Below, in pieces: positions 1-37,629 of a stretch of 37,629 nt of DNA. The number at the start of each line of letters is the position of its first letter. Position 1 is the stretch's first letter. This stretch comes from an uncultured Mollicutes bacterium (GTDB lineage: Bacteria > Bacillota_I > Bacilli_A > RF39 > UBA660), in NCBI GenBank assembly GCA_946500425.1, contig CAMMVQ010000011.1, positions 1 to 37,629 of the forward strand, written 5' to 3'. The position numbers and the translations under genes are program-made. Under the pieces are notes generated by a model, which was not told the DNA's origin, made no database searches, and worked only from the letters and a program-made list of their open reading frames with translations.

Positions 1-80
1 TGTTTGTTATCTACTAAATAATTAAAAATGTAACATTTCTAAAAAATCTTAACACAAGAATTTTGTCGAATCAAATAAAA

Positions 81-1046
81 TTAATGCATTAATGAATTAA
101 TATTACTGGTTAATGATCCAATGGTAAGTTTATACATTATAAATATAAAAGATATAAACAGAATTGATAAGCAAATCAAATGGAAATATATCCTGCTATT
201 TTTATTTTCTATAACGATTATATCATTAATTAATTCTAATAAAATAATTAATGAATAAACAAAACCAATAATGGTAATTGCTACGCCTAAATAAGCATGA
301 ATCAAAGAAAGAAACGGAGAAAGGATAAAAGTAGCAAGAGCAAACGGAATAACCGCTGTCACTACCGCCGATAATACTTTAGGGAACTTAACTTCCTTTT
401 TTAAAACTAAACCTGCTAAGTAATAAACCAAGCCAATTGCCAGTATAAATCCTAAATAAATTAATAAACTTTGTCCTAAAACTTTAAAGTACTGAACGTT
501 TTTTAAGTTTTCCCACACCCACTGAACTTCATTGTTCCAAAAAGACGTAACCCTAACACTCTGAATCATGGTAGAAACTAAATTAATAATCATTAAAAAT
601 ATAACTACTATTATGGTTAAAATTGCCGATGATTTAAAGCTTTCTAAAGCTTTTTCTTCTTTTTTAAACGAATCGAACGGTTTTATAAAAGAACTAAAAA
701 TATATTTAAAATAATTTATGTGTGAAGATTCATTTTGAATTCCTTGATTACTTACTAACGATTGGTCATTTGACATGTCAGTTGTATTATTATTTTGAGT
801 ATTATTAACCATCGTACTTGTTAAATCTTTATTTTGAAAAGTCTGTTGAGTCTGTTGAGTCTGTTGGGACTGTACGTAAGCCTGACTAACAAATCCGTTA
901 TTAATCTGGTTATTGTTAAACTGAACCTGATTCTGAGTTTGTATAGGATTTCTACACCTAACACAAAAAGAAGTGTTTGGTGCGTTGACAGTACCACATC
1001 TAGAACAAATAACGCTTGAAGCATTATTCATAATTCCATTATTCAT
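81..1046 (-). CDS. zinc-ribbon protein with Yip1-like membrane domain
   Basis: The 321-residue protein starts with a zinc ribbon (C14, C17, C28, C31 as two CxxC knuckles). A low-complexity Asn/Gln-rich linker follows to about residue 110, then a hydrophobic C-terminal half with about five membrane spans. This is the layout of the zinc-ribbon/Yip1-family proteins common in Bacillota. Their function is poorly known; I infer a membrane protein with a cytosolic metal-binding head. The ATG has a good GGAG ribosome site. The gene lies 14 nt behind the lipoprotein gene, so the two are probably co-transcribed. The linker contains a short 9-bp tandem repeat (near 840-870) encoding QQT units. The family call is fairly sure, the role unknown. 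Confidence 0.7.
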   Translation of the reverse strand: MNNGIMNNASSVICSRCGTVNAPNTSFCVRCRNPIQTQNQVQFNNNQINNGFVSQAYVQSQQTQQTQQTFQNKDLTSTMVNNTQNNNTTDMSNDQSLVSNQGIQNESSHINYFKYIFSSFIKPFDSFKKEEKALESFKSSAILTIIVVIFLMIINLVSTMIQSVRVTSFWNNEVQWVWENLKNVQYFKVLGQSLLIYLGFILAIGLVYYLAGLVLKKEVKFPKVLSAVVTAVIPFALATFILSPFLSLIHAYLGVAITIIGFVYSLIILLELINDIIVIENKNSRIYFHLICLSILFISFIFIMYKLTIGSLTSNINSLMH

Positions 1047-1060
1047 AACTTTCTCCTTCT

Positions 1061-2182
1061 TTAAACTTCATAAGCTTTATATAAGTTACCATCACTTAAT
1101 AATACATAAACCTTACCAGTGTCCATATAAAAGCTTCTAATATCATTCTTATATTTTTTTATCGAATCTAATTTAATAACATTATAATTATCATTAAAAT
1201 CAGTCTCCGCTAGATACACATTAGATTCACCAACGATAAGAAAATAGTATGAACCACCAGTAAATAAAACATTTTTAACTTTTTCGTCAACTGAAAGCTT
1301 CGTTTTAAATTGACGGGTATTAGGTATGGAACCCCAATTATGATATAAAACCCCATCACTCGTTTGAACAACTAAATTACCATCAGAATCCGAATCATCA
1401 CTACTCCAATACCATATATTAGTTGGATTTTCTAGATTAATCTGTTCCTCAGCCCAAGTATCACCTATCCATGATGCTGGAGCATAAGTCAAAGTTTTAG
1501 AATCCCAACTAAATGACGGTATCATAGGATACATCTTGCCATCCTCCATAAGAATTATTTTGGAATTAGCATATTTTACCTTATTATCTAAAATCGTACC
1601 AGACTGTGCGGTAAACTTTACCCACGTATCATCAGTAGGACATTTATCAGCTGGCAAACCATTGTACTCTTCGGCACAAGACACGTAAGAGTCTAATGAA
1701 CCGTCTTTTTCTAGTGTAAGAGCATGTTCGGCATCATGAGATATAACTTTATCCGCCTCAAAGCCAAAAGATACCTCTTTTATGTTTCCGTCTTCTTCTA
1801 TCGAATAATATTTATCATCATCATAAATTAATGGATTAGCATAATTTAATCCTGAGTCCAACGTACCATCTATATGTTTCATCTTAGTTGAACCTTTAGT
1901 TTTGAAAATTTTTTCCTTTATAGAATCATATAAATAAACATCGCCATTACTTGTTAAAATTATTTCTCTATATAATTCATTATTAATATAACCTTCATAA
2001 CTTTCAATCTGAACCATTTTATTATTTAATTCATCACAAACGTTATTATCTTCACAAGGCAAATCATATTTTTCTAAGTCTACCTTTAATTTTTTAATAC
2101 CATTTTCATCACTTTTACCGCATCCTGTTGCAGCAACTAAAATCAAACACCCAAAAATTAAAAACAAAATTACTTTTTTCAT
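1061..2182 (-). CDS. putative lipoprotein with RCC1-like repeats
   Basis: The 373-residue protein has a lipoprotein signal: a basic start, a hydrophobic stretch and a lipobox ending A-T-G-C with the lipidated Cys at 21. The mature part repeats a short pattern of the type hydrophobic-x-x-D-G-x-hydrophobic-Y (for example near TSDGVLYHNW and LLSDGNLYKAYEV). This suggests a beta-propeller of RCC1 or similar type. I do not recognise a specific family. The ATG is preceded by a strong AGGAGG site. It is the probable first gene of a two-gene unit with the zinc-ribbon membrane protein, so the pair may act together at the cell surface. Anchoring outside the membrane is inferred from the lipobox. Confidence 0.6.
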   Translation of the reverse strand: MKKVILFLIFGCLILVAATGCGKSDENGIKKLKVDLEKYDLPCEDNNVCDELNNKMVQIESYEGYINNELYREIILTSNGDVYLYDSIKEKIFKTKGSTKMKHIDGTLDSGLNYANPLIYDDDKYYSIEEDGNIKEVSFGFEADKVISHDAEHALTLEKDGSLDSYVSCAEEYNGLPADKCPTDDTWVKFTAQSGTILDNKVKYANSKIILMEDGKMYPMIPSFSWDSKTLTYAPASWIGDTWAEEQINLENPTNIWYWSSDDSDSDGNLVVQTSDGVLYHNWGSIPNTRQFKTKLSVDEKVKNVLFTGGSYYFLIVGESNVYLAETDFNDNYNVIKLDSIKKYKNDIRSFYMDTGKVYVLLSDGNLYKAYEV

Positions 2183-2273
2183 GTATCCTCCTTTATTATC
2201 ATTATATAATATAATTATTTTATTAATAACATACCTGCATTACCCTTATTTATTATAACCAAATCATCAATTA

Positions 2274-3515
2274 TTATCTTCTAGACATTAAATATTTTCT
2301 AATTTTTAACGCCAAGTTAAACATCGAATAAAATGGTTTATTAATGATGTAATCATACTCACCAACTAATTCTAAAACAACTGGATTAAACTTGGACTTA
2401 AAAGTTGACAAATGATCTTCTAAAGAGCCATCAATTCCACCTAAATCGCAATAATCACACTCCTTATCAAGACAGTAACATAACCTATAAAACATAAGTC
2501 CGTTAGTTATTTTTAAAGATGGTAGAACTTTCGTATTAGTTCCGGCATATAAGAAAGAGGCAACTTTAGTTCCAGTTTTGCAAGTTGGCATCATAACGAT
2601 GGTTGCACCCGCTGTAATAACGTTTCCATATTCTTTCATAAGAGCCAAAGCTTCTTTTTTTTGTTTCAAACAAAACTCTTTTTTATCAGGATTATTAGCT
2701 TCATCCTTTTCAAGAAACTTAATATATTTTTCTATGTTTACCTTCGCAAAAAATAAAACAGCCTCATCAGGAAAATTACGCATTAAGTTCTCAAAATAAG
2801 CTTTACTTCTAAGGGAAATATGTTGTCTTTCCTCGGTACAATTAAGCACTTTAACAAGTTCCTTAACGTCATTAACATCTTTAGAAAAACTAAAGGTGAC
2901 ACCCCTTTCTTCTTGATAATTTCCAATATAATTCCTGGTATTCTTAGGAAAAGTTCTTCTTAGAGCCTCCTTCTCATAAAAATTACCATTTTCATCCCTT
3001 AATGGTATTACCATTGTATACCTTGGTTGTATGTAAGCATTTACCGCTTTTTCAAAACCACCATGGATAAATCCGATTGATTTCAAGTTTTCATCAATAA
3101 TTTTAGTATCTTCGGAAAAAGACTTATGTATTTTTATTCCTTTGTTTTTCTTTATGTTTTGAATACTATCCTCATTAAAACATATAAACGGATCAATTTT
3201 AAGGTCAATAGCGCCATTTTTCTTGGCATAAAAAACTATATTATCAGTAAATTCCTTTAATAGCTCTCTATCTTTATAATCAATTACAAAGCCCCTTGGA
3301 ACATAGAATAACTTTTTCCCCAAAAATAGTGGCCTTTTTAGAATCATCGCGGCGCATACAAGTTTTTCTTCGTGATACATACCAACAAAATCATTTTGCC
3401 ACGCAGATTTTATCTTTGACCATGACGAAGTTTGCATAAAGCTCGTTGATGGAAACCCCTTAACAAAATCATCATATTCCTTAATATCTATTCCGGACTT
3501 AAATACGTATTTCAT
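2274..3515 (-). CDS. FemA/FemB/MurM-family peptidoglycan bridge aminoacyltransferase
   Basis: The 413-residue protein matches the FemABX family. These enzymes use aminoacyl-tRNA to add amino acids to the stem-peptide lysine of lipid II and build the interpeptide bridge. Visible hallmarks are the N-terminal GNAT-like subdomain (start through SFMQTSSWSKIK and FYVPRGFVIDY), the lysine/arginine-rich helical insertion around residues 240-280, and the second GNAT-like half ending with the conserved FKSKFNP-type segment. Length fits the family. The ATG has a GAGGG site 7 nt upstream. It follows pduL by about 15 nt on the same strand, so co-transcription is likely, although the functions are unrelated. 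Which amino acid it transfers cannot be read from the sequence. Confidence 0.85.
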   Translation of the reverse strand: MKYVFKSGIDIKEYDDFVKGFPSTSFMQTSSWSKIKSAWQNDFVGMYHEEKLVCAAMILKRPLFLGKKLFYVPRGFVIDYKDRELLKEFTDNIVFYAKKNGAIDLKIDPFICFNEDSIQNIKKNKGIKIHKSFSEDTKIIDENLKSIGFIHGGFEKAVNAYIQPRYTMVIPLRDENGNFYEKEALRRTFPKNTRNYIGNYQEERGVTFSFSKDVNDVKELVKVLNCTEERQHISLRSKAYFENLMRNFPDEAVLFFAKVNIEKYIKFLEKDEANNPDKKEFCLKQKKEALALMKEYGNVITAGATIVMMPTCKTGTKVASFLYAGTNTKVLPSLKITNGLMFYRLCYCLDKECDYCDLGGIDGSLEDHLSTFKSKFNPVVLELVGEYDYIINKPFYSMFNLALKIRKYLMSRR

Positions 3516-3530
3516 AGTTCATCCCTCTAT

Positions 3531-4109
3531 TCAATTATTAGTTTGTTCAACAATCAACTCTACCTCATCACCATTTTTAATTAAAAAAGCATTAGCATCA
3601 TCAGTATCTAGGTGTACTTCTAAAGAAAAATTATCACTTACTCTAACATATACATTTTTTAATATGCCACCTTTTTCTCCATCTATTACAATTGAAACAA
3701 ACTCTTTACCTTCAAACCCATATTTTTTTGCGTCTTCCTTAGTTGCATGAATATGTCTTGCGGCAATTATGGCAGCGTTCCTTGTAATTTCTCCTTTTGG
3801 TCCAACTATCGTTATCTCACCCGCTCCTTCCAAATCTCCTGAATTTCTTACGGGTGCGTTTACTCCTAATGCAAACGTATCTGTTTTAGATATTTCAACT
3901 TGTGTTTTATTTCTTACTGGTCCCAATATTCTAACCCTTTCAATCGTTCCTTTATTACCTTTTATAATAACTTGTTCATTACAAGCGTATTGCCCAGGTT
4001 GTGATAAAGGAGCCTTAACAGTAAGTTCATATCCTTCTCCAAATAAAATTTCTAAATCTTCTTGTGATAAATGTACGTGTCTTGCAGACACTCCAACTTT
4101 TACTTTCAT
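3531..4109 (-). CDS. pduL: PduL-type phosphate acyltransferase (phosphotransacetylase)
   Basis: It interconverts acyl-CoA and acyl phosphate, here probably acetyl-CoA and acetyl phosphate in fermentation. The 192-residue protein contains the PduL zinc-binding histidine motifs SARHVHL (start), AARHIH (middle) and EVHLDTDDANA (C-terminus) in the two beta-barrel halves. I chose the ATG at 4109: a GGGAG site sits just upstream and the family begins at this MKVKVGVSARH segment. The open frame extends 47 codons further but contains only non-homologous sequence crossing a terminator hairpin. The start lacks the N-terminal encapsulation peptide of microcompartment PduL and no shell genes lie nearby, so it is probably cytosolic. 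Whether a classical Pta also exists cannot be seen here. Confidence 0.9.
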   Translation of the reverse strand: MKVKVGVSARHVHLSQEDLEILFGEGYELTVKAPLSQPGQYACNEQVIIKGNKGTIERVRILGPVRNKTQVEISKTDTFALGVNAPVRNSGDLEGAGEITIVGPKGEITRNAAIIAARHIHATKEDAKKYGFEGKEFVSIVIDGEKGGILKNVYVRVSDNFSLEVHLDTDDANAFLIKNGDEVELIVEQTNN

Positions 4110-4170
4110 CTTATCATCTCCCATACAATTATACAGTTTTTTAAATAACCATGCAATAACTTCAAAATAA

Positions 4171-4198
4171 AAGAGAGTAAATTTACGTTTACTCTCTA
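4171..4198 (-). terminator. intrinsic terminator behind the short exported-protein gene
   Basis: Read on the minus strand, a 10-bp perfect stem (AGAGAGTAAA / TTTACTCTCT, at 4188-4197 and 4172-4181) is followed by TTTTATTTT. It closes the transcript of the 67-residue gene, and any transcript reading through would continue into pduL. Confidence 0.75.
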
Positions 4199-4294
4199 AC
4201 TGTAGGAGTTGGTCCGTTATAAAAACTGTTACCGCCAAGTATTCCGTCATTACCTATTTAGGTGTTTTTATATACACATATGCTAAACTTCCAA

Positions 4295-4498
4295 TTAGTT
4301 TAATACTGTCTGAAAGGTACAACTCACATCTAACTTCTTTCCATTTTCTAATATGTTAACAGTAACACTACTACTTTCCGTTGATGCCGTTCCACCTGTG
4401 TTTAAACTTTCACTAAAAATGACATACCCTACCATTAGTGACAGTACTAATGTTAATACTCCCACTACTATCTTCTTTTGCTTTATTAATCTATACAT
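4295..4498 (-). CDS. short exported protein with SipW/TasA-type N-terminus, possibly truncated
   Basis: This 67-residue product has a basic start, a hydrophobic stretch (about residues 9-26) and the sequence VGYVIFSESLNTGG. That layout is typical of the N-termini of TasA/camelysin-like proteins handled by SipW-type signal peptidases. Such proteins usually exceed 120 residues, so this one looks truncated. Behind its stop another frame reads a short open tail (roughly 4197-4260, ending YNGPTPTVRE) after one further stop, which may be decayed coding sequence. The ATG has an AGGAGT site 9-10 nt upstream, so the visible part is probably translated. Recognition is by signal-region pattern only; it could equally be an intact small membrane peptide. 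Confidence 0.45.
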   Translation of the reverse strand: MYRLIKQKKIVVGVLTLVLSLMVGYVIFSESLNTGGTASTESSSVTVNILENGKKLDVSCTFQTVLN

Positions 4499-4668
4499 CT
4501 ATTACCAACACTCCTGTTCATAACTACTATTTTCTATCATTTTGCACGTTGGTAATATCACATTACCCCCCCGGTCAAGTTTTTTTATCACCTGCGGAAA
4601 ACAGGAATGTATACTTTACATAGTACTGCATATATATTATTGAATAACAAAAAAAGGAGAATGCAATT

Positions 4669-5085
4669 ATGAATACAAATTATTATCCTAACCCAACCTA
4701 TCCAGGAATAGGAGAAACTGGGTTTCAAGCAACTGCCATGGGTGGCGTAGCATCAATGCCTAGCAACAACACCGCTAACAAAAGCAACAACATGATGGCC
4801 ACAACCCAAGCTAATAACAACATGTTAGCGCTGGAACAATCCTACATAGAAAACATTCTAAGGTTAAACAGAGGAAAATTAGCAACTTTTTACTTTTCAT
4901 TTCCTGATTCAGTAGAGTGGCGCGACAAAACTTTTACCGGAATCATTGAAGCGGCAGGTAGAGATCACATAATTATTAGTGATCCAAAAACCGGAAGATG
5001 GTACTTACTATTAATGATATACTTAAATTACGTTGATTTTGATGAAAAAATAAATTATAGTCCTGAGTACTACCCACAAAATTAA
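4669..5085 (+). CDS. gerQ: spore coat protein GerQ
   Basis: In Bacillus, GerQ is a spore-coat protein that is cross-linked by transglutaminase and is needed to place the cortex-lytic enzyme CwlJ. The 138-residue protein has the usual variable Asn/Met-rich N-terminus (to about residue 60) and the conserved C-terminal domain: YIENILRLNRGKLATFYFSF, then FTGIIEAAGRDHIIISDPKT, then a YLLLMIYLNYVDF-like segment. The ATG is preceded by AGGAGA at a good distance. In B. subtilis gerQ is not far from ung, as here. I could not assign a convincing sigma-E or sigma-K promoter in the 170 bases upstream. Presence of gerQ implies a spore-forming ancestor or organism. Confidence 0.9.
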   Translation: MNTNYYPNPTYPGIGETGFQATAMGGVASMPSNNTANKSNNMMATTQANNNMLALEQSYIENILRLNRGKLATFYFSFPDSVEWRDKTFTGIIEAAGRDHIIISDPKTGRWYLLLMIYLNYVDFDEKINYSPEYYPQN

Positions 5086-5086
5086 C

Positions 5087-5115
5087 TTGTAAATATTACT
5101 TACTTTTGTTATAAT
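5087..5115 (+). promoter_or_regulatory. sigma-A-type promoter for the LemA-like gene
   Basis: TTGTAA (5087-5092), a 17-bp spacer and TATAAT (5110-5115) lie 24 bases upstream of the ATG at 5140. The -35 starts two bases after the gerQ stop codon, so this gene can be expressed in growing cells independently of gerQ. Confidence 0.65.
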
Positions 5116-5139
5116 CGTACTTAGAATAGAGGTAAGAAT

Positions 5140-5673
5140 ATGTTAATAGTAATAATAGTTTTAATATTATGTATTTTAATTTTTTCATACAAAATATACC
5201 GTGATAAATTTATTTTTCTAAATATAAAAATTAATAACGTGGAAGAAAAAATTAATAGTACTTTAATCAAAAGAAAAGAGCTTATTAAAGAAGCTGAAGA
5301 AACGATAAAAGAAATAGTTAACACCGATAAACAAATCTTTGAAGGGATAAACTCTTTAGATAACTCGTCAGTTAACATGATGGAGTTAGACAGAAAACTA
5401 TTAACATACATAAATGAATTTTACTTAATAAAAGATAAATATAAAAAATTACAAAAAGACGAAACTTTTAAAAAAATAGACTACTCTATAAATGAAACGG
5501 AAGATAAACTTAATGCTTATAAGGAATATTATAATGATACCGCGCAAAAATATAATAAATTAATTAAGTCTTTTCCGTTCATTGTCGTAACAAAAATCAA
5601 AAGAAAAAAGGAAAAGCTATTCTTTGATAAAAAAAGCTTAAGTGATAATGACTATAATAATTTTAAATATTAA
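5140..5673 (+). CDS. LemA-family membrane protein
   Basis: The 177-residue protein has one N-terminal membrane helix (about residues 2-18) followed by a long helical, Lys/Glu-rich domain. Its pattern matches LemA: KRKELIKEAEETIKEI after the membrane segment (the KR.dLip.lv..vk position), a central helix pair, and the conserved end of the type ...YYNDTAQKYNKLIKSFP followed by KEKLFFD. Family function is uncertain; in Bacillota LemA is a membrane protein with the helical bundle outside or at the membrane. It is weakly conserved here, with fewer of the usual Ala/Arg positions. AGAGGT serves as ribosome site. It is transcribed convergently with ung. Confidence 0.65.
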   Translation: MLIVIIVLILCILIFSYKIYRDKFIFLNIKINNVEEKINSTLIKRKELIKEAEETIKEIVNTDKQIFEGINSLDNSSVNMMELDRKLLTYINEFYLIKDKYKKLQKDETFKKIDYSINETEDKLNAYKEYYNDTAQKYNKLIKSFPFIVVTKIKRKKEKLFFDKKSLSDNDYNNFKY

Positions 5674-5702
5674 AAACGGTTTTAAAATTTAAAACCGTTT
5701 TT
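5672..5702. terminator. bidirectional terminator between lemA-like gene and ung
   Basis: A perfect 15-bp inverted repeat (AAAAACGGTTTTAAA / TTTAAAACCGTTTTT) with A and T runs on both flanks serves the two convergent genes. Confidence 0.85.
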
Positions 5703-5714
5703 AATTATTTCTTT

Positions 5715-6365
5715 CTAAAATTTTATCTTTTGCTTACCATGACTTTCTAAAAAAGCATTTGCTCTTGAAAATGGTTTGCTACCAAAAAAACCATTATAAG
5801 CCGATAAGGGAGACGGATGAGCAGACTCTATAATATAATGAGTTGGATTAGTAATAATTCTCTTTTTATCACGTGCTTGCCTTCCCCAAAGAATGAAAAC
5901 AACGTTATTTAATTTATCATTTATTTGTTTAATTACATAATCAGTAAAAATCTCCCATCCTATGTCTTTATGTGAATTAGCTTTATCTTTTTCAACCGTT
6001 AAAACCGTGTTAAGTAAAAACACTCCTTGTTTAGCCCAGTCTGATAAATCCGTATCGGTTCTTTCTACTCCCAAATCATCTTTCAACTCTTTAAAAATAT
6101 TCCTAAGCGAGGGTGGCGTTCTAACTCCTCTTCTTACCGAAAACGATAACCCCATGGCTTCGTTCTCACCATGATATGGGTCTTGACCTAAAATAACAAC
6201 CTTAATATCTTTAAAATCAGTTAATTTAAACGCGTTAAACAAATCTTTTGCGGGTGGAAAAATAGTTTTATTTAACCTTTCTTCTTTTACAAAGTCTTTA
6301 ATGTATTTGAAATAACTTTTTTGCATCTCCTCTTGTAATACTTCATCCCAACTATTATGAAACAT
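5715..6365 (-). CDS. ung: uracil-DNA glycosylase, family 1
   Basis: It removes uracil from DNA to start base-excision repair. The 216-residue protein carries the water-activating motif GQDPYHG (residues 60-66, catalytic Asp62), the uracil pocket FSV segment that follows, the LLNTVLTVEK strand, and the C-terminal DNA-intercalation loop HPSPLSAY, all canonical for family 1. Length fits. The ATG has a GGAGG site. It is transcribed on its own from the minus strand, ending at the shared bidirectional terminator. Confidence 0.97.
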   Translation of the reverse strand: MFHNSWDEVLQEEMQKSYFKYIKDFVKEERLNKTIFPPAKDLFNAFKLTDFKDIKVVILGQDPYHGENEAMGLSFSVRRGVRTPPSLRNIFKELKDDLGVERTDTDLSDWAKQGVFLLNTVLTVEKDKANSHKDIGWEIFTDYVIKQINDKLNNVVFILWGRQARDKKRIITNPTHYIIESAHPSPLSAYNGFFGSKPFSRANAFLESHGKQKIKF

Positions 6366-6416
6366 AAAATTCCTCCAATAATTTTATATTACCATTTTTA
6401 GGCAAAAATAAAAAGC

Positions 6417-6863
6417 TTATTTATGATAAGCCTCGTTATTTATTATCTTAAACGCACGGTATAACTGTTCTAATAATATAACCCTAAATAATTGGTGTGG
6501 AAAAGTCATCTTTGAAAATGATAAAGCATAATTAGCCCTTTTTTTGACCTCGTTAGCTAATCCGTATGAACCACCAATTACAAAAACAACATTAAGTGAT
6601 AATAAATCTTTTATGCTTTTAGCAAAAGATAATGAATCAAGGGTATCACCATTAATATCTAACGCCACAACAAAATCTTTTTCCCTTATCTTTGATAAAA
6701 TGTTTTTCCCTTCTTCTAACAACGTTTTATTAACATCATAATTATAATCTGGTAATTCAATTATTTCAATCTTCGTATACTTACTTAATCTTTTTAAATA
6801 CTCATTTGTTGCTTCTTTAAAAAAACGTTCTTTTATTTTTCCGACACAGATTATTTTTATCAT
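6417..6863 (-). CDS. rlmH: 23S rRNA pseudouridine-1915 N3-methyltransferase
   Basis: This SPOUT-class enzyme methylates pseudouridine 1915 in helix 69 of 23S rRNA, using SAM. The 148-residue protein is the normal length. It shows the SAM-binding knot loop FVIGGSYGL and the conserved C-terminal tail (LLEQLYRAFKIINNEAYHK) used in catalysis and dimer contact. Its start overlaps the walJ stop by 4 nt (ATGA). It has only a weak ribosome site, so translational coupling to walJ is likely. Confidence 0.97.
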   Translation of the reverse strand: MIKIICVGKIKERFFKEATNEYLKRLSKYTKIEIIELPDYNYDVNKTLLEEGKNILSKIREKDFVVALDINGDTLDSLSFAKSIKDLLSLNVVFVIGGSYGLANEVKKRANYALSFSKMTFPHQLFRVILLEQLYRAFKIINNEAYHK

Positions 6864-7624
6864 ACTTCGATTACGTCCGTTCTTTGCTTTTGTTTTGCAA
6901 CCATAATATTTTTTACCATTTTTTGGTTATCTTTTAGTGCCTCGCGCACCGTATCTAACGCTTTTTCATAAGTATTGTTATCATCGCTTAAGTGTGCTAA
7001 AATAACCGTTTTTGTTTTATTGCCAACAAATCTAGATAGGTAAAAACCAGCGTCAACGTTGGATAAGTGTCCCTTATCACCAACGATTCTTTGTTTAAGA
7101 TTAAAAGGATACTTACCATTCATGAGCATTTCAACGTCATGGTTACTTTCTAATATGTATAAATCATGGTTACTTAACACTTCAAAGTATTTTTTGTTTA
7201 TGTACCCAGTATCCGTTATGTAAACTAATGATTTGTCTTGTGATTTAATGATAAATCCAACCGACCCCGCGACATCATGCGAAGTTTTAATGGCAGTTAC
7301 CGATAAATCTTCAAGATTGAATTCATTATCATATAAACAATACTCAAAATCTTCAACGTATTCTTTTAATAGCGATAGTATTGTTTTATTAACGTACAAA
7401 ATTGGATGATATTTTTTCAAAAAAACCTTAAGTCCTTGGATGTGGTCTATGTGTGTATGGGTTATTAATATTGCTTTAATTTCTGAAGGATCCACTCCTA
7501 GTTCTAATAACTTTTCTTCAGCATATGACTTGGTAACACCAAGATCAATTAAAACCTTGGTGTTAGCCGTCATAATTAAAGTGCTATTGCCCTTACTACC
7601 ACTTGATAATACTGCTATTTTCAT
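6860..7624 (-). CDS. walJ: metallo-beta-lactamase-fold exonuclease WalJ (YycJ)
   Basis: The 254-residue protein begins with the typical SSGSKGNSTLI strand and has the MBL metal motif THTHIDHIQGL (HxHxDH), the downstream DTGY aspartate and the AHLSDDNN histidine. WalJ/YycJ proteins are reported as 5'-3' exonucleases linked to mismatch repair, and in Bacillus the gene closes the walRK operon. Here no walRK is present in the window. The gene overlaps the preceding M23 peptidase gene and the following rlmH by 4 nt each, so M23-walJ-rlmH form one coupled unit. I am confident of the family and fairly confident of the orthology, from the rlmH neighbour. Confidence 0.9.
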   Translation of the reverse strand: MKIAVLSSGSKGNSTLIMTANTKVLIDLGVTKSYAEEKLLELGVDPSEIKAILITHTHIDHIQGLKVFLKKYHPILYVNKTILSLLKEYVEDFEYCLYDNEFNLEDLSVTAIKTSHDVAGSVGFIIKSQDKSLVYITDTGYINKKYFEVLSNHDLYILESNHDVEMLMNGKYPFNLKQRIVGDKGHLSNVDAGFYLSRFVGNKTKTVILAHLSDDNNTYEKALDTVREALKDNQKMVKNIMVAKQKQRTDVIEV

Positions 7625-9099
7625 CGGTACAAGATAAGTGGATCAGTTGGTATTCCGTCTCTATAAGGCATTCCGTTACGATATAATCCGAAGTGTAAAT
7701 GCGTACCCGTTGCAAATCCCGTATGACCCATGGTACCTACTTGTTGCCCTTTTTGAACGGTTTGTCCCTGTGTTACGGTTAGTGAATGCATGTGAGCATA
7801 GATTGTATAATAACCATTATTATGATTTATAACCACGTAATTACCTAAGCTTCCACCATTCCATCTTGCCGTTACAACCGTACCAGCTCCTGCTGCAAAT
7901 ATTGGTGAGCCCTCGCCGCTACCAGCAATATCAATCGCTTCGTGAACTTTTCCCCAACGATAACCAAAGTAACTAGAAACATAATATGGTGAAATAGTTG
8001 GCCATACCCAGTCTCCCGACGTTATAGCTGGAATTCCAGAGCCACCACCAACAATCTTAGTTCCTACTTTAACGATTTTATCTACTGAAGGAGTAATGGT
8101 CTCAGAACTTACGATTACAACGTTGGTAGTCTCACCATTTACAACCTTCATTTTCGTAGTTAATCGGTCAACTCCGTCTTGACCTTCCTGAACAACTTTT
8201 TCAACACCATAATTTAAGGTATTATCTTCTTCGGTTACGGTTTTATACTTACTTTCTTGGTCAATTACGTTATGTGATTCAACAACAACGTCTACTACTG
8301 GATTAATTAATCCTACCTTTACTTGTTGTCCTACTGATAATAAGTTATTAGCACTCGTAAACTCAGGATTAACCACTAAAAATTCTTCGGTAGCCAATTT
8401 GTGGTCATAAGCAATAGATTCAATTGTGTCTCCCTCTTGAACGGTATAATACTGATCTTCTTTTATCTCTCCAAATAGCAAATACTTTGTTAATGTTTTT
8501 TCATCAGTAAATATCTGCTCATCAGTAGAAATATAACTTTCTTTTATTGTTATATCCTGATCAATGTAAATATCTTCGATGATTGAACCCGTATCTTTTA
8601 TTTCTGGCTGGGTATCATTCTCAAAATTAGTTATGTCATCACCATCAACAAAAGCCTCTACCACTGATTTTATAGCATTATCAAACATTTCTTTATCAAG
8701 GACGTTTATGACTATTTTATCCTCGCCCTCAGTATTAGGCTTGATTGTTACTTTGTAGCCTTTTACCGTAAATGGTTTTTCTTCTTTTATAATGTTATGT
8801 ACTTGTTTTGCGGTTAAAACGTCTTTTTCATAAGTTGTACACTTTTGAATATCAACCCCTGATGGTATATAAACTTTAGAAACGTCATATTTATCCTTTA
8901 AGTCTTTTTGCTCTTCGTTTATGTAATCTTCCAACTCTTGTTTATCGTCTATGTTTCCAATTGCTTTTCCATCAAGGTAAACTTTATAAACCTCTTGTGG
9001 TTTGAGTTGAAACTTACTAGCAAAGTTTACCGTTATCATAATTATAACGGCCAGCGCTATCGCAGATAAATATAACAATCCCTTTTTTATCACTTTCAT
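7621..9099 (-). CDS. membrane-anchored M23 endopeptidase with LysM and G5 domains
   Basis: The 492-residue protein is predicted to cut peptidoglycan cross-links outside the cell. An N-terminal membrane anchor lies at about residues 7-25. After a mixed region come LysM (about 217-262, YTVQEGDTIESIA...), a G5 domain (about 270-348) and a C-terminal M23 (LytM) domain (about 384-480). Zinc ligands H386 and D390 in HEAIDIA, and H469 in THLHF, are present, and H436 in the AHMH segment is the likely general base, so it should be active. It starts 5 nt after the dnaB stop, making rplI-dnaB-M23-walJ-rlmH a probable single operon. The related B. subtilis region does not have this peptidase between dnaB and walJ as far as I recall. 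Confidence 0.88.
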   Translation of the reverse strand: MKVIKKGLLYLSAIALAVIIMITVNFASKFQLKPQEVYKVYLDGKAIGNIDDKQELEDYINEEQKDLKDKYDVSKVYIPSGVDIQKCTTYEKDVLTAKQVHNIIKEEKPFTVKGYKVTIKPNTEGEDKIVINVLDKEMFDNAIKSVVEAFVDGDDITNFENDTQPEIKDTGSIIEDIYIDQDITIKESYISTDEQIFTDEKTLTKYLLFGEIKEDQYYTVQEGDTIESIAYDHKLATEEFLVVNPEFTSANNLLSVGQQVKVGLINPVVDVVVESHNVIDQESKYKTVTEEDNTLNYGVEKVVQEGQDGVDRLTTKMKVVNGETTNVVIVSSETITPSVDKIVKVGTKIVGGGSGIPAITSGDWVWPTISPYYVSSYFGYRWGKVHEAIDIAGSGEGSPIFAAGAGTVVTARWNGGSLGNYVVINHNNGYYTIYAHMHSLTVTQGQTVQKGQQVGTMGHTGFATGTHLHFGLYRNGMPYRDGIPTDPLILYR

Positions 9100-9104
9100 A
9101 ATTT

Positions 9105-10448
9105 CTATTCTCCAATCTCCCTTTGAAAATTAACAAACGTACTAGTATCCTTTTTAAATAAAAGTTCAATCGTGGTAGTTGGACCACTACGGTTTTTACC
9201 TATTATAAACTCAGTAATACTTGCGTTATCATCCCTTCTTGCTTCTTTATTATAATAATCATCACGGTATAAGAATGATACTATGTCAGCATCTTGCTCA
9301 ATAGAACCAGATTCCCTTAAATCACTCATGATTGGCCTTTTATCTTCTCTTGCTTCAACGGCACGGGATAATTGTGCTAAAGCAATTACCGGAACACCAA
9401 GTTCTAAGGCCATAGTTTTAAGACTTCTTGATATTTCTGATACTTCTTGTTGCCTGTTACCATTCGTCTTAGAGGGACCAGTGATAAGCTGCAAGTAATC
9501 GATTATAACAAGCCCTAAACCCTTATCTGAATTATTAAGCCTTCGACACTTAGACCTTATTTCTCCAATGGTAATACCCGGAGTATCATCCAAGTATAAG
9601 TTAGTGTCAGATAGCTGACTTATTGCCTCGTTTAACTTTTTCCAATCGTTATGCTCAAGTCTCCCGGTTCTCATCTTAGAACCATTAATCTGACCTAGTG
9701 ACTGCAGTATACGGTTAGCAAGCTGCTCAACGCTCATTTCAAGATTAAAAACCGCTACTGCTTTATCGCTATGCATGGCAGCATAAGTAGCCAAATTAAG
9801 ACCAAAGGCCGTTTTTCCCATGGCCGGTCTTGCCGCGATAATGATAAACTGATTAGGTTGAAGTCCAGCGGTTAATTTATCAAACTCAATAAAACCAGTT
9901 GCAAGTCCAGTAATTTCTGAGCCTTGTTCTGCTAATTTTTCTAAGTTTGCCAACTCTCTATAAGCGACATCTTTTATTTTTTGAAACTCCGTTACCTTTC
10001 TCATGTTTCCAATTCTAAGAATTTTCATCTCGGCTGATTCTAACACATCATATATTGAATCCTCAGAAACGTATGCGTCATTAGCAATTTCGGTTGCCGT
10101 CTCAATTATCTTTCTTCCGACCATCTTTTCTTTTACGATGTTTATATAATAATCAACGTTTGAAGCAGAGGGAACCGAATCTATTATTTCTGATATGTAT
10201 TCCACGTTACCAACCTGACTCAATATTTTTTTATCATTTAGTCGGTTAGTTAAAATGGTAACGTCAATCGCTGAAGACTCGTTATTTAACTCTTGTAACA
10301 CTTCAAATATCTTAGCATTAGCATCACTATAAAACGATTCATAGGATAACTCGTCACACACCTTTTGAAGGGCACTTTTAGATAAAATAGCAGCCCCTAA
10401 AACGGCCTTTTCGGCCTCAATACTATTAGGTATTTTTCTTTCTGCCAT
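9105..10448 (-). CDS. dnaB: replicative DNA helicase DnaB (DnaC in Bacillus)
   Basis: This hexameric helicase unwinds DNA at the replication fork. It has the DnaB N-terminal helical domain (IPNSIEAEKAVLGAAI at the start) and the RecA-like C-terminal domain with Walker A ARPAMGKTA (about residues 206-214), the FNLEMS segment, Walker B LVIIDYLQL and the DLRESGSIEQDAD motif. I place the start at the ATG at 10448, where GGGAAG lies 8 nt upstream. A GTG three codons earlier overlaps that ribosome site. The gene directly follows rplI, the common Bacillota order. Length is normal for the family. Confidence 0.97.
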   Translation of the reverse strand: MAERKIPNSIEAEKAVLGAAILSKSALQKVCDELSYESFYSDANAKIFEVLQELNNESSAIDVTILTNRLNDKKILSQVGNVEYISEIIDSVPSASNVDYYINIVKEKMVGRKIIETATEIANDAYVSEDSIYDVLESAEMKILRIGNMRKVTEFQKIKDVAYRELANLEKLAEQGSEITGLATGFIEFDKLTAGLQPNQFIIIAARPAMGKTAFGLNLATYAAMHSDKAVAVFNLEMSVEQLANRILQSLGQINGSKMRTGRLEHNDWKKLNEAISQLSDTNLYLDDTPGITIGEIRSKCRRLNNSDKGLGLVIIDYLQLITGPSKTNGNRQQEVSEISRSLKTMALELGVPVIALAQLSRAVEAREDKRPIMSDLRESGSIEQDADIVSFLYRDDYYNKEARRDDNASITEFIIGKNRSGPTTTIELLFKKDTSTFVNFQREIGE

Positions 10449-10468
10449 TTTAATCACTTCCCTTTTAT

Positions 10469-10909
10469 TTATTTTACTAGTTCAACCCGAATGGTTGCAA
10501 TAACATTTTTATGAAGCACCACTTTAACTTCATGAAATCCTAAAGAACTAATTGGTTCGTCTAAAACTATTTTTTTCTTATCAATCTTATAACCTTTTTC
10601 ATCTAATTTAGTAGCTATTTGTTTAGTTGAAACACTTCCGAATACTTGGTCATTTTTTCCTGCTTTTACTTTAAAAACAAAGACTTTATCCTTTAGCTCA
10701 CGTTTAATTTTATTACATCTTTCAACTTCTAAAGCTTCCTTTTCAGCTTTATTCTTGTTACTTATATCAAGAATCTCTTTACTTCTTTGTGTATATAACA
10801 CGGCGTAACCATTTCTAATTAAAAAATTCTCACCGTATCCATCCTTAACTTCTATTACGTCACCAGCTTTTCCCTGGCCTTTTACGTCTTTTTTTAGGAT
10901 AACCCTCAT
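10469..10909 (-). CDS. rplI: 50S ribosomal protein bL9
   Basis: The 146-residue protein has the bL9 N-terminal signature (VKGQGKAGDVIEVKDGYGENFLIRNGYAV), a long connecting helix rich in Lys/Glu, and the C-terminal rRNA-binding domain (VFGSVSTKQIATKLDEKGYKIDKKKI). Length is normal. It leads the rplI-dnaB transcript from an extended -10 promoter just upstream, with an AAGGTGG ribosome site. Confidence 0.97.
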   Translation of the reverse strand: MRVILKKDVKGQGKAGDVIEVKDGYGENFLIRNGYAVLYTQRSKEILDISNKNKAEKEALEVERCNKIKRELKDKVFVFKVKAGKNDQVFGSVSTKQIATKLDEKGYKIDKKKIVLDEPISSLGFHEVKVVLHKNVIATIRVELVK

Positions 10910-10946
10910 AATTAGCCACCTTTCTAATTACATAATTACGTATAGT

Positions 10947-10955
10947 ATTATAACA
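10947..10955 (-). promoter_or_regulatory. extended -10 promoter upstream of rplI
   Basis: On the minus strand the sequence reads TGTTATAAT, an extended -10 (TGn plus TATAAT, with TATAAT at 10947-10952). No good -35 is visible at the usual distance. It lies 37 bases upstream of the rplI ATG. Confidence 0.5.
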
Positions 10956-11002
10956 TACTTTTGTTTTAAATAAAACACCAACAAAAAAGCGATAATAAAG
11001 TA

Positions 11003-11530
11003 TCATATAACCAAACCAGTAACACCCAAAACAACGATGATTAAGTTTGCTAAAACTTCCGTTTTTTTACCAATTTTATTATACCTAAGCTTTGTTCCTA
11101 GCAAATTACCAAAAATCATAAATAAAAAACATATAAAGAAAGAAAAAAAAGAAGTTATAACCACGTTAAATCCCATAAAGCTAGAACTTAATCCAAGTGA
11201 TATATTATTAACCGCCAAAACGCTTCCAAGAACAAATGCCTCTTTTAATTTAAGAGTTGCCGGGTACGTATCTTCTTTCTTAAAAAAAGTTTTAATAAGC
11301 CCGTAAAAACCAATTAAAATAAGCATTATACTTCCTGTTATCCCAGGAAAGAAAACACTTATATACTTACCTAATACCATTGATAAAAACGTTCCTAATA
11401 AAGTCAAAACACTTACTATAAAGATGCTTACAAAAGATAAATAATATTTCTTCAACCCATAAGAAAAGCCAAGGGCAAAAACGTCTAAATTAGCTGATGA
11501 AGTTAGTAGTAAAATTTTTAAAACGTTCAT
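11003..11530 (-). CDS. MntP/YtaF-like membrane protein
   Basis: The 175-residue protein has six hydrophobic segments in two similar halves. Each half begins with a polar-marked helix: SSANLDVFALGFSYGL in the first and LAVNNISLGLSSSFMGFN in the second. This two-fold pattern is that of the MntP manganese exporter and the sporulation membrane protein YtaF; the FSYGLKK-type motif fits YtaF better. In MntP both repeats carry an Asp in the membrane; here the second repeat has Asn where Asp is usual, so manganese export is doubtful. It sits alone between rplI and rpsR, with an AAGGTGG ribosome site. The family is likely, but YtaF or MntP cannot be settled without alignment. Confidence 0.65.
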   Translation of the reverse strand: MNVLKILLLTSSANLDVFALGFSYGLKKYYLSFVSIFIVSVLTLLGTFLSMVLGKYISVFFPGITGSIMLILIGFYGLIKTFFKKEDTYPATLKLKEAFVLGSVLAVNNISLGLSSSFMGFNVVITSFFSFFICFLFMIFGNLLGTKLRYNKIGKKTEVLANLIIVVLGVTGLVI

Positions 11531-11575
11531 AAAACCACCTTATCATATTATATTTATAAAGTAATTTTAAGCATA

Positions 11576-11602
11576 ACAAAAGCGCCCACAAAGGCGCTTT
11601 AA
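11576..11602 (-). terminator. terminator of the rpsF-ssb-rpsR operon
   Basis: On the minus strand AAAGCGCC / GGCGCTTT forms an 8-bp GC-rich stem (11593-11600 and 11579-11586), followed by TTTTGTT, immediately after the rpsR stop. Confidence 0.85.
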
Positions 11603-11818
11603 CTATTTTGCAAATGGTAATAAACCAATCATTCTGGCTCTTTTTATTTGCATTGCCACGTATCTTTGGTGCTTTGAGCAAGTACCCGTAACCCTTCTTG
11701 GTAAAATCTTACCTTTTTCATTAATATATTTCTTCAAGATTTCAGGTTCTTTATAATCTACGCTTTTTCCAGCACACATTTGACATACTTTCTTTTTCTT
11801 TCTAAAAAACTCTGCCAT
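11603..11818 (-). CDS. rpsR: 30S ribosomal protein bS18
   Basis: This 71-residue protein has the conserved bS18 core ([40 protein letters not shown]). The N-terminal CxxC (VCQMC) and the TGTCSKH pair are present, so this is the zinc-binding C+ form rather than the zinc-free paralogue. It is the third gene of rpsF-ssb-rpsR, and its product binds 16S rRNA as a heterodimer with bS6. Confidence 0.98.
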
Positions 11819-11838
11819 CGTTATCCTCCTTACATAAA

Positions 11839-12309
11839 TTAAAACGCAATATCATCGTCACTTATCTCTATTGAACTACCAAAATCCGCAAACACGTCAT
11901 CAGAAACATTCGTTTCTTTTGGCGCTGTTTCATTTTGAAAATCAGCTGGTGAAACACTATCTTCGGTAGGAGTGTTAACTTGGTTCTGACTTGATTTAGA
12001 ATCAAGGAACTGAACACGATCTGCCACAACCTCAGTAACGTATACCCGCTTACCATCTTTATCATCATAATTTCTGGTTTGAATCCTACCATCAACCGCA
12101 ACTAAAGAACCTTTAAAAACGTATTTTTTAATGTTCTCGGCTTGCTTTTGAAAAGCCACAACGTTAATAAAATCAGTTTCTCTTTGTCCTTGATTATTCG
12201 TGTATTGACGGTCAATTGCAACCGTAAAATTAACGATTGGGGCGTTACTAGATGAGTACCTTAATTCTGGGTCCCTAGTTAACCTACCAATTAAAAAAGC
12301 TTTGTTCAT
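11839..12309 (-). CDS. ssb: single-stranded DNA-binding protein
   Basis: The 156-residue protein has an N-terminal OB fold ([35 protein letters not shown] to about residue 105), a Gln/Asn/Ser/Thr linker, and an acidic C-terminal tip that docks replication and repair partners. The tip reads SDDDIAF rather than the common DDDIPF, losing the proline. It lies between rpsF and rpsR, the standard Bacillota arrangement, so it is transcribed from the rpsF promoter. Length and fold are typical. Confidence 0.97.
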
Positions 12310-12320
12310 TTTCTACCTCA

Positions 12321-12608
12321 CTATTTTTCTTCTTTAATGATTAAATGACGGATTACATCTTCACTAATTAACGCTAAACGGTCAAATTCTTTAATCGCCT
12401 TAGCATCTTCTGATTCGATGTTAATTAAAAAGTAATATCCTGTCTTATGGCCTTTAATTTCATAAGCCAATTCTTTTTGACCTAAGTCTTTTGATGATAC
12501 TACTTTAGCACCATTATCAGTTAAAACTTTTTCTAAGTTTTTAGCAACTTCTTTAACTGCGTTCTCATCAGCGTTAGGTCTAACAACGAACATGATTTCG
12601 TATTTCAT
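12321..12608 (-). CDS. rpsF: 30S ribosomal protein bS6
   Basis: The 95-residue protein matches bS6: MKYEIMFVVRPN at the start, the KDLGQKELAYEIKGHKTGYYFLINIE strand region, and IKEFDRLALISEDVIRHLIIK near the end. It is the first gene of rpsF-ssb-rpsR, with a GGAGG site and a structured leader. It pairs with bS18 in the 30S platform. Confidence 0.98.
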   Translation of the reverse strand: MKYEIMFVVRPNADENAVKEVAKNLEKVLTDNGAKVVSSKDLGQKELAYEIKGHKTGYYFLINIESEDAKAIKEFDRLALISEDVIRHLIIKEEK

Positions 12609-12680
12609 TTTATTCCTCCTCTTCTGGTCTTATCGGCTCTTAAACTAATTTAAGAGCAAGAGAGTAAATTCATTACTCGC
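12609..12680 (-). promoter_or_regulatory. structured rpsF leader, candidate S6:S18 autoregulatory element
   Basis: The leader between the rpsF promoter and start codon holds two inverted repeats: GAGTAA/TTACTC (12673-12678 with 12662-12667) and GCTCTTAAA/TTTAAGAGC (12649-12657 with 12636-12644). The second stem is followed directly by a CCG triplet and then the GGAGG site. A CCG next to a hairpin is a mark of the known S6:S18 leader, in which the protein pair represses its own mRNA. Assignment rests on position and this resemblance, not on a covariance-model match. Confidence 0.45.
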
Positions 12681-12931
12681 TTTGTATTATAACAAAAAAG
12701 ATAGTTTATGTAAACCATCTTTTTACATTTAATTATATTGTATAATAAATTACTTATACTTAAAATATTTTTATATTTCAAAATTCTTTTTTTCACTAAT
12801 ACATATTTTCGAGGATAAAAATCGTAGCAAAAGATCTCTTTTTCAATATCAAAATTAGAAAGGTAATTATATGTATATTTATACCTCACCAATTCTCCCT
12901 TGTATAAGTTTTTGGTTCTAAATTTTTTCAT
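12650..12931 (-). CDS. hypothetical small basic protein downstream of ychF
   Basis: This 93-residue frame starts 11 nt after the ychF stop. The AGGAGG abuts its ATG and an AGAAGG lies 7 nt upstream. The first about 60 residues look protein-like (Tyr/Lys-rich, with YDFYPRKYVLVKKRILKYKNILSISN). The last about 30 run through the rpsF promoter and look non-coding, with clustered Cys and Tyr. It may be a genuine small protein whose end has drifted or been extended by loss of an earlier stop. I do not recognise a family. Confidence 0.4.
   Translation of the reverse strand: MKKFRTKNLYKGELVRYKYTYNYLSNFDIEKEIFCYDFYPRKYVLVKKRILKYKNILSISNLLYNIIKCKKMVYINYLFCYNTKRVMNLLSCS
12686..12714 (-). promoter_or_regulatory. 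sigma-A promoter of rpsF-ssb-rpsR
   Basis: On the minus strand TTTACA (12709-12714), a 17-bp spacer and a perfect TATAAT (12686-12691). It is the best promoter match in the window and lies inside the 3' part of the upstream 93-residue reading frame. Confidence 0.8.
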
Positions 12932-12942
12932 CCTCCTACCTT

Positions 12943-14040
12943 CTAATTATTAAATCTAAACAAGCAAACGTCACCGTCTTGCATCACGTAATCTTTTCCT
13001 TCGCTCCTAAGCTTACCTGCTTCTTTGCACTCTTTTTCACCCTTATACTTTTCATAGTCAGAAAAACTAATTACTTCAGCTCTTATGAATCCTTTTTCAA
13101 AATCACTATGAATTATCCCGGCACATTCTGGAGCTTTCATGCCTTCTTTAAAAGTCCAAGCCCGAACTTCCTTAGGACCCGCGGTAAAATAAGTCTTAAG
13201 TCCTAATAAATGATATGAAGCCTTGATTAATTTATCCAAACCACTTTCATCAACGCCTAATTCTTTTAAGAAATCCTCTTTTTCTTCATCTTCAAAACCA
13301 CTTAACTCTTCTTCTATTTTGGCACATAAAACAATTACTTCTGAGTTATCCTTGCTAGCATATTCCTTTACTTTTTTAACGTAATCGTTATCTCTACCAA
13401 TGTCTTCTTCCTTTATGTTAGCAACATAAATAACTGGTTTCATGGTAAGTAAGTTAAACGCTTTTAACATTTTCAACTCATCTTTATCATACTCAAGTTT
13501 CCTTGCGGGAACGTTATTTTCTAAAGCCTCTTTAACTTTTTTTAATAGACTAACTTCCTTTAAAGCTTCCTTATCTTTGGTTGCAATAGCCTTTTTCTCA
13601 ATTTTAGAAAGTCTGTTATCAACCGTTTCTAAATCACAAAAAATAAACTCAACATCAATTATTTCTATGTCACGAATAGGATCAGTTTTTCCTTCTACGT
13701 GGGTTATGTTGGCATCATCAAAGCATCTTACCACCTCAACTATCGCATCTACGTTTCTAATGTGAGATAAAAACTTATTTCCTAAACCTTCGCCGTGGGA
13801 AGCCCCTTTAACCAGACCCGCTATATCAGTAAATTCAAACGTTGTTGGAACCAAACTTTTTGGTTTGATTAAGTCATTTAAAAAATCCAACCTTTTATCT
13901 GGCACGGTTACCATTCCAACGTTTGGTTCGATGGTTGCAAAAGGATAATTAGCAGCTAATATATGTTTTTTAGTAATTGCGTTAAATAAAGTTGATTTAC
14001 CTACGTTTGGTAATCCTACTATTCCTGCTGTTAATGCCAT
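12943..14040 (-). CDS. ychF: redox-regulated ATPase YchF (Obg-like)
   Basis: This universally conserved P-loop protein of the Obg family prefers ATP and binds ribosomes. The 365-residue protein has Walker A GLPNVGKST near residues 8-16, the G2/G3 region FTDIAGLVKGASHGEGLGNKFL, and the C-terminal TGS-like domain (FTAGPKEVRAWTF ... GFIRAEVISFSDY ... EGKDYVMQDGDVCLFRFN). The ATG has a GGAGTG site. In many Bacillota it neighbours DUF951, parAB and rpsF, and here the restriction-modification pair sits between it and that block. Confidence 0.97.
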   Translation of the reverse strand: MALTAGIVGLPNVGKSTLFNAITKKHILAANYPFATIEPNVGMVTVPDKRLDFLNDLIKPKSLVPTTFEFTDIAGLVKGASHGEGLGNKFLSHIRNVDAIVEVVRCFDDANITHVEGKTDPIRDIEIIDVEFIFCDLETVDNRLSKIEKKAIATKDKEALKEVSLLKKVKEALENNVPARKLEYDKDELKMLKAFNLLTMKPVIYVANIKEEDIGRDNDYVKKVKEYASKDNSEVIVLCAKIEEELSGFEDEEKEDFLKELGVDESGLDKLIKASYHLLGLKTYFTAGPKEVRAWTFKEGMKAPECAGIIHSDFEKGFIRAEVISFSDYEKYKGEKECKEAGKLRSEGKDYVMQDGDVCLFRFNN

Positions 14041-14146
14041 GTAATCACTCCTAACAAAAAGTATTATATCATAATAATTATAAAATATATTTATTTAATT
14101 ATTTATAATTTTTTAAGGGAATTGAGAATAGAAATTTTAAAATGTA

Positions 14147-14155
14147 TGTTATAAT
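14147..14155 (+). promoter_or_regulatory. extended -10 promoter of the restriction-modification operon
   Basis: TGTTATAAT (TG at 14147-14148, TATAAT at 14150-14155) lies 31 bases upstream of the methyltransferase start. A TTGAGA at 14122-14127 is 22 bp away, too far for a normal -35. Confidence 0.5.
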
Positions 14156-14186
14156 AAATAATAATTAAGTAAGGAGGAATGTTGCT

Positions 14187-15119
14187 TTGGAGCTTTTGAA
14201 TTATAAGTACGAGTGCAAAGACGCTCTAGAATTTTGTAAAACGTTACCTTCTAATTCGGTCAAGTTAATTATCACCTCACCACCTTATAACATTGGTAAA
14301 GAATACGAAACGAAGCGTAGCATTGATGAGTACATAGCAAACTTACTCCCAATGCTAAAAGAGTTTGAAAGAATACTTACAAACGACGGAAGTATTTGTT
14401 GGCAAACTGGTAACTTTGTTGAAGACGGTGAAGTTTATCCGCTAGATATATATTTTTATCCATACTTTAAAAAGCTAGGGCTTCACTTGAGGAACAGAAT
14501 TATATGGCACTTTGGACACGGGTTACACTGTTCAAAAAGATTTAGTGGCAGGTACGAAACCATTCTTTGGTTTACCAAAACAGATAGGTACACGTTTAAC
14601 CTTGATGATGTTCGCATTCCTTCTAAATATCCTGGAAAAAGATACTTTAAGGGCGAAAAAAAAGGGAAAGTAAGTAGTAACCCTAAAGGGAAAAACCCAG
14701 AAGACGTTTGGGAAATGACCTTGGAACGTCTAGTTGATGATTGGGACGCACAAATATGGGAAATACCGAACGTTAAAAATAATCATCCGGAAAAAGTCAA
14801 TCATCCGTGTCAATTTCCGGTTGAGTTAGCCGAAAGATGTATTTTGGCTTTATCCAATGAAAATGATGTTATTTATGATCCTTTTTGTGGCGTCGGCTCA
14901 TCTCTCATTGCCGCTTTAAAAAACAAAAGACAAGCATACGGTACGGAATTAGAACAAGCTTACGTTGATATTGGGTTAGAAAGAATAGATAAGCTTAAAA
15001 ACGACGAGCTTAAAACTAGGCCTATTTATCAAAAAATCTGGGTACCAAAACCAAATGATAAAGTAGCTCAAATTCCAGAAGAATGGAGGAACAAAGATGA
15101 AAATAGCGCAGACGTATAG
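14187..15119 (+). CDS. type II DNA methyltransferase (beta-class N4-cytosine/N6-adenine)
   Basis: The 310-residue enzyme transfers a methyl group from SAM to an exocyclic amino group in a short DNA site, protecting it from the adjacent nuclease. Catalytic motif IV TSPPYN lies at residues 30-35. The SAM-binding motif I DPFCGVG is at 231-237, with a variable target-recognition region between them. This IV-TRD-I order defines the beta class. SPPY is common among N4-cytosine enzymes but does not exclude N6-adenine. The start at 14187 is TTG, with an AGGAGG site about 9 nt upstream. Its end overlaps the nuclease gene by 23 bp. It is flanked by core genes on the opposite strand, so the pair looks horizontally acquired. 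Confidence 0.9.
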   Translation: MELLNYKYECKDALEFCKTLPSNSVKLIITSPPYNIGKEYETKRSIDEYIANLLPMLKEFERILTNDGSICWQTGNFVEDGEVYPLDIYFYPYFKKLGLHLRNRIIWHFGHGLHCSKRFSGRYETILWFTKTDRYTFNLDDVRIPSKYPGKRYFKGEKKGKVSSNPKGKNPEDVWEMTLERLVDDWDAQIWEIPNVKNNHPEKVNHPCQFPVELAERCILALSNENDVIYDPFCGVGSSLIAALKNKRQAYGTELEQAYVDIGLERIDKLKNDELKTRPIYQKIWVPKPNDKVAQIPEEWRNKDENSADV

Positions 15120-15714
15120 TCACCTAAACGGATTAGAATTTCTTATCACCCATAAGCCTGAATTATGGTCTGAGATTCAAAGCGCAATAAAAAACATTGA
15201 TGCTAGTGAGGCGTTTGATAAGATTAGCAAAGAAAAAACAATGATTGGAAAAACCCTTTATTCGCCGTCAAAGTTAAATAAACTTTTTAAAAAAGAGTTT
15301 TATAAAAATGGATGGCAGGAAAAAAGAATATCATACTACGTAAGCGAGGATTTAGACACCACCAAGCAAATTGTTGATATAACCGATAAAAACGAACAAA
15401 AACAAGCAATTATAGATAATGGTTTTGTCGCTTATAATACGTATAACCAAGTTGATTTTGTAAAAGACAAAGTCGCGGTTGAAGTGCAGCTTGGAAAATA
15501 TTTTTCGGTCCAATATGACCTTCATGTTAAGCATACCTTTTTTTATAATAGAGGTGACATCGATGTTGGTATCGAAATAATTCCCATGCATAGTTTAATG
15601 GCACAAATGTCCACGGGAATTGCTTGGTACGAAAACGAATTAACCAACATAGTACGCGAGGGTAGATCAAATCCTACTGTTCCGATAATCCTTATAGGAA
15701 TAGAACCAGATTAA
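15097..15714 (+). CDS. type II restriction endonuclease, BglII-like
   Basis: The 205-residue protein should cleave the site methylated by its neighbour. Residues D120, E129 and Q131, in the stretch VDFVKDKVAVEVQ, reproduce the BglII active-site spacing (Asp84, Glu93, Gln95 as I recall), where Gln takes the place of the usual PD-(D/E)xK lysine. Overall length is close to BglII (223). The downstream GIEIIPMHSLMAQMSTGIAWYE segment is typical of this family. The ATG lies inside the methyltransferase gene behind a clean GGAGG, so nuclease translation is coupled to that of the methylase; no controller protein is seen. The recognition sequence is not predictable from this, though BglII relatives often cut sites with a GATC core. 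Confidence 0.8.
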   Translation: MKIAQTYSHLNGLEFLITHKPELWSEIQSAIKNIDASEAFDKISKEKTMIGKTLYSPSKLNKLFKKEFYKNGWQEKRISYYVSEDLDTTKQIVDITDKNEQKQAIIDNGFVAYNTYNQVDFVKDKVAVEVQLGKYFSVQYDLHVKHTFFYNRGDIDVGIEIIPMHSLMAQMSTGIAWYENELTNIVREGRSNPTVPIILIGIEPD

Positions 15715-15726
15715 TATTAAAGATTT

Positions 15727-15758
15727 AAAAACGAAAGTATAATTATACTTTCGTTTTT
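15727..15758. terminator. bidirectional terminator between nuclease gene and abgT
   Basis: A perfect 32-base palindrome (arms AAAAACGAAAGTATAA and its complement, centred at 15742/15743) with A/T runs at both ends. Its last base is the first base of the abgT stop triplet on the plus-strand view. Confidence 0.85.
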
Positions 15759-17296
15759 TATACGGCAGGATATACCCCAACTCCTATTGGAAGCCCAATT
15801 ATGTACCAACAAATTATCATGAAAAGCCACATTAATCCAATTACCGCAAAATATGGCAAGATTGCTCGGTAACACCCTCTTATGCTAAAATCATTTTTAT
15901 TTCTTGTATATACTTCAATAAAGCCAATAAACACAACAAAATAGCTAAAAACTGGCGTTATTACGTTGGTAATTGAATCTCCTGCTCTAAAGACGAGCTG
16001 AGCAAACTCAGGAGTAATATTTGCCTTCATAACCGCCGGCATTATGTTAGGCGCTAATATTGACCACTTAGCAACCGAACCCGGAACAAAAAGGTTAGCA
16101 ATCATGGTGAATACTAAAATTAGCAATATTAATGGTATGAACGAAAATTCAGACATCGAAATAACGTTAGCTAAATTTCCGGTTATTACGGTCCCCAAGT
16201 TGGATTCTTCAACAATCGCAATAAACTGTGCCGCAAAGAAAATAAGAACAAACATGCCACCAATACTTTTTAAATAATCCGTTGAAAAGTTAACAAGGTC
16301 TCTTATTTTCCTAATCGAACCAGTTACAACTCCAAAAACAAAACCCTGAATCGCAAAAACCAAACTAATTATACTAACAAAATTACTCATTAAAAGTGCA
16401 TCACTACTAAATAACATCTTTGTATAATTTGTTTGTGACTTATCAAGAAGTAGGCCTAAAAAGCCATCACCGGATACTGGTATAACCATTAGTATTATCA
16501 AAACCAAACAAACCACGGTAGCAATTAAAGCAGCTATTAAACCTTTCTTCTCTTCCGTTTCATCTAAAACTAATTCATCATCGTCGTTTAAATTATTTCT
16601 ACCGAATTTTTTAACCATTATTTTTTCTGTTATGAAGGTACAAATACCCGCAATAAAAATAGCAGCAACGATGATAAAAATTAAATTACTGCCTTGTGAA
16701 ACAACATAGTCTGGGTCAAGCAATTTAGCACTAGCTTCGGTATAACTTGATAAATTATAATCTAAGGAAGTGATAAATAATCCCGCCCCATGTCCTGCCG
16801 CTATTGAGGCAAATCCAAGTGCTAAACCACCTATTGGGTTACGGTTCATCGTCATAAATAACACGGCACCTAAAGGTAGCAATAAGACGTATCCAACGTT
16901 TGAATCAACACTTGAAACAATGCATATTAATGAATAAATAAACACGACGATAAACTTAGGAATATTCTTGGTTATTTTTGAACATAAGGTTTTTAAAAAT
17001 CCTGACTTTAACGCTATTCCGAATGCTATTGCCGCAATAAGTAATGAACCTAAAGGTACAAAATTAACCAAGTTATCATAAGATGAAGTTATTAAAAACT
17101 TAAGCCCATCAATACTCAAAAGAGAATTAACGGCGGTTGTCGTTGTTTCTACTTCTCCTGCAATGGTGGTAAGCTCATCATAAGTAACCTGAAAATTTAA
17201 AGCGTTTGCAATTCCGCTTATAATCACAACCAATACCGACATGTATATAAAAAACATAACCGGATGCGATGACCTTTTCTTTTTTTCTTTAATCAC
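15758..17296 (-). CDS. AbgT-family transporter
   Basis: The 512-residue membrane protein has about a dozen hydrophobic segments and the AbgT pattern, including NRNPIGGLALGFASIAAGHGAGLF, the SYTEASAKLLDPDYVVSQGSN loop and SKWSIL-type C-terminal motif (VPGSVAKWSILAPNIMPAVMKANITPEFAQ). AbgT proteins import p-aminobenzoyl-glutamate or export sulfonamides and related compounds; the substrate here is unknown. The start is GTG at 17296, with GGAGGTG 5 nt upstream. It overlaps the end of the DUF951 gene by 8 bp, so it is co-transcribed with the par block. Length is usual. Confidence 0.88.
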   Translation of the reverse strand: MIKEKKKRSSHPVMFFIYMSVLVVIISGIANALNFQVTYDELTTIAGEVETTTTAVNSLLSIDGLKFLITSSYDNLVNFVPLGSLLIAAIAFGIALKSGFLKTLCSKITKNIPKFIVVFIYSLICIVSSVDSNVGYVLLLPLGAVLFMTMNRNPIGGLALGFASIAAGHGAGLFITSLDYNLSSYTEASAKLLDPDYVVSQGSNLIFIIVAAIFIAGICTFITEKIMVKKFGRNNLNDDDELVLDETEEKKGLIAALIATVVCLVLIILMVIPVSGDGFLGLLLDKSQTNYTKMLFSSDALLMSNFVSIISLVFAIQGFVFGVVTGSIRKIRDLVNFSTDYLKSIGGMFVLIFFAAQFIAIVEESNLGTVITGNLANVISMSEFSFIPLILLILVFTMIANLFVPGSVAKWSILAPNIMPAVMKANITPEFAQLVFRAGDSITNVITPVFSYFVVFIGFIEVYTRNKNDFSIRGCYRAILPYFAVIGLMWLFMIICWYIIGLPIGVGVYPAV

Positions 17297-17483
17297 TTTG
17301 CACCTCCAACACCTTTTTTATCTTTTTGTTAAACTCTGCGCGTGGTACCATGATAACCCTACCACAGTTTACGCATTTTATTTTTATGTCTACGCCCACA
17401 CGTATTACCTCGAACTTATTAGAACCACATGGATGATTTTTTTTCATTTCAACCATTGAACCTAACCCATAATTATTTTTCAT
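17289..17483 (-). CDS. DUF951 small zinc-ribbon-like protein (YyzM)
   Basis: This 64-residue protein matches DUF951: a start near VEMKKNHPCGSNKFEVIRVGVDIKIKCVNCGRVIMVPRAEFNKKIKKV. The Cys residues (HPCG and CVNC) suggest a metal site. It begins 11 bp inside the mscS gene and ends 8 bp into abgT, so translation is tightly coupled. In Bacillus and relatives it sits between ychF and the parAB block, which supports orthology. Function is unknown. Confidence 0.9.
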   Translation of the reverse strand: MKNNYGLGSMVEMKKNHPCGSNKFEVIRVGVDIKIKCVNCGRVIMVPRAEFNKKIKKVLEVQSD

Positions 17484-18273
17484 TATGAACCTCTATATAC
17501 GAAGATTTAATGCCATTCTTGCTCAAACAATCCTTAATCTCTTTTCTTATTGCCCTTTCAACGTCATAATTAGTAGTGGGTTTACATTTACCAACCAATC
17601 TAAACATGATTGAAGAATCACTTATGTTTTGTATTCCTAACAATTCTACTTCTCCTATTAAATCTGGAATCTTTTCTTTTAAAGTAGCAGCATTAAGTTT
17701 AAGAATATTTTCGGCTTTTTTTGAGCTGGCATCATTAGCAACCGGCACATCAACAACCGCTAGCCCGCTTTCTAAACTATAGTTAATTACTTCGGTTATG
17801 TTACGGTTTGAAATTATTTTAACCTCGCCAGTATACGCCCTAATTCTAGTTGACTTTAACCCCAAGGAAATAACCGTTCCTTGAAAATTTCCTATTTCAA
17901 CTAAATCACCTACGGCAAATTGGTTTTCAAAAAGAATTGAAACCCCAACTAAAATATCTTTTAAAATATCTTGGAAGGCTAACCCAATAACCAAACTGGC
18001 AACCCCTAATCCGGTTATAATAGCAGCCGTATTAACCCCAAATACACTTAATATTGATAATATCGCTAGTACCCATATAACGTATTTTGTTACGTTACAA
18101 AATAAACTTCTTAAAGTTTTTAGCTTTCTAGCATCAAATCTTTTATGCTTCTTTGACGGATTAAACGTCTTTTTAATAATGCCTTGAATTATTTTTTCAA
18201 GTACGATTGAAACGATTATAATTATAATTGGCATGTATATTTCTTTTACTAGTTGTAAGCCGAAAATTTTCAT
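17473..18273 (-). CDS. mscS: small-conductance mechanosensitive channel MscS
   Basis: This protein acts as a pressure-relief channel under hypo-osmotic shock. The 266-residue protein has three N-terminal hydrophobic helices. The third is the glycine/alanine-rich pore segment (NTAAIITGLGVASLVIGLAFQDILKDILVGVSILFENQFAVGD), followed by the cytosolic beta domain (GTVISLGLKSTRIRAYTGEVKIISNRNI) and the C-terminal alpha-beta cage. It is a short MscS type. It lies directly after parB (9 bp gap), a standard Bacillota arrangement. Confidence 0.93.
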   Translation of the reverse strand: MKIFGLQLVKEIYMPIIIIIVSIVLEKIIQGIIKKTFNPSKKHKRFDARKLKTLRSLFCNVTKYVIWVLAILSILSVFGVNTAAIITGLGVASLVIGLAFQDILKDILVGVSILFENQFAVGDLVEIGNFQGTVISLGLKSTRIRAYTGEVKIISNRNITEVINYSLESGLAVVDVPVANDASSKKAENILKLNAATLKEKIPDLIGEVELLGIQNISDSSIMFRLVGKCKPTTNYDVERAIRKEIKDCLSKNGIKSSYIEVHNEK

Positions 18274-18282
18274 AATACACTC

Positions 18283-19170
18283 CTATTCAACTTCAATGTT
18301 TAATATCTCAAGAATACGGTTTAAATCTTCTTTTGTTGCAAACGAAATTTTAATTTTATTTCCAGAAATAGATACCCTCGTACCCAATTTTTCCTTCATC
18401 GCATCTTCTACCGGTTTAAATTCCTTACTACGCTTTGGTTTTGAAACCGGAACGGTTCTGGTAAAATTATCAGCTTCCGCTATTTTTTCAAGTTCTCTTA
18501 CGCTTAAATTTTCGTTTATAACCCGGTTAGCAAGTTCCTCTATTTGTCCGTGATTTTCTAATTTACTAAGTACTCTGGCGTGTCCCATCGATATTTTATT
18601 ATATAAAACCATGTCTTGAACATTCAAAGGAAGTCTTAACAAGCCGAGCATGTTAGTAATGTGACTCCTTGATTTTCCTAATTTTTTCGCAAGTTCATCC
18701 TGGGTTAAACGAAGGGACTCAATGATTGCCTTATACGCTTTTGCCTCTTCAATCGCAGACAAGTCTTCACGTTGTAAGTTTTCTAAAAGTGCAACTTGCA
18801 TCATTTCTTCGTCGGTAAAATCACGAATGATGGCAGGAATCTTAGTTAATCCCGCTAACTGTGATGCTCTTGCCCTTCTTTCACCCGCTATTATGTTATA
18901 ACCCTTAACGCTTTTTCTAACTATTATCGGTTGAAATACCCCGTGCTCTTTAATTGAGTCCGAAAGCTCTTTTAAGGCTTCATCATCAAATATTTTTCTA
19001 GGCTGATACGGATTACTCATTAATTCACTAAGGTTAACTTCTACTATTTCATCTTTTGGTGTGTCTTTAACGATGTCTTTTTCAACCTGATCAAAATCAA
19101 GCATCTCAGAATTAAATAACTGTTCTAATCCCATTCCAAGGGCCCTTCTTTTACCTGTCTCTTCTTTCAT
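18283..19170 (-). CDS. parB: chromosome-partitioning CTPase ParB (Spo0J)
   Basis: ParB binds parS sites and spreads as a CTP-dependent clamp to load SMC and organise the origin. The 295-residue protein shows the NPYQPRKIFDD and IIAGERRARAS motifs of the CTP-binding domain, the helix-turn-helix region (LTQDELAKKLGKSRSHITNMLGLLRLP) and a C-terminal dimer domain. Its start overlaps the parA end by 20 bp. No parS-like palindrome was found in or near the gene by eye. Confidence 0.95.
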   Translation of the reverse strand: MKEETGKRRALGMGLEQLFNSEMLDFDQVEKDIVKDTPKDEIVEVNLSELMSNPYQPRKIFDDEALKELSDSIKEHGVFQPIIVRKSVKGYNIIAGERRARASQLAGLTKIPAIIRDFTDEEMMQVALLENLQREDLSAIEEAKAYKAIIESLRLTQDELAKKLGKSRSHITNMLGLLRLPLNVQDMVLYNKISMGHARVLSKLENHGQIEELANRVINENLSVRELEKIAEADNFTRTVPVSKPKRSKEFKPVEDAMKEKLGTRVSISGNKIKISFATKEDLNRILEILNIEVE

Positions 19171-19945
19171 TTTGTTCGATTACCTCCTTTGCTAAATTAA
19201 GGTATGCTTCGGTACCGCGACTCATAGGGTCATATGCCACAATTGGTTTTCCGTGTGATGGAGCTTCGGTTAACCTAATCAATCTAGGAATAAGCGTGTT
19301 ATATACTCTTTCTTTAAAAAATCCTCTTATTTCTTCTACTACTTCTAACCCTAAATTAGTTCTTGAATCAAGCATCGTAAGAAGCACTCCTTCTATTTCT
19401 AGCCCAGGATTAAGCTTCCTTTGGGCAAGCATGATAGAATTTAGAAGCTGCATAATTCCTTCTAGGGCGAAAAACTCACACTGAACCGGAATCAAAACCG
19501 AATTAGCAGCCGTAAGCGCGTTAGTTGTTAAAAGCCCAAGTGAAGGTGGGCAATCAATGATTATAAAATCATAATTTTCTTTTATTGGCTCAAGCGCTAT
19601 TCTTAGTTGCATGTTCTTCTGAAAATTAGGGTCCTGCTTTGACTTTTCAATTAATTCTATATCAGCACCCGCCAAGTTAATGGTAGCAGGTATGATAGAT
19701 AAATTTTTAAAATTAGTTCTTATAATAGCTTGTTTAGCCTCGCACCTACCTAGCAAAAGATCATAGATGCTTTTATCCACGTCTCCTTTGTTAATTCCAA
19801 CTCCGGTGGAAGCATTTCCTTGAGGGTCTAAATCTATTAATAGTACCCGTTTGTTTTGAACGCCTAGTGACGCCGCTAAATTGATACTAGTAGTGGTCTT
19901 TCCAACACCACCCTTTTGGTTTACCAAAGCTATTATTTTTCCCAT
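19151..19945 (-). CDS. parA: chromosome-partitioning ATPase ParA (Soj)
   Basis: This P-loop ATPase works with ParB in origin segregation and, in Bacillus, controls DnaA. The deviant Walker A KGGVGKTT is at about residues 11-18, the Walker B-type IIDCPPSLG follows near residue 120, and the switch region is intact. I place the start at the ATG at 19945, behind GAGGGG. A TTG six codons earlier lies inside that ribosome site and gives an extension not seen in the family. parA-parB-mscS-DUF951-abgT look like one transcript. Confidence 0.95.
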   Translation of the reverse strand: MGKIIALVNQKGGVGKTTTSINLAASLGVQNKRVLLIDLDPQGNASTGVGINKGDVDKSIYDLLLGRCEAKQAIIRTNFKNLSIIPATINLAGADIELIEKSKQDPNFQKNMQLRIALEPIKENYDFIIIDCPPSLGLLTTNALTAANSVLIPVQCEFFALEGIMQLLNSIMLAQRKLNPGLEIEGVLLTMLDSRTNLGLEVVEEIRGFFKERVYNTLIPRLIRLTEAPSHGKPIVAYDPMSRGTEAYLNLAKEVIEQNERRDR

Positions 19946-19990
19946 GCTGACACTTCCCCTCAACTACATTCTGTATTCTATTACAAATCT

Positions 19991-20019
19991 ATTCTATCAA
20001 AAAAATAATATTTTTTAAA
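19991..20019 (-). promoter_or_regulatory. candidate sigma-A promoter of parA
   Basis: On the minus strand TTTAAA (20014-20019), a 17-bp spacer and TAGAAT (19991-19996), 46 bases upstream of the parA ATG. The -35 is weak; this is a candidate only. Confidence 0.4.
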
Positions 20020-20038
20020 GTCTAAAAAGACAATCTTC

Positions 20039-20221
20039 TTACTTAACTTTTTTCTTAGCACTAGCTTTCACATCATTTATTCCTTTAGAATCAGCGTATT
20101 TTAAAGTTTCTTCCTCACTTTTAATCATGCTAATAATTCTAAGATACTCTTGGAGTTTAAGACCTGGTGGCAAAAAGCCAATGCCATCAAGCATGGCCTT
20201 ATAATCTTTAAAAGGACTCAT
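20039..20221 (-). CDS. hypothetical 60-residue protein after whiA
   Basis: The start at 20221 has an ideal GGAGGGATAAA spacing, formed across the whiA stop codon, so translation is coupled to whiA. The protein is a small, mostly helical Lys-rich product (MSPFKDYKAMLDGIGFLPPGLKLQEYLRIISMIK) with a GFLPPG turn and a highly basic end (SAKKKVK). No membrane or metal motif is visible. I do not recognise a family. An alternative frame start nine codons upstream lies inside whiA and is less likely. Confidence 0.6.
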   Translation of the reverse strand: MSPFKDYKAMLDGIGFLPPGLKLQEYLRIISMIKSEEETLKYADSKGINDVKASAKKKVK

Positions 20222-20222
20222 T

Positions 20223-21152
20223 TTATCCCTCCTTAATTTTATCAGCAAATTCCTTTATTTTTCTAAAACGATGATTTAAGCAAGACTTACTTATGTTGGC
20301 GTTCGTCTCCAAACTAATTATCTTACTAAGTTCAATAAGGGATGCTTCTGGATACCTAACACGGTATTCAGCTGTTTCTTTTAACTTATCATCCATCAAA
20401 TCAAACATATCATTATCCTTAATATAATTTATTTCAGAAATAAGCTTATTAGAAGTCGCTATCGTCTTTTCAACGTTTGCTTGCTCACAGTTATTTAATC
20501 GGTTAGTCATGTTAACCTTTTCTCTATAAACCCTTATTTCCTCATAGTACATAACCCCGTTATAAGCTCTTATAAGCCTTAAAAAATCACTTATTTTTTC
20601 AGCTTCTTTTATGTATATCATGTAACCTTTTTTACGGTGCAAAATTTTACTATTTAAGTTATGCTTCTTAAGCAAGTCATTCAAAAAATTAGCATACTCG
20701 GTATCATTAATTAAAAACTCCAAATGATACCTAGAAGTTTTGGGGTCATTTAAGCTACCACTAACCATAAATACTCCCCTTAAATAGGCTCTTGTTAGTT
20801 CTTCGTCTGACAAAATTGACTCACTAGGAAGCTTTAAAAACTGGTTCTTTTCGTTAATTATTCCAACGTCCCTCAAAACTTTTAAAGTATCCCTTTTCAA
20901 TTCTAATACGTATATTTCGTTTTTCTTAAAATTATAATTCTTCCTTAAAGAAATATTTAGGTTAATATCATACAAAATCTTAAACAAACCAAAAATTCTG
21001 TTCGCAACAAACTTATTTTCAGTTTGCATTTTAATGTTATATATTTTTATCTCTGCACCCGTTCTAATTATTCCAGATAGTTCTGATAAATACTCAGCCC
21101 TGGTACATTCGGTTGTACTTATTTCTTTTTTTATTTTACTAGAAAACGTCAT
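20223..21152 (-). CDS. whiA: DNA-binding protein WhiA
   Basis: WhiA is a conserved Gram-positive protein that combines a homing-endonuclease-like N-terminal fold without nuclease activity and a C-terminal helix-turn-helix; in Bacillus it affects cell division and chromosome segregation, in Streptomyces sporulation. The 309-residue protein shows the family start (FSSKIKKEISTTECTRAEYLSELSGIIRTGAEI), the LTRAYLRGVFMVSGSLNDPKTSRYHLEF core, and the end ASLIELSKIISLETNANISKSCLNHRFRKI. In many Bacillota it follows rapZ and yvcK, which are absent here. Confidence 0.95.
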   Translation of the reverse strand: MTFSSKIKKEISTTECTRAEYLSELSGIIRTGAEIKIYNIKMQTENKFVANRIFGLFKILYDINLNISLRKNYNFKKNEIYVLELKRDTLKVLRDVGIINEKNQFLKLPSESILSDEELTRAYLRGVFMVSGSLNDPKTSRYHLEFLINDTEYANFLNDLLKKHNLNSKILHRKKGYMIYIKEAEKISDFLRLIRAYNGVMYYEEIRVYREKVNMTNRLNNCEQANVEKTIATSNKLISEINYIKDNDMFDLMDDKLKETAEYRVRYPEASLIELSKIISLETNANISKSCLNHRFRKIKEFADKIKEG

Positions 21153-21176
21153 ACAATCACTTTCCTTACTTAAGTA

Positions 21177-21205
21177 AGTATATCAAATAACGAGTTTTAT
21201 TTCAA
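21177..21205 (-). promoter_or_regulatory. sigma-A promoter of whiA
   Basis: On the minus strand TTGAAA (21200-21205), a 17-bp spacer and TATACT (21177-21182), 24 bases upstream of the ATG. It is divergent from, and close to, the promoter of the next gene on the plus strand. Confidence 0.65.
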
Positions 21206-21232
21206 CATATCCAGGCGTTTTTTATCATAATG

Positions 21233-21260
21233 TTGATTTTTACTAAAAAATGAGTATAAT
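21233..21260 (+). promoter_or_regulatory. sigma-A promoter of the 324-residue hypothetical gene
   Basis: TTGATT (21233-21238), a 16-bp spacer and a perfect TATAAT (21255-21260) lie 27 bases upstream of the ATG. It is a good promoter, so this gene is probably well expressed. Confidence 0.65.
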
Positions 21261-21287
21261 AAAACCATTCAAGAAAGGAGTTTATTA

Positions 21288-22262
21288 ATGGGAAAGAACA
21301 TAACAACACCAAAGTTATCAATATTAACGGAAGAACAAGTATACGGAAATAACAAATTAAACATATTTAAAGTAATTGGCCCGGAAGCAGCGGTTAGTGA
21401 TACTGCTATTTTAAGAGGGGCTTTTGTATCAAGTTATCATGTGGATAATGATAGTTCTCTAAGCGGAAGAATAGGTTATTATTGGCTTCAAAATTCAGAT
21501 GGAGCTGGAGACGCGCGCGGCGTTTACTGTTATGGTGGTAGCGACTGGGATTTATGTACCGAACGTATTGGCGGTGTTCGCGCAGCTTTGCCGTACTCAC
21601 AAATCAAAAATCTTCCACATACGATTAAAACAAGATTAGCTGGATTAGAAGAAATAACCTATGGATATTATCCAGGTGCAGCCGTAGATAGTATAATGCA
21701 AGATGTTTTAAACTCTGCTTATAATTCTGGAACTTTAAAAAGACTTGGAGTTAGTTGCACTTTTGATGGTAGACGATATAATGATTATGATAAATACTTT
21801 TTGCCAGAAGAGCAAGTGTATTTTGAGTATAATGGAGAAATATATACTAATATAAGAGCTAACTCAAGTTTCGATAATTTTACCCTTTCTAATGGTGAAA
21901 ATTATAAAAATGAGGATTATGTTTGGACAAAAGTTGAACCAATCATTTGGTTAAAACACCCAGATGATGACATCATGATAAGTGAAAAAGAAATAATTGC
22001 AGGTGTTAGGTTTTATAAACATAATTGCGGATATAACGGTGATTTTAGTAAGACCGAAATTAAATGGTTTTTAGATAATTTTTTATCTAAGGAAATATTT
22101 ATGTTTAATCCATTGATTCAAGAATACATCGACAACATAGAAAAAGAAAATCATGAACCAGAAAACAAAACAACTAATAATTATGTTGATTTGTATAAAA
22201 ATAATAAGCCAATAGCAAAAATTAAAGTTAAAACATTAAATATAAAACACAAAAATAAATAA
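21288..22262 (+). CDS. hypothetical protein with lectin/FGE-like (DUF6273-type) domain
   Basis: This 324-residue protein has no signal peptide or membrane helix. A domain with the pattern GYYWLQNSDGAGDARGVYCYGG ... GGVRAALPYSQI (about residues 60-105) resembles DUF6273, a C-type-lectin or formylglycine-enzyme-like fold found in many gut Bacillota. A second, more divergent segment (VWTKVEPIIWLKHP ... EIIAGVRFYKHN) may be a related half, and the C-terminus is Lys/Asn-rich. A strong AGGAG site and promoter suggest expression. It is the only plus-strand gene between whiA and trxB. A cytoplasmic place is inferred from the missing export signal. The family call is by pattern only and the function is unknown. 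Confidence 0.5.
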   Translation: MGKNITTPKLSILTEEQVYGNNKLNIFKVIGPEAAVSDTAILRGAFVSSYHVDNDSSLSGRIGYYWLQNSDGAGDARGVYCYGGSDWDLCTERIGGVRAALPYSQIKNLPHTIKTRLAGLEEITYGYYPGAAVDSIMQDVLNSAYNSGTLKRLGVSCTFDGRRYNDYDKYFLPEEQVYFEYNGEIYTNIRANSSFDNFTLSNGENYKNEDYVWTKVEPIIWLKHPDDDIMISEKEIIAGVRFYKHNCGYNGDFSKTEIKWFLDNFLSKEIFMFNPLIQEYIDNIEKENHEPENKTTNNYVDLYKNNKPIAKIKVKTLNIKHKNK

Positions 22263-22278
22263 TATTAGCTATAACATA

Positions 22279-22311
22279 ATAAAAGCAGGAAACTTAATTC
22301 CTACTTTTTTT
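22279..22311. terminator. hairpin terminator between hypothetical gene and trxB
   Basis: A 9-bp near-perfect inverted repeat (22283-22291 with 22298-22306) has T runs on both strands. On the minus strand the one odd pair is a G-U wobble, and the hairpin overlaps the trxB stop. Confidence 0.6.
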
Positions 22312-23217
22312 GTCATTTATTATTGAGCTTGCTGCGATGGCACCTTCACTAGTTGCCGTTATTACTTGATAAAGCGACTTATCAATTGCATCACCACAAG
22401 CATAAACACATGATATGTTTGTTTCCATGTTATCATTAACCACTATTCCTTTTTCATTAGTTTTAAGTGATAGGCTTTGATAATAATCGTCATTCGCATC
22501 ATGCCCGATGCACACAAACACACCATCAGTCTTTATTATTTCTCCAGTATTAAGTTTGACGCCTGTGATTTTCTTATCATCACCAATTATTTCTTCCGCC
22601 GTAACGTTATACATTACTTTTACGTTATCATTTTTTCTCACGTCGTCTATTTCCTTTTTATCCGCTCGAAGATTATTAGAACGGTTTAAAACATATACGT
22701 TTTGTGCGATGTCACTTAAATAACTTGCCGTTTCCATGGCTGAATTTCCACCACCTATGATAATTACATCTTTATTTTTGTATAAAGCACCATCACAGAT
22801 AGCACAATAAGAAATTCCTTTTGACTCATATTTATCAGCGTTAATAGCTTTTAACTTTCTAGGTGTTCTTCCAGATGCTATTAACACGTAATTAACTAAA
22901 TATTTATTATTATCTGTAATCACTTCAAAAACTTCATCTTTCTTTAAAACGTTTTTAACTTCTTCTACTTTTAAGTTTGCCCCTAATTCTTCTATTTGAC
23001 TGTACATTCTAAAGGCCAGTACCGTTCCTTCTTTATCGGTATATCCCGGATAGTTTTCAATCCGATAGGTTTTATTAAGGTTACCTCCCGGTGCTTCTTT
23101 TTCAAACAAGGCGCATGAAACCCCCGCCCTTAACAAGTATATGGCAGCGCTCATTCCCGCGGGCCCCACCCCAATTATAGCAACATCAAAATCAGTATTT
23201 GATTTCATTTTCTTCAA
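22294..23217 (-). CDS. trxB: thioredoxin reductase
   Basis: TrxB passes electrons from NADPH through FAD and a Cys pair to thioredoxin. The 307-residue protein has the N-terminal FAD site GVGPAGM, the redox pair CAIC (C138, C141) followed by DG, the NADPH site GGGNSAMETA, and the C-terminal ACGD FAD motif. The start is uncertain: TTG at 23217 has GAGG 6 nt upstream, whereas the ATG at 23208 is too far from it. Both overlap lgt. Its position after lgt matches many Bacillota. Confidence 0.93.
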   Translation of the reverse strand: MKKMKSNTDFDVAIIGVGPAGMSAAIYLLRAGVSCALFEKEAPGGNLNKTYRIENYPGYTDKEGTVLAFRMYSQIEELGANLKVEEVKNVLKKDEVFEVITDNNKYLVNYVLIASGRTPRKLKAINADKYESKGISYCAICDGALYKNKDVIIIGGGNSAMETASYLSDIAQNVYVLNRSNNLRADKKEIDDVRKNDNVKVMYNVTAEEIIGDDKKITGVKLNTGEIIKTDGVFVCIGHDANDDYYQSLSLKTNEKGIVVNDNMETNISCVYACGDAIDKSLYQVITATSEGAIAASSIINDKKSRN

Positions 23218-24001
23218 ATTTCACCTCGTCATAGCTCTTACACTTTATTGTAGTAATAACAAACATTATTATTCCGGCAATTATCATCAAAATAGATACT
23301 AATTGAGCCATTTTAATACTTCCCAACATTAAACTATCGGTTCTAAGTGCTTCAACAAAGAATCTAACCGCTCCGTACCAAATAAGATATAAAGCCGTTG
23401 TGTTACCTAGTTTAGTTCTTTTCATGCCTCTTACCCCCATAAACACAAAGAAACCAATTAAACATAAAACGGACTCATAAAGGAACGTTGGATGATAATA
23501 ATGACCTCCAATGTACATTCCGTCAATTATAAAATCCGGCAAGTGTAATCCTTCTAGAAACGCTTTAGATACTATTCCACCGTGAGCTTCTCCATTAAAG
23601 AAGTTCCCCCAGCGGCCAATTGCCTGTGCCAAAATAAGACCAGGAACCGCTATGTCGGTCATTTTTAAAATGTTAACCTTATATTTCTTACAATATATTA
23701 TTAAGGTTATTAACCCAGCGATAATACCACCATGTATGGCAAGGCCACCATTCCAAATTTTAACTATCTCCATAGGAAATTCCATATAATAATCCAGGTT
23801 AAATAATACGTAATATATTCTGGCTCCTAAAAGTCCAAAAACAACGCACCAAAATATAAGATTAATCACAAAAGACTTAGGAATGTTATATCTCTTAGCT
23901 TCTTTAACAATTATAAAAGCTGCTAAAACAGCACCAATTAAAATAAAAATAGAATACCAAGTTACACTAAATGGTCCAAAACTAAACGCTACTGATTTCA
24001 T
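23192..24001 (-). CDS. lgt: prolipoprotein diacylglyceryl transferase
   Basis: Lgt adds diacylglycerol from phosphatidylglycerol to the lipobox cysteine, the first step of lipoprotein maturation. The 269-residue protein has about seven membrane segments and the signature GRWGNFFNGEAHGG, preceded by the GGLAIHGGIIAG segment and followed by YHPTFLYES. This would act on lipoproteins such as the one at 1061-2182. It overlaps trxB and follows the yvlD-like gene by 1 nt. Confidence 0.96.
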   Translation of the reverse strand: MKSVAFSFGPFSVTWYSIFILIGAVLAAFIIVKEAKRYNIPKSFVINLIFWCVVFGLLGARIYYVLFNLDYYMEFPMEIVKIWNGGLAIHGGIIAGLITLIIYCKKYKVNILKMTDIAVPGLILAQAIGRWGNFFNGEAHGGIVSKAFLEGLHLPDFIIDGMYIGGHYYHPTFLYESVLCLIGFFVFMGVRGMKRTKLGNTTALYLIWYGAVRFFVEALRTDSLMLGSIKMAQLVSILMIIAGIIMFVITTIKCKSYDEVKFEENEIKY

Positions 24002-24002
24002 G

Positions 24003-24458
24003 TTATCTCTTACACCTTTCTATAAGTGGTCTTATTATTACGTTTTCCATTAAAACGTTCATTATACTAATAAATATTGAAACTATAATTGGTGAAAAAA
24101 ATCCGGTCAAATAAAAGTGTTTTCCTAAAATAAGGTTAACCAAAAGAAGAATGGCAACGTTTATAACAAAATAGAACAAACCTAACGACATTCCTATTAA
24201 TGGCATGGTTAGGGCAACTAAAACCGGCTTTATGGTTTTGTTTAGTATGTATATAATAATAGCTGCCAAAAAGCCATAAAATATATTCTCAACGTATAAA
24301 GACCTAAATAAGTTAGAAGTAATAATAAGAACTATAGCATAACCAAACATGTAAATTAACCACTCTAAAACCAGGTTTAGACGGTACTCTAGTCCTGTTC
24401 CTATGTTATTCTTAGAATTCTTCTTATTATTTTTATCGTTTACTACTATTACCTTCAT
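24003..24458 (-). CDS. YvlD-like membrane protein (phage-holin-4 family)
   Basis: The 151-residue protein has four hydrophobic helices after a short Lys/Asn-rich start. Segments such as RSLYVENIFYGFLAAIIIYILNKTIKPVLVALTMPL and GLFYFVINVAILLLVN match the YvlD/DUF360 family, also labelled phage holin 4 although it is a host gene. In Bacillus it lies by hprK and lgt; here lgt follows directly and hprK is missing. Function is unknown. Its ribosome site is a modest GGTGAT. Confidence 0.85.
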   Translation of the reverse strand: MKVIVVNDKNNKKNSKNNIGTGLEYRLNLVLEWLIYMFGYAIVLIITSNLFRSLYVENIFYGFLAAIIIYILNKTIKPVLVALTMPLIGMSLGLFYFVINVAILLLVNLILGKHFYLTGFFSPIIVSIFISIMNVLMENVIIRPLIERCKR

Positions 24459-24516
24459 AGTATCACCATTCTAATTATATCATAATGATATTAAAATATA
24501 TAATTAATTTTAAACG

Positions 24517-25470
24517 TTAAGATATTTTTTTATAAAAAGCTTTTGCGTTTTCAGATAAAATCTTTTGACTATCACTATAGTTCCAAACTGAACGAACTCT
24601 TTTTATAGAGCCATTATCCACGTTACCATTACCATCTAAGTTCCAGTTATAATCAACGTCAAACAATAGCTTATTAGGATTTACGTATTTTTTTAATAAA
24701 TTAAAGTATCCTTCTTTAAATAACCTTTCTTTACTTATTAGAACCTTAAAAGGGTCATTACTAATGTCCAAATCCGGGCCTATTCCAATCATTATATTAT
24801 CACTCTTATTTACTAACCTAATCGTATCTAAGTCTAAGCAAGCCCCATGATTTAAGACTCCTTTTAAACCATTTTTAATAAGAAAATCAGCCCAATTTAA
24901 AGGACTACACTTATTACGCCAATACTTAGTATCAACCCCATAACCATAGTCATAATTATAAACCGAAGTATGTAAAATAATTGGTAAATTAGCTTCTTTA
25001 AGAACTTCAATAATATCTTTGTTAACATCATCTGCGTAAAAACCACTAGCAAACCCATGGAATTTAACCGCTACCACATTTTCTTTTAAAAGCAGTTTAT
25101 AAACATAATTAGGGTCATCTAAAACACCATGAACTAAAGGTGCGAAATAAATTCTGACATTAGTTTTTGTTTTTGCTATTTCTTTTAAACAAAGATAATT
25201 AACTATTTCATAAGGATTATTAAATATCTCTTTTTTTATCTTCTTGTTTTTATTACTAGATATTTTATAATAGTGCATTAATTTATAATTTTCGTGCTCC
25301 CATATAAGACTTGCGACACTATTTCCTTCTTTTTCATAAACCGGCCATGGCATTGGCATTAAAATACCAGCGTCAATTCCGTTTCTGATGCAAAACTCAT
25401 CGTACGACTTAAGGGTTGATTCACCAAAATAATAATCTTTTCCTAAGTGACTATGACAATCAATAACCAT
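24517..25470 (-). CDS. amidohydrolase-fold (TIM-barrel) metal-dependent hydrolase
   Basis: The 317-residue protein belongs to the amidohydrolase_2 group. It opens with a metal-binding H-x-H in MVIDCHSHLG, then has a candidate lysine (VAVKFHGFA), a histidine in ILHTS, another in LNHGACLD and the metal Asp in LLFDVDYNW, so the usual metal-centre set seems complete. I chose the ATG at 25470, behind GGAGG; the frame extends nine codons upstream without homology. It is the last gene of the RiPP-type operon, 38 nt after the six-Cys peptide. A role in processing the modified peptide is only inferred from this position. Alternatives are a decarboxylase or unrelated hydrolase. Confidence 0.75.
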   Translation of the reverse strand: MVIDCHSHLGKDYYFGESTLKSYDEFCIRNGIDAGILMPMPWPVYEKEGNSVASLIWEHENYKLMHYYKISSNKNKKIKKEIFNNPYEIVNYLCLKEIAKTKTNVRIYFAPLVHGVLDDPNYVYKLLLKENVVAVKFHGFASGFYADDVNKDIIEVLKEANLPIILHTSVYNYDYGYGVDTKYWRNKCSPLNWADFLIKNGLKGVLNHGACLDLDTIRLVNKSDNIMIGIGPDLDISNDPFKVLISKERLFKEGYFNLLKKYVNPNKLLFDVDYNWNLDGNGNVDNGSIKRVRSVWNYSDSQKILSENAKAFYKKIS

Positions 25471-25482
25471 CTTTCCTCCACT

Positions 25483-25510
25483 AAAAAATAAAGGCAAAGG
25501 CCCTTATTTT
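25483..25510 (-). terminator. hairpin between peptide gene and amidohydrolase
   Basis: On the minus strand AAAATAAGG, a short loop and CCTTTATTTTTT form a stem with one bulged T and end in a T run, directly after the peptide stop. It could partly end transcription so that the peptide is made more than the hydrolase, or protect the 3' end. It is weak in GC, so this is a candidate only. Confidence 0.4.
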
Positions 25511-25688
25511 ATTTAGAATAAATTTCTTTTACTTCTTTTACGTTTTCGTTTTTATCCTTGCATCCTTTGCAAGTTGTATTGCAGGTTCCAACACCTCCCC
25601 CACAAGCACAACTATTACATACGGAAGCAGTAACATCAGCGTTAAAACTCAAAACACTCTTTACCTTGTTCTTATTTAAAGTAATCAT
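25509..25688 (-). CDS. six-cysteine RiPP precursor peptide candidate
   Basis: This 59-residue peptide lies between a radical SAM/SPASM maturase and an amidohydrolase. Residues 1-23 form a Cys-free leader (MITLNKNKVKSVLSFNADVT start). The core holds all six cysteines (24, 27, 29, 36, 40, 43) in the pattern C-x2-C-x-C-x6-C-x3-C-x2-C with a Gly-rich loop, and the tail is charged (Lys/Glu). The number and density of Cys and the Cys-Thr/Ser-rich core resemble SCIFF and other ranthipeptide precursors that receive thioether bridges. Its ATG overlaps the maturase stop (ATGA) behind a perfect GGAGGTGAT, so strong, coupled translation is expected. No signal peptide is seen. No function is known to me; the RiPP assignment is inferred from context and composition. 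Confidence 0.8.
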   Translation of the reverse strand: MITLNKNKVKSVLSFNADVTASVCNSCACGGGVGTCNTTCKGCKDKNENVKEVKEIYSK

Positions 25689-27034
25689 CCTATCACCTCC
25701 TTTTGCTTTGATTCTCTTTGCTTTTTAACCGTTATGTCATATCCTTTTATTAGAATCCAACGCAAGGATTCCTTCGTGTGGATACAAAACGGTTTATCTA
25801 TTTGATTACGGCTCATAAACAAACTTTCAGCCTGAATTGCACACCCTCCGCCACAAATAAATAACGCTTCACAATCTAAGCATTTTTTATTATTAAGGGT
25901 ATTTCTTTCTTTCCAAAACTTCATTTCGTCAGAGTTCAAAACATCCTTTATCGAAGTCTCTTTAATGTTTCCTATAACGTATTTATCTGTTTTTAAATAT
26001 CCATGGCAAACACATAAATCCCCATTTGGTTTCACCGTTATTTGGTTTCCACCAATAGCTCCGCAGTCAGAAAACTTAAATTCCTCGTTTAACATGCTAT
26101 CTATCTTTCTTATCAATCTTCCGTCATAAATGTTTTTTGAAGATAAACACTCGTATGATTTAATAAGAAAGCTACTAGCCCGCTTATAATACTCCTCCCA
26201 CTTATCATCATAGCTTGTATAATGATACAGATTATAAAATATACTTTTCACGTTCAGCTTCTTAAGCCAAGAAAGGACTTCATCTTGATGATCTAGGAAA
26301 TCATTTGAAACGGTAATAGATAATCCAAACTTACACTTTTCCATCTTTAACATTGGGAATTTCTTCATTACTTCATCATAAACGCTTTTTCCGCTTACGC
26401 GATAAACTCTATTTTTATCATTTAGTTCTTTTGGGCCGTCTATTGAAATTCCTACTTCTACTTTATGCTTTGCTAGAAATTTTATTTTGTCTAAATTTAG
26501 CAAGGTAGCGTTCGTTACCATCGAAAAATTAATTGGAGAATTTAACTCTTCGGCCTTGAGTAAAACTTCTTTTATAGTATTCCAATTAACTAATGGCTCA
26601 CCACCGTAGAAAATAACGGAGCCCTTAATGTTGTTTTCCCTTAAATAAGTATCATATTTTTTTAAAGCTAACAAAGCCGTATCTTTACTCATGTTAACTT
26701 CTTTTTTATTATTAAATTGACAATTTTCAACAAAACAATACTTACAAGCAAGGTTGCAGGAAGAACTCATTATAAGGTACATAATTTGTAATTTCCCACT
26801 TACCTTCTTATAACGGTTTTTTATCTGTTCCAAAGCACGGTTATCAACCCGTGAATCTTTAACGTAAATTCCTATGTTTTTCAAACTCTTCTTCTCATCA
26901 CCATCAACGGAAAAGCTTATGATATCATCCAGTTTTTTCTTGTCAACATAAACAACGTTCATAACAAGTGAGTTGTATACCGCGTATACATCCTCTTTGA
27001 TTTTTACCGCTTTAAAATATTTTGATAAAGTCAT
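25685..27034 (-). CDS. radical SAM/SPASM peptide maturase
   Basis: The 449-residue enzyme has an N-terminal region (about 1-85) of the kind seen in peptide maturases (SKYFKAVKI ... YAVYNSLVMNVVYV), which may bind the leader. The radical SAM core has the CxxxCxxC cluster motif C93, C97, C100, and the GGEP motif at 144-147. The SPASM domain shows C324 with G338 and C343 (CX9-15GX4C), then C385, C388, C394, C398 (CX2CX5CX3C) and a final C417. This is the complete layout of enzymes that form thioether or C-C links on RiPPs. The stop overlaps the peptide start. The ATG follows GGAGG, 1 nt after the GNAT gene. Confidence 0.92.
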   Translation of the reverse strand: MTLSKYFKAVKIKEDVYAVYNSLVMNVVYVDKKKLDDIISFSVDGDEKKSLKNIGIYVKDSRVDNRALEQIKNRYKKVSGKLQIMYLIMSSSCNLACKYCFVENCQFNNKKEVNMSKDTALLALKKYDTYLRENNIKGSVIFYGGEPLVNWNTIKEVLLKAEELNSPINFSMVTNATLLNLDKIKFLAKHKVEVGISIDGPKELNDKNRVYRVSGKSVYDEVMKKFPMLKMEKCKFGLSITVSNDFLDHQDEVLSWLKKLNVKSIFYNLYHYTSYDDKWEEYYKRASSFLIKSYECLSSKNIYDGRLIRKIDSMLNEEFKFSDCGAIGGNQITVKPNGDLCVCHGYLKTDKYVIGNIKETSIKDVLNSDEMKFWKERNTLNNKKCLDCEALFICGGGCAIQAESLFMSRNQIDKPFCIHTKESLRWILIKGYDITVKKQRESKQKEVIG

Positions 27035-27035
27035 T

Positions 27036-27491
27036 TTATTCCTCCAAAGAAATATTTTTTATAACTTTTACATCAGAAAAACCAAGTTTATCGTATAGCC
27101 TTACCGCCTCTTTGTTGTTTATACAAACCTTAAGTTCCGCGTACTTGGCATCGTTTTTTTTAGCCCAACTTTTAAACTCATTAATCAGTTTTGTCGCAAC
27201 GCCTTGTTTTCTTTTGTTTTCTACCACGTATATAGCATCTAGTGCGCAAACTTTATTAATGTATGAATCACCATTATTCACCATATATCCATATAAATAT
27301 CCTATTATGTCATCATCTTCTTTAGCGACCAAAAGACATACGTCATCGTTGTTATAAAACTTTTCATACATTGATTTTACAACGCAATTTTCATTGATGT
27401 TAGAATCGTATTCTTTCTCAGTGAGAATCAGTTTAGTTAATAATTTATTAGCTACTAACGCTTCATCATAATCAGCCCTTTTTATTTTCAT
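27036..27491 (-). CDS. GNAT-family N-acetyltransferase
   Basis: The 151-residue protein has the GNAT layout: strand CLLVAKEDDDIIGYLYGYMV, the beta4 segment KVCALDAIYVVENKRKQGVATKLI with acetyl-CoA pyrophosphate loop R-K-Q-G-V-A, and the C-terminal YAELKVCINNKEAVRLYDKLGFSDV. It is of RimI/aminoglycoside-like general type; the substrate is unknown. It precedes the maturase by 1 nt, so it may acetylate the peptide or protect the producer, both being inference. The ATG has GGAGG. Confidence 0.9.
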   Translation of the reverse strand: MKIKRADYDEALVANKLLTKLILTEKEYDSNINENCVVKSMYEKFYNNDDVCLLVAKEDDDIIGYLYGYMVNNGDSYINKVCALDAIYVVENKRKQGVATKLINEFKSWAKKNDAKYAELKVCINNKEAVRLYDKLGFSDVKVIKNISLEE

Positions 27492-27508
27492 GGTTCCTCC
27501 TTAAAACG

Positions 27509-27517
27509 ATTATAACA
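27509..27517 (-). promoter_or_regulatory. extended -10 promoter of the RiPP-type operon
   Basis: On the minus strand TGTTATAAT (TATAAT at 27509-27514) lies 17 bases upstream of the GNAT ATG; no good -35 is seen. If used, it gives the operon a start independent of the ArpU-like genes and a very short leader holding the GGAGG. Confidence 0.5.
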
Positions 27518-27523
27518 GGTACC

Positions 27524-27718
27524 CTAAATAGATTTATGTCTATAATTGTTGCCTATTTTAGTATGTACTTCATAAGATTCATCTTCGACTATTACGTGGG
27601 AATACTTTTTAAGCAAATCCATGTTTATAACTTCTTTTCCGGTAACATCATAAAGTTTTCCTTTTTTTCTTATGAAAATTAAATAATTAGGGTACATGTT
27701 CTTAATTCTTTCTATCAT
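27524..27718 (-). CDS. hypothetical 64-residue protein
   Basis: It starts with a clean GGAGG site and overlaps the end of the ArpU-like gene by 17 bp, so the two are coupled. The sequence is a small Lys/Tyr-rich product (YLIFIRKKGKLYDVTGKEVINMDLL), with a predicted beta hairpin and helix and no transmembrane helix or Cys. I do not recognise it. Confidence 0.55.
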   Translation of the reverse strand: MIERIKNMYPNYLIFIRKKGKLYDVTGKEVINMDLLKKYSHVIVEDESYEVHTKIGNNYRHKSI

Positions 27719-28124
27719 CTTTTTCCTCCACTCCTAAAGAAAAAGCAAATCTTATTAAGGTTTCCTTTTTCTTTATGTAATAATATCCAAGAGAAAATCC
27801 TAAATTATTCGCTATAAAACGGTCATCATAATTATTTTCCTTATCAAAGTACGTCCAGTAAACGATTTTTCTTTCATCACTAGTAAGTTTATTAAACGAA
27901 GACCTAACGTAGTTAATAAAATCCGCTCTATTTTTTAACTCTTCAACGTTTACTTTCATGTACGGATTTTCCGCTGTTTCAAAATATATTTTATCTAAAA
28001 TAAAATCATTACTAATTGAAGAGATGCCGTTATCGACCGATAAAGTATAATAATTATATTTAGTTATTATTTCTTCAACGTTTTTCTTTGTTTTAGACCA
28101 AGATATGTTTTTAGGTTGAACCAT
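27702..28124 (-). CDS. ArpU-like transcriptional regulator (sigma-region-4 fold)
   Basis: The 140-residue protein has an N-terminal polar part and a C-terminal helix-turn-helix. Its signature is KLTSDERKIVYWTYFDKENNYDDRFIANNLGFSLGYYYIKKKETLIRFAFSLGVE, as in ArpU-type phage late-gene or packaging regulators. I place the start at the ATG at 28124 with GGGAG 8 nt upstream; the frame extends 23 codons farther with no homology. Its presence may signal a prophage remnant or a domesticated regulator. It sits about 0.2 kb upstream of the RiPP-type operon and may control it, which is inference. Confidence 0.65.
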   Translation of the reverse strand: MVQPKNISWSKTKKNVEEIITKYNYYTLSVDNGISSISNDFILDKIYFETAENPYMKVNVEELKNRADFINYVRSSFNKLTSDERKIVYWTYFDKENNYDDRFIANNLGFSLGYYYIKKKETLIRFAFSLGVEEKDDRKN

Positions 28125-28291
28125 TGTAACAGCTCCCTTCTTATGACATTGTATCATTTTACTCAAACTAAAAGTTAATTTTAAAATAATCAATAATTCA
28201 TAAAAAAATAAGCTAAAACTAATATTATCTTCATGTATATTATTATCTAAAAATGGTTTTAACCCTTAAAAAAAGCATAGGTTTTTAACAC

Positions 28292-28329
28292 AAAATAAAA
28301 AAGTAAAAGTATATATTTCTCTTTTACTT
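28292..28329 (-). terminator. terminator of uvrA
   Basis: On the minus strand AAGTAAAAG, an 11-base loop and CTTTTACTT (28321-28329 with 28301-28309) are followed by a TTTTATTTT run, directly after the uvrA stop. Confidence 0.75.
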
Positions 28330-28335
28330 CTTGTT

Positions 28336-31146
28336 TTATAATAATGATTTTAAATACTTACCAGTATATGACGCTTCACACTTTGCTACTTTTTCCGGAG
28401 TACCTTCACAAACAACGGTTCCGCCGCCATCTCCGCCTTCCGGTCCCAAATCAATGATGTGGTCCGCAACTTTTATAACGTCTAAATTATGCTCTATTAC
28501 GATAACCGTATCACCATTATCTACGATTCTATTTAAAATGGCAAGTAACTTTTTAATATCGTGACTATGCAAGCCAGTTGTTGGTTCATCCAGGATAAAC
28601 ACGCTTTTACCAGTGGGCTTTTTTTGAAGTTCTTTGGCAAGTTTAACGCGTGAGGCCTCACCGCCGGATAATGTTGGAGCACTTTGACCAAGCTTAATGT
28701 ATCCTAATCCTACGTCCATTAAAACCTGTAGTTTTCTTTTAATCTTGGGGTGATTTTCAAAAAAATTAATTGCTTCTTCAACCCGCATTTGTAAAACGTC
28801 ATAAATGGTTTTGTCCTTGTATTTAACCTCTAATGTTTCTTTATTAAACCTTGTGCCGCCACAAACCTCGCAAGGAACATACACGTCCGGTAAAAAGTTC
28901 ATTGAAATCTTTTTAACGCCATCGCCCCAGCATGATTCACATCGGCCCCCTTTAACGTTAAACGAAAAACGACCTTTATCATATCCCCTTATTTTGGCTT
29001 CTTTGGTTTGGGCAAAAACGTCTCTTATATCATCAAACACGCCAACGTACGTTGCGGGATTACTTCTTGGTGTCCTTCCAATCGGATCTTGCGTAATATC
29101 AATTACTTTATCTACGTTTTCCAACCCTTTAATGCTTTTATATTTTCCAGGAACAACCTTCGACCCATATACGTTTAGTGCTAAAGCTTTATATAAAATT
29201 TGGTTAATCAAACTTGATTTTCCAGAACCTGATACACCCGTTACAACAATTAGTTTCCCCAAAGGAAACTTAACGTTTATGTTTTTTAGGTTGTTTTCTT
29301 TAGCACCTTTTATTTCGATAAACTTACCGTTTCCTTTTCTCCTTTTTTTAGGAACTTCGATTTTCTTTCTACCGCTTAAATAATCCCCGGTTAAACTATT
29401 GGTATTTTGCATAACCTCCTCAGGCGTTCCACAAGCTACTATTTCTCCTCCATGATCCCCGGCACCCGGTCCAACATCAACTAAATAATCCGCTTGAAGC
29501 ATAGTATCCGTATCATGTTCTACCACTATCAAGGTATTTCCTAAATCCCTCATCTTAAGTAACGAATCTATTAATCTTTGATTATCCCTTTGGTGAAGTC
29601 CGATTGACGGTTCGTCCAAAACGTATAATACTCCCGTTAACTGCGAACCTATTTGAGTTGCTAATCTTATCCTTTGAGCCTCTCCACCAGACAACGTACC
29701 AGCACTTCTTGATAAGGTTAGATACCCAAGGCCCACGTTATGCAAAAACTCCAGCCTTGACTTTATTTCTTTGATTAGTAATCTTGCGATTTCTTCTTTT
29801 TCTTTACTTAGTTTTAATCTATCAAAAAACTCATATAACTTATCAATGTTCATGTCGGTTAAATCAATTATGTTCTTTTTATTTATCAAAACTGATAGTA
29901 CACTTTCTTTTAATCTTTTACCATGACAAGTCGGACAAGTAAGTTCAACCATGTACTTGCCAAGCCATTCTCTTATAAACTCACTATTAGTTTCAAAGTA
30001 CCTTCGTTCTAAATTGTCTAAAACTCCCTCGTAGGGTTCAAAGCTATTCATCTCATTACCACTTCTGGTTTTAAACTTAAACTCAATTGGCTCTTTCGTT
30101 CCATGAAGGATTATATCAAGTTCTTTTCTGGTCAAATCCTTTATCTTTTTATTCATGTCTATACCATACTTATCACACACAATTTCTAATTTTTTGATGT
30201 ATATATTCTGGTCATCCATGCCCGCTAAAGGCTCTATTCCTCCTCTTGCAAGTGTTTTTTCTTTATCAGGAATAATTAAATCTTCGCTTATTTTTTGTTT
30301 AAAACCAAGTCCCTTGCAATCAGGACACGAACCATAAGGAGCGTTAAAGCTAAACATTCTGGGTTCTAGTTCTTCAAGAGAAAAATCACAGTGAGGACAC
30401 GCAAAAGACTCGCTCATCACTATTTCATCACGTCCCGGAATTTCAACAACGGCCTTTCCGTGGGATAATTTGCAAGCCAGCTCCAACGCCTCGTATATTC
30501 TTCCCCTTGCCTCGTCTTTTTTTATAATTCTATCTACCACCACAAGGATGTTATGCTTCTTATTTTTATCTAAGTCTATGTTGGTACTTAAATCAAAGGT
30601 TTCACCATCAATCTTAACTCGTACGTAACCATCTTTTTTAAGGGATTCAAGAACATCTTTATGGGTGCCTTTTTTACCATAGATAACGGGAGACATAATT
30701 ACTAGTCTGGCACCATCTTCTTCATTCATTATCTGGTTAGTCATTTCTTCTATTGATTGACTTGAAATCGGAATGTTATGATTAGGGCAATAAGGAACAC
30801 CAATACGCGCAAACAAAAGCCTAAAATAATCATATATTTCAGTTACCGTTCCAACGGTAGACCTAGGATTATTATTAGTTGTTTTTTGATCTATTGAAAT
30901 TGATGGGGAAAGTCCCTCAATTGAATCAACGTCTGGTTTTGACGTTCCCCCTAGAAATTGCCTTGCATAAGCAGATAAACTTTCTACGTACCTTCTTTGA
31001 CCTTCCGCGTATATAGTATCAAAAGCAAGTGATGACTTGCCAGAACCTGATACACCTGTCATAACCGTCAATTTATTCTTAGGTATTTCAATATCTACGT
31101 TTTTTAAATTATTTTCTCTAGCACCTTTTACTATAATCTTATCCAT
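28336..31146 (-). CDS. uvrA: excinuclease ABC subunit A
   Basis: UvrA finds bulky DNA damage in nucleotide excision repair. The roughly 936-residue protein has two ABC ATPase modules, each with Walker A GVSGSGKSS and signature LSGGEAQRIRLA / LSGGEASRVKLA. It also has the Cys-rich zinc modules (CPHCDF ... CPDCKG; CPTCHG; CESCWGDG ... CEVCGG) and the RFSFNVKGGRC motif. I place the start at the ATG at 31146, 8 nt after GAGG; a GTG three codons upstream lies in the ribosome site. uvrB lies upstream on the same strand after a gap holding a terminator, so uvrA may have its own promoter. Confidence 0.97.
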   Translation of the reverse strand: MDKIIVKGARENNLKNVDIEIPKNKLTVMTGVSGSGKSSLAFDTIYAEGQRRYVESLSAYARQFLGGTSKPDVDSIEGLSPSISIDQKTTNNNPRSTVGTVTEIYDYFRLLFARIGVPYCPNHNIPISSQSIEEMTNQIMNEEDGARLVIMSPVIYGKKGTHKDVLESLKKDGYVRVKIDGETFDLSTNIDLDKNKKHNILVVVDRIIKKDEARGRIYEALELACKLSHGKAVVEIPGRDEIVMSESFACPHCDFSLEELEPRMFSFNAPYGSCPDCKGLGFKQKISEDLIIPDKEKTLARGGIEPLAGMDDQNIYIKKLEIVCDKYGIDMNKKIKDLTRKELDIILHGTKEPIEFKFKTRSGNEMNSFEPYEGVLDNLERRYFETNSEFIREWLGKYMVELTCPTCHGKRLKESVLSVLINKKNIIDLTDMNIDKLYEFFDRLKLSKEKEEIARLLIKEIKSRLEFLHNVGLGYLTLSRSAGTLSGGEAQRIRLATQIGSQLTGVLYVLDEPSIGLHQRDNQRLIDSLLKMRDLGNTLIVVEHDTDTMLQADYLVDVGPGAGDHGGEIVACGTPEEVMQNTNSLTGDYLSGRKKIEVPKKRRKGNGKFIEIKGAKENNLKNINVKFPLGKLIVVTGVSGSGKSSLINQILYKALALNVYGSKVVPGKYKSIKGLENVDKVIDITQDPIGRTPRSNPATYVGVFDDIRDVFAQTKEAKIRGYDKGRFSFNVKGGRCESCWGDGVKKISMNFLPDVYVPCEVCGGTRFNKETLEVKYKDKTIYDVLQMRVEEAINFFENHPKIKRKLQVLMDVGLGYIKLGQSAPTLSGGEASRVKLAKELQKKPTGKSVFILDEPTTGLHSHDIKKLLAILNRIVDNGDTVIVIEHNLDVIKVADHIIDLGPEGGDGGGTVVCEGTPEKVAKCEASYTGKYLKSLL

Positions 31147-31342
31147 ATACAACACCTCTAGCGACTATATTCTATCATAAAACCATAAAAATTAAAATTG
31201 TTATTTATTGGTTAATGAACTTTTTCCTTCATTTTTATTTGCCCGTTACATAAATGCTAAACAATACTTAGATATCCCGTACAAAGTAGGCTAACCTTTA
31301 ATATCTTTATTACTTTGACAAACATTTGTTTCTATCACAATT
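31147..31342. other. uvrB-uvrA spacer
   Basis: About 200 bases between the uvrB terminator and uvrA. A TAGAAT -10-like box lies on the minus strand at 31169-31174, close to the uvrA start, with no convincing -35. Otherwise I see nothing. Confidence 0.4.
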
Positions 31343-31378
31343 AAAAAAAGCGATGAACAAGAATAATTATGTTCATCA
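31343..31378 (-). terminator. terminator of uvrB
   Basis: On the minus strand GATGAACA / TGTTCATC (31370-31377 with 31352-31359) is followed by a run of seven T, just after the uvrB stop. Confidence 0.8.
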
Positions 31379-31381
31379 TTT

Positions 31382-33334
31382 TTAATTAACCTTCATTTCA
31401 AATATAATATCACGAAGTTCCATAGCACGCTCAAAGTCTAAGTCATCAGCAGCTTTCTTCATTTCTGCTTCTAATTCTTTTAAAAGTTTATCATCATGGA
31501 TTTCTTCTTTAGTTCTATGCTTCTTAGTTTTTTTATCATCAGCGTTAACACTTACGACTTCCATTATTTTTTTCTTGATTGTTTGTGGCACAATGCCGTG
31601 TTCTTCATTATATTTAATTTGTATAGCACGACGTCTTTTAGTCTCATCGATAGCCTGTTTCATCGCTTCGCTTATTATGTCACCATACATTATAACCCTA
31701 CCTTCAGCGTTTCTTGCACACCTTCCAATGGTCTGAATAAGACTTCTATGGCTTCTTAAGAATCCTTGCTTATCAGCGTCTAAAATAGCAACCAAACTAA
31801 CTTCAGGAATATCTAACCCTTCACGAAGTAAGTTTATTCCAACCAAAACGTCATATTTTCCGCTCCTTAAATCATGAATTATTTGAAGTCTTTCAAGTGT
31901 TTTAACCTCGCTATGAAGGTACGCAACCTTTATATTTAAGTTTTTCAAATAAGATGTAAGTTCTTCTGCCATTCTAATGGTTAGCGTAGTAACAAGCGTT
32001 CTATCGCCTTTTTCTATTTGTTTTTGTATTTCTTCTATTAAATCATCTACTTGATTCTTAGAATTTCTTACTTCTATTAACGGGTCTAAAAGGCCTGTAG
32101 GTCTTATTATTTGTTCTACCACGTGGTTATTTACCTTTTGTAATTCTTCATCTCCTGGGGTTGCTGATACGTATATTACTTGGTTTATCTTTTCTTCAAA
32201 CTCTTCATACCTTAGTGGTCTATTATCTAAAGCCGATGGAAGTCTAAAGCCATAATCAACAAGCATTTGTTTTCTGTTTCTATCTCCGTTATACATTGCT
32301 TTAACCTGAGGGAGTGTTACGTGAGACTCATCTACTACCATCAAGTAATCTTCCGGAAAGAAATCTAAAAGACATGTTGGCGTTGCACCAGCGGGTTTTA
32401 AAGCTAGGTGTCTAGAGTAGTTTTCAACTCCGGAACAAAAACCTGTTTCTTCTAGCATTTCTATATCATATTTGCACCTCTGTCCCAGGCGTTCAGCTTC
32501 TAATAATTTACCATTATCACGAAAATATTTTAATCTATCTTCTAGTTCAGCTTTAATATTAACAATCGCTTTTTTAAGTTTTTCCTCACTAGTTACGAAA
32601 TGTGACGCGGGCATAATTGATATAAACTTTTTGTCATTAACAACAACCCCCGTTAACACGTCAAACTCTGATATTCGGTCTACTTCATCTCCAAATAATT
32701 CAATTCTAATTCCGTGACTTTTCTCATAAGCCGGTATAACCTCAATAACGTCTCCTTTAGCTCTAAAGGTACCCCTTACTAAATCAATATTATTTCTTTC
32801 GTACATCATATCAACTAGTTTAGATAAAACATCATTTCGATTTATAACGTCACCAACTTTTAAAGTTAGCATATGATTTTCGTATTCTTCTTTATCTCCA
32901 ATACCATAAATGCACGATACGGAAGCAACCACAATAACATCTTTATTATTTATAAGAGAACTGGTTGCATAATGTCTTAGCTCGTCAATTTCATCATTTA
33001 TTGAAGAGTCCTTTTCAATGTAAGTATCACTTGAAGGCACGTATGCTTCAGGTTGATAATAATCATAGTACGAAACAAAGTAACAAACGTGATTGTTTGG
33101 AAAGATTTCCTTTAACTCTGAGTACAACTGACCTGCAAGCGTTTTGTTATGTGCTAAAACTAGCGTTGGCTTGTTTACTTCTTTAATTACGTTTGCGATT
33201 GTAAATGTTTTACCAGTACCCGTTGCCCCTAGTAAAACCTGGTATTTCTTACCATCTTTTACACCATCAGAAAGCTCTTTAATTGCCTCTGGTTGATCGC
33301 CAGATGGGCGGAATTTAGATACTAAATCAAACAT
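31382..33334 (-). CDS. uvrB: excinuclease ABC subunit B
   Basis: UvrB is the damage-verifying helicase of nucleotide excision repair. The roughly 650-residue protein has Walker [11 protein letters not shown], the beta-hairpin/DNA region [28 protein letters not shown], the [10 protein letters not shown] helicase motif, the [27 protein letters not shown] motif and QTIGRCARN, and a C-terminal UVR domain ([23 protein letters not shown]). I place the start at the ATG at 33334, 8 nt after GAGG; the frame's earlier GTG lies in the ribosome site. Confidence 0.97.
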
Positions 33335-33360
33335 AATTATCACCTCTAATTAATACGTTT

Positions 33361-33389
33361 ATTCTATCATTTATTATAAAAGAAAACAA
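33361..33389 (-). promoter_or_regulatory. candidate sigma-A promoter of uvrB
   Basis: On the minus strand TTGTTT (33384-33389), a 17-bp spacer and TAGAAT (33361-33366), about 27 bases upstream of the ATG. No LexA or DinR box was evident by eye. Confidence 0.5.
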
Positions 33390-33423
33390 GAAAGTTTTAA
33401 AACTAATAATAGTTTAATTAATA

Positions 33424-34544
33424 CTATCTTGTTTTATTATAATTAAATAATAATTTTTCCAAAGCTTCATCATCTATGGTAATTACTTTTCCACCAGGAG
33501 GTTTGATTTTTCTTCCTCCAAACACTATCCATATAGCATCTACTTTTTTATTAGGCATACTAGCTTCACCATCAGTAAATATAATTTTATTTTCTACCCT
33601 TCTCGTAAAAGCGTTAACCGCTACATCAAAGTTTGTACCGCCGCCACCCTGAAATTCCATGCTATCTATATCATTTTCATTTCTAATTTCTGTGTATCCA
33701 TAGAATTCGTCATCGAAGCATCCAACTTTAACTCTTGAATTTTGTAATATATTTTTACATTCTCTTAAAAAATTTCTTAACAAAGTTTCTGATACCGAAC
33801 CACTTGTATCAAGTAAGATTTCTGTTTCTGGCGTTGGAATATACTCTAAGTAAGGTGTAACTACACCATCCTCAACTGAAGCGTTTTTATAACTCCAATC
33901 AACATTATAGGAAACCGCTTCTTTTAATAACTTTCTCCAATCTATTAAAGGGCTTGAAATACCTATGTTACCTATTTTAATTTGTTCTTTATCGGTTCCC
34001 ATTCCTGCTCCATGAGATTGCTTAGCTAAAGCTTCTCTTAACTCTTCTATTCGTTTTTTTCTTTCAATTTTATTTTGGTTAAAAGAGTCCTTTTCTCCAA
34101 TGGCAGTTAATCTCTTTATAGTTTGCCTTTTTAAATCTTCCGCTCTTCTTTCCGGATATGAAACATTGGCTGAACCTTTTTCTTCATTTCCTGTTCGTTC
34201 AGATTTTTTACCTTCTTCATCATTTTGTGAACGCTCATCTTTTCTTTCTCCCGAACCAGATTGCGTTTGATTATTAGCTTTTGATTCTTGCTCTTTCTTT
34301 TTTTCTACTGCTTTTTGCCACATATTATGTGTATCATGACCAACGTCCTTATTTTCTTCTTTAGTGTTTTCGTTCTTGCCATCAGCGGACGAAACACCAT
34401 TATCACTAGGATTTTGGTTATTACCATAAGCTCTGATGTATTATTAGGAATTTTATCTATTATTTTTAAATCTTTATCTTCGTTTTCTATTTTTTCTTGC
34501 TCTTTTTCTTTATTAAATCTTTTATTTTCTGCTATTACAACCAT
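33424..34544 (-). pseudogene. broken VWA-like (DUF2201-type) metallopeptidase-associated gene
   Basis: The intact part (MWQKAV... at 34323 to 33424) is the VWA-like half of a DUF2201-type protein. It has the metal-ion motif DTSGSVS, the GGGGTNFDVA threonine and IIFTDGEA, so the VWA fold looks complete. The same frame stays open upstream to 34440 (…NNQNPSDNGVSSADGKN…DVGHDTHN), then hits TAA at 34441-34443. Another frame (34544 to about 34420) continues with KEKEQEKIENEDKDLK, as expected of a frameshifted linker. The N-terminal half, which usually carries an HExxH metallopeptidase domain, is absent. No ribosome site precedes either frame's ATG. I call it a pseudogene, although the VWA part may be expressed. 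Confidence 0.7.
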
Positions 34545-34593
34545 TTTTTTACTAATAATTCATCTTCTTTTGAATTTAACTTAATTAATGTAG

Positions 34594-34623
34594 ATTATAA
34601 TATTTTTAGGCACTTTAAAACAA
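34594..34623 (-). promoter_or_regulatory. candidate promoter before the broken VWA gene
   Basis: On the minus strand TTGTTT (34618-34623), an 18-bp spacer and TATAAT (34594-34599). It overlaps the T run of the upstream terminator, so it may be chance in AT-rich DNA. Confidence 0.35.
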
Positions 34624-34652
34624 AATAAAAAGAGCATTTAAATACTCTTTTT
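34618..34652 (-). terminator. terminator of the ftsE-ftsX-M23 operon
   Basis: On the minus strand AAAAAGAG and CTCTTTTT (34645-34652 with 34627-34634) enclose a 10-base loop, with TATTTTGTTTT after it, overlapping the M23 gene end. Confidence 0.75.
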
Positions 34653-35847
34653 ACCTATTATAATAGCTTTGACCAAGCGCTGGGAATATAATCACATCTC
34701 TAGGATCAAAAGTGTGTTCTTCTAAACTATCGCCGCGTCCTGACGAATAATATCTAGAATAACCATTTTCTATATCTTTATATCTTCCTGTTGCCATTCC
34801 TAAATGTAAATGAGCCCCATAACATTGACCGGTACAGCCCGATTTTGCAATCACTGTATCAGCGGTTACGACCTGCCCTTTCTTTACCAATTGTTTAGAT
34901 AAGTGACAGTATATTGAAGAATAAGTTTTACCATTTACATTATGCCACAATACTAATGATATACCACAAATATCTCCCGTATAACCAACTACGCCTGGTG
35001 CAACCGCGTATACTGGTGTTCCAGTTGGCATTGCTATATCAATTGCAAAATGTTTATTAGGTTTTCCGTTTAAAGTTCTATTACCAAATTCACTGGAAAT
35101 CCTTCCAGACGTAGTTGGTCTTCTAAATGTAGTTCCAACTGGCAAAGTAGTATCACCAAATACTCTATTTGTACAAGCAGTTATACTTTCATTTGAATCA
35201 CAGCCTAATTTTTTATAATAATTTAACTCATTTCTCATTCCCTTTACAACCTGTTCTTCAGATTCACCTTCTGCATCTAACTCACTTTGTTTCTGACTTA
35301 ATACTATTGACTGTGTTTCTTGTTCTTTTTTTAAATTATTAAGATTTTCTTTTTCTTTTTCCAAATCTTTTTTTATCTTTTCATTTTTTTCTATCATCTC
35401 GTTCATTTGATCCACTAACTTTTTATTATATGATGATATTTGTTCTGTAATTGATAAACGGTATATTAAATCCGTTAAACTTTCGGCTCCCATTACGTAC
35501 TCTAACATGGCTGACCCTGACGAAGACACCTCATAATATCTCATTAAGTCTTTAGTTTCAGCATTTTTTTTCTTTATATCTTCTGCTAGCTTTTCACTTT
35601 CTTTTGTTTTATCCTCAATACTTTTTTCTACTTGGACAATATTATTTTCAATTTCCTGTATTCTTTTTTTAGTTTGCTCTAAGTTCTGATTATTTATGGC
35701 TTTTTTTGTATTGGTATCATTTAATTTTTTTTCGGCAGCTTCTATTTCTCTTTCAATGTCTGCAATTGTTTTTGCACTTACAGGTGGCATTAAAAACGCA
35801 AATACCATTAAGAATATAAATATATACGTAAATAATTTTTTTATCAT
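34651..35847 (-). CDS. secreted coiled-coil M23 peptidoglycan hydrolase (FtsEX partner)
   Basis: The 398-residue protein has a signal peptide (to about residue 25), a long coiled coil (about 27-200) and a C-terminal M23 domain with HFAIDIA (H266, D270) and AHLHLG (H348). This is the architecture of EnvC and of PcsB-type partners, in which the coiled coil is moved by FtsX to switch on cell-wall cutting at division. The 4-bp overlap with ftsX and the gene order ftsE-ftsX-hydrolase strongly support this role. Unlike most relatives, the mature part holds six Cys (216, 225, 294, 314, 338, 342), some possibly disulfide-bonded. That is unusual for a secreted Bacillota enzyme. Confidence 0.9.
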   Translation of the reverse strand: MIKKLFTYIFIFLMVFAFLMPPVSAKTIADIEREIEAAEKKLNDTNTKKAINNQNLEQTKKRIQEIENNIVQVEKSIEDKTKESEKLAEDIKKKNAETKDLMRYYEVSSSGSAMLEYVMGAESLTDLIYRLSITEQISSYNKKLVDQMNEMIEKNEKIKKDLEKEKENLNNLKKEQETQSIVLSQKQSELDAEGESEEQVVKGMRNELNYYKKLGCDSNESITACTNRVFGDTTLPVGTTFRRPTTSGRISSEFGNRTLNGKPNKHFAIDIAMPTGTPVYAVAPGVVGYTGDICGISLVLWHNVNGKTYSSIYCHLSKQLVKKGQVVTADTVIAKSGCTGQCYGAHLHLGMATGRYKDIENGYSRYYSSGRGDSLEEHTFDPRDVIIFPALGQSYYNR

Positions 35848-36743
35848 ATCTTTAAATACTTCCTTACTGCTCTATAACTTCCGAACATACCAACAACAAC
35901 TCCTAGTATTACTAGTGCCAACGAAACTATGTATATAAACGGTTCGGCTGGAACAAGTTTAACAAACGGCGAGAAAAATTGTCCTTTAAAATGGCTATAT
36001 AAAGTAGAATAACCATATAAGGTTGTCGCTACCGGAATCAAAGAACCTAAAAATCCTAAACACAAACCTTCTATTACAAATGGTTGTTTTATTGAAAAGT
36101 TAGACGCTCCAACAAGCCTCATTATTTCTATTTCTCTTTTTCTTGAGAAAATTGTTATTTTAATAGTGTTAGTAATTAAGAATAACGTTACTAAAACAAG
36201 GGCTACCATGGCAATTATCATGGCTTTTTCTAGTATTTTAAATACTGATAACAAATCCTCTACCATACCCTTTCCGTATTGAACGTTATTAATTAACTCA
36301 ATGTCACCTATCTGGTCTGCCGTTTTAGATATTTTTTCAGTATCTTTTACTTTTACTAGCAAGGTATCATATAACGGATTTGTTTCTTCTGACCAACTAT
36401 CTATTATTTTTCCTAACTCTGATGAAGTATCTTTCATTCCGGACGCTATTTCTTGCTTAGTTTGATGTTCTATTGATTCGACGTTAGAAAAATGTTTAAT
36501 GCTGGTTTGTAATTCCTCGATTTGCTCTTCTGTTGCCGAGTTATCTACAAACGCTACGATGGTAAAATCTTCTTTTATTAATTTAGTCATGTTTTCAACG
36601 TTACTAGAAACAACCAAAGCCACCGCAACTATTAATAAAGTTATTGTAATGCAGGAAATGGATGCTACTGATAAACTAAGGTTTCTTCCAACGCTTTTAA
36701 AGCCATCTCTTATGTTCCTTAAAAAGATTCTAATTGCTTTCAT
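35844..36743 (-). CDS. ftsX: cell-division protein FtsX
   Basis: FtsX is a membrane protein that with FtsE forms an ABC-type mechanotransmitter controlling cell-wall hydrolases. The 299-residue protein has an N-terminal helix (NLSLSVASISCITITLLIVAVALVV), a large outside loop (about 50-165), and three more C-terminal membrane segments with the TFLITNTIKITIFSRKREIEIMRLVGAS motif. It overlaps ftsE by 14 bp and the M23 gene by 4 bp. Confidence 0.96.
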   Translation of the reverse strand: MKAIRIFLRNIRDGFKSVGRNLSLSVASISCITITLLIVAVALVVSSNVENMTKLIKEDFTIVAFVDNSATEEQIEELQTSIKHFSNVESIEHQTKQEIASGMKDTSSELGKIIDSWSEETNPLYDTLLVKVKDTEKISKTADQIGDIELINNVQYGKGMVEDLLSVFKILEKAMIIAMVALVLVTLFLITNTIKITIFSRKREIEIMRLVGASNFSIKQPFVIEGLCLGFLGSLIPVATTLYGYSTLYSHFKGQFFSPFVKLVPAEPFIYIVSLALVILGVVVGMFGSYRAVRKYLKI

Positions 36744-37428
36744 AATTACTATAACTTCCTTTCTCGTAATCCTTCACCAACTTACCTTTTTCCAGTAAAA
36801 CAACACGTTTTTTCATCTTATCAACCATTTCTCTGTCATGAGTAGCCATTACGATTGTAGTTCCAAGGTCATTTATTTTTTCAATTACTTTCATTACTTC
36901 TAAGCTCGTATCTGGGTCCAAATTACCGGTAGGTTCATCACAAATGAGTAGCTTAGGTGAATTTACTATTGCCCGTGCAATCGCAACCCTTTGCTGCTCA
37001 CCTCCAGATAATTGGTCAGGATAACTTTTAACCTTTGATTTTAGCCCAACTAAATCAAGCGCTTTAAGCACTTTCTTCTTAACTTCATCAGTTGGCAAAC
37101 CATATATCTCAAGTGCAAAAGCTACGTTCTCATAAACCGTAAGTTTAGGTAGTAACTTATAATCCTGAAACACTATTCCAATTTTTCTTCTTAGTTTATA
37201 AACCTTACTATTTTTAACTTTAGCAACGTTTATACCACCAACCATAATTTCTCCCTTAGTTGGCTTTTCTTCGCGGTAAAGCATCTTTATTAACGTTGAC
37301 TTTCCCGAACCAGAAGCACCAATAACAAAAACAAACTCGCCTTTTTTGATGCTAAGGTTCATATTATATACCGCGTTAACTCCATTTTTATAGGTTTTTT
37401 CAACATTAACAAACTTAATAAATTCCAT
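36730..37428 (-). CDS. ftsE: cell-division ATP-binding protein FtsE
   Basis: The 232-residue ABC ATPase has Walker [10 protein letters not shown], the Q-loop FQDYKLL, the signature [14 protein letters not shown], Walker [13 protein letters not shown] and the H-loop ATHD. It drives the FtsX membrane subunit. Its ATG overlaps the stop of the upstream DUF2179-type gene by one base (TAATG), implying coupling. Confidence 0.97.
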
Positions 37429-37629
37429 TACATAGCCCTTCCTTTACTTCCGTATGTTCCAGATGTTTGATAAGCATCTGTTACAAGTATAACTGCTTTT
37501 GAATCAATCTGCATAATTCCTTCTTTTACCTTAAAGTAATCACCAGTTGGAACAACGCACATTATCATTTCTTTCTTTTTATAGGTATATCCCCCTCTCG
37601 TTTCAATTAATGTTATTCCGAGTTTTAAT
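37428..37629 (-). CDS. YitT/DUF2179-family protein, 3' end only
   Basis: The last 66 residues of a gene running off the right edge. Read on the minus strand they give ITLIETRGGYTYKKKEMIMC, VVPTGDYFKVKEGIMQIDSKA and a Gly-rich tail ending GSKGRAM. The pattern GGYT-x-K(E)-x-(M/L)-x-x-(V)VV, then a Lys-hydrophobic turn and a D-x-x-A segment, is that of the cytosolic DUF2179 domain at the C-terminus of YitT membrane proteins. The membrane part is outside the window. Confidence 0.75.
   Translation of the reverse strand, partial: LKLGITLIETRGGYTYKKKEMIMCVVPTGDYFKVKEGIMQIDSKAVILVTDAYQTSGTYGSKGRAM

Follow-up and report, generated by a model that had tools for sequence, protein, structure and literature searches.

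The window, the whole stretch of 37,629 nucleotides analysed here, comes from a draft genome of 1.2 Mb (50 contigs) and shows a compact four-gene operon which very probably makes a modified six-Cys peptide by means of a radical enzyme. At a probability of about 0.7, this is a RiPP locus whose product is a thioether-bridged peptide with a fixed core, and in which the hydrolase represents a dedicated processing step. A RiPP-type operon, as proposed in an earlier note on this DNA, is supported by the conserved linkage of the genes in eight genomes, the predicted RRE-like domain of the maturase and the purifying selection on the peptide. Also counted in favour were the absence of the genes as a block, the matches to CteB and TigE, the Cys-rich peptides beside related maturases, the peptide profiles and a hydrolase found only with the locus. 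Counted against were the lack of an exporter or peptidase in the locus, the other chemistries of radical SAM/SPASM enzymes and the near-fixed core, which is unusual for a bacteriocin. We infer that the maturase acts on the peptide, and likewise the thioether chemistry, the substrate of the hydrolase and the role of the product.

The operon and its precursor peptide

The operon covers positions 24517-27491 on the minus strand and shows the order GNAT, radical SAM/SPASM maturase, 59-aa six-Cys peptide and amidohydrolase-fold protein (Table 1). The genes are separated by 1 nt, a 4-nt overlap and 38 nt, in agreement with the earlier description, and a Shine-Dalgarno match is found ahead of each of the four starts. 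The 317 aa of the hydrolase are counted from its ATG; the TTG listed at 25497 is an in-frame start upstream. Promoter and terminator scans gave nothing above shuffles. No gene encoding an exporter or a peptidase lies within the locus, and a C39-peptidase exporter is encoded elsewhere in the window genome.

Table 1. Features of the operon, in window positions.
Feature	Position	Strand	Basis
GNAT acetyltransferase, 151 aa	27036..27491	-	PF00583, 65.4 bits; loosely attached member
Radical SAM/SPASM maturase with predicted RRE-like N-terminal domain, 449 aa	25685..27034	-	PF04055 and PF13186 above gathering cut-off
Precursor peptide, 59 aa	25509..25688	-	8-copy alignment, codon variation, Shine-Dalgarno AAGGAGGTG
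Near-invariant core of the peptide, residues 21-46 (ASVCNSCACGGGVGTCNTTCKGCKDK)	25551..25628	-	alignment
Amidohydrolase-superfamily metallohydrolase (predicted), 317 aa	24517..25470	-	model, structural match, invariant ligand residues

Upstream of the operon, positions 27702-28193 contain a gene encoding an ArpU-like sigma-type regulator. In each genome of the genus that was checked and has the site on a single contig, this gene comes next after uvrA, whether the operon is there or not; it is missing beside the two operon copies located elsewhere (L028 and L029) and was therefore ruled out as a member of the system. After the ArpU-like gene there is a 64-aa ORF (27524-27718), which probably encodes a real small protein, because G008 and G007 have counterparts of about 50% identity at the corresponding position.

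The cysteines of the peptide show the spacing C-x2-C-x-C-x6-C-x3-C-x2-C, as the earlier note had read it. Its frame is the single stop-to-stop frame in the whole window with six Cys within 20 residues, and 0.017 such frames are expected from first-order Markov simulations of the window. The Shine-Dalgarno sequence and start are AAAGGAGGTGATAGG-ATG, and AAGGAGGTG precedes the peptide in the six copies inspected (6/6). In the alignment of eight copies, residues 1-20 (the leader) vary freely, the core, with the consensus ASVC-[NS]-SCACGGG-xx-[ST]-CNTTCKGCKDK, is nearly fixed, and V53, Y57 and K59 are conserved in the tail that follows. The switch from variable to invariant positions occurs at residue 21, which is a plausible processing border between leader and core.

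The peptide is real, as its core is near-fixed in eight copies while 24 of its 27 codons vary, 19 of these only synonymously. Relative to the window copy, core and tail show a dN of 0.08-0.16 and a dS of 0.8-2.1, i.e. a dN/dS of about 0.06-0.10 with synonymous sites close to saturation. Judged from these substitutions, the peptide is translated and strong purifying selection acts on it; the core behaves as a single fixed product rather than as a diversifying bacteriocin. The core contains no aromatic residues, and D45 is the only Asp or Glu adjoining its cysteines.

None of the NCBIfam models matches the peptide at E values up to 10, nor do the Pfam models. The SCIFF precursor model TIGR03973 (ScfA) leaves the window peptide unmatched, and TIGR04135 (cut-off 45 bits) matches neither the window peptide nor that of L028; the Ruminococcus-type peptides score 87-93 bits on this model. 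A profile of the eight peptides scores 35.0 against seven sister peptides and 30.5 against four long FibroRumin precursors, and the best of 60 column-shuffled controls, which preserve the Cys content, reach 17.5 and 16.8, respectively. Common descent of the window, sister-clade and long FibroRumin peptides is likely rather than proven, because the peptides are short and Cys-rich. Homologues of the peptide beside related maturases, for which the earlier note had advised a search, are found in all eight loci.

The maturase and its relatives

The maturase shows the radical SAM motif C93-x3-C97-x2-C100 and a complete set of SPASM cysteines (C324, C343, C385-x2-C388-x5-C394-x3-C398 and C417), in line with the full motif sets described in the earlier note. 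In its model (pLDDT 91), three strands and three helices precede the radical SAM barrel. The best full-length structural match is CteB (5wgg; Z 33.3, model residues 4-435, 404 aligned, 3.4 A), and TigE matches over residues 1-436 (Z 31.5). The model predicts the same full architecture as in CteB, a ranthipeptide maturase, with RRE-like, radical SAM and SPASM parts. The general features of a RiPP radical SAM/SPASM enzyme are thus present: CxxxCxxC, the SPASM Cys set, the predicted RRE-like domain and an adjacent peptide in 8/8 copies. Maturases 30-43% identical to that of the window are also mostly found near small Cys-rich peptides.

Among the NCBIfam families, FibroRumin (TIGR04136) ranks first with 226.1 bits (cut-off 400; 231 bits for the L028 copy), and PapB (NF047865) second with 178.7 bits (cut-off 340). 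The maturase scores 135 bits on DynA, 129.1 on the SCIFF maturase ScfB (TIGR03974, cut-off 425) and 104 on YhhB, and the quinohemoprotein maturase model gives a good score too. In the gene tree, the eight operon maturases form one clade (support 99/98), adjoining a Bacilli/Clostridia clade (joined at 93/86) and also a clade of gut Alphaproteobacteria, and all three are separate from FibroRumin (100/100). True FibroRumin enzymes in the same tree score 406-975 bits on TIGR04136, and the window clade and the two sister clades 185-231. Identity with the FibroRumin equivalog is ruled out by this cut-off and by a precursor without a TIGR04135 match, and identity with the SCIFF maturase by the TIGR03974 cut-off. 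Membership in SCIFF was therefore not upheld, the peptide also lacking a match to any NCBIfam precursor, while the suggestion of a distinct subtype gains support from a maturase in a clade of its own.

The window locus resembles FibroRumin loci (TIGR04136/TIGR04135) in its top-scoring curated maturase family and in the small Cys-rich precursors, and the long FibroRumin precursor type (e.g. CNSCACGRCSGCISQCTGCK in L063) resembles the window core CNSCACGGGVGTCNTTCKGCK. It differs in the maturase score and clade and in a peptide unrecognised by TIGR04135. FibroRumin loci have one or more precursors before the maturase, whereas the window precursor follows it, and the hydrolase and the GNAT are additions. 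SCIFF/ScfB ranthipeptides (CteA/CteB) share the short six-Cys peptide and the maturase fold, but differ in maturase score, precursor match and gene order; the amidohydrolase and the accessory occurrence within the genus also set the window locus apart. PapB/freyrasin, the second-best curated family, has a known thioether chemistry (PMC9413430). It differs in that the window maturase is under its cut-off and in that the window core, except for D45, has no Asp or Glu beside the cysteines.

The sister Bacilli/Clostridia loci (L030-L036, L040) show a precursor, with the core NQCTCSNCNCNC, directly behind a maturase 38-42% identical to that of the window; the core is another one, and the partners are methyltransferases, not a hydrolase and a GNAT. 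In L034:680-3773 (also in L030 and L036, and partly in L033, L035 and L040), a gene encoding an RlmA-like 23S rRNA guanine-N1 methyltransferase (134 bits on NF008300, cut-off 303) directly precedes the maturase and the NQCTCSNCNCNC peptide. A second class I methyltransferase is usually also directly before the sister maturase. For a RiPP locus, an adjoining rRNA methyltransferase would be in keeping with a product that targets the ribosome and a producer that protects itself. In gut Alphaproteobacteria (L031:5042-7314, L037:3725-5944 and L039:5094-7323), a related maturase lies behind a Cys-rich peptide of 54-59 aa and a protein of 234-240 aa; the two of these proteins that were scanned (L031 and L037) gave no significant hit to Pfam or NCBIfam. 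Sister loci decay in some lineages, to judge from the transposase-like genes that interrupt the loci at L036:7299-9054 and L047:6824-8113: one splits the maturase from the peptide and one is found where the maturase is truncated.

Radical SAM/SPASM enzymes also form C-C and ether links and introduce other changes. The window maturase might modify the peptide in such a way without thioethers, the cysteines staying free, e.g. for metal or for disulfides. SPASM maturases include the cyclophane- and dynobactin-type enzymes, on whose side are the DynA and YhhB scores, and the spacings C-x2-C-x-C and C-x3-C-x2-C resemble metal-binding ones. We consider this unlikely: PapB is next after FibroRumin and the SCIFF and quinohemoprotein maturases score well, all of them thioether formers, CteB is the best full-length structural match, and most cyclophane formers use an aromatic residue, which the core lacks.

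The hydrolase, the acetyltransferase and the distribution of the locus

The hydrolase scores 15.8 bits on PF04909 (Amidohydro_2), under the gathering cut-off of 26.4, and its other copies score 14.6 or 16.3 or are unmatched; a sequence search of solved structures gave zero relatives. Its model (pLDDT 84, with a poor stretch at 174-179) is an eight-strand barrel. The best structural match among those listed is the amidohydrolase 3cjp (Z 21.0), and the matches listed (Z 18-21) include PF04909-type hydrolases and decarboxylases. The residues H6, H8, K136, H167, H208 and D271 are unchanged in the eight copies, and in the model H6/H8, K136, H167, H208 and D271 are located at the ends of barrel strands 1, 4, 5, 6 and 8. 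HxH, K, H, H and D are the usual metal-ligand set of the amidohydrolase superfamily. The model thus shows both the (beta/alpha)8 barrel and the ligand set at strand ends expected of this superfamily, with metal binding predicted, and the enzyme is probably active because these residues are invariant and so placed.

Within the genus, the hydrolase is present in 6/18 genomes, precisely the six that contain the operon. It was found in none of 392 genomes of the phylum beyond the window genome, nor on plasmids. As it occurs in no searched genome without the locus, the hydrolase is, by its distribution, dedicated to it. For an amidohydrolase with such a tie to a RiPP locus there is a precedent in PurAH, which removes the bottromycin follower peptide (PMC10885120). 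The likeness to BotAH/PurAH drawn here is one of role. PurAH is thiazoline-specific, and the window locus has no azoline-forming enzyme. PurAH/BotAH are absent among the best 50 structural matches listed for the hydrolase, which excludes nothing. Tentatively, release of the product may need a new class of RiPP processing, with an amidohydrolase-fold enzyme that cleaves at the tail or at a residue bearing a thioether, by a PurAH-like logic of separate origin, although we hold this to be doubtful. Instead of maturation, the hydrolase might serve immunity or turnover by breaking down the finished product inside the producer; such an enzyme would also be dedicated to the locus and lost together with it, and no other immunity gene is visible there. 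We give this a low probability, as the hydrolase is the last gene of a tight operon, directly behind the precursor, as is often seen with processing enzymes, and the fixed core is unlike an arms-race antibiotic.

The operon was searched for in 59 relatives and in GTDB contigs. Eight uncultured gut Bacilli (the window genome and seven further) contain the four genes in the same order: six have the operon at the uvrA/yvlD site and two, of other lineages, elsewhere. L002-L006 (loci L023-L027) belong to the genus of the window and show the order uvrA, ArpU-like gene, operon, yvlD and lgt. L028 (from goat; genome G298, of another genus) and L029 (an isolate named Lapin, so from rabbit) have the unit at other places with different neighbours, and on this comparison the four-gene unit moved or was inherited as one whole. 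The conserved region between uvrA and yvlD-lgt described in the earlier note holds for the surroundings within the genus, whereas the operon they enclose is an accessory element (6/18 genomes). Peptide, maturase and hydrolase are jointly missing from 12/18 genomes, and this block absence is seen in sister genomes with the flanks intact.

The uvrA-yvlD interval (window 24003-28193; L133-L142, L179 and L180) is a variable slot of the genus between constant flanks. It shows three states: the full operon, the GNAT alone (G002, G004 and G014), or neither, i.e. a small ORF or nothing. A peptide search in 395 genomes drawn evenly from the class found the window genome only, the other operon genomes being outside the draw, and the peptide was not found in viral contigs. 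The closest maturase relative on plasmids is 32% identical and belongs to a Campylobacter plasmid, where it is annotated as FibroRumin. An SsuA/taurine-type ABC transporter lies on the opposite strand near the operon in L029 (2852-5370) and near the sister loci in L030 (9246-10593) and L036 (9117-10641); this shared neighbourhood may be due to chance or to a common insertion site.

The GNAT scores 52.1 bits on the RimI model TIGR01575 (cut-off 86.4), and another gene of the window genome scores 90.6 bits and is a proper RimI; both results rule out RimI for the operon gene. Its score on the HaaN-type RiPP acetyltransferase model (27.5 bits against 250) is uninformative. The place given to the GNAT in the operon stands in so far as it is present in 8/8 copies with the order kept. 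Its core membership is weakened, since members of its family turn up in 25/291 genomes of the taxonomic family, most of them lacking the other three genes. A tree of the GNATs places the lone copy of G014 inside the group of the operon copies L002, L003 and L005 (100/98), and this nesting fits a block loss of the other three genes. G298 contains an additional, closely related lone copy. Since the family is often alone, even at the operon's own site, the GNAT is best read from its distribution as a frequent companion and looser partner, not as a proven step. That both GNAT and hydrolase are chance neighbours sharing a promoter, with a system of peptide and maturase only, is the least probable reading and a very improbable one: GNAT relatives are alone at the site in three sister genomes and many genomes have them without the locus, but the hydrolase is linked in 8/8 copies at three unrelated genome places and in none without the locus, and the GNAT keeps its place in all copies.

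Proposed pathway and meaning for the host

Under the preferred reading of a thioether-bridged RiPP, the ribosome would make the 59-aa peptide, and the maturase would bind it through the RRE-like N-terminal domain. With its radical SAM and SPASM iron-sulfur clusters, the maturase would connect sulfurs of cysteines in the SCACGGG...CNTTCKGC core with carbon atoms of residues nearby. In ranthipeptides the Cys sulfur is bound to a non-alpha carbon, in sactipeptides to an alpha carbon. Candidate acceptors among the last three Cys are Asn37, Thr38 and Thr39, by comparison with SCIFF, where Thr is the acceptor, and NxxcA, where Asn is. Known links made by the radical route are Cys to Thr in CteB, Cys to Asn in NxxcA and Cys to Asp in freyrasin (PMC8326336). 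In the literature searched there is no paper on FibroRumin, on TIGR04136/TIGR04135 or on an amidohydrolase with a ranthipeptide; because FibroRumin chemistry is unreported there, thioether formation is proposed by analogy with CteB and PapB. The amidohydrolase would then act on the modified peptide, most simply by cutting off the leader or else the conserved tail, or by opening one specific bond, and the product set free in this step would have a fixed structure. For the GNAT, capping of an exposed amine is a possible, though not obligatory, task, and release through the C39 exporter encoded elsewhere in the genome is speculation.

Radical SAM loci for Cys-rich RiPPs are an already known kind of system, among which this locus is unusual in its fixed core and its dedicated hydrolase. 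New, as far as sequence comparison goes, are a precursor family unrecognised by Pfam and NCBIfam and a maturase clade beside FibroRumin. A dedicated, predicted metal-dependent hydrolase is not otherwise seen with such peptides. The hosts are uncultured gut Bacilli with reduced genomes, in which a fixed peptide product has to justify its upkeep, and a single genus offers a natural comparison between full sites, sites with the GNAT alone and empty ones.
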